Assembly (NCBI RefSeq): GCF_001548115.1
Contig: NZ_AP014821.1
Coordinates: 3,847,262-3,911,261, forward strand
Direction of reading: 5' to 3'
DNA: 64,000 nt
Source: Geminocystis sp. NIES-3709
GTDB lineage: Bacteria > Cyanobacteriota > Cyanobacteriia > Cyanobacteriales > Cyanobacteriaceae
Part shown: positions 1 through 64,000 of the stretch, one piece after another
Position numbering within the stretch: the first letter of the stretch is position 1
Layout of the letters: every line of letters starts with the position of its first letter
The notes under the pieces: model-generated
What the model saw: the letters and a program-made list of their open reading frames with translations, nothing else
What the model was told of the DNA's origin: nothing
Databases searched by the model: none
Program-made: the position numbers and the translations under genes

Positions 1-638
1 GTTAATAATAGTAAGACTTGTTTAGCCTGGGGTAAGATTCCTGTTGTGATGTCAACAATGTCAAAAGTGTTGCCATCAGTGAGAAAATTTAATCCTAAAA
101 ATGCTGTTAAAACAAAGATGCCGGAAAAAGCAGTGTACAGTAAGTATTTGATGGCGGCATAACCACTTTTGTCTTTTCCCCATATAGATATTAATAGATA
201 AATGGGTACAAGTTTGATTTCATATAAAATGAAAAATAACAGAAGATTTTGAGCAATTAATGCACCATTAATACAACTACTTAAAAGTAAGATTAAAATG
301 CAGTAAAGTTTTGGTTTAGGTAGTTTTTTACCATCAACTTCACTGCTATAGAAACTGAGGGTAATAATCAAACAATTAAGTATAATTAAGGGTAAAGATA
401 AACCATCAATTCCTATCGTATAATTTAATCCGACAAAGGGCAACCATTCTAAAGATAACTCTGATTGTAAACCTATTTTTGTATGGTCGAAATTAAAGCC
501 TATTAAAAGGCTGATAATAAAGGTTATACCGCTAAAAATTAGGGCAATATTCTTATTAATATTGCTTTCTTTTTCACTAGGGATAATTCCTATAACGATC
601 GCTCCAATAATCGGTAATATTAGAAGTAAATTAAGCAT
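1..638 (-). CDS. ndhD: NDH-1 subunit 4 (NdhD), CO2-uptake type, C-terminus cut by window
   Basis: Proton-pumping membrane subunit of the NAD(P)H dehydrogenase-like complex in the thylakoid or plasma membrane. My translation of the minus strand from the ATG at 638 gives an N-terminal helix (MLNLLLILPIIGA), the typical segment GIDGLSLPLIILN, and then LFFILYEIKLVPIYLLI, which matches the NuoM/NdhD motif with the conserved Glu and Lys. About 212 codons are present and the rest lies left of the window. The gene follows ndhF on the same strand after a 167-bp spacer, as in the ndhF3-ndhD3 and ndhF4-ndhD4 pairs of cyanobacterial CO2-uptake complexes. Whether it is D3 or D4 cannot be decided here. No strong ribosome binding site is visible. 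Confidence 0.88.
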   Translation of the reverse strand, partial: MLNLLLILPIIGAIVIGIIPSEKESNINKNIALIFSGITFIISLLIGFNFDHTKIGLQSELSLEWLPFVGLNYTIGIDGLSLPLIILNCLIITLSFYSSEVDGKKLPKPKLYCILILLLSSCINGALIAQNLLLFFILYEIKLVPIYLLISIWGKDKSGYAAIKYLLYTAFSGIFVLTAFLGLNFLTDGNTFDIVDITTGILPQAKQVLLLL

Positions 639-805
639 TGTTCAAGAATTAAAATTTTATTAATTTAATTGAATGTATCTTTTTCTAAATTATCTATAGC
701 AATCCTAAATTATTTATCTACTTTATAAGCTCATTTTTTTAATAGGGTGGAAGAATTAAAACAAAACTTATTTGTACAATTTATTTAGACTTACTACACT
801 TATTT

Positions 806-2623
806 TTATTGAGTTAAGGTAAATATTATGGCAATAAATATTAATCCTAAAAGAATTGAAAAAATATATAATTGTGATTGTCCAGATGTGCTATATTTAA
901 GAGCCTGTCCACCAAAAATAGTACTAAAACCCACTAAATTTACTGCACCATCTACTATATATCGATCGAACCAATAAGTTAGTTTTGCCGTAAAATTTAC
1001 TAACGCCACGATCGTGATTTTATAAATATCTTGAATATATAAATCATTGGCGAACAAATTACGAATAACTTCAGGGATAATAGTAATAGTTTGTTCCGTT
1101 GATTTTTTGCCATAAATTAGAATAGCTAATCCGGCACCAATTAAAGTAGATACAGTATAAAAAATACCCAAATTTAACTCTAAATTAATCAGTTTAAATT
1201 GAGCTAAAACTAATGGTAAATGTAAGGTAACACCCATTAAAACCATCATCGGTAATATCATCGCCCACAATACTTCTGGCGATCGAACTGTCATTGGTTT
1301 TACTTCACCTAGAAATACCAGAGCAAAAGTTCTTAATAATGAAAAAACAGTCAAAGCATTAACTAAGAGTAAAACGGCAAATAACCAAGGTTGAGAAGAA
1401 AGCAAATCATCCCCAAGACGAGGAAGAATCCAAAAACCACCAAGAGGAGGAAACCCGACTAATCCAAAAGTACCTACTAAAAAAGAGATACCTGCGAGGG
1501 GGCGACGTTTCCATAAACCTCCCAACTGTGTCAAATCTTGAGTAATGTTACTGATAATAACTGTACCGATACTCATATACAGTAAAGCCATGGCAACGGC
1601 ATAAACCGCTATCAAAAGTAACGCTGTTTTCTCGTGATTTGTGCCAATAGCGATGAATACTAATCCCATATAAGCACTTACAATATAAGATAATACTCGT
1701 TTTATATCCACTTGAGCAATGGCAATTAAAGAGGCTAACACTGCTGTCACCGCACCGATAATAACAACTATCTGCGATACAACTGATGACATTTCTAGCA
1801 CTGGCTGTAACTGGATCAACACATAAGCACCGACAGGAACAACGATCGCATTTCTGAGAATAGAAGCAGGTAAAGGGCCTTCCATCGCTTCATCTAACCA
1901 CAACTGCAAAGGAATTTGGGCACATTTTGCGATCGGTCCAGCAATAAGAGCTAAACAGAGTAAAGTAGAGAAAGTAGCATCAATGGGAGAATTATTTGCC
2001 CAGAATGCTAAATAGTTATAATTCCATGTGTTAGAAAAGGGATAAATGGCAATTACCCCCATTAATAATAAAATATCTCCTACCCGTTTTGTCCAAAAAG
2101 CATCCCGTGCCCCTGATATTACTAAAGGTTGTGCAAACCAAAAACCTACTAATAAATAAGTACCCAGAGTCAGAATTTCTAAATAGACATAGCTGAAGAA
2201 TAAGGAATTACACAAAACTAAACCGCACATTCCAGCCTCGAAAAATCCCATGAGTGCGTAAAATCTTGCCCAACCCCAATCCATCTCCAGATAACCAACA
2301 GCGTATAATTGACACAAGACATTTAGTCCTGTAATCAAAGCTAAAGCACCTACGCTGATAGAGGAAATTTGCACATCAAAGGAGACATTTAAACTAGCAA
2401 CTTTTAACCATGTAAAACGTAATTCTTGGGCAGGTTTTCCCCAAATTTGATACAAAGCAATAACACTATGGATAAATGCCATTGATGTCATCAGAATATT
2501 AATATAACCTGCCGGCCGTGAACCCGTTTTACGAATGATACCGGGAGACCAAAGTAAACCAATTAACCCTCCTATAAGGGTATAACAGGGTATAAACCAA
2601 ATAGTTTCGTTAAAAAAATTCAT
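806..2623 (-). CDS. ndhF: NDH-1 subunit 5 (NdhF3/NdhF4 type) for CO2 uptake
   Basis: Large antiporter-like subunit of a specialised NDH-1 complex that drives CO2 hydration. The 605-aa product is almost entirely membrane helices and begins with a conserved segment reading SPGIIRKTGSRPAGYIN. In ordinary NdhF the discharge helix carries the motif AMEGPTPVSALIHAATMV; here the same place reads AMEGPLPASILRNAIVVPVG, so the His is absent. From knowledge of the family, this is characteristic of the CO2-uptake paralogues NdhF3 and NdhF4. It is first in an operon with ndhD. A good sigma-70 promoter lies upstream at 2693-2721. F3 versus F4 is not resolved; the isolated cupB-like gene at 11.5 kb slightly favours the constitutive F4 system. 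Confidence 0.9.
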   Translation of the reverse strand: MNFFNETIWFIPCYTLIGGLIGLLWSPGIIRKTGSRPAGYINILMTSMAFIHSVIALYQIWGKPAQELRFTWLKVASLNVSFDVQISSISVGALALITGLNVLCQLYAVGYLEMDWGWARFYALMGFFEAGMCGLVLCNSLFFSYVYLEILTLGTYLLVGFWFAQPLVISGARDAFWTKRVGDILLLMGVIAIYPFSNTWNYNYLAFWANNSPIDATFSTLLCLALIAGPIAKCAQIPLQLWLDEAMEGPLPASILRNAIVVPVGAYVLIQLQPVLEMSSVVSQIVVIIGAVTAVLASLIAIAQVDIKRVLSYIVSAYMGLVFIAIGTNHEKTALLLIAVYAVAMALLYMSIGTVIISNITQDLTQLGGLWKRRPLAGISFLVGTFGLVGFPPLGGFWILPRLGDDLLSSQPWLFAVLLLVNALTVFSLLRTFALVFLGEVKPMTVRSPEVLWAMILPMMVLMGVTLHLPLVLAQFKLINLELNLGIFYTVSTLIGAGLAILIYGKKSTEQTITIIPEVIRNLFANDLYIQDIYKITIVALVNFTAKLTYWFDRYIVDGAVNLVGFSTIFGGQALKYSTSGQSQLYIFSILLGLIFIAIIFTLTQ

Positions 2624-2692
2624 GATTATTGATTAATAATTCCTATATTAATTATTTGTTTGTACATTATTGCTATTGATTTTTTTGTATTT

Positions 2693-2721
2693 ATGATACT
2701 TAATATATAGACTAATGTCAA
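2693..2721 (-). promoter_or_regulatory. Predicted sigma-70 promoter of ndhF-ndhD
   Basis: On the minus strand TTGACA (2716-2721) and TATCAT (2693-2698) are separated by 17 bases. The implied transcript would start near 2686, leaving a leader of roughly 60 bases before the ndhF ATG at 2623. The match to the -35 consensus is perfect and to the -10 is 5 of 6. No convincing LysR-type (NdhR/CcmR) operator was recognised nearby. Confidence 0.6.
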
Positions 2722-2841
2722 TGGTCAAAATAAAAAAATATAGATTTATCATTAGAGTAAATACTATAGTAAAGTAATCGTGGAAAATAAATGAAAAACA
2801 ATAGATAACAAAATCAGATTGATTATTTAGTAATAGCTTAT

Positions 2842-3261
2842 ATGAAATATTGTGTAATTTACGATGGTAATTGTAACTTTTGTGTAAATTTTGTTCAACT
2901 CTTAGAAAAATTCGATCGAGGTAAACTATTTAATTATATTCCCATGCAAGAAACCAAGGTTTTAGAACAATTAAATATTACTACGGAAGATTGTCAATTA
3001 GGTATGATTGTTATTAATCAGGATAATTTAAGTGAACGTTGGCAAGGGGATAAGGCCGCTGAAAAAATTATTGAATTATTACCGAATGGTCAAATATTTA
3101 TCACTGCTTATCGAGGAATTCCGGGTTTGGGGTGGTTAGGAGAAAATAGTTATTTACAAGTTCGAGATAATCGTTATAAATGGTTTGGTTATCGAAAGCA
3201 AACTTACTATTCTTCCTATGGATTTGGGTGTCAAAATAATTCCTCTTGTTCAACGAAATAA
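2842..3261 (+). CDS. DCC-family thiol-disulfide oxidoreductase (DUF393)
   Basis: Small thioredoxin-like protein of 139 aa. The N-terminus YDGNCNFC (residues 7-14) contains the DxxCxxC motif that names the DCC family, with the redox pair Cys11 and Cys14. The body keeps the family pattern (FNYIPMQE near residue 40; TAYRGIPGLGWLG further on). The C-terminus is cysteine-containing (GCQNNSSC). It is separated by only 48 bp from the HTTM membrane protein downstream on the same strand, so the two are probably co-transcribed. DCC proteins are known neighbours or fusion partners of HTTM proteins. The substrate is unknown. It is divergent from ndhF. Confidence 0.85.
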   Translation: MKYCVIYDGNCNFCVNFVQLLEKFDRGKLFNYIPMQETKVLEQLNITTEDCQLGMIVINQDNLSERWQGDKAAEKIIELLPNGQIFITAYRGIPGLGWLGENSYLQVRDNRYKWFGYRKQTYYSSYGFGCQNNSSCSTK

Positions 3262-3309
3262 TTTAATAAAAACGTTAAATTATGCTATTATTTTAAGCAA
3301 TAATTATAT

Positions 3310-5094
3310 ATGGATTTTTTAAGATTAAAATCTATTATTTTTACTCGGTTAGAAAAATTATTCGGATTTGATTTACGCTCTTTAGCTTTATTTAGAATTT
3401 GTTTAGGAATTTTAATTTTAATTGATTTAACCGTACGTTTTCAAGATTTAAAAGCCCATTACACAGATTTTGGTGTTTTACCACGGGATGTATTACTTAC
3501 AAGACATTTTAATCCTTGGTTTTGGTCAATTCACTTATTTAGTGGACAAAGTCTATTTCAAATAGCTCTATTTTTGATGACCGGTATCTGTGCGATCGCA
3601 TTAATTTTAGGTTATCAAACTAGATTATTTACTATTTTGTCATGGTTTTTTTTGGTTTCTTTACAAAATAGAAACCCCTTGATTAATAATAGTGGAGATG
3701 TTTTATTTCGTTTGCTATTATTCTGGTCAATATTTTTACCATTAGGATCTTATTATTCTGTTGATTATGCTTTAAATTTAGCAAAAAATAAACTATCAAA
3801 AAAGATTTTTTCAGGGGCAACTATAGCATTAACTTTTCAAATTTGTTTAATATACTGGTGTGCTTGGCTTTTCAAATCTGATCCCATTTGGCGTGTAGAA
3901 GGAACTGCTGTTTATTATGCGTTGAGTTTAGATTTATTTGCTACTTCTTTTGGTAAATATTTATTAAATTTTCCTGAACTTTTAAAGTTTTTAAATTTTG
4001 CTACGCTTTCGATCGAATTAATTGGGCCTTTTTTTCTATTTATGCCAATTTTTACAGATTCTTTTCGATTGGCAACTGTTATAGTTTTTATTGGATTACA
4101 TCTGGGTTTTAGATTAGCTTTAATTATCGGAATATTTTATTTAGTTAGTTGTACTGGTTGGTTAATTTTTATTCCTAGTTTTGTATGGGATAAACTCAGT
4201 CTTAAATTAAGATTATCAACATCTAATTATCTTAAAATTTACTATGACGATCGAAACATTTTAGTAAAAAAAATTTTGTTTATAATCACAACTTTTCTGA
4301 TATTACCACCAGAGATCTTAAATCCTTTAGAATCTGATAATCAAACAAAGTCTTGGTATATTATCAATGAAAAAAATCAAAAAATATATACTAATTTTCG
4401 AGCCTTAATTTATTTATTTACCTTATCTCCTTTATTATTTTTTATCAAACCACTTTTTAAGTTGAGCATTGGAAAAATTATCGTAAAAAAACTGTATAAT
4501 TTCCCAAAGAAAAAAATCTCTATTTTTAGTTCCTTGATCGAACGAGTTAATTTTCATTCCTCTACTATTCGATATTCTTTAATTAATAGTTTTATTTGCC
4601 TATTTTTATTTGTTTGTATCTATTACTCGAACTTAACAGGTTTTAATTTTCTCAATGTTAATGTCCCTCCCTTTATACAAAATCTAACTTTAGCTTTAAG
4701 ATTAGATCAAAAATGGAGTATGTTTTCTCCTTACCCTTATTTAGAAGATGGGTGGTTTGTGATTACGGCGAAGCTAAAAAATGGAGCAGAAATTGATTTA
4801 TTTAATGAAGGTAAAAGTATTAGTTGGGAAAAGCCAAAATTAGTGTCAGCTACTTTTAAAAATCAACGTTGGCACAAATATCTGGAAATTTTATCTTCAA
4901 AAACCTATAGTGACGATCGTCTTTATTATGCTCAGTATCTTTGTCGTCAATGGAACTCTGAACATAAAGGAGAAAACCAACTAGATACATTCAAAATCTA
5001 TTATATTTTAGAAAAGACTTTACCTAATTATGAAAAACCATCCTTACAAAAAATAATCTTGTGGGAACATTTTTGTTTTAAACCTCCCTTATAA
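3310..5094 (+). CDS. HTTM-domain (vitamin K-dependent gamma-carboxylase-like) membrane protein
   Basis: The 594-aa protein starts with DLRSLALFRICLGILILIDL, the typical opening of HTTM (horizontally transferred transmembrane) proteins, which are related to vitamin K-dependent gamma-carboxylase. Several membrane helices follow to about residue 290, then a loop, further helices near residues 365-385 and 425-445, and a soluble C-terminal part containing QKWSMFSPYPYLEDGWFVI. A tryptophan-rich WSMF-P motif in this place is usual for bacterial members. The enzymatic activity is not established for bacterial homologues. It lies directly after the DCC oxidoreductase, which suggests a joint redox or modification role in the membrane. 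Codon use is very AT-rich, like its neighbours. Confidence 0.82.
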   Translation: MDFLRLKSIIFTRLEKLFGFDLRSLALFRICLGILILIDLTVRFQDLKAHYTDFGVLPRDVLLTRHFNPWFWSIHLFSGQSLFQIALFLMTGICAIALILGYQTRLFTILSWFFLVSLQNRNPLINNSGDVLFRLLLFWSIFLPLGSYYSVDYALNLAKNKLSKKIFSGATIALTFQICLIYWCAWLFKSDPIWRVEGTAVYYALSLDLFATSFGKYLLNFPELLKFLNFATLSIELIGPFFLFMPIFTDSFRLATVIVFIGLHLGFRLALIIGIFYLVSCTGWLIFIPSFVWDKLSLKLRLSTSNYLKIYYDDRNILVKKILFIITTFLILPPEILNPLESDNQTKSWYIINEKNQKIYTNFRALIYLFTLSPLLFFIKPLFKLSIGKIIVKKLYNFPKKKISIFSSLIERVNFHSSTIRYSLINSFICLFLFVCIYYSNLTGFNFLNVNVPPFIQNLTLALRLDQKWSMFSPYPYLEDGWFVITAKLKNGAEIDLFNEGKSISWEKPKLVSATFKNQRWHKYLEILSSKTYSDDRLYYAQYLCRQWNSEHKGENQLDTFKIYYILEKTLPNYEKPSLQKIILWEHFCFKPPL

Positions 5095-5168
5095 AAATCC
5101 AGAATCTTCAATTCGTGAGAAAAAATCTAAAAAGCACATCGAAACACCCTCGAAATTTTAGATGATTA

Positions 5169-6473
5169 TTAATCATTCCAAGTAATAGAAATTGCCGTAG
5201 TACAAGGTACACTTGAACCACCTGAAGGAGTTATTGATTGAACAGCTCTAGAGCCTGATGAAACATTAGTTATTGTGGGACTGCCGAATCCCGCCGACGT
5301 GATCGTATTAATAACAGCAGTTCTTCTTGATGAAGTATTGGTCGCAGTTCCGACTACGTCAGGGACAGTACAGAGAGCAACAGGAGGAGATGTAGTTGTA
5401 CCTGTTGTACCTGTTAACCCCGTTGTAGTGGTAAGACCCGTTAATCCTGTTGTAGTGGTAAGACCGGTTAATCCTGTGGTTGTTGTCGTGGTAGTAAGGC
5501 CAGTTAATCCCGTTGTAGTGGTGAGACCGGTTAATCCTGTGGTTGTTGTAAGACCGGTTAATCCTGTGGTTGTTGTAAGACCTGTTGTACTTGTTGTCGT
5601 CGCCGTTGTTGTAGCAGTAGTCGTACCTGTTGTACCTGTTGTCGTCGCCGTTGTTGTAGCAGTGGTCGTACCTGTTGTACCTGTTGTCGTCGCCGTTGTT
5701 GTAGCAGTGGTCGTACCTGTTGTACCTGTTGTCGTCGCCGTTGTTGTAGCAGTGGTCGTACCTGTTGTACCTGTTGTCGTCGCCGTTGCAGACGCTATAT
5801 TTTGCGTAAAGCTACGAGTACTTAAGCTAATAGGATCACTATTTCCGATAAAACCATATAAATAAACTTCGGCTTGACGTTGAAGAGAAGGAGTACCACT
5901 GGCAGGTGCTATACAAAAACGAAATCCTCCAGCACCAGCTAATGTCCACCCCGTTGTACAAGTGGGCAAGGGATTTGGATTTGTTGCTATAATACCATCA
6001 ATTAAAGTATCTGTACTGGTTACTGATGCAAGACAATCATTCGGGTCTGGAGTCAATGTATTAGAAGCACCGTTTCTTACTCTAGTACGTCTAACCACTC
6101 CTGGTTTAAGCCAAATTTGAGTACCTGATGCAATATCAGCAAAACTGTAAGTAACTGTTTGAGTAGCATTGCAAACTGTATCCGTTGGGAAATTTAACAC
6201 CAATTGATTAGTACTATTTTCCAACCGTTCTGCTTGAACTATATCTTGTTTAATATATCTGAGAGCTCGTTCTATTTCTGCTTGTCGAGTTCCCCTTGCC
6301 TGATTTCTAGCATCCTGTCTGAAAATATTAATGGTAAAAGATCCTGCTAGAGTGAGAACAAGAACTGTCATCATCGCCGCAACTAATAATTCTGTGAGAG
6401 TAAAACCCTTAATAGTTAAATTCTCATTATCGGGATCAATTGTATTTTTGGGATCAGGATTATTTTGATTCAT
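5169..6473 (-). CDS. PilW-like minor pilin with Thr/Gly repeat stalk and C-terminal PASTA-like domain
   Basis: Last gene of a four-gene pilin-like operon. Residues 22-31 show a prepilin cleavage motif (KGFTLTELLV, Glu at +5) followed by one hydrophobic helix. A PilW-like globular part follows up to about residue 225. From about 225 to 360 the chain is almost only Thr, Gly, Ala and Leu, built from roughly four copies of a 15-residue unit and then several copies of a 9-residue unit (GLTGLTTTT). The last 65 residues begin VPDVVG and run through AGFGSP and ITPSGGSSVP to AISITW, which fits a single PASTA domain. PASTA domains bind peptidoglycan-type or other cell-wall ligands in other proteins. 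Such a surface stalk on a minor pilin is unusual. A role in adhesion or anchoring is inference. Confidence 0.8.
   Translation of the reverse strand: MNQNNPDPKNTIDPDNENLTIKGFTLTELLVAAMMTVLVLTLAGSFTINIFRQDARNQARGTRQAEIERALRYIKQDIVQAERLENSTNQLVLNFPTDTVCNATQTVTYSFADIASGTQIWLKPGVVRRTRVRNGASNTLTPDPNDCLASVTSTDTLIDGIIATNPNPLPTCTTGWTLAGAGGFRFCIAPASGTPSLQRQAEVYLYGFIGNSDPISLSTRSFTQNIASATATTTGTTGTTTATTTATTTGTTGTTTATTTATTTGTTGTTTATTTATTTGTTGTTTATTTATTTSTTGLTTTTGLTGLTTTTGLTGLTTTTGLTGLTTTTTTTGLTGLTTTTGLTGLTTTTGLTGTTGTTTSPPVALCTVPDVVGTATNTSSRRTAVINTITSAGFGSPTITNVSSGSRAVQSITPSGGSSVPCTTAISITWND
5395..5790. repeat. Tandem repeats coding for the Thr/Gly stalk (45-bp and 27-bp units)
   Basis: Direct reading shows a 45-bp unit starting GTTGTACCTGTTGTCGTCG repeated about four times between roughly 5585 and 5780 with a few substitutions. 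A second block at about 5405-5580 has a 27-bp period with CCGGTTAATCCTGTGG-like cores. Both periods are multiples of three, so copy-number change would lengthen or shorten the stalk without breaking the frame. The GC content is visibly higher than in the flanks. Confidence 0.85.
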
Positions 6474-6568
6474 GAGCTTAATAGGGATCTCTAAAAATTA
6501 TATGATGATCGTATATAAGTATGAAAATTTAATTATTAGCTGAAATTGTCTTATTTATTCTCAAAAGT

Positions 6569-7240
6569 CTAATAATTGTTATTGTCATATCTCAGATTTT
6601 CTGTATTATTACAATTAGTTGATGAAATACTAGCGTTGTTTTGTTGACTTCCCCCTTCGATCGCAGGAACATTGGTATATTCTCCTGTTCTCATTAAAGC
6701 CAAAGGAGCAGAAATAACTATACACTTACTCTGTTTGGTACTTTCATTATAAATAACGATCGTTTGGTTAGATGCCACCGCAACTTCACCACTAAAATCA
6801 TAGATAATTTGTCCTGCACCACTGGTTTTTATATTTAAAAGATTCTCTGTGCCTCGTCTTACAAGAATATTTCTCGTTTCTAAAATACAGTTACGAGGAA
6901 TATCATCAGTTGTGGAAGCAGTTCCTCGATCGTCTGTGATATTACTACCGGTAACGGTATAGAATAAATTATTACCGGTCGTTGTTCCGGTAACGTTATC
7001 AATGGTAACAGTACAATCTTGACTATATTTAATGGCGTTGCCTTGAGCCACTCTTAAAGCTGATTCTAAATCTTGGGCTGCCGCCTTTAATTTTTCCTGT
7101 TGAAACATTCCTATAATAGACGGAGAAGCAACAGCACTCAAAATTCCAGCAATAACTAGAGTAACTAATAATTCCATTAAGGTAAAACCTTGCTCTAGTT
7201 TTAATTTATGCTTTTTATGGGGGACAAGAATAAGTTCCAT
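6569..7240 (-). CDS. GspH/FimT-like pseudopilin
   Basis: A 223-aa type IV pilin-like protein. Residues 18-28 (QGFTLMELLVT) are a canonical prepilin cleavage and methylation motif with Glu at +5, followed by the hydrophobic helix VIAGILSAVASPSIIGMF. The next segment (AAAQDLESALRVAQGNAIKY) matches the FimT/GspH pseudopilin family, whose members sit in minor pilin tip complexes. Its start overlaps the end of the upstream pilV-like gene by 26 bp, indicating translational coupling. The C-terminal part is Asn- and Thr-rich and has no recognised catalytic features. Confidence 0.85.
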   Translation of the reverse strand: MELILVPHKKHKLKLEQGFTLMELLVTLVIAGILSAVASPSIIGMFQQEKLKAAAQDLESALRVAQGNAIKYSQDCTVTIDNVTGTTTGNNLFYTVTGSNITDDRGTASTTDDIPRNCILETRNILVRRGTENLLNIKTSGAGQIIYDFSGEVAVASNQTIVIYNESTKQSKCIVISAPLALMRTGEYTNVPAIEGGSQQNNASISSTNCNNTENLRYDNNNY

Positions 7241-7766
7241 TCGGAATTACCTCCGTATAAGTACTAAAAACATCACCTGCTGAACTTACTCTACTACCAC
7301 TAGTAGGATAGGAAACTCGATATTGAATTCCTAGTCTATTTTCAGTGGCGGTATAAGTTCTAGTAATATTATAAGTTGAGTTGGAGAAACTAAAATTTGA
7401 TCCAGTGGTGGGATAGGCAGTAATAATTGAATTCTGAAAGTTACTTCCATAAGTTCCACAAGTTCCTGCGGTATAACTAGAAGCTAAAAAATTAATACTG
7501 TCAATATCTTTATCAACCCACGCTATAGCCTGAGATTTTTCTTGAGAGCGAATATTAACCATTGCTGATAACATCATAGCCTGAGCTAAACCCAACAAAA
7601 ACCCTGTGGCGACTAGCATGGAAACAGTTACTTCTAACAAGCTAAAACCTTGTTCTTTATTTGTTACTTGCCTATTGGAGATAGATTTAATCTGAGTTTT
7701 TAAAGAATTCATTAAACCGATTAATTTTACTTCTTCCTTGATATTTTTAAGAATCGGATTTTTCAT
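7215..7766 (-). CDS. PilV-like minor pilin
   Basis: A 183-aa protein with a prepilin motif at residues 39-50 (EQGFSLLEVTVS) and a hydrophobic helix, then a short globular domain with two Cys residues (GTCGTYG and the terminal SCPP). It is second in the operon and overlaps the downstream GspH-like gene by 26 bp. The long N-terminal leader before the cleavage site (about 40 residues) suggests the true start could be one of the internal Met codons, for instance Met19. In Synechocystis an operon of pilin-like genes (slr2015-slr2018) is required for motility; this locus resembles it in size and composition, but orthology is inferred, not shown. Confidence 0.78.
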   Translation of the reverse strand: MKNPILKNIKEEVKLIGLMNSLKTQIKSISNRQVTNKEQGFSLLEVTVSMLVATGFLLGLAQAMMLSAMVNIRSQEKSQAIAWVDKDIDSINFLASSYTAGTCGTYGSNFQNSIITAYPTTGSNFSFSNSTYNITRTYTATENRLGIQYRVSYPTSGSRVSSAGDVFSTYTEVIPNGTYSCPP

Positions 7767-7881
7767 AGTTTTCCGTCCTCATTACTCTCGATCGTTTTTT
7801 AATATAGAGCTAAATGGCCAAAAAAGAGGAAATTTTTATTTTCCCCTTCTTAAGATCAATTATGAAATATTCAGATTTGAA

Positions 7882-9432
7882 TTAGTTGGGTTTTTCAATG
7901 CGCTCCCAACCATCAGGAGAACCCAAAGCTGGACTAACAACATTGTTAAGATAAGTTGCTAATTCGGCGTTGGTAGCACCTGTACCTAAATGGGCAACGT
8001 GGTTACCTTGACCACCGCCATCCCAACTGTTAATCCAATATACCCCTCTGTTATTAGGATTCTGAGTGCCACCAGTGGACATATTAAGACCTCCAGTACC
8101 AGCATAACAACCTTGAGCTTGACCACCACCATTAATATCTAAATCATAGGTAGGAGCATGAATAAAAGCAGAACAGATAGAAGCATTACCGCCAAGGTGA
8201 ATATCTCCGTTAGCTGACTTACCAATAATTCTTAACTGTAATTCTCCAGTGTTGGCAGGATAAACTAAGTTACCGCCACTGATTTGGATACGAGAGTTTT
8301 TAATGGCGGATTGTCCACCTTGTAGATCAATATCACCACTTACATATACTGTTACTTTGTCGTATTTACCACTAGGTACACCAACTCGATCGGGTACATT
8401 AACAGTAAAATCTCCTGTAATAGAACTAATTGTATAACGATATTCACGAGTTCCATCCGCATTGGTGATGTAAGGAGCAGCTGAACCAGTAGCACTAATA
8501 TCCGTAGCACTAGGAACAGTAACACCACTGGTAGAAGTTATAGCTCTGAAATTAGCTGTAGGAGTTGCAGGAGTTGCAGGCATAGTCATGTTTGTACCAA
8601 TGATCTTATAACCTGATACGTCAAAAGGAGAACTAGAAAAAATATTGCCAGAACTAGGACAAGTTACGAGAATATTTGTTCTAATATCCGATGAACTAGA
8701 AGGAGATTTTACCCAAAGTCCAATGCCTTCTCCATTAACCGAAGGAATGGAGTCCGCCACAGAACGAGTATTACTAACAACAGGAAATGTTACGTTTGTA
8801 TAATATTCAGCCCCAGAACCATTTGTTCCGCCGACTCTTCCGCCTATTTGCATCGTACCGTTATCATAAGTTAATAAACGATAGGAAAGAGACTCTCCAG
8901 AGGGAAGATTGGGGAGACTTGCCCATGTAGTAGTAGGAGTTCCTGAATTTCCAGCCGTTACACCAATGCCCGTACTCAAGTTAGATACAACAGTATTTGC
9001 TGTTGGCGTAGCGGTAGTAGGGAGGTTGTTACAAGCACTACTAGAAGAACCACTGGTGTTTGCTTGAAAAGAAGGACTTGAGGTTAGTTGATTGTTACCT
9101 TGTAACTCAGTGATTTTAGCGGCAATGGCGGTATTATTCCAGTTAGTGCTAGGCAAGGTGAGTAAAACAGGGTTTTTTCTTAAAAAGTCTTGTATCTGTG
9201 TTGCTCCAGCCTGTACTGCTTTTTCGGCTTGTACTGCTTGTTGAGTATTAGTTGCAGTTAATTTATTACTGTTTGCCTTTGCTACCATAACAACTCCCGC
9301 AGTAATAGCCACTAAAGAAAATCCTAATACGGCAAGAAATGTAAAACCTTTTTCTTCTTTAAGGTTCGCTCTATATATTAGGGTTAGTAAATTATTAAAG
9401 TTTTGGTTAATTTCATTTATTTTTTTATTCAT
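7882..9432 (-). CDS. PilX/GspK-like large minor pilin, first gene of pilin operon
   Basis: A 516-aa protein. The N-terminus has a prepilin-like junction KEEKGFTFLAVLGF near residue 29, followed by a hydrophobic helix (SLVAITAGVVMVAK). The residue five after the presumed cleavage point is Ala, not Glu. Absence of Glu5 is a known property of the tip pseudopilin GspK and PilX-like proteins. The large secreted part is Ser/Thr/Gly/Asn-rich, with a stretch (VSGDIDLQGGQSAIKNSRIQ) that looks beta-helical. The gene heads a minus-strand operon with three other pilin-like genes. There is an upstream AT-rich leader of about 600 bp. The exact function is unknown; surface pilus tip or motility is likely. 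Confidence 0.7.
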   Translation of the reverse strand: MNKKINEINQNFNNLLTLIYRANLKEEKGFTFLAVLGFSLVAITAGVVMVAKANSNKLTATNTQQAVQAEKAVQAGATQIQDFLRKNPVLLTLPSTNWNNTAIAAKITELQGNNQLTSSPSFQANTSGSSSSACNNLPTTATPTANTVVSNLSTGIGVTAGNSGTPTTTWASLPNLPSGESLSYRLLTYDNGTMQIGGRVGGTNGSGAEYYTNVTFPVVSNTRSVADSIPSVNGEGIGLWVKSPSSSSDIRTNILVTCPSSGNIFSSSPFDVSGYKIIGTNMTMPATPATPTANFRAITSTSGVTVPSATDISATGSAAPYITNADGTREYRYTISSITGDFTVNVPDRVGVPSGKYDKVTVYVSGDIDLQGGQSAIKNSRIQISGGNLVYPANTGELQLRIIGKSANGDIHLGGNASICSAFIHAPTYDLDINGGGQAQGCYAGTGGLNMSTGGTQNPNNRGVYWINSWDGGGQGNHVAHLGTGATNAELATYLNNVVSPALGSPDGWERIEKPN

Positions 9433-10051
9433 GGCTTTATTCTCTTTATTCGTTTATTATTTAGAATTATTTTGATTTACATTACTTGAGCGTTCACTAT
9501 TCCCTGTTTTACCTCTATGCTTTTAATGGTGATATAAATAATATAAATTTTTGTTACTGATATAGCATTTCTGAATGTTTTATGATACTTATCTCCTCAT
9601 TCAAATTACGAGTCAATAGTAATTGCCGAGAAGATACCATGAAACAAGTGGATTTGTTATATTTACTTAATTAATTTTAAAAAATGGAATTCTATCTACT
9701 ATAATGTACTGATTATTAGGAAAAACATACAGTATATTCACTTAAATTTTATATGAAGTTTCTGTAAAGTTTATAAAGAGATTATTTAATATTTAGGTAG
9801 TGAGTATTTGATCTTAAATATTCGTTAACAAGAAAGATGAAAGATAAAAATTTTGGTTGTTATTCTACGAATATAATATAAATTGAGCCTTGAGAACTTA
9901 ATAACTATGTTGATTATGAGAAGGTAGTGATTTTAACTAAGTAATGTAAACTTGATCTCCTAAAAGCTATTTTCATTCACATCAGAAGTATTCAATAATT
10001 TGATTTATATGATATTCTTTTTTACATTTCTCATAGTATCGTTGCTAATTA
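9433..10051. other. Long non-coding spacer upstream of the pilin operon
   Basis: About 620 AT-rich bases between the start of the pilin operon and the end of rsmI. No open frame longer than a few codons, no RNA fold and no dispersed repeat was recognised. It probably contains the operon promoter and a long leader. I found no convincing CRP-type palindrome (TGTGA-N6-TCACA), although a homologous-looking operon in Synechocystis is CRP-controlled. Confidence 0.4.
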
Positions 10052-10879
10052 TTAATTGTTCATTAGTTTATAAATTTCTCGACGGGAAAGGTTTGTCTCT
10101 TTAGCTAAAAGTTGACTAGCTTCGGTTTTACTCATTCCTTGCTCGATTAACTGAATCATTTCCTCTTTAATTTCCGTTTCTGAAAGATTAATTTGATCGA
10201 AATCTTGATTTCCTTCTAAAATAATTGTATATTCTCCTTTCGGCTCTCGATTTTGATATAGTTCGATCGAGCTTTGAATTGTACCACGCCAAATAGTTTC
10301 ATGAAGTTTCGTTAATTCTCTAGCTAAAACAATGAGGCGATTGTTGTCAAAAAATTGAGAAAAATCCGTAAGGGTTTTGATAAGGCGATGGGGTGCTTCA
10401 TAAAAAATCATTGTCCGTTTTTCTCGTTGTAAACTTTGCAGTAAGTCATCTCTTAATTTTTTTTTCGTGGGCAAAAATCCTTCAAAACAGAATCTTTCTG
10501 TGGTTAAACCAGAAGCAATTAAACCATTAATTCCGGCGATCGCTCCAGGTATGGGTATAATGTTAATATGGGCTTCTATACAAGCTAAGACTAAATTGTA
10601 GCCCGGATCTGAAATAGCTGGAGTACCTGCATCGGTGACTAAGGCAATATTTAAGCCACTCAATAATTTATCCAATAATTCTTTAACTCTTGCTTGATGG
10701 TTATGTTGATGATAACTGATGGTTGGGGTTTTGATTTGATAATGATGTAATAATTTCCCCGTGTGTCGGGTATCTTCGGCGGCGATTAAATCTACAGTTT
10801 GTAAGGTTTCGATCGCACGAAATGTAATATCTTTTAAATTTCCGATGGGAGTAGCTACGAGATAAAGTATTCCTGTCAC
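10052..10879 (-). CDS. rsmI: 16S rRNA (cytidine1402-2'-O)-methyltransferase RsmI
   Basis: Methylates the ribose of C1402 in the decoding centre of 16S rRNA using S-adenosylmethionine. I place the start at the GTG at 10879, giving 276 aa that begin VTGILYLVATPIGNLKDIT, the classical RsmI N-terminus. An ATG further upstream (10936) is open, but the extra 19 residues are encoded by a simple heptamer repeat and are not family-like. Other motifs seen are AAEDTRHTGKLLHHY, YHQHN, VTDAGTPAISDPGY and IFYEAPHRL, all typical. The C-terminal helix-turn-helix-like tail (SKTEASQLLAKETNLSRREIY) is complete. The gene is divergent from a small conserved gene at 10971. Confidence 0.93.
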   Translation of the reverse strand: MTGILYLVATPIGNLKDITFRAIETLQTVDLIAAEDTRHTGKLLHHYQIKTPTISYHQHNHQARVKELLDKLLSGLNIALVTDAGTPAISDPGYNLVLACIEAHINIIPIPGAIAGINGLIASGLTTERFCFEGFLPTKKKLRDDLLQSLQREKRTMIFYEAPHRLIKTLTDFSQFFDNNRLIVLARELTKLHETIWRGTIQSSIELYQNREPKGEYTIILEGNQDFDQINLSETEIKEEMIQLIEQGMSKTEASQLLAKETNLSRREIYKLMNN

Positions 10880-10897
10880 GATGATAATTGACAATTT

Positions 10898-10925
10898 ACA
10901 ATGAACAATGAACAATGAACAATGA
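10898..10925. repeat. Heptamer tandem repeat (ACAATGA)x4
   Basis: Four perfect copies of ACAATGA lie between rsmI and the divergent gene, followed by degenerate continuation (ATAATAAACAATAAATAATT). Short tandem heptamers are common spacers in filamentous and some unicellular cyanobacteria. A related stretch (CAATGAACAATGTACAATTG) occurs at about 62776. Confidence 0.85.
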
Positions 10926-10970
10926 ATAATAAACAATAAATAATTAAAATCAACTATTATTATTAATTTT

Positions 10971-11309
10971 ATGAGCCAATTTACCCTTAATCTTCTTCAA
11001 GGTTCAATATCTTTCAATTTTAGTATTAGTGCGGCCGAAAAACTTAAGGAAGAAATCGCTGTTTTGATGGAAAGTTTAAAAGTTATTGCTATACAAGCTA
11101 AAAGTGGTGGTAAACCTAAGCAACAAAAACCGATGGAATATCAACATACTGGAGATGTTTTCTTTGAAGTTTTTTGTAATCCAAATATTTATGCTAGTCC
11201 TTTTTCTGCTAAAGTTTTGATTACTATCAGAGACGATCGTTTAAGATTAACTTCGGAAGCAGAGTTAACTCGTTTAATGGAAGATTTAGATCAATACTTA
11301 AATAATTAG
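10971..11309 (+). CDS. Conserved hypothetical protein, 112 aa
   Basis: I do not recognise a named family. The protein is soluble, with an amphipathic helix (ISAAEKLKEEIAVLMESL) near residues 19-36, a central Lys/Gln-rich loop (KSGGKPKQQKP) and beta-rich segments (DVFFEVFCNPN; KVLITIRDDRLRLTSE). The C-terminus is an acidic helix. It is divergent from rsmI with a 91-bp gap from the rsmI GTG and reads in the normal codon style of the window. It could be a small cyanobacterial protein of unknown role. No catalytic motif is seen. Confidence 0.7.
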   Translation: MSQFTLNLLQGSISFNFSISAAEKLKEEIAVLMESLKVIAIQAKSGGKPKQQKPMEYQHTGDVFFEVFCNPNIYASPFSAKVLITIRDDRLRLTSEAELTRLMEDLDQYLNN

Positions 11310-11327
11310 GAATTAGTAATGAAAAAA

Positions 11328-11481
11328 CAAAAAAAAAGGTATTAGGTGTTAGGTATTAGGTTAAATGCAAACTGTTAATTTATAACAAATTTATGTTTCA
11401 ATTCTTATAATTTTGATAATGCAAACATTCTAACGTTTATTTTATCTGAAATTTATTATAACTACCTGTAAAAGAGCCAAA
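11328..11481 (+). repeat. Dispersed intergenic repeat, family R2, copy 1
   Basis: Begins AAGGTATTAGGTGTTAGG, contains AAACTGTTAATTTATAACAA and ends TAACTACCTGTAAAAGAGCC. The same order of blocks is found at 14646-14825 and, inverted, at 48138-48262. It carries no open frame and lies in the spacer before the CO2 hydration gene. Confidence 0.6.
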
Positions 11482-11533
11482 CAAATCAATTTTAAATTAT
11501 AAATTATCATTAAATTATTAACTATTAATCATT

Positions 11534-12673
11534 ATGGTAAATATTTCTCTTGAAGCCTCAAAACATCCTTTAGCTGAATATATTCATCGTTTGGAATCAG
11601 GAAAGAGTCTGTTAACAGATACTCCCCAAAATGTAATAGAAGTGGTAGGTATTTTAAAGTCTTATGGTGTTGTTTTGGATGCCTATTCCAATAACTTGAA
11701 TTATATTGCTGAACATCAATTTTTAGTTTTATTTCCCTTCTTTAAATATTTTGATGGTAAAATTTCGCCAGATAAACTTTTACGGCATTGGTGGCACGAT
11801 CGAATTAATTTTGAGTATGCAGAATATTGTATGCGCGCAATGTTATGGCATGGGGGCGGTAAGTTAGATGAATATGTGGATAGTTCAGAGTTTTCGATCG
11901 CCACAAAGAAAGCTATTACAGCGAAATTAAAAGGAAACTTAATTATAGGCACGTTAAATAAGTTATTTCCCGAATTTTTGCCCGAACAAATTAAAATGTT
12001 AGCTTATTACTCCGCATTAGGTCAATTTTGGCGGATTATGAGTGATATTTTTATAAGTCTTTCCGATAAATATGACAACGGTGAGATAAACTCGATCGAA
12101 GAAATAGTAAAACATATCTTAGATGGCTTAGTAGCAGATGCCAATAAACCCATTACTTACGCCGTAGAGATTAATGGCAAAATCCATGAATTAATTCCTC
12201 ATAGTGCGGGGTTAACCTTCCTTATGGATACAGCAGTACCTTATGTTGAAGCCGTTTTCTTTCGTGGTACTCCGTTTTTGGGTACAGTATCATTTAATGC
12301 TCAAGAATATCAAATACCATTTGATCAATCCTTGTTTACCTATGGTGCATTATACGCTGATCCGTTACCCGTTGGTAGTGCTGGTATTCCTCCCACTCTT
12401 TTAATGCAAGATATGCGTCATTTTATCCCCGAATATTTACACCAAATTTATCGTCAAAGTTTGCGAGAAGAAGATGATTTATTAGTAAAAATTTGTATCA
12501 GTTTTCAAAAATCTATGTACTGCGTAACAACCGCCGCTTTACAAGGATTAGCACCTTATCCCCTAAATACCGATAATACTGAGGAAAAACAAGCCAATCG
12601 TAAATATTTAGAACAATGGATGAATCGTTTTACCACTTCTCGTATTTTAGAGGTAAATGAAATAAGTAAATAA
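11534..12673 (+). CDS. cupB: CO2 hydration protein (ChpXY family), CupB/ChpX-like
   Basis: Soluble subunit that associates with NDH-1 CO2-uptake complexes and converts CO2 to bicarbonate on the cytoplasmic side of the thylakoid membrane. The 379-aa product shows the ChpXY hallmarks: SLLTDTPQNVIEVVGILKSYGVVLDAY, HWWHDRINFEYAEYCMRAM, WHGGG, and TAVPYVEAVFFRGTPFLGTV. The His-rich HWWHDR segment and downstream conserved acidic residues are candidates for metal binding. CupA proteins are longer by my recollection, and cupA normally directly follows ndhD3. The shorter length and isolated position here favour CupB. It stands alone on the plus strand, about 9 kb from ndhF and ndhD. Confidence 0.85.
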   Translation: MVNISLEASKHPLAEYIHRLESGKSLLTDTPQNVIEVVGILKSYGVVLDAYSNNLNYIAEHQFLVLFPFFKYFDGKISPDKLLRHWWHDRINFEYAEYCMRAMLWHGGGKLDEYVDSSEFSIATKKAITAKLKGNLIIGTLNKLFPEFLPEQIKMLAYYSALGQFWRIMSDIFISLSDKYDNGEINSIEEIVKHILDGLVADANKPITYAVEINGKIHELIPHSAGLTFLMDTAVPYVEAVFFRGTPFLGTVSFNAQEYQIPFDQSLFTYGALYADPLPVGSAGIPPTLLMQDMRHFIPEYLHQIYRQSLREEDDLLVKICISFQKSMYCVTTAALQGLAPYPLNTDNTEEKQANRKYLEQWMNRFTTSRILEVNEISK

Positions 12674-12866
12674 AAAAATATGTTAATTAAGTTAACACAA
12701 GATATATAGATAAAAGCAAGGTATTAGTGATTAGGTAATAGATAATAGCTGACAGTTGATAGCTAATAGCTACCTAAATCAAAGATTTTTGCGTCAAACT
12801 TAGATATAAATAGTTTGAAATAATTTATTTTTAAATTCATAATTATTAATAGTTGATTGATGAAAA

Positions 12867-14075
12867 ATGACTCAAGATAGCAATATTTCTCTTTCCATAA
12901 TTGTTAAAAATGAGGCAAAAAATTTACCTGATTGTCTCAAAAGTATCCAAAATTTTGTTCATGAAATTATTTTAATAGATACTGGTTCAACAGATAACAC
13001 AAAAGATATTGCGAAAAATTTTGGAGCAAAAGTATATGATTATTCATGGCAGGATGATTTTGCTGAAGCTAGAAATTATGGGTTAAAATTTGTCAATACA
13101 GAATGGGTTTTAGTTTTAGATGCTGATGAAGTTTTAAGTCCTTCTATTATCCCTTATATTCAAGAAGTAATAAAAAAAGAAGATACTCTGGTAGTGAATC
13201 TTATCAGGGAAGAAATAGGCGCACTTTCTTCTCCTTTTTCTCAACTATCTCGTCTATTTCGTCGCCATCCTGACATCAAATTTTCTCGCCCTTATCATGC
13301 GTTGATTGATGATGCGGTTTTAGCCTTACAAAAAAAAGAAACTTATTGGAAAATTATTGACTTGCCTGATGTTGCTATTCAACATTATGGTTATCAGCCA
13401 GAAATTATTGCCTCCCAAAATAAAACACAACGTGCTTTAAAAGCAATGGAATCTTATTTGAGTAAAAATCCTCATGATGCTTATGTGTGCAGTAAATTGG
13501 GTGCTTTATATATTGACATGGGAAATGTCAAAAAAGGTCTAAAATTGCTTAAGACGGGCTTAAAATCTAATTTAGGCGATACTCCAACGTTATTTGAACT
13601 GCACTATCATCTTGCTAATGCTTTTGTTGAAGAAAAACAATGGGAAACGGCAGTGAAACATTATCAAAAATCGATCGAGTTACCAATTTTAGGTAAACTA
13701 AAGTTAGGTGCTTATCTTAATTTTGGTAGTCTTTGTTATCAAAGAAAAGATTATGATAATGCCTTAAAATTATATCAAGCCTGTGTTGCGATCGAGCCTA
13801 ATTTTGCTTTAGCCTATTATAATCTAGGTTTAACTTATCGTGCAATGGGACGTAATTTTAAAGCTATTGAAGCATATCAAAACGCTATTAAACTAAATTC
13901 TGATTATCCTTGGTCATATCAAAATTTAGGAGTATTATTACTTAAGCAAGGAGAAATGGAAGATAGTGTTAAAGCCTTTCAAGAAGCCTATAATTTGCAT
14001 AAAATCCAAAATCCTATGATAGCTAAACAACTTCAACAAGAGTTAGTCAATATGGGAATAAACTTAATTGATTAG
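12867..14075 (+). CDS. Family 2 glycosyltransferase with C-terminal TPR repeats
   Basis: A 402-aa protein with a GT2 domain at residues 7-110. It shows LSIIVKNEAKNLPDCLKSI at the nucleotide-sugar fold start, IDTGSTDNTKDIA, and the DxD motif VLDADEVLSP near residue 88. From about residue 200 to the end there are tandem TPR motifs, for example YNLGLTYRAMGRNFKAIEAY and YQNLGVLLLKQGEMEDSVKAF. This GT2-TPR architecture occurs often in cyanobacteria and resembles protein glycosyltransferases such as the SunS type. The acceptor is not known. It is monocistronic, with spacers on both sides. Confidence 0.85.
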   Translation: MTQDSNISLSIIVKNEAKNLPDCLKSIQNFVHEIILIDTGSTDNTKDIAKNFGAKVYDYSWQDDFAEARNYGLKFVNTEWVLVLDADEVLSPSIIPYIQEVIKKEDTLVVNLIREEIGALSSPFSQLSRLFRRHPDIKFSRPYHALIDDAVLALQKKETYWKIIDLPDVAIQHYGYQPEIIASQNKTQRALKAMESYLSKNPHDAYVCSKLGALYIDMGNVKKGLKLLKTGLKSNLGDTPTLFELHYHLANAFVEEKQWETAVKHYQKSIELPILGKLKLGAYLNFGSLCYQRKDYDNALKLYQACVAIEPNFALAYYNLGLTYRAMGRNFKAIEAYQNAIKLNSDYPWSYQNLGVLLLKQGEMEDSVKAFQEAYNLHKIQNPMIAKQLQQELVNMGINLID

Positions 14076-14197
14076 TTTTATGGTGCTTTTCCCATGAATA
14101 AATCACATTTTTATCTCTCGCAAAGTCGCAAAGAAGAATGCAAAGTTGGCTTTAAAGAAATGAAAACTGTTTTAAAATATAAAAATAATTTCTAAAA

Positions 14198-14644
14198 TTA
14201 ATAAAACTTATCCGCACGTTGATGAAGAATACCAACTTCTATAAAATTATTTCCCGTGGGAATATATCCGTTTTTTTGATAAAATTCGAGGCTTTCTTGT
14301 CGTGAGTGAAGGTAAAAATGGTTAATTCCTAAATCATAAAAAACTCTTTCAATTTTGTTTAGTAATAAACTGCCAATACCTTTTTCTTGATAGTCAGGTA
14401 TTACTAACATTTGCTTAATTTTTACTTTGTTATTTTCCTGAATGCCCAAGACACAACCAACTATTTTATTATCATCATAAGCCATTATATGATGAGCAAT
14501 TCGATCGAGGTTCAAATCTTCAGGAGTAAATTCAATGCCTAAAGGAGTGCGAAGATATTTTTGTCTTATTTCTTTGGCTTGATAATATTCTGTTGATCCA
14601 AAGTTGAAGGATTTTATTAGTATGTGATTAGGTAAAATAGACAT
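14198..14644 (-). CDS. GNAT-family N-acetyltransferase
   Basis: A 148-aa acetyl-CoA-dependent acetyltransferase of the GNAT superfamily. The acetyl-CoA pyrophosphate-binding motif is visible as VIPDYQEKGIGSLLLNKIE around residues 81-99 (Q/RxxGxG/A). The flanking strand KIKQMLVI and the C-terminal HSRQESLEFYQKNGYIP are typical. The substrate cannot be told from sequence. It is a single gene convergent with the glycosyltransferase and divergent from the hydrolase at 14883. Confidence 0.85.
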   Translation of the reverse strand: MSILPNHILIKSFNFGSTEYYQAKEIRQKYLRTPLGIEFTPEDLNLDRIAHHIMAYDDNKIVGCVLGIQENNKVKIKQMLVIPDYQEKGIGSLLLNKIERVFYDLGINHFYLHSRQESLEFYQKNGYIPTGNNFIEVGILHQRADKFY

Positions 14645-14645
14645 T

Positions 14646-14825
14646 AAAAAAAGGTGTTAGGTTTTAGATAATAGGTTTTAGGTGAAATTAAAACTCCTAG
14701 TTTATAAAAACGGCATTTTTGAAATGGTTAAGACTATATAAATTAAAGTTTCCTAGGTGTGGTGTGCCTTTGGCATCGATTATTTTCTAGTAATTTATCA
14801 TAACTACTGTAGAAGAGCCAATATT
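14646..14825 (+). repeat. Dispersed intergenic repeat, family R2, copy 2
   Basis: Contains AAGGTGTTAGGTTTTAG, TAGGTGAAATTAAAACT, GCATTTTTGAAATGGTTAAG, then TAATTTATCATAACTACTG and AGAAGAGCCAA. It matches the inverted copy at 48138-48262 in the same block order. A short piece GTGTGCCTTTGGCATCG (about 14762-14778) also matches, on the opposite strand, the palindromic repeat at about 27073. Confidence 0.65.
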
Positions 14826-14882
14826 ATAAACTTATTTCATTGTCAATTTTCAATAAATATTTAAACTAAAAATATCTTAAAA

Positions 14883-15797
14883 ATGAGCGATAAATTACTA
14901 TCTTTAGAATGTAGTAAAAATATTGGCAATCAACGAGATTGGATTTGGAGAGGTTGGCGCATTCGTTATACTTTTCAACGAGTAGCGGTAGAAAATCAAT
15001 CAAATGATATACCTATTATACTTTTACACGGTTTTGGTGCATCTTTAAACCATTGGCGATATAATATTCCTGTTTTAAGTCAATATCATACAGTGTATGC
15101 TCTTGATTTACTAGGTTTTGGCACATCGAAAAAAGCCTATACGGATTATGGTATAGAATTGTGGTCAAAATTAGTCTATGATTTTTGGCATACTTTTATT
15201 ACTAAACCTTGTATAATCATTGGTAATTCGATCGGATCATTAATTGCTTTAAATACTGTTGCTCAATATCCTATCATCACAAAAGAATTAGTAATGTTGA
15301 GTTTACCTGATATTTACTCAAGACAAAAAATTCAACCTTTTATTGAAAAATTAGAAAACCTAGTCGCTTCACCTCTACTTATTCGTCTAATTTTTTATTT
15401 AGCACGTCAACCTAGTTTTATTCGTCGTTGCTTAAAAGTTGCCTATATTGATCATACTAATATCAATGATGAATTAGTTAATTTTATCACTAATGCAACT
15501 CTCGATCGAGGTTCTGCTCGTGCTTTAATAGCTTTAAGTAAATCTGTTAAAAAGTTTCCTTTTTCTGCGGAAGAATTACTCAAACAAATTGATATTCCTA
15601 TTTTATTACTTTGGGGTAAACTCGATCGACTTATTCCTCCCAATTATGCTCAAAAATTAGCACAAGTAAACCCAAAAATAGAACTAAAATTGTTAGATAA
15701 TTTGGGACATTGTATTCATGATGAATCACCTAAATTATTTCATAAAATATTTTTTGATTGGCGAAGAAAATTAATTAATACTAATTGTGAAAGCTGA
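14883..15797 (+). CDS. Alpha/beta-fold hydrolase
   Basis: A 304-aa alpha/beta hydrolase. The oxyanion-hole motif LLHGFGASLNHW is near residue 47. The nucleophile elbow is GNSIGS with Ser116. The catalytic Asp lies in the WGKLDRLIPP region and His276 in LGHCIHDE. The set is complete, so it is probably active. Cyanobacterial members of this subgroup are annotated as esterase- or haloperoxidase-like, and plant chloroplast homologues exist. The substrate is unknown. It is convergent with the aminotransferase, with only 16 bases between the stop codons. Confidence 0.88.
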   Translation: MSDKLLSLECSKNIGNQRDWIWRGWRIRYTFQRVAVENQSNDIPIILLHGFGASLNHWRYNIPVLSQYHTVYALDLLGFGTSKKAYTDYGIELWSKLVYDFWHTFITKPCIIIGNSIGSLIALNTVAQYPIITKELVMLSLPDIYSRQKIQPFIEKLENLVASPLLIRLIFYLARQPSFIRRCLKVAYIDHTNINDELVNFITNATLDRGSARALIALSKSVKKFPFSAEELLKQIDIPILLLWGKLDRLIPPNYAQKLAQVNPKIELKLLDNLGHCIHDESPKLFHKIFFDWRRKLINTNCES

Positions 15798-15813
15798 TTT
15801 TTAACATACACAT

Positions 15814-16983
15814 TTATTGATTTAAAAACATAGCTATTTTTTTTACTGCTTCGTGTAAAATTTCTGGTGATTTCACTAACGCAAATCTCACATAACCCTC
15901 ACCACTTTCACCAAAACCAGCACCTGGCGACAAAGCAACTCCATTACTTTTTACTAATTCTACACAAAATTTAATAGAGTCTTTTTGCCATTTTTCTGGT
16001 AATTTTGCCCATACATATAAAGTCGCTTCCGGTGTCGGTACATTCCAACCAATTTTATTTAATTCTTCTATTAAAAAATTTCTCCTTTGTTGATAAATTG
16101 TGACAGTTTCTTTTACACATTCTTGAGAAGAAGTTAACGCCGTCATCGCACCGTTTAAAATTCCCTTATATTGGTTAAAATCAACTACTGATTTAATTTG
16201 TTTTAAAGCAGTAATTAACTGTTTATTTCCAATAGCAAAACCAATTCTAAAACCTCCCATATTATAAGATTTAGAGAAAGTAAAAAACTCGATCGAGATT
16301 TCTTTATTTCTATCAGCTTGTAAAATTGAAGGTGGTTTATTATCACTAAAAACTATATCCATATAAGGAAAATCATGGACTAAAATGATATTATTATCTT
16401 GACAAAATTGAAATGCAGATTCAAAAAAAGATAAAGAAGCCATGGCACTTGTCGGATTATGAGGATAACTTAAAATCATCATTTTTGATTTAACTAAAAC
16501 CTCTGGAGGAATCTCATTGAATTGAGGTAAAAAATTATTTTCTGCTAATAATGGCATTCCATAAATTTGTCCTCCGGCAAGATAAATTCCCCCAGCATGA
16601 GAAGGATAACCCGGATCTAATAATAAAGCATAATCACCTTGATTAATAATAGCTAAAGGTAAATGAGCAGTGCCTTCTTGACAACCAATTAAAGGTAAAA
16701 CTTCTGTGTGATAATCAACAAAAATACCAAATCTTTTCTCATACCAATTAGCCACAACTTTTCTAAATTCGACTGTACCACCATGTAATAAATAACCGTG
16801 ATTTTCTGGATTATTAAGAGATTTTTCGATCGTATTTATAATATGTTTTGATGTAGATATGTCAGATGAACCTAAAGACAAATCAATAATTTTTTTTCCC
16901 TGAGAAATCGCTTCTGTTTTCGCCTTATCCATATCAGCAAAAACATTTTTTTCTAAGGGTTTTATTCTTTCTGAAAATTGCAT
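15814..16983 (-). CDS. Class I/II aminotransferase (LL-diaminopimelate aminotransferase-like)
   Basis: A 389-aa PLP enzyme. The PLP-binding lysine is in TFSKSYNMGGFRIGF (Lys238). Other fold I landmarks are YLLHGGTVEFRKVVANWY, LLDPGYPSHAGG, YPHNPTSAM and the C-terminal FVRFALV-like Arg motif (EGYVRFALV). The closest familiar group is the MalY/AspC-related set that contains LL-diaminopimelate aminotransferase and alanine-type transaminases. The exact substrate is uncertain, so no symbol is given. The gene is followed upstream on the same strand by thioredoxin, with a 44-bp gap, so the two may be co-transcribed. Confidence 0.85.
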   Translation of the reverse strand: MQFSERIKPLEKNVFADMDKAKTEAISQGKKIIDLSLGSSDISTSKHIINTIEKSLNNPENHGYLLHGGTVEFRKVVANWYEKRFGIFVDYHTEVLPLIGCQEGTAHLPLAIINQGDYALLLDPGYPSHAGGIYLAGGQIYGMPLLAENNFLPQFNEIPPEVLVKSKMMILSYPHNPTSAMASLSFFESAFQFCQDNNIILVHDFPYMDIVFSDNKPPSILQADRNKEISIEFFTFSKSYNMGGFRIGFAIGNKQLITALKQIKSVVDFNQYKGILNGAMTALTSSQECVKETVTIYQQRRNFLIEELNKIGWNVPTPEATLYVWAKLPEKWQKDSIKFCVELVKSNGVALSPGAGFGESGEGYVRFALVKSPEILHEAVKKIAMFLNQ

Positions 16984-17027
16984 ATATATAGTGAATAGTG
17001 ATTTGTTAATTGTTAATTGTTAATTAA

Positions 17028-17351
17028 TTAAAGGTTTTTTTCAATAAATTCTTTTAATTTTTCCTTGGTAATAGAGCCGTCATTTTTACTAATCATTTTT
17101 CCCTGTTTAAATAATATTAAAACTGGTATTCCTTTTACGTCATAAGTAGCTACAGTTTCAGGACTAGCATCTACTTCTAGTTTAACTACTTTCAAGCGAT
17201 CGCTGTAATTTTCAGCTACCCAGTTTATAGAAGGTGACACAAGACGACAAGGGCCACACCATGAAGCCCAAAAATACGCTAAAACCGTTTGATTTTCTTT
17301 AATAACTTCCTTTTCAAACTGAGAATCGTTAATTTCAATCACTTTACTCAT
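17028..17351 (-). CDS. Thioredoxin
   Basis: A 107-aa thioredoxin with the active site WCGPC at residues 31-35 and the cis-Pro loop GIPVL near residue 75. Length and fold landmarks (YFWASW; VKLEVDASPETVATYDVKGIP) are complete. Which cyanobacterial type it belongs to (m, x, y) is not clear; the ASPETVATYDV segment departs from the usual m-type DENP. It reduces target protein disulfides in the cytosol. It lies 44 bp upstream of the aminotransferase on the same strand. Confidence 0.93.
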   Translation of the reverse strand: MSKVIEINDSQFEKEVIKENQTVLAYFWASWCGPCRLVSPSINWVAENYSDRLKVVKLEVDASPETVATYDVKGIPVLILFKQGKMISKNDGSITKEKLKEFIEKNL

Positions 17352-17451
17352 TTTTACTAATTCCTTATAAAATTTTTATTAATAGTAGTTCTCGATATAA
17401 TGCAAAATGAGAACATTTATTATCTTACAATAAACTTAGCAAAGAGCATCG

Positions 17452-17772
17452 GTGGTAAACGCCACTCTTAGTAATCCAAATCCAGATGTGGCTTGGGTAT
17501 CTTTGGAAAAATGGAAAAAATTAAGCGAAAAAGAAATTGAATTAAGATCAAAAAGCGATCGCACAGCGCCACTTCGTGATCAACTCAAACCCTTACAAGA
17601 GAAAATGCAGGAGTATTTAGAATCAGAATTACAACTAGGATGGTTAATTAATCCACAAGATAAAACCGTTGAAATTTATCGCCAAAATCAAGCTGTAGAA
17701 ATAGTCAAAATCCCTGTTAATTTATCGGGAGAAAACTTATTACCAAACTTAATAATTTACATCGATTATTAA
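17452..17772 (+). pseudogene. Degraded Uma2-family (DUF820) endonuclease remnant
   Basis: The 106-codon open frame reads PDVAWVSLEKWKKLS, then RSKSDR, then LQEKMQEYLESELQLGWLINPQ, VEIYRQNQAVEI and LSGENLLP. Intact Uma2 proteins are about 190 aa and have the same blocks in this order. Here the N-terminal half is missing, and the block between the EKW and RSPSD motifs, which carries part of the PD-(D/E)XK active site, is shortened. No ATG is present at a suitable place; a GTG at 17452 is the only candidate start. I infer a decaying copy of a gene family that is highly repeated in cyanobacteria. Confidence 0.72.
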
Positions 17773-17797
17773 CCTCTATCAAGTTCTAAAAATTGGG

Positions 17798-18481
17798 TTA
17801 TAAAAACTTTTCCTTAGAAATTTTTTGTTTTTCTTTCACATAAAAAACATCAGGATTTACCGCCTCTATTTTTCCTCCTTCAATACGCCAACAATTATCA
17901 GCAATATCAACTAAATCACTCGCATCATGAGTAACGACTAATAATGTCCAATGTTGTTTTAACCTTGATAATAAATTAACTAATTGTTCTTTCATTAACC
18001 AGTCTAATCCCGCCGTTGGTTCATCTAACAGTAAAATATTAGGTTGACGAATTAATTGCACTGCTAAAGATAATCGTCTTTGTTGTCCTCCACTAAGGGC
18101 GTGGGGAGGAGTATCATAACTAAGATGATCTAATCCTACCTCTGTTAAAGCATCCTTAACACGAATAGCACTTAACTCTGGATGTCCTAATCTCAATTCT
18201 TCTAATATGTTTCCACCGCAAAAATGACGCTCAGGAAATTGAAATACAATACCGCTTAGTTGTTGTAATTCTTCTGATGCTAATTCTTGCGTATTCCATA
18301 AAATTTCTCCAGTAGTCTTTTCTGCTAATCCTGCTAAAATTTCCAAAAGTGTAGTTTTACCTGAACCACTTGTACCAACAATAAGTCCTAGTTTTTGAGA
18401 TGGTAAAGTCAGGGTAATATTTTCAATAATGGGATGAATAGTTGCCGGTGGATGATAGGTAACGTTTTTTAAGTAAAGCAT
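17798..18481 (-). CDS. ABC transporter ATP-binding protein (ECF/CbiO-like)
   Basis: A 227-aa nucleotide-binding subunit. Walker A is GTSGSGKTT (residues 36-44), the Q-loop is VFQFPERHF, the signature is LSGGQQRR, Walker B is ILLLDEPTAGLD, and the H-loop is VVTHD. The VFQFPE form of the Q-loop is typical of the energy-coupling-factor and cobalt-type ATPases, and of a chloroplast homologue group. No permease gene is adjacent, so the partner and substrate are unknown. Confidence 0.9.
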   Translation of the reverse strand: MLYLKNVTYHPPATIHPIIENITLTLPSQKLGLIVGTSGSGKTTLLEILAGLAEKTTGEILWNTQELASEELQQLSGIVFQFPERHFCGGNILEELRLGHPELSAIRVKDALTEVGLDHLSYDTPPHALSGGQQRRLSLAVQLIRQPNILLLDEPTAGLDWLMKEQLVNLLSRLKQHWTLLVVTHDASDLVDIADNCWRIEGGKIEAVNPDVFYVKEKQKISKEKFL

Positions 18482-18544
18482 GAAAAATTTAGGTTAAAAT
18501 CAGAAATTAAGTAATTTGACTATGGCTCAAAAATTTTGATAAGT

Positions 18545-19519
18545 ATGGATTTTTCTTTTTGCATTCTTAAAGGTAATGGTGATCAACTTCAGCTCAATTT
18601 TAACCTTAAAAATTCTTATTTTTGGGCAAAATTGTCTTCTACCACTTTATTATCCATATTTTCTCTAATTTGCTTTTCTACCGCTAGTTTTGCTGGTGAT
18701 CCTTTTCGTACTACTAATCCTCGTAATATTAGTACTCAAACAGAATCTGCTTTTAAAGCATTGTTTGAAGATGGTAACTATCCTCAAGCTAAAGTTTATC
18801 TCAACGAAGCAAAAAATTCTTCAGAAGATGATCCTCTTTTACCTGCTTTAAGGGCTTCTTTAGCTTATACTGAACAAGATTGGGAGATAATGGAAACCTA
18901 TACAGCCGAAACTCTTAAGGTAGCAAAATTGATCGCATCAAAAGACCCTCTCCGTAGTAATCTATATTTAGCGGTGGGTAATTTTTTAGATGGTGCGAAT
19001 GAATACCGTAAAAAGGGTGGTTTAGCGGCTCTGAGCAAGTTACAATTAGTTTTTGATTATTTTGATAAGGCGGAAAGGATAGATAAAAATGATCCCGAAT
19101 TAAATTTAATTAAGGGTTATTTAAACTTAATGTTAGCTGTAAATTTACCTTTTTCTAGCCCTCAACAAGCTATTGATAATTTACAAGCCTATGCTTCTCC
19201 TCAATATCTAGTTAATCGTGGTATTGCCCTTGCTTATCGAGATTTAAAAGACTATGATTTAGCTTTAACTTTTGTAAATAAAGCGATCGAAAGTACCCCT
19301 TTAAATCCCGAATTATACTATTTGAAAGGACAAATTTTAAGACAAAAAGGACAAAAAGAAAATAGTGTTACTCTTTTACAAGAAGCGGTAAAAAATTTTG
19401 ATATTGCTTTAGCTAAAGTTAATCAGTTGCCCCAAGAAGGTGTTAAAAAACCTTTAGAAAGAGAAAAACGTAAAACCCTTGAAAAAATAGCAGAATTAGG
19501 TACTTCTTCTCAAAACTAA
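18545..19519 (+). CDS. Exported TPR-repeat protein, cyanobacteria-specific
   Basis: I start at the ATG at 18545; a TTG nine bases upstream is also open. The protein (about 324 aa) has an N-terminal stretch and then a hydrophobic segment (TTLLSIFSLICFSTASFAG) ending in an Ala-rich signal peptidase-like site, so it is probably periplasmic or lumenal. The mature part is TPR-like: SAFKALFEDGNYPQAKVYL, AYRDLKDYDLALTFVNKAI and LYYLKGQILRQKGQKENSV. It is divergent from the ABC ATPase. The function is unknown. The unusual length before the hydrophobic segment (about 30 residues) may point to an even later start. Confidence 0.8.
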   Translation: MDFSFCILKGNGDQLQLNFNLKNSYFWAKLSSTTLLSIFSLICFSTASFAGDPFRTTNPRNISTQTESAFKALFEDGNYPQAKVYLNEAKNSSEDDPLLPALRASLAYTEQDWEIMETYTAETLKVAKLIASKDPLRSNLYLAVGNFLDGANEYRKKGGLAALSKLQLVFDYFDKAERIDKNDPELNLIKGYLNLMLAVNLPFSSPQQAIDNLQAYASPQYLVNRGIALAYRDLKDYDLALTFVNKAIESTPLNPELYYLKGQILRQKGQKENSVTLLQEAVKNFDIALAKVNQLPQEGVKKPLEREKRKTLEKIAELGTSSQN

Positions 19520-19566
19520 TGAAATAGTCTAAGTCTAATGAGTAAACCTAAATACCAAGTCACCTT

Positions 19567-20088
19567 TTAACCATATTTAACCAATGTCACCATTGGTACA
19601 TCTGGCAATTTATTCCTTCCTTGTAATCCTTCAAGTTCCACAATAAATCCACAAGCCACAATATCACAACCAATTTTGGTTAATAAATCTGCTGTGGCTT
19701 TAGCCGTACCTCCTGTAGCGATAACATCATCAATAATCATCACTTTTGCCCCGGTAGTCAACGCATCTTGATGAATTTCTAATATATCTGTTCCGTATTC
19801 TAAATCATACTCGATCGAGTGGACTTGAGCTGGTAATTTGCCTTTTTTTCGCACCGGCACAAAACCGGCAGAAAGACTATAAGCTAAAGAGGGAGCAAAA
19901 ATAAACCCCCTTGATTCGATACCAATAATATAATCTGGTATGGTATCTAGTTTTTGAGTTTCTGTGGCTAATCGATCGATAACATACTTTAAACCTTCAG
20001 GGTTGCGTAGTAAAGTAGTTATATCCCGAAAGATGATACCGGGTTGGGGAAAATCGGGTATATCTCGAATAAGTGCTTTTAAATCCAT
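19567..20088 (-). CDS. apt: Adenine phosphoribosyltransferase
   Basis: Purine salvage: adenine plus PRPP gives AMP and diphosphate. The 173-aa protein has the full Apt pattern: [16 protein letters not shown] near the start, [26 protein letters not shown], and the PRPP-binding loop [16 protein letters not shown]. The length is normal for the family. It is a single gene, convergent with the TPR protein gene 47 bp away. Confidence 0.96.
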
Positions 20089-20385
20089 AAAATTATTTAT
20101 ACTTACTTAACAATAGTTAATCCTAAAAGATACTCAAAAAGAATCTAAAATTCAATGTTGAATCCATTATTTTAACAATAGACTCTTTAACTCTCATTAT
20201 TTTAGAGTTTTCGATCAAATAAAATCTAGGTTTTTGGTTTTCACAATGAATTGTATAATAGGTTATAGTTTTAACTTAAACTGATTTTTTAGTGAAATTG
20301 AACTATTTTGTTCTGATTTCATCATTAACCATGAGAGTTAGTTAGTAATTTTCAATTCTCAATTCCCATTTTTAATTATTTCCCG

Positions 20386-21027
20386 ATGACTCAATCTGCT
20401 TCTTTAATGACTGAATCTAACTCTGAACTAATTACCGAAGATAAATCACAACCTGCTATTTTACAGCAACTACCAGATTTTCCCTTACCCGCTACTGGGG
20501 GAATGATGAAACTACAACAACATCTTGATTTATTGTTACTAGCCTTAGAAGCCTTACAGTTAGGAGGTTCAGAATATATGTTAGCAACAGCAACAGAATT
20601 GGGTTTAAATAAGATTATTAAAAATCGTATTATTTTATGGCGTTTGCGTTGTACCAACCCTTGGCGTAAATGTTATACCAGAGAATCTTTGACGATAACT
20701 CAAGCTAAAACAATGGTATTTATCACTTCTGAATGTGCTAAAAAATTTACCATCCCTCTACGACAACTTTTAGTAGCCGTGCAACAGATGAAAGATAAGA
20801 ATATGCCTTTAGAAAACAACTTTCGTCTTTCTGAATATTTTACAAGATTTCAGTCTCATTTTATTAGTCGTATGAATCCTCGTAGGGCAAAAGTATCTGT
20901 TTATATATCTTCTCCAGAGCAATTAAATGAATTAGCCTTATCTTTATTGGAGGAGTTGTTATTTTGTACAGGAGTAAAGGGTAAAGAGAGATTTTGGGTG
21001 AGTCTTTTTGACGGAGAAGTCAAATAA
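20386..21027 (+). CDS. DUF3038 protein, cyanobacterial conserved
   Basis: A 213-aa protein matching the DUF3038 family as I know it: LPDFPLPATGGMMKLQQHLDLLL, LEALQLGGSEYMLATA and NRIILWRLRCTNPWRKCYTR. It is soluble, with a mixed C-terminus (VSVYISSPEQLNELALSLLEELLF). No catalytic motif is known for this family, which is nearly restricted to cyanobacteria. A variable 30-residue N-terminus precedes the conserved part. It is convergent with radC. Confidence 0.85.
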   Translation: MTQSASLMTESNSELITEDKSQPAILQQLPDFPLPATGGMMKLQQHLDLLLLALEALQLGGSEYMLATATELGLNKIIKNRIILWRLRCTNPWRKCYTRESLTITQAKTMVFITSECAKKFTIPLRQLLVAVQQMKDKNMPLENNFRLSEYFTRFQSHFISRMNPRRAKVSVYISSPEQLNELALSLLEELLFCTGVKGKERFWVSLFDGEVK

Positions 21028-21065
21028 TAGATTGAGATGCTTCTTGGTTTGACAAATAAATTGTT

Positions 21066-21791
21066 TTATTGTGGATATTGTTCCCAAAGAGTGCAATTTT
21101 GACGAATACTGCGATAATCTCCATTACCAATAATTAAATGATCTAAGATGGGAATACCAACTATTTTAGAACATTGTAAAAGTTGTTCTGTGAGAGTTAA
21201 ATCTTCTACAGAAGGCTCAAGATTTCCCGAAGGATGGTTATGAGCGATAATAATATTCGTTGCAGATTGCCTAATAGATTCACGAAAAAGTTCTCTAGGA
21301 TGGATAAGAGTTTCTGTTGCAATACCGATCGTAATAACCTGAGTACTGATTAAAGCATTTTTAGTATCTAATAATAGAACAGCAAAACGTTCTTGACATT
21401 GCCACATCAATTCATGACTAAAAGCGGCAGCGGCGGCATTGGGACTATCAATAATTGCTTTAGCAGAAGGGCGAAATTGAAAAGTACGTTTTCCTAATTC
21501 TACCCCAGCAAGAATTGTTGTTGCTTTAGCCGGCCCGACTCCTGAAATGCCCATTAGTTCCGATGGTGAAACTTCACGCAATACATCAAGAGGATCTCGT
21601 TTATTTTCGCTAAGTTGATTGAGGATATATTGAGCTAATCCTACGGCAGATAATTTACCTTTTCCTTGCCCTGTACCCAATAAAATAGCAATTAATTCCG
21701 CAGAACTTAGATTTTTAGCTCCTAACTCTAATAATCTTTCTCTAGGACGTTCACTTAAAGGTAAATCTGCAATTCTGAGATTATAAACCAT
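21066..21791 (-). CDS. radC: RadC-family JAB-domain protein
   Basis: A 241-aa member of the RadC/YicR family. The N-terminal helix-hairpin-helix-like region reads [12 protein letters not shown] and [15 protein letters not shown]. The C-terminal JAMM metalloprotease-like fold contains [14 protein letters not shown], giving the metal ligand set HxH...D. In spite of the name, a DNA repair function for RadC proteins is not supported by later work. It is single, with an A-rich spacer towards the WD40 gene on the other strand. Confidence 0.92.
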
Positions 21792-21983
21792 CGTTTTATT
21801 ACAAAAAACAATATTTTTAGTTATTGTAAATCTTTTGACTACAAATTTAAAAAATAATTTATAAAGATACTCGATCGAGAGTCAAAACTACAAATATATA
21901 GATAGACTGAATTGTAACTAATCATTCACTCTATTCTTTTTTGATTTATAATTAATGTTGCTAACCCCATTGGATCAAATTTC

Positions 21984-24137
21984 ATGGATGCAGACAAGTT
22001 AAAGAAACTAGAAGAAAAATTATATAATGATACCCCTTTAATTGGCGATCGTATTAGGCAACAAGCGGCCAAAGAATTAGTACAAGACAGAAGTCTTCAA
22101 GCCATAGAATCTTTAACTAAAGCCCTTATTTTCAGTACAGATAAAAACTTTCAGAATATTGTCTTAGGTGCATTACGTCAAATCAAGATTCAAGAAAAGG
22201 AGTTAATTGATATAGTCTGTAAAGTGTGGGCAGAAAGTAGAGATGTTGAATTAGGAAAAATTTTAAAATTAAAAGCATGGGTAGCTTCAAAACCACTAAC
22301 ATTAAGACTTCTTACCGCTCTCAATCTCGGTTGGCAAGGAATTATTGAGGAACAAAAAAAAGAAATTGTTGCCCCTTTATTGTCTTTTTTTAATGATCAA
22401 GATAGCTTTATTCAACAAACCGCTAAACAATGGTGTGGAAATTTTACCGATCCTGAGATACAAGAAGAAGTATGTCGTCTAGCCAGTGAAGAAAATAACC
22501 CTTTAGCCTTAGAAGTTGCTACTCGTTGCCATTATCTTCCCACAGAACCATCCCAAGGAGCCTTATTCTGTTACTTTACTCAACAATGGGATCAATACCA
22601 AGAAGTTGACCCAGAATATAAGTTATTAGAAGATATTTATTACAATGCCCCGGAAGAATTAAAAAACCGTATTGATGATCATGGTAAAATTTACAAGCGC
22701 TTAGAATGGGTATGGATGATTTTAGGAGGTAAGGAAGGCCGTAGAATTTCTGACATTAGCTTAAATCAATGGCAAACGATTATTGATGTATTAGCCAATG
22801 GGAAACATTGGGAAACGATCTGGTCTTTAGTTTCTCACACTCCTATAATTTTAATCAAACCGATTCTGAAACGATTAGAAAATAATCGTTGGTTGCCCAA
22901 AGATCCAGATCAAAAAGTTAAATTCGCAGAATTTACTAAAATAGTTAAAACAGTTAAAACTAAAACTCCTCCTCAAGGTAAATTAGTTCGTTGTATTCAT
23001 ACCCTCGAAGGACATACTCAAGGTATAGAGTCGATCGAGATTACCCCTGATAGTCAAATTCTGATCAGTGCCGGAGATGATCTTATTCGTCTTTGGGATG
23101 TCAACACGGGAAAATTAATAAACACCTTAAAAGGACATTTAAAAGGGGTTACAAGCCTTTGTTTAAGTGGAGACGGTTCAACCTTAGCCAGTGGTAGCCG
23201 TGACAAAACTATTTCCGTGTGGCGTTTACCTGATGGTAATTTATTAGCTAATTTGTCAGCAAATGTGGCTTCTGTATGGTCTTTAGCTATGACAGAATCG
23301 GCTAACATGATTGCTAGTGCTAGTTATCAAGAAATTCGTCTTTGGCAGTATCCTCCCGGTAGATTATACAAAAACTTAAGAGGTCATCAACGGGAAGTTG
23401 AGAAAGTAGTGATAAGTAAAGATGGTACTTTATTAGTTTCAGCAGGAGGTAAAAACGATAATACCGTTAGAGTTTGGTCATTACCGAATGGAGATCATGA
23501 ATGTACTTTTAACGGACATCAAGACGGCATTTGGGATATGGCTATCACCCCTGATAATCACACTTTAGTTACCGCCAGTCAAGATCATACTGTTAAATTA
23601 TGGTCACTTTCTGACAATACGGAAATAACGACTTTAGAAGATCATCAAGGAAAAGTTTGGTGTTTAGGTATCACTCCTGACGGTAATACTTTAGTGACGG
23701 GTAGTGACGATCGAACTGCTAAAATTTGGTCTATATCAACTCGTAAATTAAACCATACCCTAACAGGTCATCAAGGTGCGATATTTTGTTTAACCATTAG
23801 TGAAGATGGACAATTATTAGCTACCGGTAGTAAAGATCATACTGTGAGACTTTGGAGTATCAAAAAAGGAGAAAATGTTGGTATTTTGACAGGGCATAAA
23901 GATAGTATTACCACATTAAAAATGACTCCTGATGGGCAAACTTTAGTGACAGGAAGTCTCGATCGTACTTTAAAATTATGGCGTTGGGATTTAACCCGTC
24001 TATGTCAAATACCAATTGTCGCTATTACTCCAGAAGATAAACAATGGATCAAAAATGCTCTAGAAAGTGATGTGATTACCCTAGAGGAAAAGCACTGGTT
24101 AACCTTAATCGATAAAGTTCTTAACTTAGAATCTTAG
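21984..24137 (+). CDS. WD40-repeat protein with helical N-terminal domain
   Basis: A 717-aa protein. Residues 1-330 are helix-rich and HEAT-like (RQQAAKELVQDRSLQAIESLTKAL), beginning with repeats that resemble those of cyanobacterial regulatory scaffold proteins. From about residue 338 eight WD40 repeats follow, each with GH and WD/WS-type motifs (HTQGIESI to LIRLWDV, through HKDSITTL to LKLWRW), which is one more than a single seven-bladed propeller. It is presumably an interaction scaffold; the partners are unknown. The 3' end overlaps the convergent phoX-like gene by 17 bp. Confidence 0.88.
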   Translation: MDADKLKKLEEKLYNDTPLIGDRIRQQAAKELVQDRSLQAIESLTKALIFSTDKNFQNIVLGALRQIKIQEKELIDIVCKVWAESRDVELGKILKLKAWVASKPLTLRLLTALNLGWQGIIEEQKKEIVAPLLSFFNDQDSFIQQTAKQWCGNFTDPEIQEEVCRLASEENNPLALEVATRCHYLPTEPSQGALFCYFTQQWDQYQEVDPEYKLLEDIYYNAPEELKNRIDDHGKIYKRLEWVWMILGGKEGRRISDISLNQWQTIIDVLANGKHWETIWSLVSHTPIILIKPILKRLENNRWLPKDPDQKVKFAEFTKIVKTVKTKTPPQGKLVRCIHTLEGHTQGIESIEITPDSQILISAGDDLIRLWDVNTGKLINTLKGHLKGVTSLCLSGDGSTLASGSRDKTISVWRLPDGNLLANLSANVASVWSLAMTESANMIASASYQEIRLWQYPPGRLYKNLRGHQREVEKVVISKDGTLLVSAGGKNDNTVRVWSLPNGDHECTFNGHQDGIWDMAITPDNHTLVTASQDHTVKLWSLSDNTEITTLEDHQGKVWCLGITPDGNTLVTGSDDRTAKIWSISTRKLNHTLTGHQGAIFCLTISEDGQLLATGSKDHTVRLWSIKKGENVGILTGHKDSITTLKMTPDGQTLVTGSLDRTLKLWRWDLTRLCQIPIVAITPEDKQWIKNALESDVITLEEKHWLTLIDKVLNLES

Positions 24138-26283
24138 TCATGGTAATAGCCACTAAAGAAGGTTTCGGAGGTTGATTCCGTTGTAAAATAGGCCAGTTTG
24201 AACCTTGAGGAATTGTCCTTTTTTGCTTAAATTCTTCACCATTGGTCGTTAAAATAGAAATTTCAGCACTTATCTCCTGCATATCCTTTCTTATACCCTT
24301 TCTCTCTCCCGGATGTTGAATCGCTAAAAAGAGGGTTTGTTGATCTTTTGTGAAAGATATACCACAGGCTTCCGCTTCCATGGGAGTTATGCCAAAGGGA
24401 TAGGCTTTTCCTGCATTTTCTCCTGATAACGGTATATACCAAATAGAGTTATTGCCTAATACGCCTGTTCTATAAGCATTATTCTCAACTTTGGGGGGTT
24501 GATTTTGTATGGGCATATCTGTTACCACCCATAAGTCACCATTAGCGTCAAATTCGAGGTTATCGGGGTTAGCGAAGCCCATTCCCCCCATTGCAGGTTC
24601 ACCTCCCACACCCAAAATTTCCCAACTAAATGTCATAGCGTCAGGTTTATTATCCGTTTCCTTAAGACGCATTAAACAACCATATTGATACATTTTACCT
24701 TGTCGATCGCTAAAAACTCGTTTATCGGGACTGCCTTCACTTCCTGCTACTCCTGCGGTATAGGCAATAACTAAAGATTGATCGATCGGACTCAATTCTA
24801 CATCTTCAGGACGTGCGCCACAAGTACCCCCCACCACATTGGCGGCATAATGAGCATCAATTAAGATAATGCCTTGTATTTCTTCTTGGGTTTTACCTAT
24901 ATATAAGTCTCCTAACTTCTTATATTTTGTAGCAAAATCATCTAATTCTGCCTGATTATTAACGGCAATATATGAACCTTTTTTCCTGTCAGGGTTAGGA
25001 ATGGTTAGCAATCCTCCTTCTAAATTTTGCAAGGGAATAGGATTTATCGGGGTATTAGGTTGTAACGGTATCCATTCTCCTTTTCCATCTGCCGACATTT
25101 TGGCAACGTATAACATCCCCTCTTGCAGTAGGTTGGAGTTTTTCTTATCCGTAGGATTAACTATTTTTCCCTTTGAGACAAATTTATATAGGTGTCCTCC
25201 AGTTCGATCGCATCCAGAGTAAAATACTAGGGGTTGATTTTTTTCCACTCGAATGGCAACGGCTTCATGACGAAAACGACCTAACCAAGTGTGTTTTGTG
25301 CCATAATCATCAGGATTAGTCGGATCAATTTCTACCATCCAACCGTATTTATTTCCTGCCAAACCGAATGGATTACCTTGTCCATTCAAACCAGATACAG
25401 GGTTAAATTTAGGTGGTAAAGAAGTACCATCTGCCATGATACCTTCAGGGACATAACTTTGAAAATTTTCTTCTGCACTAAAAACTGTACCCCAAGGAGA
25501 AGTTCCCCCGGCACAATTGGCAAAAGTACCAATAATTTTATCTTCGAGTTCATCGATATAGCCTAATCCTTCCGTTTTCTTAAAAATAGAGGTTGCCGCC
25601 CCCGTTGAGGATAAGTAGCGGTTATCTTTCCAACCAGAAATGCCTGTAATACGTCGATCGTTTTTACTATAAGTACGTTGCCATTTTCCATTATCATCTT
25701 TTTTAACAGAAATTATGCCTACACCTTGATCTATTAATAATTCAGCAAAAAATTCTTGAAATTTTAGTTTTGTGGGGTTATCTTCAGGAAGGGCAAAAAT
25801 GTTTAAAGCCTGTCGATTTTTATTCGCTTCTGTTAAGGTATTTAATACGTCTTTTGAAAGAGACTTATTAATAACAATTTCGTAGGATTGTAACCAAGGA
25901 GTTGGACTTATATATTCAAAATTTACCGTCAAATAACCTTCATCGGGGCTAGTTTCAATAAAAGAAACATAGTCATTATTATAACCGAAGCGAGAATCTC
26001 CTACTCGATCGCCCCAAGAAGCAATTACATCATACTGAAAACCTTCTGGTAAGATCAAATCATCTTCAACTTTATAACTTTGATATGTTTGTTTTTGTTG
26101 TTGATTATCAAGATTATTAATTTCCAAAGGAATAGGATATTTAATAGGTTGAAAATTACTAAAAGAAAGATTATTAGTAGTTGATGTTTGTGCTTGTAAG
26201 TTTGTTTTGAATATCGAACCACAAGCAGTAGTAGCGACACCAACGCCTAAAAATGTTAAAAATTCTCTACGATTAAAACTCAT
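24121..26283 (-). CDS. PhoX-family alkaline phosphatase-like protein (DUF839), Tat-exported
   Basis: A 720-aa secreted protein. The start carries a Tat-type signal: NRREFLTFLG (twin Arg at residues 5-6), a hydrophobic stretch, and a Cys (TTACGS) that might be a lipobox. Motifs of the PhoX/DUF839 family are present: NCAGGTSPWGTVFSAEENF, HEAVAIRVEKNQPLVFYSGCDR, and ANPDNLEFDANGDLWVVTDM. PhoX enzymes are Ca/Fe-dependent phosphatases or phosphotriesterase-like. Activity of this copy is not shown. Its 3' end overlaps the WD40 gene on the opposite strand by 17 bp. Confidence 0.9.
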   Translation of the reverse strand: MSFNRREFLTFLGVGVATTACGSIFKTNLQAQTSTTNNLSFSNFQPIKYPIPLEINNLDNQQQKQTYQSYKVEDDLILPEGFQYDVIASWGDRVGDSRFGYNNDYVSFIETSPDEGYLTVNFEYISPTPWLQSYEIVINKSLSKDVLNTLTEANKNRQALNIFALPEDNPTKLKFQEFFAELLIDQGVGIISVKKDDNGKWQRTYSKNDRRITGISGWKDNRYLSSTGAATSIFKKTEGLGYIDELEDKIIGTFANCAGGTSPWGTVFSAEENFQSYVPEGIMADGTSLPPKFNPVSGLNGQGNPFGLAGNKYGWMVEIDPTNPDDYGTKHTWLGRFRHEAVAIRVEKNQPLVFYSGCDRTGGHLYKFVSKGKIVNPTDKKNSNLLQEGMLYVAKMSADGKGEWIPLQPNTPINPIPLQNLEGGLLTIPNPDRKKGSYIAVNNQAELDDFATKYKKLGDLYIGKTQEEIQGIILIDAHYAANVVGGTCGARPEDVELSPIDQSLVIAYTAGVAGSEGSPDKRVFSDRQGKMYQYGCLMRLKETDNKPDAMTFSWEILGVGGEPAMGGMGFANPDNLEFDANGDLWVVTDMPIQNQPPKVENNAYRTGVLGNNSIWYIPLSGENAGKAYPFGITPMEAEACGISFTKDQQTLFLAIQHPGERKGIRKDMQEISAEISILTTNGEEFKQKRTIPQGSNWPILQRNQPPKPSLVAITMTKILS

Positions 26284-26603
26284 GATGCTCGATCGATTTA
26301 AAATAAACTTTAGTATAAAAAAGTTATCAATATTTTAATCTATTTGAGGATAAATGTTCATGAATTTTCTTAAATTTAAAATAATCTTTTCTTAAACTAT
26401 TTTTAACTTCAAAATATCTTAATTAATTTTGCTTATTTATTGATAAAAAGAGACTTTTTATTTTGATATTTCTCCTAATATAGCAGTCCTATTATATGAG
26501 TTGTGAGAAATGATAGTGATAATTAATTTTCAGCCATGAGGATTAAATAATTAAACTATATCAAAAATTATCAAAGTATTTCAGAAATACTACAGTTATC
26601 AAT
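26284..26603. other. AT-rich spacer with a half copy of MITE-like repeat R1
   Basis: About 320 bases with no open frame. Near 26477-26515 it holds TATAGCAGTCCTATTATATG followed by AGTTGTGAGAAATGATAG, one end of the repeat family described at 30974-31179. The other end was not recognised. The remainder is simple AT-rich sequence upstream of the phoX-like gene and presumably includes its promoter. Confidence 0.4.
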
Positions 26604-26843
26604 CTAACAATAAAATTCACTCTTATCTAAAATAATTTCACCATAACCTGGTACCCAACTTACCCAAATACCAGGATATTTTTCACATAATAATAATGCT
26701 TCTTCTTGACTATAATCACTGGGAGATTGATTTAATTTTACCCATGAGTCTCGATTATAAGTAATATGACAAACAGGATTCCAATTTTTGGTGGAGGAAT
26801 TTTCCAATTCTAATGTTGGCATGGGTGCAAATTTAACTACCAT
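26604..26843 (-). CDS. Small hypothetical protein, 79 aa
   Basis: I place the start at the ATG at 26843 because GGAG lies six to seven bases upstream on the minus strand, and the 20 further codons upstream have no such signal. The protein begins MVVKFAPMPTLELENSS and continues NWNPVCHITYNRDSWVKL, EEALLLCEKYPGIWVSWVPG and ends DKSEFYC. It is rich in Trp and has three Cys. I do not recognise the family. No neighbour suggests a function. Confidence 0.65.
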   Translation of the reverse strand: MVVKFAPMPTLELENSSTKNWNPVCHITYNRDSWVKLNQSPSDYSQEEALLLCEKYPGIWVSWVPGYGEIILDKSEFYC

Positions 26844-27266
26844 AGCTTTTCTCCATAAAAATAATATAAGTATGAAATCAATTATCCTGTTGGAATTCCA
26901 CAAAAAATAATTAGTTTCTGTATATTATGATACGAAATTGTTGGTTGTTTATGGAGCAATGTTATCAAAAATTAACATTTAGAGAGATAAATTTTACTTA
27001 CAATAAGAATATCTCTCTTTTGTCAAACTCCGAAAACACTTAAAATTTATAAATCCCAGAAGTCTTTTATGCTGTGCGATGCCAAAGGCACAGCTACGCT
27101 GCACGAGCTAACATTTATTTAATAGTATAAAATCGCTCCAAACTTTAAATTGGTAAATTTAATTCTGTAGTATGGTTTAATCATTATTTTCAAAGCACTT
27201 TAAAAATATATAATAATAGTAAAAATCGGAAAGTGACAAACGTCTTCTAACAGATAATTGAGGTGA
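26844..27266. other. Spacer with a palindromic repeat
   Basis: About 420 bases between a small gene and the receiver-GGDEF-EAL gene, both on the minus strand. At about 27073-27096 it contains GCTGTGC GATGCCAAAG GCACAGC, a perfect 7-bp stem, extended by TACGCTGCACGAGCTAAC. Pieces of such GC-richer repeats are common in cyanobacterial spacers. A fragment is also found at about 14762. Nothing else coding is seen. Confidence 0.55.
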
Positions 27267-29792
27267 TTAAGATAAATATATTTTGCGAATAGAATCATCA
27301 ATTTGTTTTTGTTGTTTTAATAAATATTGAGTAAAATTAATAGGAGATAAAGGTTGAGAAAAGAAATAACCTTGACCATAATCACAATTTAATTCTTTTA
27401 ACATATCTACTTCTTCTTTTGTTTCTATTCCATTAGCAATGATTTTTATATTTAATACTTTTCCTAGAGTAATAATAGATTGAACTAACTGTTTTGTTTG
27501 TTCATTTTTTAGTAAATTATGAATCAAAGATGGATCAATTTTTAAAGATTTAAAGGTAAATTTTAGTAAATTTTTTAAGGAAGAACAACCTACTCCAAAA
27601 CTATCTAAACACAAATTTATATCTGATTGAGATAAATCTTTGAGAATTTCTGAAACTAAGTATTTTCTTTCCAATAATATTTCTTCTTTAATTTCAATTT
27701 CTATACTGTTATTATAACTTTTATTTTCCGTAATAAAACTCATTAGGCTTTTGATTATATCTTGATCTTGAAATTGATATTCTGATAAGTTAATACTAAT
27801 GGGAATGTTTTTAATTTTTTCCCATTTTTTAATATCTTGTATAACAGACTTTAAAATCCAATTTTCTAAAGCAAAAATCATTCCATTTTTTTCAAGAATA
27901 GGGATAAATTTTTCAGGATAAATTAACCCAATTTCCTTATTTTCCCATCTTATTAATGCCTCTGCACTAATAATTAATTGAGAATTCAGTTCAACTACTG
28001 GTTGATATACTATTTTAAATTCTTGTTTTTCGATGGCTTGAAGAAAATTTTTTTCTAAATGAGATTTATTTATTTCTTTTTTATTCATCTCTATTCGATA
28101 AAATTGAAACTGATTACGTCCATTTTTCTTCGATTCATACATAGCTAAATCAGCATTACGAATTAGTTGTTTTAGATTGTCTCCATCGTGGGGAAAAATT
28201 GTAATACCGATGCTGGCTGAAATTGATACTTGATGATTAAAAATATCAAAAGATTTTTGTAATAAATCAATAATTTTTTTGGCAATTATTTTTAAATCTG
28301 TAATTTTTTCTACCGCAGGAATTGCCATGAAAAATTCATCTCCTCCTAAACGAGCTAATAAATCACTACTACGCAATGCTTTTTTCATTCTTTCAGTGGC
28401 TTGGATTAATAATTCATCTCCAAAATCATGGCCTAAATTATCGTTGACTTCTTTAAAATGATCTAAATCAATAAACATTAATCCCAAATTAGTATGATTT
28501 TCTTCCGCTTGAGTTAAGAGATAATTAATTTTTTCTAAAGCATAATTTCGATTGGGAATATTTGTTAAATGGTCATATTTTGCTTGATATTGTAAAAGAA
28601 TTTCTTGTTCTTTTTTCTCTGTTATATCTTCTTTTACTGCCATAAAATGAGTGATGGCACCAGCAGAGTTAAAAATGGGAGAAATTAATGCTTTTTCCCA
28701 ATATAAATCTCCGTTTTTTTTCTTATTATGAAATTCTCCTTGCCATTCTTTTCCTTTAGTAATAGTTTGCCACAGATTTTTATAATCAGATTCACTACTA
28801 TGATCTGATCTAAGAATGCGAGGATTTTTTCCTAAAATTTCTTCTTCTTTATATCCAGAAACTTCTTCAAATTTTGGATTAACATATTCTATATTACCAT
28901 TAATGTCTGTGATAATAATTGAAGCCGGACTTTGTTCTGATGCTTGAAATAATATTTTTAATTTCTCCTCCATTTTTTTTCTTTCTGTTACATCAATAAA
29001 AGAGATTAAGTAAGCACTTTTATCATTCCAAATAATTGGAACTGCTCTCATTTCTACTCTCATTAATTGTTGATTCGATCGAGGTATTTCTAATTCACTT
29101 ATTTTATCAAATTCTAAGGGTAATCCAAAGTTTTCTCCTCTCATTTCTTTTTGATTTCGATCGAATAATTTTTCTGCTTCTTTATTAACAAATAAAATTT
29201 TTCCCACTTGATCTACTACTAACATACCATTGAGATTATTATTAATAATCGTTCTTAATCTATCCTCACTCTTTTTTAATGCTAACTGAGCATTTTTTTT
29301 AGCTTTAATTTCTTTAATCAGAATCTTATTTTGTTCTTCCAAATTCTGATTTAACCTTCTAATTTTTAAACAAACATTAATTCTTGATAATAATTCAGGA
29401 AACTTAAAAGGTTTAGTAACATAATCAACAGCACCCAATTCCAAGCCTTTAACTTTATCTTGAATATCATCTAGGGCAGTCAAAAAAATGATAGGAATAT
29501 CTTTTGTGATAGGAGAAGATTTTAATAAAGAACAAGCATCAAAACCGTTTAAATTGGGCATTAAAATATCTAATAAAATTAGATCGGGAGAAGCCTTTTC
29601 TATGGCAGGTATAGCTTTTAAAATATCAGTTTCTACGAGAATATCGAAGCCTTCACTTTTTAAAAAAATAGAAAGTAAATTTAAGTTAATTTTTTGATCA
29701 TCAACAGCATAGATAAGAAAAGAGTTTCTCTTATCAGATAATATTTTTACTCCTTGATTTTTTTTCATTTTTAAGAGGCAATTAACATTCAT
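27267..29792 (-). CDS. Response regulator with PAS, GGDEF and EAL domains
   Basis: Cyclic-di-GMP signalling protein of 841 aa. Order: receiver domain (residues 25-145, phospho-acceptor Asp in LILLDILMPNLNGFD), a coiled-coil linker, two PAS domains (about 170-395, with SEDRLRTIINNNLNGMLVVD and ASPASIIITD-type starts), GGDEF (RLGGDEFFMA near residue 483) and EAL (SAEALIRWEN near 611). The diguanylate cyclase motif is intact. In the EAL domain the loop normally reading DDFGTGYSS is LDSFGVGCSS (about residue 729), so the second metal-binding Asp is Ser and phosphodiesterase activity may be lost. No sensor kinase is adjacent. A start at Met9 is possible. Confidence 0.92.
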   Translation of the reverse strand: MNVNCLLKMKKNQGVKILSDKRNSFLIYAVDDQKINLNLLSIFLKSEGFDILVETDILKAIPAIEKASPDLILLDILMPNLNGFDACSLLKSSPITKDIPIIFLTALDDIQDKVKGLELGAVDYVTKPFKFPELLSRINVCLKIRRLNQNLEEQNKILIKEIKAKKNAQLALKKSEDRLRTIINNNLNGMLVVDQVGKILFVNKEAEKLFDRNQKEMRGENFGLPLEFDKISELEIPRSNQQLMRVEMRAVPIIWNDKSAYLISFIDVTERKKMEEKLKILFQASEQSPASIIITDINGNIEYVNPKFEEVSGYKEEEILGKNPRILRSDHSSESDYKNLWQTITKGKEWQGEFHNKKKNGDLYWEKALISPIFNSAGAITHFMAVKEDITEKKEQEILLQYQAKYDHLTNIPNRNYALEKINYLLTQAEENHTNLGLMFIDLDHFKEVNDNLGHDFGDELLIQATERMKKALRSSDLLARLGGDEFFMAIPAVEKITDLKIIAKKIIDLLQKSFDIFNHQVSISASIGITIFPHDGDNLKQLIRNADLAMYESKKNGRNQFQFYRIEMNKKEINKSHLEKNFLQAIEKQEFKIVYQPVVELNSQLIISAEALIRWENKEIGLIYPEKFIPILEKNGMIFALENWILKSVIQDIKKWEKIKNIPISINLSEYQFQDQDIIKSLMSFITENKSYNNSIEIEIKEEILLERKYLVSEILKDLSQSDINLCLDSFGVGCSSLKNLLKFTFKSLKIDPSLIHNLLKNEQTKQLVQSIITLGKVLNIKIIANGIETKEEVDMLKELNCDYGQGYFFSQPLSPINFTQYLLKQQKQIDDSIRKIYLS

Positions 29793-30172
29793 GCTGTTTA
29801 AAAGTTAAGTAAGTTTTCTATAAATTTTTAACTCTCCTTTTGATAATAATTAATGATAAGTTTCTATAGTTACAAGAAATTATCTTATTTAGTTAATAGT
29901 AGTAATTATTCAACAAAAATAGAAATAATAAATCAATTTTTTAGGGAGGATATTGTTTTAGTCAAAAAATATAAAATATGAATAAATTTGATTATAATAA
30001 AGTATAGCAAGTCTCAATGAGTCGAATAAATAACCTTACCCAAACTTATTAATACCAATATCAAGGAGGTAAAGAGAAAAGTAGTTGAGAAATTGCATAA
30101 TTAATTTAGATCACCTATAAAAACTATTTAGATGTTTGTTGAATAAATTTTAAATTGAGTTACCTATAAAGT
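29793..30172. other. AT-rich spacer between divergent genes
   Basis: About 380 bases between the receiver-GGDEF-EAL gene and the divergent DUF2993 gene. It holds AAGGAGG at about 30063-30069, but this is far from any start. At about 30003 there is GTATAGCAAGTCTCAATGAG, which resembles one end of repeat R1. No RNA gene or open frame of useful size was seen; it should contain the promoters of both genes. Confidence 0.35.
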
Positions 30173-30949
30173 ATGGAATTTTTTGTTATCTTTACTACCA
30201 TTATAATGTCTTTATTTACGGGCGGAGGATTAATCCTTAATAATTCTTTAACCAATATCATTAGTAACAATTCGGAAGAAGTTGGAAATGTAAAAGTTCG
30301 AGTTAATAGCATTCCAACTCACCAACTAATTAAAGGAGAAGCAGATTCTATTCAAATTAGCCTCAAGCAATGGCAACCTCGTCCTCAGATTCGGGTAGAA
30401 TTATTAGAGTTAGAAACCGATCGAATTGGAGTCAATTTAGGAGAAATAAGAGAATTAAAAAGAGATAATTGGCAAAATATCTTAAAAAAACCTCTTAATA
30501 TGGGTTGGCGTACCATCATGACAGAAAAAGATATAAATAACTTAATAAAATCTCCCCAAGCACAATCTGTTATCACTAAATTTTCTGGAGATTCTTCTGA
30601 TTTTGAATTGCTTGACTTAAGTGTTAATTTACAACCGAATAATCGAGTCGGTATTGATACTCAATTAAAGTTGCCTACTAGGGGAGAAGAAATCTTAAAT
30701 GTTAGTTTAGAATTTAATTTGGAGTTGATTAAAGGTCATACTCTAAAAATTAGTGATATAAAAGGAACATTAAATGATAGACAACTATCATCTAAACTAT
30801 TGCAGGGTTTTGTTGATAACATTAATAATGAATTGAGTTTGCGAAATCTGGAAAAATCAGGCATCACAGTGAGACTTCTGAGATTAAATATCCTTGAAGA
30901 TAATGTGGAAATAGCTGGTTTTGTTAATCTTCAGCCCTCTATACCTTAA
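30173..30949 (+). CDS. DUF2993 (LmeA-type) protein
   Basis: A 258-aa protein with a short hydrophobic N-terminus (FFVIFTTIIMSLFTGGGLIL) that may anchor or export it. The body is a DUF2993 domain: VRVNSIPTHQLIKGEADSIQ, LETDRIGVNLGEI, then KSPQAQSVITKF and a long C-terminal beta-rich part (VRLLRLNILEDNVEIAGFV). Actinobacterial relatives (LmeA) bind phospholipid; cyanobacteria carry several paralogues whose role is unknown. It probably works at the envelope. It is alone, with repeat-filled spacers on both sides. Confidence 0.82.
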   Translation: MEFFVIFTTIIMSLFTGGGLILNNSLTNIISNNSEEVGNVKVRVNSIPTHQLIKGEADSIQISLKQWQPRPQIRVELLELETDRIGVNLGEIRELKRDNWQNILKKPLNMGWRTIMTEKDINNLIKSPQAQSVITKFSGDSSDFELLDLSVNLQPNNRVGIDTQLKLPTRGEEILNVSLEFNLELIKGHTLKISDIKGTLNDRQLSSKLLQGFVDNINNELSLRNLEKSGITVRLLRLNILEDNVEIAGFVNLQPSIP

Positions 30950-30973
30950 CTAAAGAAAACTAATATCAGTAGA

Positions 30974-31179
30974 TATAGCAATCCTATATGAGTCGTGACA
31001 AATAATTATGTTTAATGAGAGCAATCAGCCATTAGCAATTAGTTATCAGCTATTGTGAAGTTAAATTTCTGATCACCATTAGTAATTGATTACTTATTCT
31101 TTAATGGAAAAAAAGCTAAAAGCTAATCCCTTTAATTAAAAGTATCTAAAATTCTCACAAATGATTTAGGAATGCTATA
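30974..31179. repeat. MITE-like element, family R1, with both terminal inverted repeats
   Basis: A 206-bp non-coding unit. The left end TATAGCAATCCTATATGAG-TCGTGA and the reverse complement of the right end (TATAGCATTCCTAAATCAT-TTGTGA) match over about 27 bases with few differences. The ends include TA dinucleotides, as for IS630/Tc1-type insertion. The right 47 bases (31133-31179) recur as a perfect inverted copy at 34625-34671. Partial or diverged copies lie at about 26477 and 41802-41916. Confidence 0.72.
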
Positions 31180-31288
31180 GAAAAATGGATTAATAAATAC
31201 TTGTAAACTGACTTTTTCTTGGTTTTGATTCACTGGATTATATTAAACAAATATAAAATTTTTTGCTATTTAATCAATTAGAGGAATT

Positions 31289-31894
31289 ATGACTAAAAAT
31301 AACGATCGAAATCCTATTTTTTCGACAAAAACCATTGCCGCATTAGCTACCACAGTGTTGGCAGTTGGCACAATATCTGCTTGGTATGCTTATAGTAATT
31401 TAAAAGTCGAAAATCCTGATAAAAATTCCCCAAGTCAACCTGTAGAGATAATACCTGATCCTGTAGCCAATGAAAGCTCGATCGAATTATATGGGTTAAA
31501 TGATGAATTAGCCCTTGTTCCTAGTATAGTTAAAATTGAAAAAGGACAAAATGATCAAGAATCTTTAATTAACGGATTCAATAAATTACTAACGGTATCA
31601 GAAAGTGACTCTTTAAAAACAGCAATCCCTCAAAATACTAAGTTAGTCAGCTTAACAGTAAAAGAAGACGGGATTCATGTGGATTTATCTCAAGAATTTA
31701 CAAGTGGAGGAGGTAGTGCTTCCATGGTTGGACGTTTAGGACAAGTGATTTATAGTGCTAGTAGTTTGAATCCAAGTGCTAATGTGTGGATTAACGTAGA
31801 AGGTAAACCTTTAGAAGTTTTAGGGGGAGAAGGGATAATGGTTGAGCAACCGATGACAAGAGAATTATTTATCGAGTCTTTTCCAGCCAATTAA
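31289..31894 (+). CDS. GerMN-domain protein
   Basis: A 201-aa protein with an N-terminal membrane anchor (TIAALATTVLAVGTISAWYAY) and a GerMN domain from about residue 65 to 190: IELYGLNDELALVPS, LINGFNKLLTV, IPQNTKLVSLTVKEDGIHVDLS, and GGGSASMVGRLGQVIYSA. The end VLGGEGIMVEQPMTRELF is typical of cyanobacterial versions. The domain is named after a spore germination lipoprotein; the cyanobacterial role at the envelope is unknown. The nested insertion sequences begin 17 bp after its stop codon, so the gene is intact but its downstream region was interrupted. Confidence 0.87.
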   Translation: MTKNNDRNPIFSTKTIAALATTVLAVGTISAWYAYSNLKVENPDKNSPSQPVEIIPDPVANESSIELYGLNDELALVPSIVKIEKGQNDQESLINGFNKLLTVSESDSLKTAIPQNTKLVSLTVKEDGIHVDLSQEFTSGGGSASMVGRLGQVIYSASSLNPSANVWINVEGKPLEVLGGEGIMVEQPMTRELFIESFPAN

Positions 31895-32412
31895 TCTAAT
31901 TTTTTGATATGGGAGGTGCAAAAAAAAGATATACCAGTTACAATGAATAAACAAGATTTTTGTAATTCACAAAATGGCACATCCCAAAATAGAATTAGCA
32001 CAAAAAGTACAATCTTCTCTCAAAGATGCTTCTATTAAATTAACAGGCTATAAAAAAAGAACCTTTATGGCACAAGCTACTCTTGATTATTTTGGCGGTA
32101 GCCCTAGGAAAGCTGAGACTTACATGGGATGCTCGAAAGACAGTAGCAAAAGGGCTTGAGGAATTGAAAACAGGTATTATCTGTTGCGATAATCACTTGT
32201 GCAAAGGTAGAAAGAAAATCGAGATAAAATTTCCACAATTAGAATCGGATATTCGTTCTCTAGTAGATGATAAATCACAAGCAGATCCCAAATTTCAAAC
32301 AGTACTGTGTTATACAAGAACCAGTGCCAGAGCAGTAAAACAAGCACTAATAGAGGAAAAAGGCTATCTAGGTGATTTCTGAAAAAGGATCTACCCAAAA
32401 AAAACAAAAATG

Positions 32413-32421
32413 TGATATAAT
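32413..32421 (+). promoter_or_regulatory. Extended -10 promoter of element B transposase
   Basis: TGATATAAT, an extended -10 element (TGN plus TATAAT), lies 38 bases before the transposase ATG at 32459. No good -35 is visible, which is compatible with an extended -10 promoter. Confidence 0.4.
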
Positions 32422-32458
32422 CATAGCTTAACAGTAAATATAATTGGTATTGCATTGA

Positions 32459-33669
32459 ATGGATCAGGTAGGTCACACTATTCAACTAACACAATCTCAA
32501 ATCGAAGATATGCGAATGGCGGCAAGTAAGATGTATGGTGCTTATCGTCGCTCGTTTCAAGCTCAAATGTGTTTGAAGTATTGTAGAGGAAGTGCTAGAA
32601 AAGCAGAAAGAACTTGGGGATGGGGAAGAGAAAATGTTCAACTGGGCTTGGAAGAAGAACGTACTGGCATTATCTGTTTGGGAGCACAATCAATGTCCAG
32701 TGGAATGAAAAAATGGGAACAAAAATGTCCAGATGTAGCAATTGTATTACGAGAAATAGCGGAAGCTCATTGTCAACAAGAACCGAGTTTCAAAACATCA
32801 ATAGCTTATACGAGATTAACGGCATCAGAAGCAATCGCTCAGTTAAAACAAAGGGGATTCAGTGAAGAAGAAATTTCGGTAGCCAGTACAATGGCGACAA
32901 TCCTGAATCGAATGGGCTATCGATTAAGAAAAATAGTGAAAGCAAAGCCTCAAAAAAAATTCCAGAGACCGATGCCATCTTTGAAAATCTGAAAAATAAA
33001 GATCTCAAAAATGTGCAAGGAGTAAAACGTTTAAGCATGGATTGCAAAGCAAGGGTAAATATAGGAGATTACTCTCGAGGGGGAAAAACCAGAGGGAATA
33101 ATCAAGCACAAGATCATGATATGGGGGGAAAAGAAAAATACATTCCCTGTGGTATAGTAGATGAAGATAGTGGTCAATTATATCTGAACTTTAGTAGTTC
33201 CCATAAGACAAGTGATTTTATGGTGGATAATTTATGGATGTGGTGGGAGCAGGTTAGTCCACAAGAACAAGAACAAATAAACTTAATTCAAATAAAAGTG
33301 GATAATGGTTCAGAAAGCAGTGGTGTTAGAACTCAGTTTTTGAACAGAATCGTAGAATTTGCGAGAAAAATAGGGAAAAAGATTCAGTTACTGTATTTTC
33401 CGCCCTATCATAGCAAGTATAATCCGATTGAACGCTGTTGGGGAATACTAGAACAACATTGGAACGGGGCGATATTAAGTAATGTTGAAACAATGTTAGA
33501 ATGGGCGAAAACTATGACATGGAAAGGTTTAAAATCAATTGTTAACTTATCACAAAAAATATATGAAAAAGGAATCTCGTTAACAAAAAAAGAAATGAAA
33601 AGTATTGAAATGTACTTAGAACGCAATCCAGAATTACCTAAATGGGATATTCTTATTCGACCTTCTTAG
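32459..33669 (+). CDS. ISAzo13-family transposase of element B, two frames joined by a -1 shift
   Basis: The first frame (32459-32992) gives MDQVGHTIQLTQSQIEDMRM to ILNRMGYRLRKIVKAKPQKK and then stops 15 codons later. The second frame, one base back, continues IPETDAIFENLKNKDLKNVQ and runs to 33669. The junction is an A8 tract (32952-32959) read as the slippery heptamer A AAA AAA, a standard -1 frameshift site. The DDE catalytic residues lie in the second frame: SMDCKARVNIGDYS, KVDNGSESSGVRTQF and YHSKYNPIERCWGILEQHW. Apart from the frameshift the gene looks intact, so the element could still be active. A simple sequencing or mutation error is less likely because element A shows the same change. 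Confidence 0.85.
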
Positions 33670-34624
33670 TGGGTAATTTCTTTCTCAGAAATCACCCTAA
33701 CAGAACAATTACCGTCTCGTCAAACAATTGGAAACATCCTCAATCGAATGGGCTATGTTTTAAAAAAACACAAAAAACAAAACCTTTGAAAAAATACCAG
33801 AGACGGATGCTATATTTGAAAATGTTTCTGGGGCTAAAAAATCATCACAGGAAAATAAAAAATCCTTAAGGATTTCTATTGATAGCAAGGCAAAAGTAAG
33901 GGTAGGAGAGTTTTCTCGAGAAGGTTATGATCGCAATCGTGAGCCATTGAGAGCATTAGATCACGATTATAATCCAGAATCAATATTAGTACCATTCGGG
34001 ATTTTAGATGTACTCAAAAATCAATTATGGATTTATTTTGGCAAAAGTAAAGAAACCAGTGATTTTATTGTGGATTGTTTAGAAATGTGGTGGAAAGAAA
34101 ATTCACAAAGTTACACAGAAATAGAAGAATTGATGATTGAATTAGATGGGGGTAGTTCCACTCGTAGTAATCGGACTCAATTTATAAAAAGAATGGTTGA
34201 GTTCTGCCGATGGAGTAAATTAAAGATTAGATTGGTATATTATCCACCCTATCATAGCAAATATAATACAATAGAAAGATGTTGGGCCTGTTTAGAGAAC
34301 TTTTGGAACGGAACAATATTAGACTCGGTGGAAAAGACGGTGCAATGGGCGAAAAATATGACATGGAAGGGGGTAAAACCCATAGTAAAAATATTAGACA
34401 AAACCGATGAAAAAGGAATTAAGTCATCATCGGAAGAATTAGCTGAGTGCCAAAAATTTTGGCATCGGTCAGAAATACTACCGTCATGGGATGTGACAAT
34501 AATACCTAGAGGTTAACTGGTACTTTATTTTATTGCACTTCCCTTAACTCATTTAGGTATGATTTCAAGAATTGCCAGATAATTCATTATGGACAGTGGG
34601 AGGTATTGGTAATGCTCAATTAAT

Positions 34625-34671
34625 TATAGCATTCCTAAATCATTTGTGAGAATTTTAGATACTTTTAATTA
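34625..34671. repeat. R1 repeat end, perfect inverted copy of 31133-31179
   Basis: A 47-bp segment, TATAGCATTCCTAAATCATT through ACTTTTAATTA, is identical to the reverse complement of 31133-31179. It lies beyond the right end of the nested insertion sequences and is followed by AATAGCTGATAGCTAATT, simple repeats frequent in these spacers. Confidence 0.85.
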
Positions 34672-34718
34672 TTAAATTCTAATAGCTGATAGCTAATTAA
34701 TATTTATCATTAATAATC

Positions 34719-36767
34719 CTAAACTTTTGATTTAACTGCTGAAGGCAAGGATAATTGAGGATTTGACTTATAGCTATTATTTACTTTACCGTTACCATTA
34801 CTGCTGTTATTTGAGTCCAATAAAATACTGCGAATCATTCTAGCCGTAGCTTTTTGGGCTAATCCTCCCGCTATTTTTTGACCCAATTTTTGAGTTTCAC
34901 GATTTTGTAAAATATTGGTGATAATGGGGATTAATTTAAACGGATCATAACCATCTGTTTCCTGTAAAATTTGCAGAATATTGGTTAAATGTTCGATCGA
35001 TTCTTCATTAATTATATTCTTTCCATTACCATTATTATTTATTTTTGAATTAATAGGTTTTAAACCTAAAGTTTCTCTGATGGTAGTAGAAATATTTAAC
35101 CATGTTTTTTGACCAAAATTATCTAAAGAATTAACAATTTCATCCGCTAATCTATCTCTAATGAATTCACCTCTTTCTGAAAATAAATAATCCACTCCTT
35201 GATTGATTACTTTATCGAAGTCATAGTCAGGAGAATCTTTCGCATTTCTTAACAAATTTTCCAGACGATTCCAACGAAAACTACCATCTTTAAATAATAA
35301 ATCTTTGAGAGAATTACGCAATTCTTGGGATTGATCTGTTAACAATCTTTTGGCAACATAAGGATAGGCTTTACTTAATACCTTGAAATCGGGATCAATA
35401 TTAATAGCAATACCTTCCAACGTTACCATCGATCTAATAATTAAAGCATAATAAGCAGGAACTCGAAAGGGAAATTCATACATCATCGCCGACATTTCAT
35501 CGGTGATTTTTTTAAAATTCAATTCAGCTACACTAGCACCTAGGGCATTATTAAAAACGTTTCCTAGTGCCGGTATAATGGGTGTTAAGTCAGTATCTGG
35601 AGTCAAAAAGTCTAATTTGACATAATCTTGAGCTAAGGAGTCAAAATCACGATTTACGAGGTGAACTACCGCCTCAATTAATCCATATCGTTGATAAGGT
35701 AAAATTGTACTCATCATACCAAAATCAAGATAAGCTAGTCTGCCGTCAGGCATTGCTAGTAAGTTACCCGGATGGGGATCTGCATGAAAGAAACCGTGTT
35801 CTAACAATTGTCTGAGAGAACATTGTACTCCTACTTCTACTAAATATGTTGCATCAATACCTTGAGCTTGTATTTCTTCAATTTGAGTCAATTTTGTGCC
35901 ATTAATCCATTCCATAGTTAACACTCTTCTACCCGTGTATTCCCAATAGATTTTTGGTACATAGATTTCTTTTATATGTCCATATAATTCATTAAATCGA
36001 GCGGCGTTTTTGCCTTCTTGAAGGTAGTTCATTTCTTCAAAAATACGCTCTGCTAATTCATCGGTAATGGCGACTAAGTCGGATCGAACACGTTTGACAT
36101 TGTTTTTAACCCATCCTGCGATCGATCGCATAATATAAATATCTAAGGTAATACGTCTTACTAAGTCTGGACGTTGAACTTTGATGGCTACTTCTTCACC
36201 TGTTTTAAGTCTTCCTCGATAAACTTGTCCTAAAGATGCTGCCGCAATGGGATCAACTGATATTTCAGCATAAATTCGATCAGGAGTTGCACCTAATTCT
36301 TCAGTGATAAATTGATAAGCGATTTCGTTGGGAAAAGGCGGCAATTGATCTTGTAATGTGGTTAGTTCTTGTAAATAAGCAGGAGAAACTAAATCAGGGC
36401 GCGTAGATAAAGCCTGACCAATTTTAATATAAGCAGGTCCTAATTTTGTTAAAACTTTTTTGAGTTTAACGGCTCTTTTTGACTCATTTTTTGCAGAATT
36501 ACCCCACAAAGAATCCCACCAATTATCAAACATCAACCCAAGTACGGGAAAAATAATATTTAACAAGCGAGTAAAAACTTGAAACGATCGCTTACTATAA
36601 TATTCCATAATAATATCAGGGTTATAACGCCAAGTATCAGGAGACATATCGCTAATAGGCCCTAGATCTTCTTGATGTTTTTTTGGTATTACTATAGGTT
36701 GAACATGAACATTGATAATATTGTCGGCATTTTCACTAATTTCTGTGGGTGTAATGATTTGAGTCAT
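34719..36767 (-). CDS. ABC1/UbiB-family atypical kinase
   Basis: A 682-aa member of the ABC1K (AarF/UbiB) family. The family signature KxGQ is seen in LGPAYIKIGQALSTRPDLV near residue 110. The Ala-rich loop and lysine follow in AAASLGQVYRG and EVAIKVQRP, and the catalytic/metal region is HADPHPGNLLAMPDGRLAYLDFGMMS. A C-terminal extension (residues 480-682) ends in a low-complexity Asn/Ser-rich stretch (NNSSNGNGKVNNS). Chloroplast and cyanobacterial members act in quinone, tocopherol or membrane lipid metabolism; which one applies here is unknown. The gene is alone, with a repeat-rich spacer upstream. Confidence 0.9.
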   Translation of the reverse strand: MTQIITPTEISENADNIINVHVQPIVIPKKHQEDLGPISDMSPDTWRYNPDIIMEYYSKRSFQVFTRLLNIIFPVLGLMFDNWWDSLWGNSAKNESKRAVKLKKVLTKLGPAYIKIGQALSTRPDLVSPAYLQELTTLQDQLPPFPNEIAYQFITEELGATPDRIYAEISVDPIAAASLGQVYRGRLKTGEEVAIKVQRPDLVRRITLDIYIMRSIAGWVKNNVKRVRSDLVAITDELAERIFEEMNYLQEGKNAARFNELYGHIKEIYVPKIYWEYTGRRVLTMEWINGTKLTQIEEIQAQGIDATYLVEVGVQCSLRQLLEHGFFHADPHPGNLLAMPDGRLAYLDFGMMSTILPYQRYGLIEAVVHLVNRDFDSLAQDYVKLDFLTPDTDLTPIIPALGNVFNNALGASVAELNFKKITDEMSAMMYEFPFRVPAYYALIIRSMVTLEGIAINIDPDFKVLSKAYPYVAKRLLTDQSQELRNSLKDLLFKDGSFRWNRLENLLRNAKDSPDYDFDKVINQGVDYLFSERGEFIRDRLADEIVNSLDNFGQKTWLNISTTIRETLGLKPINSKINNNGNGKNIINEESIEHLTNILQILQETDGYDPFKLIPIITNILQNRETQKLGQKIAGGLAQKATARMIRSILLDSNNSSNGNGKVNNSYKSNPQLSLPSAVKSKV

Positions 36768-37255
36768 GAATTTACTTAATATTATCGATTACTGTTATGA
36801 GAATATGGCAAATAACGATTAGCTTTTAATCATTAGTTTGTTAATTATTGTAACAAAATCTTTAGATTTTTTAAGAAAAAAACGATTTTTAATAATTTTG
36901 TAATAGATCCATAAGTCGTAATTATCTGAGTTTGAGAAAAAAATCCTTGATGTAGGTAGGTTTTAGGCTTTAGGGTTTAGGTTTTAGGTTCTAAAAATAC
37001 CAAATCTGATTGAATTATTTAATTAAATTAATCTAAGTGAAATCAATTGTTGACAGTTTTTTATCAATTATTTACCTAATACTGAACAACTAATACCTAA
37101 TACCTTGCTATTACCCATACATTTTGCATCGAACTGAGATCTAATTTTGCCAATTATTTACAGATGTCGATGATTTAAAGTTTAGAAATCATTTAGGATT
37201 ACTTTTTGTCACTTTATGCTTTTCTTTGTGCTTTTGGGAGAAACCCTTTAATCTG
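36768..37255. repeat. Spacer holding dispersed repeat R3, copy 1 (36953-37143)
   Basis: The spacer of nearly 490 bases has no open frame. From about 36953 it reads TAGGTAGGTTTTAGGCTTTA, AATTATTTAATTAAATTAAT, GTTTTTTATCAATT, ACCTAATACCTTG and ATCGAACTGAG. The same blocks in the same order occur at 42789-42952. The two ends (GGTAGGTTTTAGG and ACCTAATACC) are roughly complementary, so the unit could fold into a long stem. At about 37190 there is a short piece of R1 (AATCATTTAGGATTAC). Confidence 0.68.
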
Positions 37256-38281
37256 CTAAACTCCTTTAAAACCCATAGGCGTTTCCATTGCGTTACGTGG
37301 AGTAGGTTTAGGTTGATGTAAATTGCCCATAAAACTTAATATAACTCCGACGAACAATAAACTTCCCCCAAAATATTGAGCCATAGTTGGAACTTCTCCT
37401 AAAATTAAATAAGCCATGAAAATAGCGGCGATCGGATTTAATAAATTAGATAAGTTAAGTTGCGTTGAGGTGGCATTCTTTAAACCTACTAACCAACATA
37501 ATTGACCGATTACAACAATAACTCCAGCATAAACTAACATCCATTGCCAAAGAAAAGGGGAAAATACTTGACCAAAATGTTGTACCCCGTAAAGAATATT
37601 TGCTAAAAGAAAAAAAATTACTGTGCCTAGTATATTACGATAAATCATAAAAATACCTATCGGAATGGATTTTAATTGTAATTTGCCCATAACTGTAGAA
37701 ATAGAACTAATAATCGCTGCGATCGCCACTAAAATTTCGCCGATGCCGATTTGAAATTTTCCCATTATCATAATCTCTCCAGAACTTCCTAACAATGCAG
37801 TTATTATCACTCCTAGCAAGGAAATAAAAGATCCTCCTATTGTCCAGAAATTAACCGGTGAATCGAATAACCAAACACTCAATGCAAGAATTAAAATAGG
37901 TTCTATACGCCCAATTAAAACGATATTAGTGACATTAGTTTTTTCAAGAGCGGTAAAAATTAACCAAGGAGCGATCGCTCCTGATAAAATACCTGTGATT
38001 GTTAAACTAATCCAATCTTGACGAGTTAAAGTTTTGACAGTAGTGGGTTTGCAATCTTGATGAAAAAGAAGAAACATCAATGCCAAGGCACAAATATTAC
38101 CGACAAATAAAACATTACAGGATGAAATCGGATTTTGACCATTGACTAGGTGATAGTTGCCAATCTCAATAAGTTTACTGATGACGGAGTTGGAAGCCGC
38201 AAAAATTAAGACAGCAATGGCAAGATAGATGGATGGGGGAAGTGTAGTTAAATTTTTCTGTATGCTACTAATAACTTTCAT
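37256..38281 (-). CDS. EamA/DMT-family membrane transporter
   Basis: A 341-aa protein with about ten predicted membrane helices in two EamA repeats (LAIAVLIFAASNSVISKLIE at the start; ILVAIAAIISSISTVMGK in the middle). Typical DMT motifs are the Gly/Ala-rich helix ends and LLNPIAAIFMAYLILGEVPTMAQYFGG near residue 285. The substrate is unknown; DMT proteins export metabolites or amino acids. It is only 6 bp downstream of a cupin gene on the same strand, so the two form an operon. Confidence 0.87.
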   Translation of the reverse strand: MKVISSIQKNLTTLPPSIYLAIAVLIFAASNSVISKLIEIGNYHLVNGQNPISSCNVLFVGNICALALMFLLFHQDCKPTTVKTLTRQDWISLTITGILSGAIAPWLIFTALEKTNVTNIVLIGRIEPILILALSVWLFDSPVNFWTIGGSFISLLGVIITALLGSSGEIMIMGKFQIGIGEILVAIAAIISSISTVMGKLQLKSIPIGIFMIYRNILGTVIFFLLANILYGVQHFGQVFSPFLWQWMLVYAGVIVVIGQLCWLVGLKNATSTQLNLSNLLNPIAAIFMAYLILGEVPTMAQYFGGSLLFVGVILSFMGNLHQPKPTPRNAMETPMGFKGV

Positions 38282-38287
38282 TATCTG

Positions 38288-38638
38288 TTAAGGTAATGCT
38301 TTCTCGTAGCCAATGTGGGGGGCTGAATAAATAGATACAAATACAGCATCTTCATTACTATCATTAATCGCTCCATGAATCTGATTTTTTCCGGCTAAAG
38401 CAACTTCACCCGCATTCAAATTTTGGCTTTGACCATCACCTAAATAATAGGTTAAAGTACCTTTCATCATAACCCAAGTATCTTGTCCATCCGGGTGATA
38501 ATGAGGTTGAATCATTTGTCCTGGTTTAACACACCACACAGCAATGCTAGAGTTTTCCGTCTGAGTAATTTCAGTTACTGTAGCGTTTTGATCATTGGAA
38601 AGAGTATAATTTTGTAAAGCAAAAATTCTTGTATTCAT
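38288..38638 (-). CDS. Cupin-domain protein
   Basis: A 116-aa single-domain cupin. The metal-binding motif 1 is PHYHPDGQDTWVMMKGTLTY (His, His, then Asp in place of the common Glu) and motif 2 is NLNAGEVALAGKNQIHGAIN with a His. The function is unknown. It precedes the EamA transporter by 6 bp, suggesting that the two handle the same small molecule. An open frame overlapping its start on the same strand at 38592-38777 is a shadow. Confidence 0.85.
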   Translation of the reverse strand: MNTRIFALQNYTLSNDQNATVTEITQTENSSIAVWCVKPGQMIQPHYHPDGQDTWVMMKGTLTYYLGDGQSQNLNAGEVALAGKNQIHGAINDSNEDAVFVSIYSAPHIGYEKALP

Positions 38639-38899
38639 ATCTAGGCTTTGGTGAAAAAGTTTTTTGGTGAGGGTAAAAGATAGAAGTTAGGAGAGAGGAG
38701 AAATACCTATAAATCAAGAACTCAATCTTTGTGTTAATAATAGTTATACAAGTATTTTCCTTAGATAATAGTATCAAAAGTATTAAGTTTTTGACTAAAA
38801 ATTGCTAAAACTGCACACTTTCTTATTTAAGTTTTTCTGGCTATTTTAACTACTACAAGGGGGTTTTAAACCCTATAAGCTAATTTTCCTAAATATATC

Positions 38900-40306
38900 T
38901 TACTTAAAAGGGCCGAGAATATTTTTTTCGATAAGAGTTTGAGTAGCAGAATTATTCGCAAAAGTACGTTTAGCGTCTATCTGAATTTGAACGGCTCTAC
39001 CTACTTCTAAATGGCGAGAGTCGATCGGTAATTTGCCAACGTCAATAATAAAACGATTATTCCCATAACGAATAAATTGAGGAGGTATTTCCCCTTCATA
39101 ACGTAAAGTATAATCACTAACAGGACGCAAACGAGCTTCAGGAGAATTAGAAACGCTATATCGGATATAAAAATTTGTGGCTATCAAGTCAGACTTTTCC
39201 GCTTCGTCAATAATTTCTAATTGTAAATTTTCACCAAATCCGGATAAACTTTTGTTTTTAAGACGAATCGCATCTTGAGATTTTATAGCATTAAATACAA
39301 ATAACTCTGTTACATTATTTCTTTGTAAGATATTAGTTTCTAACCATAAATCTTCAGGAAATTTCATGGCAACATTTCGATCGTCTTGTAAATTGAGAGT
39401 AATAGTTCGATCGCCAAAAGGTGCAAAAACTTGGGGTGCATTCCAAATTAGAACCACGGAATTTTCCACTCTTTCCACTAACTCCAAATATTGATCATCA
39501 ATGATTGAACCTTGAGCAAATAAGTTAGTGGCACCTGTGCGAGTTTCCCAAATATTTTTCGATAAACTAAAACCTCTATTTTTCAATTCTGCCATCGTCA
39601 CAGAAGCCGTTAATCGATCGGGTGCTAAAGGTTGATTCCTATTAATTAAAGTCAGAGATCCCAATTTTCCATCTCTTCCAGCTCGACCCGATCGACCATT
39701 TTTACCGTTTTCTCCGTTAATACACCTAAATTCTTTAGTCCCACAACTATAATCAGGAGATCCTGGCTTTCCACTACAAGACTCTACAGTCCAATAAGGT
39801 TTGGGACATTGACAACCACTACCACCATTACCACCTTCTCCCGGACGACCACCTTTTCCGCCATTACTCTGTACATAAATTTGTCGAAGATAATTTTTAT
39901 CAGTAGCATAAATAGTTAATGATCCACCATTACCACCATCACCACCATTACCGCCAGTACCACCATCTCCGCCATTACCCCCCACAAGATTATAATTAAC
40001 ATTCACTGGTTGATTATCACAAAGGGCATTTTCTCCCGTGGCACCATTTTCTCCTGATAATCCTTCTTGTCCTGATAGATTAAGATTTAGAGGTGAACCA
40101 TCTGCAAAAATAGTTAATGCTTCACTATTTCTACCAATATTCCCATCTTTACCATTAGTTCCTTCTGCTCCATCTTTCCCAAAACCTATTATTTGATTAG
40201 CAGAAGCCGATAAAAAACACATTGCAGATTTGGGAGATAAAGACGGAAAGACGTCGGGAATAAAGAAAAATAATGTTATTAAAAAAACTTTTGCTAACCA
40301 AGCCAT
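38900..40306 (-). CDS. Secreted Gly-rich collagen-like protein
   Basis: A 468-aa protein. A signal peptide covers residues 1-35 (VFLITLFFFIPDVFPSL). From about residue 40 to 230 there are many Gly-X-Y triplets: GKDGAEGTNGKDGNIG, GGNGGDGGTGGNGGDGGNGG, GKGGRPGEGGNGGSG, GENGKNGRSGRAGRDG. Cys residues (CQCPKPYW, ESCSGKPG, SCGTKEFRC) sit between the triplet blocks and could make disulfides. The C-terminal half is beta-rich and non-repetitive, with MAELKNRGFSLSKNIWETR and VSDYTLRYEGEIPP. It is likely an exported or surface protein. The function is not known. A hairpin-like GGGTTTTAAACCC lies just after its 3' end at about 38862. Confidence 0.75.
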   Translation of the reverse strand: MAWLAKVFLITLFFFIPDVFPSLSPKSAMCFLSASANQIIGFGKDGAEGTNGKDGNIGRNSEALTIFADGSPLNLNLSGQEGLSGENGATGENALCDNQPVNVNYNLVGGNGGDGGTGGNGGDGGNGGSLTIYATDKNYLRQIYVQSNGGKGGRPGEGGNGGSGCQCPKPYWTVESCSGKPGSPDYSCGTKEFRCINGENGKNGRSGRAGRDGKLGSLTLINRNQPLAPDRLTASVTMAELKNRGFSLSKNIWETRTGATNLFAQGSIIDDQYLELVERVENSVVLIWNAPQVFAPFGDRTITLNLQDDRNVAMKFPEDLWLETNILQRNNVTELFVFNAIKSQDAIRLKNKSLSGFGENLQLEIIDEAEKSDLIATNFYIRYSVSNSPEARLRPVSDYTLRYEGEIPPQFIRYGNNRFIIDVGKLPIDSRHLEVGRAVQIQIDAKRTFANNSATQTLIEKNILGPFK

Positions 40307-40649
40307 GATAATTAGATCTAATAAATAATCACAATTTAATACTTCACGACTTTATCATAATCAATGACCAATCAAAATTAACAGAAAAAATTAGGAATTA
40401 ATTAGGGTTTGCTGAATAAATCAGAAGACTATTAAAATCAAGAGTTTCTACATACTACACTAACAAAAAAGTGTACAGTTTTAGCAATTATTAGTTAAAA
40501 ACCTAGCATTTTTCACTTATTTTTTTAAGAACCAGCTTACTTATATGTATATTACACAAAACCTTAAAACCTTGATTTTTTGATTATTTAACTTAAAATC
40601 TAACACCGTTCCTCATCAAAATACTTTTTCAGCAACCCCTAACCCCTAT
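40307..40649. other. AT-rich spacer, nothing recognised
   Basis: About 340 bases between the collagen-like gene and a TPR-like gene. They include AACTTAAAATCTAACACCGT and simple AT runs. No open frame, RNA gene or recognised repeat was found; the promoter of the collagen-like gene should lie here. Confidence 0.3.
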
Positions 40650-41759
40650 TTATGAATTTGTTTGTAAGAAGATTAAACCACTATAAAGTTGAAATGCTTC
40701 ATCCCAGACAGTTTCTTCTCTGCGAAAAAGATTAATATGAGAGCTTACTTGTTTTAACATTTCTGGAAATTGGACTGCCCCTTCAGCAAATAACGTAAAG
40801 TCAGACCATAAGGGTTTATCAGCTATTTTAGTATTAAAAAAATCAATTATATGTTGCCATTTTTCTTTCGCTGTTTTCCCTTCTGTTGCTATTTCTAAGC
40901 CTCGATCGAATTTATAAAATTGATCACTAAATCTTACAATTAAATTTTGAGAGATGAAGTGTAAATCATAAAACTTTGCATAGTCAAGAGTTGATATTTT
41001 TTTCTGAGGTTTTCGTCTTGCATCTAAATGTAACGTTTGCTCAAAAATAGGAATTAAACCTTGAACTTTATTATTAATCTCCTCCCATTTAAAAGTAATA
41101 GTTATTTCTTCTTGATTACCATCTTCACATAAAATATTTACTTCCAATTCTTCTTGGCTAATAATATATTGAGCTTGATAAATTTTCATATTATTGATAT
41201 TTTTTATTCGATGACAAAAACAAGGAATTTCAGCCTGAAATAACTCTGATTGATAATAATTTAATTCTCCTAAACTACCAGTTTTATAAAGTCTTAAACT
41301 TCGAGTAGGGATTTGTAAAGTGGCAGTATAGTTATCCATATCCATAATTTTAGCGAATTTAGGTGCTAATATTTTTTTCTGTTCAAGGGTTACTGGTTCT
41401 AAAATCAACACTGCTAAATCTGCACTATTTTCTAGGCTTTTAAATTCTTGAAGTTTTTTTTCTTGTATTTCTTTGTTTTCCTGATCTTTAATTTTTTGTT
41501 TTTCTATATTTATTTTTACTATTCTTTCTATACCATCACGAATTAATTTAATTAGTTTAGGATCGGGATATATATTATCTTTTACAATTTGTCGATAATT
41601 AGCTTCCGCTTCAGTTAAATTACCTTCTTTTTCTACGATTAATGTTTGATAATATCTGATCCATAAATCATTTTTATTTTCTGAGAATAATTCGGTTAAA
41701 ATTTCTTTAGCTTCGTCATAATTTTCGCTATCTATAGCTAATTTAATTTTTTCAAACAT
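40650..41759 (-). CDS. Hypothetical protein with N-terminal TPR-like helices
   Basis: A 369-aa protein. Residues 1-90 look like TPR helices (SENYDEAKEILTELFSENKN; GNLTEAEANYRQIVKDN), then a Lys/Glu-rich coiled-coil segment (IEKQKIKDQENKEIQEKK). The main body (residues 115-369) is not recognised. It includes LRLYKTGSLGELNYYQSELF, CFCHRIKNINN and TLHLDARRKPQKK. It is soluble with no signal peptide. The start, at ATG 41759, has no unusual features. Function unknown. Confidence 0.72.
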   Translation of the reverse strand: MFEKIKLAIDSENYDEAKEILTELFSENKNDLWIRYYQTLIVEKEGNLTEAEANYRQIVKDNIYPDPKLIKLIRDGIERIVKINIEKQKIKDQENKEIQEKKLQEFKSLENSADLAVLILEPVTLEQKKILAPKFAKIMDMDNYTATLQIPTRSLRLYKTGSLGELNYYQSELFQAEIPCFCHRIKNINNMKIYQAQYIISQEELEVNILCEDGNQEEITITFKWEEINNKVQGLIPIFEQTLHLDARRKPQKKISTLDYAKFYDLHFISQNLIVRFSDQFYKFDRGLEIATEGKTAKEKWQHIIDFFNTKIADKPLWSDFTLFAEGAVQFPEMLKQVSSHINLFRREETVWDEAFQLYSGLIFLQTNS

Positions 41760-41801
41760 TTTAAATACTTAGGAATTAAATAATAGATTTATTTGTTAAA
41801 G

Positions 41802-41916
41802 AGTAATCCTAAATCATCTGTGGGAAATAAATTATTAAGACAAAAGCGTTAAAACTGTTTTAAAACCTTACACCTTTACATGATATTTTTCTCATAGCTT
41901 AAATAGGATTGCTATA
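41802..41916. repeat. MITE-like repeat R1, diverged copy
   Basis: The left part AGTAATCCTAAATCATCTG-TGGGAAATAA and the right part CTCATAGCTTAAATAGGATT-GCTAT are inverted-repeat ends of the R1 type in a shortened, diverged unit of about 115 bp. It sits between the TPR-like gene and rsmE. Confidence 0.5.
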
Positions 41917-41945
41917 TTATTATTATTTATCAAAAACAAAAAAAA

Positions 41946-42689
41946 TTATTTATTTACGAGATTCTCACTTAAGTGTTTTGTTTCATCAACGGCAGCAATT
42001 AATGCCATTACCATAATCGGTGCGGTAACAGCTCTTAGTATTCTTTTCCCTAATGATATTTCTTGAAAGCCTGTTTCGATCGCACTTTTTACTTCTTCTG
42101 TTGTCCAACCACCTTCGCATCCAGTGGCAATAACGATTTCTTGAGCCGATAAATCTTGTAGAAGAAAATCGAGTAAATGGGAAGCGTTGGTACGAGCAAC
42201 AGCGATATATTTAGATATATCAACACTACCAAAATGGGATAATGCTTTTTTAATTGGTATTGGAGGAGAAATATAAGGTACTATTTGACGTTCTGATTGT
42301 TCGGCCGCCTCCATGGCAATTTTACGCCATCTTTCTAATTTATTCTCCTTTGGTTTTAAGATTGTTCGATCGGTGATTACTGGTTGTAATGAGTTTACTC
42401 CTAATTCAGTCGCACAACGAATAATATCCTCAAAACCATTACCTTTAGGCAATGCCACCATTAAAGTTACCCTAGAAAATAACTCTCGATTTTCATGAAG
42501 ACAATTAATTATTTGTCCGCCATGAGGGGTTAATTTTACCTGCCAACTATTACCTTTACCATCTAAGGCAATAAAATCTTGTCCATCATTCAATCTTACG
42601 ACTCGACGCAAATAATGTTCTTGATCTGACAATAGATGAATAAGAGTATCTTCTTTTTGAGTGGAATTAATAATTACACGATACAGCAA
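41946..42689 (-). CDS. rsmE: 16S rRNA (uracil1498-N3)-methyltransferase RsmE
   Basis: Methylates N3 of U1498 in 16S rRNA with S-adenosylmethionine. The 247-aa SPOUT enzyme has ALPKGNGFEDIIRCATELGV, KIAMEAAEQSERQIVPYI and the C-terminal knot motifs IATGCEGGWTTEEV and LGKRILRAVTA. In most members the latter two read IGPEGGF and RILRTETA, so the GPEGG segment is slightly deviant. The length is normal. It is a single gene in this window. Confidence 0.9.
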   Translation of the reverse strand: MLYRVIINSTQKEDTLIHLLSDQEHYLRRVVRLNDGQDFIALDGKGNSWQVKLTPHGGQIINCLHENRELFSRVTLMVALPKGNGFEDIIRCATELGVNSLQPVITDRTILKPKENKLERWRKIAMEAAEQSERQIVPYISPPIPIKKALSHFGSVDISKYIAVARTNASHLLDFLLQDLSAQEIVIATGCEGGWTTEEVKSAIETGFQEISLGKRILRAVTAPIMVMALIAAVDETKHLSENLVNK

Positions 42690-42788
42690 ACGAATAAAAT
42701 TTTTTAGTTAATTTGATTATGTTTTTAGTATATAGCAAACTGTTCAGCTCTAGGCAATTCCCACAAGGATAGAAAACAGGAGAAAAAT

Positions 42789-42952
42789 ACTAGGTAGGTT
42801 TTAGGCTTTAGATTAATTTTTTCAATTATTTAATTAAATCAATCTAAATAAAATCAATTATTAATAGTTTTTTATCAATTTTTTACCTAATACCCAAACA
42901 CCTAATACCTAACACCTTGTCTTTACCAATAAATTTTATCTCGAACTGAGGT
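42789..42952. repeat. Dispersed repeat R3, copy 2
   Basis: Starts TAGGTAGGTTTTAGGCTTTA and runs through AATTATTTAATTAAATCAAT, AGTTTTTTATCAATT, ACCTAATACC and ACACCTTG to TCTCGAACTGAGG. Copy 1 is at 36953-37143, in the same orientation. It lies between gltD and rsmE. Confidence 0.72.
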
Positions 42953-42960
42953 TAACTAAC

Positions 42961-44442
42961 TTATGGCAAATCAGAGTAACCCATTAAAAATCGATCGCAC
43001 TCTCTGGCAACTTCACGACCTTCATTGAAGGCCCATACTACAAGGCTTTGACCCCGACGACAATCTCCCGCAGCGAATACATTGGGAATACTTGTTGCAT
43101 ATTCGCCATATTCGGCTTTAATATTACTACGATTGTCTTTTTCTAATCCCATTTGCTCTAATAAAAATTGTTCAGGGCCTAAAAAACCCATGGCAAGTAG
43201 TACTAATTGAGCTGGAAGTCTTTTTTCTGTACCTTTTATGGGGTTAGGAATAAAACGCCCTTGATCATCTCTTGCCCATTCTACCTCTACAGTGTGAACA
43301 GCGATCACATTACCTTCTTCATCTCCTTCAAATTTAGTAGCAGTAGTAGTGTAAACTCTGGGATCATTTCCAAATTTGGCTGCGGCTTCTTCCTGTCCAT
43401 AGTCAAGGCGATAGACTTTGGGATATTCAGGCCAAGGATTATTTTTTGCTCTTACTTCAGGAGGTTGTGGCATAATTTCTAACTGAGTGACACTGTTACA
43501 ACCGTGACGAACTGACGTACCAACACAGTCTGTACCTGTATCTCCACCCCCAATAATTACCACGTCTTTACCTTCCGCAGAGATTAAACCATCTTTATTG
43601 CCATTTAAAACGGTTTTGGTGTTAGCAGTTAAGAAGTCCATAGCAAAATAAATACCCTTGAGAGATCGACCTTCTATGGGCAAATCCCGGGGTTTTCCTG
43701 CTCCAATGGCAAGGATTATGGCATCATTTTCTTGAACTAAAGTATGCGCCGAAATGTCTTTCCCGATCGAAGTATTACAGACAAATTTAACTCCTTCTTC
43801 TTCCAATACTCGAATACGACGCATGACCACTTTTTCTTTGTCTAGTTTCATATTAGGAATACCATACATTAAAAGTCCACCCGGTCGATCGTCTTTTTCA
43901 TAAACGGTGACAGTATGGCCAGCCTTGTTAAGTTGGGCGGCGGCGGAAAGTCCAGCAGGGCCAGATCCTACTACAGCAATTTTTTTCCCGGTGCGTTTTT
44001 CGGGAGGTTGAGGAGTAATCCAACCTTGATCCCACCCATGATCAATAATGGAACATTCTATATTTTTGATAGTAACAGGAGGATTATTAATACCTAGTAC
44101 GCAAGAACCCTCACAGGGAGCAGGACAGACTCTACCAGTAAATTCAGGAAAGTTGTTTGTTTTATGAAGTCGATCGAGTGCTTCTTTCCACAATCCTCTA
44201 TAGATAAGATCATTCCATTCAGGGATTAGGTTATTAATGGGACAACCACTAGCCATACCACTAATAAGTTCTCCTGTATGACAGAATGGCGTACCACAGT
44301 CCATACATCTTGCTCCTTGATTACGGAGTCTTTCTTCTGGTAGGTGTAAATGAAATTCGTCCCAATTCTGAATTCTTTCAAGGGGATCTTTATCAACGGG
44401 TAATTCTCTTATAAATTCTAAAAATCCTGTGGGTTTTCCCAT
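42961..44442 (-). CDS. gltD: Glutamate synthase small subunit (NADPH-type GltD)
   Basis: Oxidoreductase subunit that passes electrons from NADPH to glutamate synthase. I start at the ATG at 44442 because AGGAGA lies seven bases upstream on the minus strand and the product begins [15 protein letters not shown], as in homologues; the open frame reaches 12 codons further. The 493-aa product has the N-terminal Fe-S Cys clusters ([38 protein letters not shown]), the FAD site [15 protein letters not shown], and the second nucleotide site [13 protein letters not shown]. The large subunit GltB is not in the window. Confidence 0.94.
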
Positions 44443-45081
44443 ATTTTCTCCTATTAAATTTCTGTTTTTCCAAGACAAATTAAGAGTTTTTTGTCATAAA
44501 ATCATAACAATATTTATCAAGTTTTTTGCCGTTTAGTATCATAAAATGCCATTAAGAATTAAGTATATGCTATGGTCGATCGAGATATAGATCATCAGCA
44601 AAAAAAAAGATAAACTCAAAGATTATGATATTTATTGATAAAGACAATATTTTTATTTAATCTTAATTTAACTTTCCTTTAATTAGTGTACCGTTGTAAA
44701 AGATTTATTAACTATTTTTATAGATTAACTTAAACTTTTTTTAATGATTCTTAATATTTCGATCGTTTTTACAAGTTAAGACGGAAATTCACTGTAATAA
44801 CTTTTGGAGTTGTTGTGATTTTTTGATATTGCTAATTTTTAAAATTCCATAACAATGTCATTATTCTTTGACTTTATAGTGTTAAATACTAATTACTTAG
44901 AATTTACTCATTAGTTTTACCGTCTTTCATGTACTAAACTTTATATTGGATGCGAGAACTTAGTATAATAAGTTTTATTTTTGCTCTCAAAATTATAAAG
45001 TAAAGAAAAATCTCCATAATTTTTTTTTATGGAATCACAAAGTTTGTACTATTATACTAAAGTCATTGAGGAAATAAACAA
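44443..45081. other. Long AT-rich spacer between gltD and sepF
   Basis: About 640 bases between divergent genes. TATAAT at 44964-44969 is a candidate -10 for sepF, with no good -35. At 45013-45033 TCCATAA and TTATGGA flank a run of T, forming a 7-bp hairpin about 50 bases before the sepF start. No open frame of useful length, RNA gene or dispersed repeat was recognised. Confidence 0.4.
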
Positions 45082-45732
45082 GTGAGCAATTTTTTAGGTA
45101 AATTAAAAGATATTATTGGTGGTGGACAACAAGACTACCAATATTATGAAGATGAGATCGAAACCATGGCAACCCAAGATTTATCTCAGGAGCAAAAAAC
45201 TGTTGATTCTGTAGCTGAATCACCTTCTGAAACTCCTGTAGAATCTTCTAATTCTTCTCGTCGTCGGAGAGAAAAGTCGCCCCTAAAAATGGAAATGTCT
45301 TCATCTTCTTATATGGATAATAGTATGTCGAGTGTCCTACCAAATAATGTAATCGGAATGCCAGGAGTTAGTAACGCCGTGAATGAAGTAGTTGTAATTG
45401 AACCCCATTGTTTCGAGGAAATTCCCCAAGTAATTCAAACTTTGAGGGAACAAAGATGTGTAGTACTTAATTTGAATGTAATGGAACCAGACGAAGCGCA
45501 AAGAGCAGTGGACTTTGTCGCTGGTGGTACTTATGCGATCGATGGTAATCAAGAGAGAATTGGAGAAAGTATTTTTTTATTTACTCCTAGAAATGTTAAG
45601 GTTAGTACACTTTCTGGTAATTCCTATCAAGTTAGAGAACCAATGGTAACTAGCCATACTTTAAATAATTCTTTTCCTGATCCTCTTTGGAATGATGACA
45701 CGACAGAAATGAATGCAAATCTTGCTCAATAA
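45082..45732 (+). CDS. sepF: Cell division protein SepF
   Basis: FtsZ-binding membrane-associated division protein (Cdv2 in cyanobacteria). The start is GTG at 45082; GAGGA lies about 12 bases upstream. The 216-aa product has an N-terminal amphipathic start ([13 protein letters not shown]), a variable acidic linker with Ser-rich patches, and the SepF/DUF552 core from about residue 100: [48 protein letters not shown], and the [11 protein letters not shown] end. It is followed at 33 bp by proC in the usual cyanobacterial order. Confidence 0.93.
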
Positions 45733-45765
45733 AAATTAACTATTAACTATTTATTAACTGTAAAG

Positions 45766-46569
45766 GTGTCTTTTAAATTAGGTATTATTGGCGGTGGAGT
45801 AATGGCAGAAGCGATTATTTCCCGTCTTCTACAAAACAACATTTATTCAGCAGATAGCATTATTGTCAGTGAACCTTTATCGAGTCGTCGTCAATTTTGG
45901 CAAGATCAATATGGTGTTTCCACTACTGGTAACAATCAAGACATTTTAGATAACTCTGAAGTGTTGCTTTTAGCAATTAAACCCCAGATTTTTAACCTAG
46001 TCATTTCCAATCTCCATTTTAACTCTGGTCAAAAACCTTTAATTTTGTCTATTTTAGCCGGAGTTTCTTTAGCAAAATTGGCGAATGGTTTTCCTGATTT
46101 TCCTATTGTGCGAGTTATGCCAAATACTCCTGCAATGGTGGGACAAGCCATGACGGCATTATCCCCCAATAAGATGGTGACGGAAACTCAATTAAATGTT
46201 ACTTTATCTTTGTTTAGTGCGATCGGATCTGTAATTTCTGTCCCAGAATATTTAATGGATGGGGTGACAGGTTTATCAGGATCTGGCCCTGCTTTTGTAG
46301 CGTTGATGATTGAGGCTTTAGCTGACGGGGGAGTGGCTTCTGGTTTACCTCGATCGATCGCCCTTCAATTAGCTACTCAAACTGTACTAGGTACCGCAGA
46401 ATTGATTAAACAACAAAATTTACATCCTGCTATTTTAAAAGATCAAGTTACCAGTCCGGGGGGAACTACGATCGCAGGGGTTGCACAATTGGAAGAAAAT
46501 GGCTTCCGTCATGCTGTAATTTCGGCGGTGACGGCCGCCTATAAACGTTCTCAAGAATTAGGAAAGTAA
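45766..46569 (+). CDS. proC: Pyrroline-5-carboxylate reductase
   Basis: Last step of proline synthesis: pyrroline-5-carboxylate plus NAD(P)H gives proline. GTG start at 45766. The 267-aa enzyme shows the Rossmann motif LGIIGGGVMAEAI, VRVMPNTPAMVGQAMTAL, and the C-terminal active-site signature DQVTSPGGTTIAGVAQLEENGFR. It lies 33 bp after sepF and is probably co-transcribed. Length and motifs are complete. Confidence 0.95.
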   Translation: MSFKLGIIGGGVMAEAIISRLLQNNIYSADSIIVSEPLSSRRQFWQDQYGVSTTGNNQDILDNSEVLLLAIKPQIFNLVISNLHFNSGQKPLILSILAGVSLAKLANGFPDFPIVRVMPNTPAMVGQAMTALSPNKMVTETQLNVTLSLFSAIGSVISVPEYLMDGVTGLSGSGPAFVALMIEALADGGVASGLPRSIALQLATQTVLGTAELIKQQNLHPAILKDQVTSPGGTTIAGVAQLEENGFRHAVISAVTAAYKRSQELGK

Positions 46570-46602
46570 GATAACAATGTAGAAAGACTTTTTCCTCAAC
46601 TC

Positions 46603-47046
46603 CTAAATAATAAAATTATTTTGTTCTCCTTGAGAGGCTTGACGACTACGAGCATCATAATATAAATCGGCTAAAGTAATACTAAAAATAGCTTCTTTTA
46701 ACTTCTGATTTAAGCGTTGCCACAAAGTCATTGTTACCCAATCTTCTGGGGATTCATGGTTAAAATTGTCAAAAGAAAGAGGCTCCACTTTATCCCCGAC
46801 GGCGATCAAAATATCTCCTAAAGAAATATTTTCAGGTGATAATGCTAATATATAACCTCCTTGAGATCCTCGAACTGATTTAATTAATCCTGCCTGACGA
46901 ATTTTGATTAAAATTTTTTCCAGATAAGGTGCCGGTAAATTTTGACGGTTTGCGATCGTATTTACAGAAGTAGGCTGATGATGAGATTGAAGACTCAAAT
47001 CTAATAATGCTTTGACGGCATAATAACCTTTTGTTGTTAACTTCAT
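46603..47046 (-). CDS. Rrf2-family transcriptional regulator lacking cysteines
   Basis: A 147-aa winged-helix regulator. The Rrf2 pattern is clear: MKLTTKGYYAVKALLDL, APYLEKILIKIRQAGLIKS and VRGSQGGYILALSPENISLGDI. In IscR-like members three Cys in the wing region hold an Fe-S cluster; this protein contains no Cys at all, so it cannot sense Fe-S in that way. It may bind another ligand or partner. It is convergent with proC and divergent from hpsJ. Confidence 0.9.
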   Translation of the reverse strand: MKLTTKGYYAVKALLDLSLQSHHQPTSVNTIANRQNLPAPYLEKILIKIRQAGLIKSVRGSQGGYILALSPENISLGDILIAVGDKVEPLSFDNFNHESPEDWVTMTLWQRLNQKLKEAIFSITLADLYYDARSRQASQGEQNNFII

Positions 47047-47237
47047 TTATTACAACTTATTTAAGACTGTTATAGTAAGCCTTTTGTTTATTAATAGAGG
47101 ATAGAAGAATAAATGAATTGAAGTACTCAACCATTTACTATATGATTAATTTTGCATAAATCCTGATTTTAAAATTTTTACTCTAAAATCCGAAAGTCAA
47201 ATTCATAATTTCTTATTTGTAATTTAATATTTATTCT

Positions 47238-48035
47238 ATGAAAATTAGTTCCAGTTTTATTAGTCTTTGCTTAACATTAGTTGGTGGTATCCTATTAATT
47301 TCATCTTTAATTGACTATCTTTTTTTACTTTTTCCCCTACAATTTCAAGATCAAAATTGGCAAATCACCATTACTAATAGTTTAGTCGATCGAGGTATTG
47401 TTCCTTTAATGGCAATTTCTTTATTATTGATAGCATGGTGGATTAACGATAATAATAGTAACCAAAAAACAGGACAAATAATTCGTCTTCCTGTGTTTAT
47501 TATTGCCAGTATTTTAGGTTTAATTTTCTTATTATTAGTTCCCTTACATCTAAGTAATATTAACAGTGTTAGTAGTGACTTAATGGCTCAAATTACGGAA
47601 AAAGTTGGACAACAACAGGCACAAATACAAGGATTTGTTGCTCAATTAGATGCGATCGCAAAAAATCCTGAACAATTAAAACAGGAAATTGCCCAAAGAA
47701 ATCAAGTCATCGAAGCCGGGGGAGTAATACAAGGTCAAAAACTTGAACCACAACAGCTAGAATTAATCACTAGCCAAAGAGATCAACTACAACAAATGTT
47801 AGATTTATCTCAAAAACCTGAAGCATTAAAAGCTAAATTACAAGAAGTAGAAGTTAGATTACAAAATGAACTTAAAGAAGTAGAAAATAAAGAAATCAAC
47901 AAAGCAAAAACCATCGCTTTAAAACAAAGTTTACGGACTTCAATTAGTAGTTTAATGTTGTCGATCGCTTATATTGTTATTGGTTGGTTAGGATTACAAA
48001 TGATCTTAATAAAAAGTAAAAAAGCTACAGAATAA
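47238..48035 (+). CDS. HpsJ-family membrane protein
   Basis: A 265-aa protein with two membrane helices near the N-terminus (LCLTLVGGILLISSLIDYLF; GIVPLMAISLLLIAWWIN), a third (IRLPVFIIASILGLIFLLLV), then a long Gln/Glu-rich coiled coil from about residue 110 to 235 and a final helix (LMLSIAYIVIGWLGLQMI). This layout and the sequence DRGIVPLMAISLLLIAWW match the HpsJ family, first described among hormogonium polysaccharide genes of Nostoc. The role in a non-filamentous species is unknown. A terminator hairpin follows at 48048. Confidence 0.75.
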   Translation: MKISSSFISLCLTLVGGILLISSLIDYLFLLFPLQFQDQNWQITITNSLVDRGIVPLMAISLLLIAWWINDNNSNQKTGQIIRLPVFIIASILGLIFLLLVPLHLSNINSVSSDLMAQITEKVGQQQAQIQGFVAQLDAIAKNPEQLKQEIAQRNQVIEAGGVIQGQKLEPQQLELITSQRDQLQQMLDLSQKPEALKAKLQEVEVRLQNELKEVENKEINKAKTIALKQSLRTSISSLMLSIAYIVIGWLGLQMILIKSKKATE

Positions 48036-48047
48036 TTAAGTTTTTAG

Positions 48048-48070
48048 TAAGGGCTAAAGCCCTTATTTTT
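48048..48070 (+). terminator. Rho-independent terminator after the HpsJ gene
   Basis: TAAGGGCT and AGCCCTTA form an 8-bp perfect stem around a two-base loop, followed by TTTTT. It begins 12 bases after the stop codon. Confidence 0.75.
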
Positions 48071-48137
48071 GCCACAAAATAAAGTTATCTAAAGCAATCG
48101 ATTTTAGTCTTAATTATTTTTCTATTATTTTAATATT

Positions 48138-48262
48138 TTTGGCTTTTCTACCGTAGTTATGATAAATTAGCTATCAGCTAAATATAGTCTTAATCATTTT
48201 AAAAATGCAATTGTTATAAATTAACAGTTTTAATTTCACCTAATACTTAAGACCTTTTTTAA
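48138..48262 (-). repeat. Dispersed intergenic repeat, family R2, copy 3 (inverted)
   Basis: Its reverse complement contains AAGGTCTTAAGTATTAGG, TGAAATTAAAACTGTTAATT, GCATTTTTAAAATGATTAAG, TAATTTATCATAACTACGG and AGAAAAGCCAA, the same order as in the copies at 11328 and 14646. Confidence 0.65.
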
Positions 48263-48326
48263 AACATAATTTATCATACCCAAAGTGAAAGAACCATATT
48301 TTTTAGTAGGTATAACTTACCATCGT

Positions 48327-50999
48327 TTATTGTGTGATATGATCTGCTAAAATAATACTTTCTCGATGAGCTTTAATAAGACTAATTTTTTCTTGATTAA
48401 CTTGCTCTAACATAAAGCAAACTTGCTCAGGAGTTAATAAAGTACCATCATTTTTAGCACTGCCAATATAGTTAATTTTAACTTGATCTAATTCTTCCCA
48501 ATTCTCATCAATTAAAGAGATTTTCTCTAAATTTTCTCTAAGATTGACCATTTTTTTCTTACCAGTTTTAGCCGTCTTTTGCATTAATATTTCCTTAGAA
48601 TTTTCCACATTATCAAGCCAATTTTCCCACTGACTAAGGCTATATTTATTATCGGTAGAAACCGTAATAAAATATTCAGCTTTTTCTAAAATTTGCGTGG
48701 CTTTCGGAGATTTAACAGGCAATTCTTCCACTTTAAAAATTGGGATTTCGAGAGGCAAATTAGCTTTTAATTTTTCCGTAAACTCATCAATATTCATCCG
48801 AGTATGATTCTCAAAATCTACGATTTCCCCATTACTCGTCATCCCTAATGATAAAGCAAGGGCGATCGAAATTTTAGGACCGGGATGGAATCCCCCAGTA
48901 TAGGATATAGGTATCCCCGCCCGTCTGATAACTCGATCGAACAAACGCACTAAGTCGAGGTGACTAACTAAAGCCATATCTCCCTGTTTACCAAACCAGA
49001 CTCGTAATTTTTGGGCTTTTTCTTGGTTAGGCTTAAACTCTCCTAAATATTCGGGAATGGGAGGAGGAGTCACTACAATATTATGCCCAAAATCAGTGCT
49101 ACAAACACCGCAACTACTGCAACCATCAAAGGCACAATCAGGCACACTAGCCTCTTGTAATGCCCTTTCTAAGTCTTCCACAAGCCATTGTTTATCAATA
49201 CCCGTATCTAAATGATCCCACGGTAAAGGCATCTTGTAAAACCTCTCTCCAAGCCTCTCTTCAGCAAGAGAGGGAGTTTTAGATTCTTCAGATTTCGCAC
49301 CTTCTAAGGGGGGATTAAGGGGGGTTAAACCTTCAAATAGATTCCATTCGCCGTTTTCTACCAGTCGATACTTCCAAGTTAATTCTGCTTCATCAATAGC
49401 AGTTTGCCACGCTTTATAAGCCTTGTCGATGTTTTCCCACCATGAATCCATACCAGCCCCCAATTCCCATGCCCTACGCACTACGAGAGCAAGTCTTCTG
49501 TCTCCTCTACCCACAAAATCCTCGATCGCCGAGATACGCACATCGGTATAATTAACTTTAACTCCCCTCATGCCATAAAATTCATCTTTAAGGATGTTGC
49601 GTTTACGCATAAATTCCGATGTCGAGACGGAATGCCATTGAAAAGGAGTATGGGGTTTTGGGGTAAAGTTAGAGATGGTGATGTTAAAATCAAGCCTTCT
49701 GTTGCTGAGGTGACGGCATTCTTGACGCAACCATTTAACAGCTTCCACGATGCCGATAACATCCTCATCGGTTTCCCCCGGTAAGCCTATCATGAAGTAA
49801 AGTTTAACCTGATTCCAACCTTCTCTTACGGCTGTCTGGATACCACGCAATAACTCCTCATTGGTTAAGCCTTTGTTGATTATATCACGCATTCGTTGAG
49901 TACCTGCTTCGGGAGCGAAGGTTAAACCACCTTTTCGAGTGCCTCCGATAATATTAGCAATGTTTTCGTCAAATCGATCGACTCTTTGAGAGGGAAGGGA
50001 TAAAGAGATATTTTCATCGTGGAGACGGTTTTTAATTTCGATGCCAACGGCAGGTAAAGAGAGATAATCGGAGCAACTGAGAGATAATAGGCTAAATTCG
50101 TTAAATCCTGTCTGTTTCATGCCATCCACGATGCTATTTATCACTTCTTCTGGCTCAACATCTCTGGCAGGGCGCGTTAACATCCCCGGTTGACAAAAAC
50201 GACATCCCCTTGTGCAACCCCTTCTAATCTCGATGGTGAGTCGATCGTGAACTGTTTGCACATAAGGCACTAATCCGATAGAATAGGCTGGCATTGGTGT
50301 AGCTACCCGTCTTAAAATCCTTTCAGGCACATCATCACGATTAGGCTTAACACTACCATCGGATTGCATATCATAGAATTGAGGTACATATACCCCCGGC
50401 ACTTGGGCTAAATCTAATAGTAATTCTGTTCTAGTTAAACCGTCTCGTTTGCCTTCTTCAATAACTAAACCAATTTCGGGTAATAATTCCTCTCCGTCAC
50501 CTAATGCCACGAAGTCGAAAAAGTCTGCATAAGGCTCAGGGTTTGAGGTTGCGGTTTGTCCTCCTGCAAATATCAAAGGGTAATCGGTATCTTTTCTTTC
50601 TTGCCAAGTTAAGGCAATGTGAGCTAAACTGAGCATTTCTAAGATATTAGTCGCTCCTAGTTCATAACTCAAGCTAAATCCTAAAATATCATATTCTTTA
50701 ACGTCTCGTTTCGTTTCAAGGGCAAATAAGGGGGTATTCGTCTCCCTCATCTTCATCGCTAAATCGGGTGCAGGTAAGTAGGCTCGATCGCACATTTGCC
50801 TTGGTTGGGCGTTAATGATATTGTAGAGGATAATATGCCCTAAATTTGATGCTCCCACCTCATAAACTTCAGGATAAGTCAACACCCATCTAACTTTGGC
50901 GGTGTCGAAGTCTTTATGTTTTGCCCCCAATTCGTTACCTAAATAACGGGCGGGTTTAAATATTTCTGGTGTAATTAGTGTATCCGTTGCAATAACCAT
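48327..50999 (-). CDS. B12-binding-like radical SAM protein with C-terminal DUF2344 (TIGR03960/TIGR03936 type)
   Basis: An 890-aa protein. Residues 1-220 contain a cobalamin-binding-like fold. The radical SAM cluster motif RGCTRGCRFCQPG lies near residue 262. SPASH-like Cys (DCAFDGCSSCGVCS) lie about residue 625. The C-terminal DUF2344 domain (residues 660-840) starts with KLRVWFGKQGDMALVSHLDL. The family is widespread but its reaction is not established; tRNA modification has been suggested. Residues about 556-588 (GLTPLNPPLEGAKSEESK and on) have the character of a translated palindromic repeat inserted into the frame. The gene is alone with a normal start. Confidence 0.9.
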   Translation of the reverse strand: MVIATDTLITPEIFKPARYLGNELGAKHKDFDTAKVRWVLTYPEVYEVGASNLGHIILYNIINAQPRQMCDRAYLPAPDLAMKMRETNTPLFALETKRDVKEYDILGFSLSYELGATNILEMLSLAHIALTWQERKDTDYPLIFAGGQTATSNPEPYADFFDFVALGDGEELLPEIGLVIEEGKRDGLTRTELLLDLAQVPGVYVPQFYDMQSDGSVKPNRDDVPERILRRVATPMPAYSIGLVPYVQTVHDRLTIEIRRGCTRGCRFCQPGMLTRPARDVEPEEVINSIVDGMKQTGFNEFSLLSLSCSDYLSLPAVGIEIKNRLHDENISLSLPSQRVDRFDENIANIIGGTRKGGLTFAPEAGTQRMRDIINKGLTNEELLRGIQTAVREGWNQVKLYFMIGLPGETDEDVIGIVEAVKWLRQECRHLSNRRLDFNITISNFTPKPHTPFQWHSVSTSEFMRKRNILKDEFYGMRGVKVNYTDVRISAIEDFVGRGDRRLALVVRRAWELGAGMDSWWENIDKAYKAWQTAIDEAELTWKYRLVENGEWNLFEGLTPLNPPLEGAKSEESKTPSLAEERLGERFYKMPLPWDHLDTGIDKQWLVEDLERALQEASVPDCAFDGCSSCGVCSTDFGHNIVVTPPPIPEYLGEFKPNQEKAQKLRVWFGKQGDMALVSHLDLVRLFDRVIRRAGIPISYTGGFHPGPKISIALALSLGMTSNGEIVDFENHTRMNIDEFTEKLKANLPLEIPIFKVEELPVKSPKATQILEKAEYFITVSTDNKYSLSQWENWLDNVENSKEILMQKTAKTGKKKMVNLRENLEKISLIDENWEELDQVKINYIGSAKNDGTLLTPEQVCFMLEQVNQEKISLIKAHRESIILADHITQ
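49237..49330. repeat. Palindromic repeat inserted in the radical SAM coding frame
   Basis: Contains AACCTCTCTCCAAGCCTCTC, then GCAAGAGAGGGAGTTTTAG, and CCTTCTAAGGGGGGATTAAG, i.e. inverted CCTCTCT/AGAGAGG and oligo-C/G blocks like the widespread cyanobacterial intergenic repeats. It keeps the reading frame and adds about 31 residues between the conserved parts of the protein. Confidence 0.6.
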
Positions 51000-51099
51000 T
51001 ATTTTCTTAATAAGAATTACCTTAAACTTTCATTATAGACTTTCTTGTTTGAGGATAAAATTGAGAAATATCAATCAAAGCTAATTGAGATATAAAGTT

Positions 51100-51860
51100 A
51101 TGGATAGAGAAACATTACTAAGATTTTATCAAGAAGGTCAAAGAGATTTTACAAAAAATGTTTATTTTAAAACCGATGATTTAGAAGACATTAATCTTAG
51201 CAATGAAGAATCTTAGCAATGAAGATTTAAGCGACATTAATTTGAAAGGAAATGATTTACGAGGTGCTGATTTAAGCGGATGTAATTTAACAAATGCTGA
51301 TTTAACTAGGTGTGATTTAAAAGGTGCTGATTTTACAGATACTATTTTAGTTAATACTAATTTTGAAGGAAGTGATTTAAAGGGGATTAATGCTGAAAAT
51401 AGTCATTTTGAAAATGCAAATCTAAATGGGTGTGATTTTTCAGGATCAAATTTATATAAAGCTACTTTTATTAAGTCGAATTTATCTCATACAAAGTTTA
51501 ATAACTGTACTTTAAATGAGGCAAATATTCAAGAATGTTTATTAAAATTAACTGAGTTTAATAATTCACAATTAGTGAATATCAAAATAGAAAAAGCATC
51601 ATTAGATTTATTAAACAATAATATTAAATCTATTGGTAGTTATTGTCATTTTAATTATTCCAATTTAGAAAATGCAATCCTATGTCATAGTAACTTATCT
51701 GATTCTGATTTTAATGGTTCTAATTTAATTGGTATCAATTTTAAGAAAGCAATATTAGTAAGTTGTAATTTTAATAATTGTTCATTAAATAACTCTAATT
51801 TTGAAAATGCTTGTTTAGGAGTAAATTTATTTGGTAGTAAGTTTAGTAAATCTGATCTTA
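51100..51860 (+). pseudogene. Pentapeptide-repeat/nuclease fusion gene, N-terminal part (frameshifted)
   Basis: The ATG at 51100 starts MDRETLLRFYQEGQRDF and then DLEDINLSNEES before a stop caused by a 16-bp tandem duplication at 51194-51225. Removing one copy restores EDINLSNEDLSDINLKGNDL and joins the long pentapeptide-repeat array (A(D/N)LxG-type: LRGADLSGCNLTNADLTRCD). An internal ATG at 51203 could still express the repeat region. The array is cut at 51860 by an IS630 element and continues at 53051. Without the duplication and the element, the whole gene would code for 552 aa. Confidence 0.85.
51194..51225 (+). repeat. 16-bp perfect tandem duplication causing a frameshift
   Basis: ATCTTAGCAATGAAGA occurs twice in a row. 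Sixteen is not a multiple of three, so the second copy shifts the frame of the pentapeptide gene and creates a stop (TAG inside the second copy). Confidence 0.92.
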
Positions 51861-53048
51861 AGCTAAGACGCACTTGTATAGTCTATAATCATAATAACAC
51901 AAATAAATTTGTTAATCTTAATTATGCCTATTAAAAATTTCTTATCACTAGAAGAAAAACATTATTTACAAAATGCTTTAAAAAAAGAAGATAGAGCTGA
52001 AGTAAGAGAACGAATTTTAATATTTTTATTAGAAAATGATGGTAAAAATTACCAAGAAATCGCAGATTTTTTAGGTTGCTCTACTCGAACAGTTGCATAT
52101 TGGGCAGTTCATGGAAACCCTAATAATATAGAAAGTTTACAGAATGAAAGTAGAAAAGGAAATTATCACAAAGCCACACCAGAATATCGAAAATTATTAT
52201 TAAAAGTAGTAGATATAGAACCGAGTGCTTTTGGATATGAATTTGGTCGTTGGACAGGAAAAAGATTATCGGAACACTTAGAAAAAGAAACTGGTATTAA
52301 GTTAAGTAAATCTCAAATACAAAGGATATTAAAAAAAATAAATATGTCTATATTGGGTCAAAATATAGTTTAGAAGATAAACAAGATCCAGAAAAAAGAG
52401 AATTATTTAAAGAAAAAATAGAAGAATATATAAGATTAAGTAAAGAAAGAGAAAATGATTTACGGATATGGTTTTGGGATGAATGTGAGTTTAGTTTAAG
52501 AGTAATAAGAAGACAATTATGGACAAAAAAAGGTAAGAGAAAAACTGTCAAAGGTATAAGAAGAAGAGGGAGAGTAAATATGATGGGTGGCTTAAGATAC
52601 TCAGATAAAAAAAGAGTATGTTATGTAATTAAAAAAGGAGATTCTATGACATTTTATGAACAGTTAAAGAAACTGAATGAAGAAATAAAAGAAGAATGGA
52701 TAAAGAAGGGAAATAAAAAAGAAGATTTTGAAAAAATAGGACCAAAAATAGTACTAATATTAGATAATGCTAGTTTTCATAAAAAGAAAGAGATAATAGA
52801 AAAAATAGAGAAGGAATTGCCGAATATAATATTGGAATATTTACCTCCTTATAGTCCAGATTATAATTTAATAGAATTAGTATGGCATTCAGCAAAAGAA
52901 TATATAGCTAACCGAGAATTTGAAAATGTAGAACAATTAGAAAAAACAATTAGAAGATTATTAAATGAGAATCAATTAGAAATAAATTGGAGTAAAAAAT
53001 TTAAGAATAAGGGAAATTTGATTAATGCAACTTAAATGCGTCTTAGCT
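51861..53048 (+). mobile_element. IS630-family insertion sequence, 1188 bp
   Basis: The left end AGCTAAGACGCACTTG and the reverse complement of the right end, AGCTAAGACGCATTTAAG, form inverted repeats. The TA dinucleotide at 51859-51860 is duplicated at 53049-53050, as is standard for this family. Excision with one TA restores the host frame (SDL TNSNLAF). The element holds one transposase gene in two frames. Confidence 0.93.
51924..53035 (+). CDS. IS630-family transposase, two frames joined by a -1 shift
   Basis: The ATG at 51924 begins MPIKNFLSLEEKHYLQNALK. The first frame holds the helix-turn-helix part (YQEIADFLGCSTRTVAYW; GKRLSEHLEKETGIKLSKSQ) and stops at 52373. The second, one base back, gives IGSKYSLEDKQDPEKREL and the DDE domain: IWFWDECEFSL, VLILDNASFHKKK and YLPPYSPDYNLIELVWHSAK. 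The switch lies at an A8 tract (52331-52338) read as A AAA AAA. Programmed -1 frameshifting is known in IS630 members, so the enzyme is probably functional. Start TTG at 51909 is possible but less likely. Confidence 0.88.
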
Positions 53049-53050
53049 TA

Positions 53051-53964
53051 CTAATTCAAATCTTGCTTTCACAAAAATAAATTATGTTAAATTTATTCAG
53101 ACAAAATTAATTAATGTTAATTTTAGTAATTCTTTAATAGAAAAAACAGAATTTGTTAATTCAAACCTTGAAAAATCAGACTTTAGTGATAGTAAAATAT
53201 TAAATAGTTTATTTGAAAGAGTCATTTTAAATTATTGTATTTTTGAAAGAGCATCAATAGAGCAAATTAGTATCAAAGAATCAGATTTAACAGGTTTAAA
53301 TATTCAAGAAGATAATCAAATATTTACCTTAAAAACAACCGATTATTATCTTAATTTATTGATTAGACAACAATTAGATTTTTTAGAAAGATATAAAAAA
53401 GGTAATTTACTAGAGTCTAATTTAATTGGGTTTCATAGCGAAGTAACAATTATTAATCAATCGGAAATAGATATGATTAGTAACTTTTGTTTTGATATGA
53501 TTGATAAGTATTCCAAGAATAGAAATAATGCTGAATCTAAAACTATTTACAATAATTTTTTTAAAGGTAAATTAGGCGAATTTGTGGTTAAAACAAGATT
53601 GGGAGATATTGTTAACAAAGTAGATTATGAAAAATATGGAAATGGTATAGATGATGGAGGTATAGATTTAACTTTATTAAAAAATCCAAAAATTGGAATA
53701 CAGGTTAAAACACGTACAGGTAATTCGATGTTAGATGTAAATTGGTATATAAATAAGAAAGAAATTGAAAAAAATAAACTAATAGTTTTTATGTTTATTG
53801 ATAAAGAAATTGATATAAAAAATTCTCAGTATCAAATTATTTTAGTAGGATTTTTAATAACGTTAAGAATAAAATCAAAAGATTCTATTAGTTTTAAGGC
53901 AAAAGATTTATTATACATAGGCGGTATTTATGATGTTTTAAAACATTTAGAAGAAAAATATTAA
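53051..53964 (+). pseudogene. Pentapeptide-repeat/nuclease fusion gene, C-terminal part with PD-(D/E)XK-like domain
   Basis: Continues the array after the IS (TNSNLAFTKINYVKFIQTKL; FVNSNLEKSDFSDSKI), then a helical linker (LLIRQQLDFLERYKKGNLLE). The C-terminal domain has GKLGEFVVKTRLGD, GIDDGGIDLTLL and KIGIQVKTRTG. This gives Glu, Asp and QxK in the positions of a PD-(D/E)XK nuclease fold, similar to restriction or Holliday-junction enzymes. An ATG at 53359 would allow the nuclease-like domain to be made alone. I do not know a characterised protein with this combination. The role (defence, DNA processing) is inference. Confidence 0.8.
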
Positions 53965-54069
53965 TTATCAATTCTAAGATAATTAAGTCAAAACTTTGTC
54001 AGATATTTGTTATAAAATGTTAAGAAAGTTCTTATGAATAATTTTATTAATATATTCCATGTCTAAATA

Positions 54070-54282
54070 ATGATCGAGCTTAAATATTTTATGACTGATG
54101 ATGAATTGAAACAATATTTTCTTAAAAATAAGGATAATAAAGAGGCTTTTTATGCTTATTTAGATAGGAAAGAAAACAAGGAAAAAAAAGTTATTATAAG
54201 TGCTGATGAATTGCAGTCTCTACCTTCTAATTTACAAGTAGAATTAGTTGCTCAACGTCTCAAAAAAAAATTTAATATTTAA
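54070..54282 (+). CDS. Small charged protein, MTDDEL type (DUF6887-like)
   Basis: A 70-aa protein. After MIELKYF it reads MTDDELKQYFLKNKDNKEAF and YLDRKENKEKKVIISADE. The MTDxELxxY pattern is known from small cyanobacterial proteins often paired with a second small gene in antitoxin-like modules. The true start may be the internal ATG at residue 8. The partner gene is not found next to it. The C-terminal part (LPSNLQVELVAQRLKKKFNI) is basic. It lies 105 bp after the broken nuclease gene. Function unknown. Confidence 0.6.
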   Translation: MIELKYFMTDDELKQYFLKNKDNKEAFYAYLDRKENKEKKVIISADELQSLPSNLQVELVAQRLKKKFNI

Positions 54283-54374
54283 AGGTAAAAATTAGAATGT
54301 TATTACCATTATTTTCACAAGTATAATTAATGGGAGATATAGGAGAATATAACTAAAAAAAGTTAGTGTTGGTA

Positions 54375-55955
54375 TCATTGTAGAACAACTTGATAAACTA
54401 ATTTATGTTTTTGCTCTAATTTTGCATTATATACATTTTCAACTTTATTCATCAAAGAAGGAGAAGGATTGAAAAGATAAATAGGAGAAAATTCAGGATA
54501 ATATTTAAGTTCGGTATTTTCTTGAAATAAATGTAATTTTACGTCTAGTTTTAGTTGATAACTTAAAGCTATAATAGAACTAAAATTGTCTTCTAAAGAG
54601 GCAATTAATAAAGGTTTTTCACTTTGGTTAATAATTTTAGATACTTGTGGAGGATGTGACGGATGGTTTTTATTCCAAGATATTTCAGCATTATGAAGCA
54701 TGATGTTAGAAGTCATTGATACAGTAAATATAATCACTAAAATAATTGACCAAATTTGAGACTTATAATGATCAATCTTATAATAAAAAAAGTAACCTAC
54801 AACTAAATGAGTACCTAAATAACTAGGAATCAAATAACGAGAAATACTAGATCTTCTTCCCCCTATAATTAAATCAGGTAAAAGAAGGGCTAAAAGTGGA
54901 ATCCCAATCAATAATATTAGATATAATTCGATATATTTATATTTATTAGTAGTTTTACCTAAAATTAATAAAGTTTTAAGAATTAGATAAATTAAGATCA
55001 AAGCGAATGAAAAAAAGATTCTTTTATCTAATGGAAAATCAAAAAATAATCTCATAAAATTCTTAGATAAAGTGAACCCTAATTCATCAATGGAAGAACT
55101 CTGATTTAACCAATTTGTTCTTCTAACTAATATTAATGGATTTAGGATAAAAATTATCGCCCAAGGAGTGAATAAAATAAAGGAGATTAAACTATAAAAC
55201 CAAAAATTATTTTTTATTTGACGAGAAAAATTAAGTTTTGAAAGATAAAGATAAATAGTATTGGTTATGAATAATAAAGGAGAGAGAAGTGCAGTATAAA
55301 AACTTAGGGTTAAAGTGGCACTATATAAAAGCCAATGAGATTTTTTATTACTTTTAATAGCTTTCAAAAAAAATAAAAGAGATAAAATAATAGTTAAAGT
55401 CCATAAACTATATTGTCTCGCTTCTTGTGCATAAAGAACATGAAAAGGAGAAATAGAAAAAAAACCAAGAGTAATTAAAGCCACAAAATTATTGCCAAAA
55501 AGTTCCAAACTTAACCAATAAATTGAAGGAAAACATAACAGACTAAAAAAAACAGCTACACCTCTATTCACAAGAATTGAACTACCAAAAATATCCTGTA
55601 CAAATCTTAAAGATAAATAGTACAATGGTGGATGTTCAGGTGCAGTTTTTAAAACTTTTAAAGTATCAGTAAAGGTAGTTTCTGGCTGTAAATTTAGAAA
55701 TTTTTGAATATCTTTTGGTGTAACTAAATTACCATTAGATAATTGATTAGTTACATATTCTTCTGTATAACCACTTACCCTTAAAGAAGTATAAACTTCA
55801 TCATGCCAATAAATTTTTTTATCAATATTAGTGACTCGAAAAAAAACACCAAAAAGAATCACAATAATAATAACTATTTTTAGCCACAATTGATGAGACG
55901 ATCGAATATTATTTATCATAAAATAAGATAAAATTTTGACATGAAACTTCGTCAA
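54375..55955 (-). CDS. GT39/ArnT-like integral membrane glycosyltransferase
   Basis: A 526-aa protein with about eleven membrane helices. The first extracytoplasmic loop has KIYWHDEVYTSLRVSGYTEE, where the Asp-Glu motif corresponds to the catalytic acidic residues of GT39 and ArnT-type polyprenyl-phosphate-dependent enzymes. LKTAPEHPPLYYLSLRFVQD and LYAQEARQYSLW are further typical loops. The donor and acceptor are unknown. The start at 55955 (MTKFHVKILSYFM) may be a few codons too early, since a Met lies at residue 13. It is divergent from the desaturase/SDR gene. Confidence 0.85.
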   Translation of the reverse strand: MTKFHVKILSYFMINNIRSSHQLWLKIVIIIVILFGVFFRVTNIDKKIYWHDEVYTSLRVSGYTEEYVTNQLSNGNLVTPKDIQKFLNLQPETTFTDTLKVLKTAPEHPPLYYLSLRFVQDIFGSSILVNRGVAVFFSLLCFPSIYWLSLELFGNNFVALITLGFFSISPFHVLYAQEARQYSLWTLTIILSLLFFLKAIKSNKKSHWLLYSATLTLSFYTALLSPLLFITNTIYLYLSKLNFSRQIKNNFWFYSLISFILFTPWAIIFILNPLILVRRTNWLNQSSSIDELGFTLSKNFMRLFFDFPLDKRIFFSFALILIYLILKTLLILGKTTNKYKYIELYLILLIGIPLLALLLPDLIIGGRRSSISRYLIPSYLGTHLVVGYFFYYKIDHYKSQIWSIILVIIFTVSMTSNIMLHNAEISWNKNHPSHPPQVSKIINQSEKPLLIASLEDNFSSIIALSYQLKLDVKLHLFQENTELKYYPEFSPIYLFNPSPSLMNKVENVYNAKLEQKHKLVYQVVLQ

Positions 55956-56073
55956 TTATACTGTATATCATTAAAGGTTTTTTATTCTAAATTCTACATT
56001 CTACTACTAGGGATATTATTAATTGTTAAAATGTCCTATAGTTTTAGATGATTTTTATAAATTTATTTTACCA

Positions 56074-57303
56074 ATGATTAATAGTTCACTTTTCATGGCA
56101 ATCTCGATCGCGCTAATATCTCTAATATGGGTAGAATTAGTCAGAGACTGCTATCACTTTTTAGCACATATTTGGCAACCTTTGGGGCGTTTACACAACT
56201 GGCATCATCGAGTATTCAAACCGGATTTATCCGTCAACAGCGAAGAAATTTATCGTCAAGCTAATTGGTATAACGACTTACCTGAATCCCTCGTTATGCT
56301 TTTATTTAGCATTGGTTTTGCCTTTCTCATCATCTCTCAAGGATGGATGTCTCCAAGTTATCAATGGTTAGTATGGATAGGATCACTCTATACTTTAACT
56401 TTTACTGGTGGTGCCATCGCAAGGGGTTTAGGTGTACCATTAGCTGATGAAATTACAGACGTTACCCACCGTCAAGGAGATTTTACCAGTATTCCTGCCA
56501 ATTTTTTCGTCAATCGTCCCTATCATTGGCGACATCACTTTGATGATCAAAATGCTTATTTTTGCGGTACATTAACTATAGTCGATCGAGTCATAGGAAC
56601 TGCATTGTCTTTAAAAGGAAAAAAAATTGCCGTCACTGGTGCAAATGGCACATTAGGACAAGAATTAATTAAACAATTATATTTAAAAGGGGCAAAAGTC
56701 ACCGCTTTAACGTCTCAAGAAAAACCACTATTTATTAATAATAAAAATGAGCAAATTTCTATTAAAACTATTACTTGGCAAATTGGAGAAGAATCAAAAC
56801 TTAATAGTATTTTAGAGAAAACAGACATTTTAATTATCAATCACGGTATTAATGTTCATGGAGATATAAGTGCAGATGCCATTGAAAACTCCTATGAAAT
56901 TAATACCTTTTCGGGTTGGCGTTTAATGGAATTATTCTTAACAACTGTACGAAATAATGAACATAAAGCCACAAAAGAAATATGGGTAAACACCTCCGAA
57001 GCAGAAGTTAACCCCGCATTCAGTCCTCTTTATGAAATGAGTAAGCGGACAATGGGGGAATTAGTCACAATGAAACGAATTAATGCACCTTGCGTTATTA
57101 GGAAATTGATTTTAGGCCCTTTTAAGAGTAATCTTAACCCCATTGGTATCATGTCTGCCGATTGGGTAGCCAAACAAATTGTTAACTTAGCAGTAAGAGA
57201 TTTTCGAGATATTATCGTTACCATCAATCCGTTAACTTATATAGCTTTTCCCATTAAAGAATTAATGACATCAACTTATTTTCGTCTCTTCACTAAAAAT
57301 TAG
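56074..57303 (+). CDS. Bifunctional sterol desaturase / short-chain dehydrogenase fusion
   Basis: I start at the ATG at 56074; a TTG 51 bases upstream is open but poor. The N-terminal half (about residues 1-180) has two to three helices and His boxes of the fatty acid hydroxylase/sterol desaturase family: RLHNWHHRVFKP and YHWRHHFDDQNAYF. The C-terminal half is an SDR: KKIAVTGANGTLGQELIKQL (NAD(P) motif) and LIINHGINVHG. The active-site segment has YEMSKRTMGELV (YxxxK). Such fusions are found in cyanobacteria; the substrate may be a carotenoid or lipid but is not known. The first part would sit in the membrane. Confidence 0.87.
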   Translation: MINSSLFMAISIALISLIWVELVRDCYHFLAHIWQPLGRLHNWHHRVFKPDLSVNSEEIYRQANWYNDLPESLVMLLFSIGFAFLIISQGWMSPSYQWLVWIGSLYTLTFTGGAIARGLGVPLADEITDVTHRQGDFTSIPANFFVNRPYHWRHHFDDQNAYFCGTLTIVDRVIGTALSLKGKKIAVTGANGTLGQELIKQLYLKGAKVTALTSQEKPLFINNKNEQISIKTITWQIGEESKLNSILEKTDILIINHGINVHGDISADAIENSYEINTFSGWRLMELFLTTVRNNEHKATKEIWVNTSEAEVNPAFSPLYEMSKRTMGELVTMKRINAPCVIRKLILGPFKSNLNPIGIMSADWVAKQIVNLAVRDFRDIIVTINPLTYIAFPIKELMTSTYFRLFTKN

Positions 57304-57359
57304 CTATTAGTTATTAGTTATTAGGAATTAGCTATCAGCTATTACCTAATTCCTAATTT

Positions 57360-58088
57360 CTAACACCCAAGAGTTAACACTCCTTTTTCTGTTTGTATGC
57401 CAAATGTCGAAATAATATTTTCTTGGCAACAATATTTCAAATCTTCATCTAAATTTAATTTTAGTAATCTTTTTCCATGACTCGATAAACGAAATAATCC
57501 TAATAAATTATCTTTCCATTGATCATACAAAGCGATCGAGGCTACTACTTCATCATTACCTATATTATCACTATTATTCAAATCCACTAACCCAGATGCG
57601 ATCGCTCCCGCACATACAGTATCCTCTAAAGAATAACCTCCTTCCCATCCCGAACCTAGTAACCACAAAGTTTCAGGTTGTTTTTTTTGTAGATAATTAA
57701 CCACTGCACCATAATTAATAATAGCCCCTGTTATGACAGTGGAAGCAGAAGTAACTCTTTGTAATGCACGAGTACCGTTTGTTGTACTAATAAATAATTG
57801 TTTCTGTGCTACCATTTCGGATGAACAATCTAAAGGAGAATTACCTAAATCGCAACTATCTACCTTTTTCCCTCCTCTTTCCCCCAGTGTTAACCGAGAT
57901 GCGGGAGGTAAAAGATTACTTTCTGCCAATAACAAATCTACATCACTAAAAGCCTTCACAGATTTTGCGCCATTATTTAGTGCTGTATTGATTGTAGTTG
58001 TAGCTCTTAATACGTCAATGACGATCGCACAATCGGGAATATCGTTATCAGGAGTAGATTCAGGGGTATGGTAAACAGAAATTTTCAC
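57360..58088 (-). CDS. comB: 2-phosphosulfolactate phosphatase family protein (ComB)
   Basis: A 242-aa protein with the ComB pattern: [45 protein letters not shown], and [13 protein letters not shown] near residue 102. ComB removes phosphate from 2-phosphosulfolactate in coenzyme M synthesis in methanogens. Cyanobacteria lack that pathway, so the biological substrate here is unknown. Length is normal. It is convergent with the desaturase/SDR gene. Confidence 0.9.
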
Positions 58089-58144
58089 AGTAAATTAGAT
58101 TAAGAGTAGATTGAACATCCCTGATTTTACATTAATCTTGCACG

Positions 58145-58177
58145 AAAAAAAAACCCCTTCTCAAAACTGAAAAGAGG
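58145..58177 (-). terminator. Rho-independent terminator of the RRM gene
   Basis: On the minus strand CCTCTTTTC and GAGAAGGGG form a 9-bp stem (two GU pairs) around AGTTTT, directly followed by nine T. It lies about 70 bases after the RRM gene stop. Confidence 0.85.
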
Positions 58178-58244
58178 CTAAATTTTACTTACTTAGGGGT
58201 AAACGGTAAAAAATAATATTTTTATAGTTAGACTAAATATGATA

Positions 58245-58556
58245 TTAGTAACTACGAGAAAAACTATTTCTTCTTCCGCCGCCGCCGCCACCACGACTGC
58301 GAGAGTTATTTTCCTCACGGGGTTTAGCTTTGTTAACTTTCATGTCACGACCCATCCATTCTGCACCGTCTAAGGCTTCAATAGCTTTATCTTCTTCGGC
58401 ATCGGTACTCATTTCCACAAAACCAAAACCGCGCATACGCCCAGTTTCACGATCGGTGGGTAAATATACTCTTTTAACCGCTCCAAAATCCGCAAAGGCA
58501 GAGGTTAAATGGGCTTCTGTAACTTCATAGGATAAATTACCTACATATATAGACAT
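58245..58556 (-). CDS. Glycine-rich RRM RNA-binding protein (Rbp)
   Basis: A 103-aa protein with a single RNA recognition motif. RNP2 is IYVGNLSY (residues 3-10) and RNP1 is RGFGFVEM (about residues 42-49). A short Arg/Gly-rich C-terminus follows (SRGGGGGGRR). Cyanobacterial Rbp proteins of this type are often induced by cold and bind mRNA, including photosynthesis transcripts at the thylakoid. A strong promoter and a leader of about 125 bases precede it. A clear terminator follows. Confidence 0.93.
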   Translation of the reverse strand: MSIYVGNLSYEVTEAHLTSAFADFGAVKRVYLPTDRETGRMRGFGFVEMSTDAEEDKAIEALDGAEWMGRDMKVNKAKPREENNSRSRGGGGGGRRNSFSRSY

Positions 58557-58992
58557 AAACTTTCTCCAAATACAATATAGTCTTTAAGATTCGCAATTCG
58601 GAGAGAAGCTTGTCAATCGAAAACTCGAAATACTCGTGAATATCTTAAACAAAATCTTTAAACCGATACTTAATCTCGTCAACTCTGATTATAACACGGC
58701 AATTTATAATTGACAATTATTCGATCGATAATTAATCTGGATGAGTGTAAAAAATTATTAATGAAGGTAATACATCAAAAACAAGAGTAAGAATACATAG
58801 AAAAATTAAGTATCACAATAGATACAACACAGGAGATGAAAGAAACAATAAAAACCATTGTGTATCAAGAGCTTTCCCTTTTGACAATATGTTCATATCT
58901 CATAGTTTTGCTATATATATTGTCAATTATTTCCATAACCTATTCCTATTCATGGTTCACTGGTAGTTGTAAATTGTTAATTGTAAATTATT
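58557..58992. other. Spacer between the RRM gene and selO
   Basis: Contains the leader and promoter of the RRM gene (58557-58716) and then AT-rich sequence towards selO. An open frame (58836-59024) overlaps the selO start out of frame; it has one hydrophobic stretch but no useful ribosome binding distance and I do not call it. The last part, GTAAATTGTTAATTGTAAAT, is simple repeat. Confidence 0.45.
58688..58716 (-). promoter_or_regulatory. Sigma-70 promoter of the RRM gene
   Basis: On the minus strand TTGTCA (58711-58716) and TATAAT (58688-58693) are 17 bases apart; the -10 is perfect and the -35 matches at five of six. The leader of about 125 bases is consistent with post-transcriptional cold control, which is inferred from the family. 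Confidence 0.75.
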
Positions 58993-60399
58993 ATGAAGAA
59001 TCCTTTTCTTTCTCTCGAATATGAAATGGCGATCGAAAACTTAGGGGATTATTATTATGAAGAAGTTATTCCTGCAGAATTTCCCCAACATATATTAAGA
59101 TTTGCCAATCAAGACTTATTACCCCTCATGGGCATAGATAGAAATAGTGTTACCGAGAATGATTGGATAGAAGCCTTTGGCAAATTTCAAAGAATTAGAC
59201 CATGTTTAGCCTTAAAATATCATGGTTATCAATTTGGCGCTTATAATCCGCAATTAGGAGATGGTAGAGGATTTCTGTATGGTCAAATTAGAGGACAAGA
59301 TGGACTATTATATGATTTTGGCACAAAAGGATCGGGACGAACCCCCTATTCTCGTCAAGCAGATGGTAGATTAACTCTTAAAGGGGGAGTCAGAGAAGTT
59401 ATTGCCGGAGAAGCATTACATCGTTTAGGAGTAAATACTTCCCGTTGTCTTTCCCTCATTGAAACGGGAGAATCTTTATGGCGGGGGGATGAACCTTCCC
59501 CTACTCGTAGCTCTGTGATGGTAAGATTTAGTCAATCTCATATCCGTTTTGGCAGTTTTGAGAGACTTCACTATTTACAACGTCCCGATTTAATTAAAAA
59601 TCTCTTAGATCATGTAATTTATTACTATTATCCCCATTTAACGACTTCTGAAACTCCTTATATTGATTTTTATGGGGAATTAGTCGAAAGAATCGCTTTA
59701 TTGAGTGCTCAGTGGATGGGGGCTGGTTTTTGTCATAGTGTCCTTAATACCGATAATATGTCTATCACAGGAGAAAGTTTTGATTATGGCCCTTATGCTT
59801 TTATTAATACATATGATCCTCTGTTTACAGCAGCTTATTTCGACTACGGTGGTAGATATAGTTATGGTAATCAGCCTTTAATTTGTCGTTGGAATTTGGA
59901 ATTATTACAAAAACCCTTGGCTTTAGTAATACCCTTTGAAGCGTTACAAACAAAGTTATCCTATTATGATAATTATTATGATAAATTCTACCATAGTTTT
60001 ATGATCAAAAAATTGGGATTTGAAAAATTACCAGATAATTTAGGCAAAAATTTAGTTACGGAAACTATTAATTTATTAAAAGAAAGTCAATATATTTATC
60101 ATCAATTTTTTGCAGATTTAGCGTCTCAATTTAACTATGGTTGGCACGAAAACCCAGATTTAATCTTAGAAAATATGGAAATAAAATCCTCTAATTTACA
60201 AAGATGGCGAGGATTATATCATCAGGCTTTAGAAAATTTTGTTAGGGAAGAATTAGACAATATTAAAAATAATCTCGATCGAGCTAACCCCCAAATTATA
60301 CCTCTTAGACCAATAATTGAAGCCATTTGGCATCCTATTACCAGCGAAGATGATTGGCAACCTTTTTATGACTTAATCAAAGCATTGACAAAAATATAG
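58993..60399 (+). CDS. selO: Protein adenylyltransferase SelO (YdiU)
   Basis: Pseudokinase-fold enzyme that transfers AMP from ATP to protein hydroxyls. The 468-aa product has [58 protein letters not shown] and the metal-site region [23 protein letters not shown]. All these are conserved in SelO. Bacterial members often end in a Cys/Sec near the C-terminus; this one ends in [12 protein letters not shown] with no such residue. The start ATG at 58993 follows a simple repeat and has no strong Shine-Dalgarno. Confidence 0.92.
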
Positions 60400-60456
60400 T
60401 AATCCGTTTAGGAGTTGTAAACAATCAACAAATGACTAATGACAAAATCTTTACGT

Positions 60457-60969
60457 TTAAAATTGAAAATATGACATTAAATGATAAGCAAAATCAGGAG
60501 TAAAATTTAGTCTTTTTTGTAAGTCTGCAATATGCCGATAACTGCCGTTACTTTCTCTTTCTATAATAATTTGTTGAGCAATTGCTTCTTTTAAATTAGG
60601 GATAGTTTTTAGTTGATTTAAACTGGCATTATTGGGATTAATTTTAGCTGGAGCATAATAACTGTCAGGGGCATAATAAGCAAAATATACGATCGATTGC
60701 CAAGATTGTATTTTCAAGACAGAAACTCCCAAAGCCGCCGCTAAGTCTTCTAAACAGAGAAAATGGATACCAGAGTTAGTTATTTCTACTAAGTTTCGAG
60801 CTTGAGTAATCGATATTCCGGGTAATCTTAACCAATCATCTACTGTTGCCCTATTGGCATCAATTTTGATGCCTAATTCACTGGCAATTTTTATTTCTGT
60901 TTCTGATTGAAACCGATAATAAGGATTACTTTGTATTTTTTTTGCGATCGCACGATGAGAAAAGTTCAT
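60457..60969 (-). CDS. Helix-hairpin-helix (ComEA-like) protein
   Basis: A 170-aa protein with two helix-hairpin-helix units. The first is DANRATVDDWLRLPGISITQARNLVEI (about residues 37-63) and the second is NPNNASLNQLKTIPNLKEAIAQQIIIE (about 112-138). These match the ComEA-type motif that binds DNA without sequence preference. There is no signal peptide or membrane helix, so it is cytoplasmic and not a typical periplasmic ComEA receptor. The region between includes a Tyr-rich stretch (VYFAYYAPDSYYAPAK). Function unknown. Confidence 0.83.
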   Translation of the reverse strand: MNFSHRAIAKKIQSNPYYRFQSETEIKIASELGIKIDANRATVDDWLRLPGISITQARNLVEITNSGIHFLCLEDLAAALGVSVLKIQSWQSIVYFAYYAPDSYYAPAKINPNNASLNQLKTIPNLKEAIAQQIIIERESNGSYRHIADLQKRLNFTPDFAYHLMSYFQF

Positions 60970-61101
60970 TTTGTGTTGATAATTGTTCTACTGTTGCAAA
61001 TTATTACGAAATCATGCAAAAGTTACCATATTAAGGCACATTTAATGGTAATTTAATTCTCATTCTATCAATTCATCGTTATTAGAGGAGTTCTTTTAAT
61101 C

Positions 61102-61197
61102 ATGTCTATTTCTGAGACCCAAGTGTTCGTAGCTTTAATAATTGCTCTTATCCCCGGTATTTTAGCTTTTCGTTTAGCTACTGAACTTTATAAGTAA
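61102..61197 (+). CDS. psaM: Photosystem I subunit XII (PsaM)
   Basis: A 31-aa single-helix membrane subunit of photosystem I. The translation begins [19 protein letters not shown] and ends [11 protein letters not shown], matching cyanobacterial PsaM in length and in the C-terminal FRLxTELYK. AGAGGAG lies about 11 bases upstream of the ATG and acts as the ribosome binding site. A hairpin follows the stop. The gene is monocistronic. Confidence 0.95.
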
Positions 61198-61207
61198 GTG
61201 TCAAAAC

Positions 61208-61233
61208 AGGTGGGTAATATCGATTGCCTACCT
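61208..61233 (+). terminator. Probable terminator after psaM
   Basis: AGGTGGGTAAT and ATTGCCTACCT pair over about 11 bases with two GU pairs around ATCG. The following T-run is short (TTTAT after the stem), so it is a weaker prediction. Confidence 0.55.
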
Positions 61234-61332
61234 TTATAAAACCATAACTAGGGTTTGATGAAAAAGCTCTTTGGTTAAGAAAATCGTTAAGATTTAGTTC
61301 GATCATCGTTAATAGTTTCCCAAACAACTCCA

Positions 61333-61920
61333 TCAACTTATATTTTCTACTATAACTTTTTTGTTTAAATTTTGTAGTCTCAACAATTCAGTAAAACTTA
61401 ATCCTCTACGAGATTCTAATCGGGGTAGATTTTCGATCGCTTCTGACAGATATTTAATAGCAGAAGGAGTAGAATAACCCCTTCTTACAGCTACTTTTAT
61501 TCCTCCCTCATCCGCTTCTATTTCTTTTTCTAAACTACGGTTTCGTTTCCAAATTTGATTAAGGGCGATGGAAAATAAACTTCCTGAAACTACTACACCT
61601 ACAATATCTTGATTAACCAACTCAAAGATCAACGCAAAAAATGCAGATAAAATAATTCCTTGATAAATATCAAGTTTAAGCCACTTCACCCCCAATAGTA
61701 ACGCAACCGTACGCAAAAAGAGTAAATCCCGTTGCGGTACTGATAATTTTCTCCATAAATCAAAATTAATATAAATGGGGCGATTTTTTAATTGCCAAGG
61801 GGGGGGGAAAATGGTGGTAATAATTTCTGTTTGTTGCGGTTTACTGATGATGCGACAGCATATCCTGCCTGAAGCTGGCATTAAATCTTGTAATCGACTA
61901 ATTTCCTGTTCTATACTCAT
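61333..61920 (-). CDS. DUF3318 protein, cyanobacterial conserved
   Basis: A 195-aa protein. The start EISRLQDLMPASGRICCRI is characteristic of DUF3318. The middle has two hydrophobic helices (IILSAFFALIFELV; VVVSGSLFSIALNQIW), then a charged helical part with EKEIEADEGGIKVAVRRGYS. Cyanobacteria-restricted, of unknown function; the EADEGG segment resembles a zinc protease-like helix but has no HExxH. Its start overlaps the end of a small upstream gene by 23 bp. Confidence 0.82.
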   Translation of the reverse strand: MSIEQEISRLQDLMPASGRICCRIISKPQQTEIITTIFPPPWQLKNRPIYINFDLWRKLSVPQRDLLFLRTVALLLGVKWLKLDIYQGIILSAFFALIFELVNQDIVGVVVSGSLFSIALNQIWKRNRSLEKEIEADEGGIKVAVRRGYSTPSAIKYLSEAIENLPRLESRRGLSFTELLRLQNLNKKVIVENIS

Positions 61921-62101
61921 CTTGACTTTCGTGAAAAGGTAGAAAAGAATCTTGTAACCAACAAGTCTCTAATAATCTAATTTTATAAAGATACCAGAAA
62001 CGACTTGGTTTCCATACGGATTCTTGTTCGATATTAGGAGTCAGAGACTGATTGAGATATTCCCATACAGCATGACTAATTTTTCTTACATTGTACATCA
62101 T
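61898..62101 (-). CDS. Small hypothetical protein upstream of the DUF3318 gene
   Basis: A 67-aa open frame: MMYNVRKISHAVWEYLNQSL then EQESVWKPSRFWYLYKIRLL. GGGAG lies about nine bases before the ATG on the minus strand, and its 3' end overlaps the DUF3318 start by 23 bp, a sign of translational coupling. It is rich in aromatic and basic residues and has no recognised domain. I cannot rule out a chance frame. Confidence 0.5.
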   Translation of the reverse strand: MMYNVRKISHAVWEYLNQSLTPNIEQESVWKPSRFWYLYKIRLLETCWLQDSFLPFHESQDEYRTGN

Positions 62102-62338
62102 AGTATTTATCTCCCTAATAAGTGATCAATTTCAACAAAATTCAATTAGATTCACTCCTCACAACCATCGGGGTTATACTTACTAATTTGACAAATTTTC
62201 ACTCTTTTTATCTTCTCTAGAAAAACCTCAATCTAGGGGGTATTTCGGGTAAAAATAACGATATTTGCCTAATATTTGCCTAAATTGAACTACGAAAAAT
62301 TTAGTAATAATTGACAAATAAGTAAACTTTTGTAACTT

Positions 62339-62695
62339 TTATTTTGTTCGTGTAATGTCGATCGTGATTTTACCACCAAAATCCGGAATAGGAGGTGCAG
62401 GTTTTGATAACTTCACTCTAACTTTAGAAATGGATTCAAACTTTAAAATATCATCCGCAATCACTTCAGCTAACTTCTCTACCAAGGCAAACTTAGCTGT
62501 TTTGATAATGTGTTTAACCATTTCAATGACGTGACGATAATCTACTGTGTCGTTAATGTCATCACTTTTTCCTGATATTTGTAAATCTAACCATAAGGTT
62601 AAATCAACTTCAAACCATTGACCCAATGTTCTTTCTTCTGGTAATAATCCTGTATAACCATAACTACGAATACCGCTAACTTCAATACAATCCAT
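62339..62695 (-). CDS. folB: Dihydroneopterin aldolase
   Basis: Folate synthesis: cleaves dihydroneopterin to 6-hydroxymethyl-dihydropterin and glycolaldehyde. The 118-aa protein has MDCIEVSGIRSYGYTGLLPEE, the family GxxPEE-type active site, DTVDYRHVIEMVKHII, and FALVEKLAEVIADDIL. The normal FxLIExLA is FALVEKLA. Its length is as expected. It is a single gene. Confidence 0.93.
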   Translation of the reverse strand: MDCIEVSGIRSYGYTGLLPEERTLGQWFEVDLTLWLDLQISGKSDDINDTVDYRHVIEMVKHIIKTAKFALVEKLAEVIADDILKFESISKVRVKLSKPAPPIPDFGGKITIDITRTK

Positions 62696-63056
62696 ATTTA
62701 TTCAAAATATAAACTAAATGTCTTCTATGATAAGGTTACTAGCTTATAATCGACAATAAATAGGGGTATTCAACAATGAACAATGTACAATTGACAGTTT
62801 TACCTCTGGCTAAAAGAGAAGAGGATTGAATTAAAAAAGATCAACCTTTTATCTTTTTTCCCTTAAAAAGAGGAGACTTTAAACCTTGAATGGATCAATT
62901 ATCAATTGGTAAATTGACTTTAATCTGAGGGTTAAATTCCTTTACTTAGGGAAAACTCATCTAATTGCCATATCCTCGGATTATAAAGAAAAAACCCTTG
63001 GAAATTTTCTGTTACTGGTTTTGGATTACCCTCATCCGTTGGAAATTAATACATAT
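62696..63056. other. Spacer with a weak hairpin and heptamer-like repeats
   Basis: About 360 bases. At 62833-62859 AAAAAAGAT and ATCTTTTTT form a 9-bp AT-rich stem that could end the anti-sigma/sigma transcript on the minus strand. Around 62776 there is CAATGAACAATGTACAATTG, similar to the heptamer repeat at 10898. No open frame is recognised. Confidence 0.4.
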
Positions 63057-63557
63057 TTATTTACTATCGATCGCATCCATCAAAGACTGATCCAAGGGTA
63101 TCATTAAACCTTCTTCCTGAGTAGTGGGTATCTCGATTAAGGGTTCATTTAAAGCGATAATTAAAGTTTCATTCTTCGGTGTTGAGTTATTTTCCTGTGC
63201 CATTTGTAGTAAAGGAGTTCTATTAGGACTAAAAAGGCCACTTACACTAGCTAATATTACTGCAGCGATCGTACCACCACTCCATAACCAAATTTTATGT
63301 TGTTTTTTTTCTTGATCTACCCTAGCAAAAACTGCATCAGAAAGTTGTTTTGCGCTACATTCTGAGGAAGGAGTTGGTAAATTATTTATTTCTTGACGTA
63401 AATATAACAGTCTTCGGTATAAACCCTGAATTTCAGGATCATTCGATAATAATTCTTGTACTTGTTTTCGTTGTTCGGCAGTTACTTCACCGTCTAAATA
63501 CGCACTTAATAACTCAAAAGTGCATTTGTCGGGGGGATAGGAATGGTTAGTCATCAT
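63057..63557 (-). CDS. Anti-sigma factor, membrane-anchored
   Basis: A 166-aa protein 36 bp downstream of an ECF sigma gene on the same strand. The N-terminal cytosolic part (SAYLDGEVTAEQRKQVQELL; DPEIQGLYRRLLYLRQEINN) resembles anti-sigma domains that bind sigma. One membrane helix follows near residue 95 (WLWSGGTIAAVILASVSGLF) and then a short outer tail. No zinc HxxxCxxC motif is seen. AAGGAG lies before the ATG. In Synechocystis an ECF sigma (SigG) is paired with a downstream anti-sigma; this pair probably corresponds, by position. Confidence 0.82.
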   Translation of the reverse strand: MMTNHSYPPDKCTFELLSAYLDGEVTAEQRKQVQELLSNDPEIQGLYRRLLYLRQEINNLPTPSSECSAKQLSDAVFARVDQEKKQHKIWLWSGGTIAAVILASVSGLFSPNRTPLLQMAQENNSTPKNETLIIALNEPLIEIPTTQEEGLMIPLDQSLMDAIDSK

Positions 63558-63593
63558 ATTTTTTCTCCTTAGCTTATAGTGTTTAAAATTAAA

Positions 63594-64000
63594 TTATTGA
63601 TTATTTTCTAGGTAAGGCTTTAATAATAATTGCAGTCTATTTCTTGCTCTTGCTATTCTTGATTTTACCGTACCTAGGGACACTTGGGTAATTTCCGCAA
63701 TCTCCTCATAGCTTAAACCTTGTATTTCTCTTAAAACGATGGTTGTGCGAAAAGTATCAGGTAAATCGGCAATGGCTTGTCTCAGTTGATCATAAAATTC
63801 TACAGTGGTTAAATTATCTTCGGGAGAGGGTAAATCTGAAGCTACTTCCCATTTTAACTCATCTTCTTCCATTACGATCGAAGCGTCTAAAGACAAAGGA
63901 GTAGCATTTCTTTTTCGTTTACGCAGTTGGTCATAGAATAAATTAGTAGCGATACGACTTAACCAACCTTTAAATTTAGCGGGATCTTGTAAACTATTAA
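63594..64000 (-). CDS. sigG: ECF-type RNA polymerase sigma factor (SigG-like), N-terminus cut by window
   Basis: The translation from the window edge reads DPAKFKGWLSRIATNLFYDQ then LRKRKRN (region 2), a linker, and region 4: FYDQLRQAIADLPDTFRTTI, LREIQGLSYEEIAEITQVSL and GTVKSRIARARNRLQLLL. This is a full region 4 helix-turn-helix. The frame runs on beyond 64000, so the start lies outside; a Met at 63896 is internal. It is the promoter-recognition subunit for an alternative regulon, likely held inactive by the membrane anti-sigma encoded downstream. The SigG name follows from the gene pair and is moderately sure. Confidence 0.85.
   Translation of the reverse strand, partial: NSLQDPAKFKGWLSRIATNLFYDQLRKRKRNATPLSLDASIVMEEDELKWEVASDLPSPEDNLTTVEFYDQLRQAIADLPDTFRTTIVLREIQGLSYEEIAEITQVSLGTVKSRIARARNRLQLLLKPYLENNQ

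Follow-up and report, generated by a model that had tools for sequence, protein, structure and literature searches.

DUF4365 (PF14280) is the DREN nuclease of the short-Argonaute system SPARDA, with Q62 and K64 as its likely active-site residues (PMC10810196); this paper and those named below are cited from excerpts of their text. In another study of DREN, the residues D41, Q60 and K62 are given and the enzyme is described as inactive alone and activated by tetramerisation on a filament (PMC12205087). The joining of one constant domain to many partners is a pattern of cyanobacterial conflict systems (PMC7159879). TRADD-N/VMAP/EAD-type systems resemble the family described here in that a constant domain is combined with exchangeable pentapeptide, TPR, propeller, GUN4 and FGE modules (PMC7159879, PMC8195603), and TRADD-N proteins can carry a terminal REase, with pentapeptide or TPR repeats at the opposite terminus (PMC8195603). 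GUN4 is a tetrapyrrole-binding domain, and a previously unreported REase clade is mentioned in the same paper (PMC7159879). A pentapeptide-nuclease fusion of the form reported below is not described in the excerpts of PMC7464499, PMC7159879, PMC1189080 and PMC8195603 (most subscription journals lie outside this coverage), nor in those of PMC7517822, PMC10810196, PMC12205087 and PMC10853773. Here we analyse a broken gene of Geminocystis sp. NIES-3709 whose intact form would carry a C-terminal PD-(D/E)XK domain of an unnamed cyanobacterial family on a pentapeptide-repeat beta-helix. This pentapeptide version would be unusual, a beta-helix bearing a nuclease.

A broken gene and its intact orthologue

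In the window, that is the whole 64,000-nucleotide stretch of DNA that we analysed, inspection of the sequence and of its open reading frames showed that positions 51100-53964 hold one gene in pieces, distributed over three frames (Table 1). The frame from 51203 encodes pentapeptide repeats and reads on into an insertion sequence (IS), and a 305-aa open stretch at 53047-53964 comprises the repeat tail, a linker and the C domain. A first-pass annotation, made from the sequence alone, had proposed that the IS and a 16-bp duplication interrupt a single 552-aa frame. This was borne out by the calculated length of the restored gene (2865 - 1188 - 2 - 16 = 1659 nt, i.e. 552 codons and a stop) and by an intact orthologue, which was sought in related genomes and found, whole and collinear, at the same place in one of the four other genomes of the genus (G001; L144:7156-8814). 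It encodes the full 552 aa and does not end before the nuclease-like region. By blastn, window positions 51100-51860 aligned with 7156-7900 of L144, the window side being 16 nt longer, and 53048-53983 aligned with 7898-8833, with ∼90% identity on either side of the IS; the 16-bp duplication was absent from the corresponding site in L144. Both loci share the same upstream gene, which we take to encode a radical SAM protein. The gene in the window is a recent pseudogene. Its pieces were searched separately, and statements about the whole protein rest on the intact orthologue.

Table 1. Pieces and lesions of the broken gene, in window coordinates
Feature	Position	Strand	Remarks
5' fragment: start codon and N-terminal cap, 38 aa, then stop by frameshift	51100..51216	+	start shared with L144:7156
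16-bp tandem duplication, frame-shifting	51193..51224 (copies 51193-51208 and 51209-51224)	+	missing in L144; 16-nt length difference
Main pentapeptide-repeat piece	51203..51860	+	Pfam Pentapeptide, E 5.3e-47 (51203-51934); orthologue 87% identical at the aa level
IS630-type insertion, 1188 bp	51861..53048	+	12-bp terminal inverted repeats, TA duplication, transposase parts
Final pentapeptide repeats, first part of the linker	53050..53334	+	Pfam Pentapeptide_4, E 1.1e-9 on 53047-53964
Putative PD-(D/E)XK-type C domain; Glu in GKLGEF, Asp in GGIDL, Gln and Lys in IQVK	53335..53964	+	

The inverted repeats of the IS are perfect and its TA flanks lie at 51859-51860 and 53049-53050. The transposase parts (51909-52373 and 52580-53035) match HTH_23/HTH_32 and DDE_3 in Pfam, a combination that we take to fit the IS630 family. 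The IS probably arrived recently, since the same genome holds a second copy that is 99% identical (G000:C4:46940-48126) and, among the 40 of 290 candidates that were scored, at least 29 more matches of nearly full length with 75-77% identity. These copies suggest that IS630-type elements are active in the genome.

When the pieces were compared with the orthologue, the C domain had the lowest dN/dS among the parts of the broken gene (0.14), below the repeats (0.29) and the repeat tail (0.52); the upstream gene, taken for comparison, gave 0.10. Judged from these sequence ratios, the pieces still appear constrained. Synonymous divergence from the relative was 0.19-0.35 in the parts of the broken gene versus 0.74 in the upstream gene (48327-50999), and the G+C content was 21-24% in 51100-53964 versus 41% in the upstream gene; later exchange or codon bias are possible reasons for this contrast. 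Immediately downstream of the broken gene, a small DUF6887 protein is encoded at 54070-54282 (+). The window's neighbouring genes presumably include those for GltD, SepF and ProC, which we named from their translations. Just upstream of the intact gene lies a 104-aa frame with serine-rich repeats (L144:6739-7053, +); the corresponding stretch of the window is just 100 bp long. In G004, a further genome of the genus, 86 aa of the C domain survive, with 85% identity to L004, and no repeat part was found within the surrounding 7 kb.

The joining of a long pentapeptide-repeat array to the C domain, as first annotated, is real in the intact relative, where PF00805 matched the repeats with an E-value of 1.7e-51. 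The same annotation called the beta-helix DNA-mimic-like and suggested a DNA-targeting or defence protein; on that reading the beta-helix would be a DNA mimic through which the protein targets DNA. The repeats do match HetL and Qnr-type models, all under cut-off. However, the acidic excess is modest (43 D+E versus 31 K+R in the 335 aa of the orthologue's repeat part), Alr5209 and HetL, both cyanobacterial repeat proteins, rank best among the NCBIfam models, and the Qnr and MfpA models match far under their cut-offs (best Qnr 71.5 bits versus a cut-off of 240). Moreover, pentapeptide-repeat stretches are frequent in the window's genome (46 matches) and the majority of the sampled family members have no pentapeptide repeats. 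Because of the modest acidic excess and the low Qnr score we rejected DNA mimicry, which we consider highly improbable.

The C domain and its nearest described relatives

For the C-terminal ∼200 aa, no family was reached in Pfam, NCBIfam or PADLOC, in agreement with the first-pass remark that no described family of this form was known. PADLOC 2.0.0 matched 0 families for five proteins. A Pfam search with 25 aligned members gave nothing of note, only nine scattered weak matches, the best of them to RRG7 (E 0.015, two members). The C-domain profile A1 gave three chance matches (E≥0.57) among the sequences of solved structures, and in PHROGs there was one weak match to a family with unannotated function (phrog_8242, E 0.0074). 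Alignment A1 comprised the rows kept after removal of L001 (the window itself), L005 (a stop inside the domain), L026, and L017, L019, L023 and L027 (each similar to rows that were retained). A nuclease-type domain that is missing from the searched family libraries is present in about a third of the sampled related genomes (33 of 100 at E≤1e-3).

The C domain contains a Glu, an Asp and a QxK in the order of PD-(D/E)XK enzymes. AlphaFold2 (22 rows) returned a model with a pLDDT of 83.6 and a pTM of 0.83 in which the order helix(Glu)-strand(Asp)-strand(QxK)-helix-strand is predicted (H65-92, E110-114, E121-128, E137-139, H141-146, E149-155). The elements of the PD-(D/E)XK core come in order and the core is seen in outline, its first strand being reduced to single-residue bridges (residues 93 and 97). 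A second model (window 53047-53961, alignment A4), which had a pLDDT of 61.7 and rendered the repeats as helices, was set aside. Against the PDB, Foldseek gave no fold match at E≤0.001; the top ten were all EcoRV or HincII (E 0.04-0.22, probability ≤0.30, TM ≤0.32). These type II restriction enzymes, the best-ranked solved folds for the C domain, belong to the same superfamily as a PD-(D/E)XK-type domain, but their match lacks significance and no methylase partner was noticed at the window locus. Among viral predicted structures there were 20 matches at E≤1e-3 (probability 0.98-1.00, best E 3.5e-6), namely 14 phage proteins, 1 Pandoravirus protein and 5 proteins without a name; those at ranks 6 and 8 are named restriction endonuclease. 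The nuclease-like character first read from the motifs is upheld by residue order, predicted fold and viral fold matches, with a moderate profile similarity to DUF4365, and a PD-(D/E)XK fold is supported, but not proven, by sequence and model.

With hhalign, the family (31 non-redundant rows) aligned to DUF4365 (8 rows) with a score of 31.5, a probability of 42.5% and an E-value of 2.6e-4 for the single comparison, the Asp and the QxK being in register; the 100 column shuffles all stayed below this score. The 20 rows with the active signature alone scored 21.7, with 1 of 150 shuffles above (21.9), and the other 18 family rows scored 24.9; the stretch aligned to DUF4365 was about equal across all three family subsets. 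Dropping single DUF4365 rows gave 19.1-23.0, the three divergent rows alone gave 26.1, and the reversed control gave 15.0. The eight rows of the DUF4365 profile came from 8 of 14 loci after partial, stop-bearing and weak ones had been dropped, and the Mrr profile had 16 rows. Membership in Mrr_cat was rejected, as 22 of 100 shuffles equalled the whole-family score; the active-only subset scored 19.5 against Mrr over ranges with both motifs, a value that had no shuffle control and is not convincing. The Pfam model PF14280 itself had no match in the window at E≤1 and none in 25 members at E≤0.1. We regard DUF4365/DREN, with moderate confidence from these profile comparisons, as the probable nearest characterised relative of the family. 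DREN is of the PD-(D/E)XK type, with the Asp on strand 2 and the QxK on strand 3 (PMC12205087), and these residues are in register in the moderate profile match to the C domain. In contrast to DREN, the C-domain family has a different N-terminal part with invariant Q13, F16 and E36. Unlike in SPARDA, no APAZ-type match was found among the Pfam matches listed (two of the tables list 25 of 56 and 25 of 59 families), and the 50 PDB fold matches listed, out of 257, included no SPARDA entry. The REase clade mentioned in PMC7159879 is possibly this family, possibly another.

Distribution and partner modules

Besides the related genomes, the domain was matched in 56 of 386 genomes of the phylum (E≤1e-6), every one of them a member of the same order, and in 118 of 388 genomes of that order (E≤1e-15). 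In 43 of the 56 there were at least two match rows, some of which are fragments of one copy. The best 80 of 169 relatives, mostly from Nostoc, Anabaena and their kin, are 64-85% identical to L006 and nearly all are TPR proteins. There was no match in the phage collection, no relative among the viral contigs and a single plasmid record (Calothrix brevissima NIES-22), which led us to reject spread by phages or plasmids. No gene family was constant beside the domain, the commonest neighbour being found in 18 of 80 loci; with no conserved neighbours in these 80 loci, the idea of a defence island was rejected as well.

Partners were assigned by phmmer to 139 domains from 138 loci. TPR stood behind the domain in 124, WD40 in 7, TPR plus WD40 in 1 and FGE plus TPR in 2; 2 had no known partner and 3 had pentapeptide repeats in front (L003, L004, L012). 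These counts are biased to relatives of L006, and GUN4 was not queried, so that GUN4 proteins are counted as TPR. A further 31 loci, some with the same genes, yielded 30 domains (24 TPR, 2 WD40, 1 pentapeptide, which was L004 again, and 3 matchless), no domain being obtained from L202. Pfam scans of ten proteins bore out the pentapeptide, TPR, WD40 and FGE assignments, and in four of five others scanned (L187, L188, L201, L205) GUN4 stood behind TPR. The domain lies N-terminal to TPR, WD40, GUN4 and FGE modules but C-terminal to pentapeptide repeats. The pairing of pentapeptide repeats with a nuclease-like domain, on which the first-pass annotation had built, is a real fusion, but a minority version, a point that the annotation had missed. 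In a tree of 39 rows, the window, L003 and L004 formed a clade (support 96/99) and the placement of L012 lacked resolution, so that the pentapeptide fusion may have arisen once or twice.

The family appears to differ from the TRADD-N/VMAP/EAD-type systems in that no vWA, TRADD-N or EAD appeared in general Pfam scans (in which no models by those names were run), and in that no steady neighbour accompanied the domain in the 80 loci. In the scanned proteins, Pfam found mainly repeats, GUN4, FGE and tudor, plus weak matches. L013 and L014 combine the domain with TPR and an FGE-sulfatase domain (by Pfam in L014 and by phmmer in both), a kind of domain that is varied by diversity-generating retroelements. 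In the protein of L066 (3678-4943, +), the domain and a short TPR stretch are accompanied by a tudor domain of the PcrA/UvrD type at the C-terminus. In L189 (1009-2130, -), the domain is followed by ∼160 aa and the protein has no Pfam match at E≤0.001.

Could the protein be a housekeeping nuclease that processes DNA or RNA in repair, recombination or turnover, with repeats that only bind partner proteins and with no defence role? The near-absence from mobile elements described above, the 64-85% identity to L006 of the best 80 of the 169 relatives, nearly all with TPR, and the UvrD-type tudor domain of one member would fit such a role. However, presence is patchy in both the related genomes and the phylum, copies are broken not only in the window but also in L005, L078 and L111, with a lone remnant in G004, and the partners, GUN4 and FGE included, have been exchanged. 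We consider a housekeeping role unlikely.

Catalytic residues and possible function

The catalytic residues were read from 127 distinct, stop-free domains, the window's and 126 from fetched loci; 2 of 140 loci yielded no full stop-free domain. TPR fusions and intact residues are over-represented, as 80 of the 140 loci are the relatives, out of 169, that ranked highest for similarity to L006 in one scan, and some loci hold the same gene twice (e.g. L118/L008, L139/L009, L182/L004). The full Glu/Asp/(E/Q)/Lys set is present in 106 of the 127, the window's included. By partner, it is complete in 101 of 113 TPR domains, 3 of 4 pentapeptide domains (window, L003, L004), the 1 TPR+WD40 domain and the 1 partnerless domain, and in none of 6 WD40-only (L016, L017, L019, L022, L029, L031) and none of 2 FGE domains (L013, L014). 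The 21 domains that miss it are thus 6 WD40-only, 2 FGE, 12 TPR and 1 pentapeptide, L012, which has Asn for Asp. A TPR paralogue in the window's own genome (L002) has I, V, L and K at the four catalytic positions, so that only the Lys is kept.

This split by partner strengthens the alternative that the domain is now mainly a non-catalytic docking or assembly module that retains the nuclease fold, as the set is lost throughout the WD40-only and FGE rows. Q13, F16 and E36 are moreover invariant in 127 of 127 domains, even where catalytic residues are lost, and L002 keeps just the Lys of the four positions. On the other hand, most of the distinct domains, among them that of the window, keep all four positions, and the C domain is more constrained than the repeats (dN/dS 0.14 versus 0.29). 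A docking module without catalysis is in our view improbable.

The explanation that we tentatively prefer, short of confidence in it, is that the intact protein is a switchable, DREN-like nuclease that would be switched on when its repeats or sensor bring about assembly, with a possible role in defence or stress; this explanation draws on sequence, model and analogy. Cleavage switched by assembly or by a ligand appears most likely because a constant domain with swapped partners and catalysis-lost relatives resembles the organisation of the cyanobacterial conflict systems (PMC7159879, PMC8195603), and because of the analogy with DREN. The nuclease-type domain would be the constant part and the repeat or sensor module the exchangeable part, the catalytic set being mostly kept with TPR, also with TPR+GUN4 and pentapeptide repeats, and mostly lost with WD40 and TPR+FGE. 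By analogy with DREN, the repeat part may sense a partner or a state and bring the nuclease domains together, and the assembled domains may then cleave DNA or RNA as part of a defence or stress response. Activity, activation by assembly and biological role are what we infer from this analogy, and a role in defence is plausible. If active, the protein would make it possible to test how bacterial nucleases are switched by repeat scaffolds and by metabolic sensors.

A broader, rather doubtful extension of the switchable nuclease is that the whole family may consist of nuclease effectors switched by assembly, in which a constant DREN-like domain sits on exchangeable sensors (pentapeptide, TPR, GUN4) and the catalysis-lost relatives (with WD40, the FGE lectin fold and some TPR) have regulatory or decoy functions, in some cases within one and the same cell. 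If this were true, the sensing of photosynthetic state and of invaders would be linked to the destruction of nucleic acids.

The gene on the Calothrix brevissima plasmid (L181:3890-5497, +) is annotated as DnaJ; its translation shows a nuclease-type domain and WD40 repeats, and a KAP P-loop protein is encoded downstream of it. This WD40 protein, which is outside the count of 127 domains, shows the catalytic motifs by eye.
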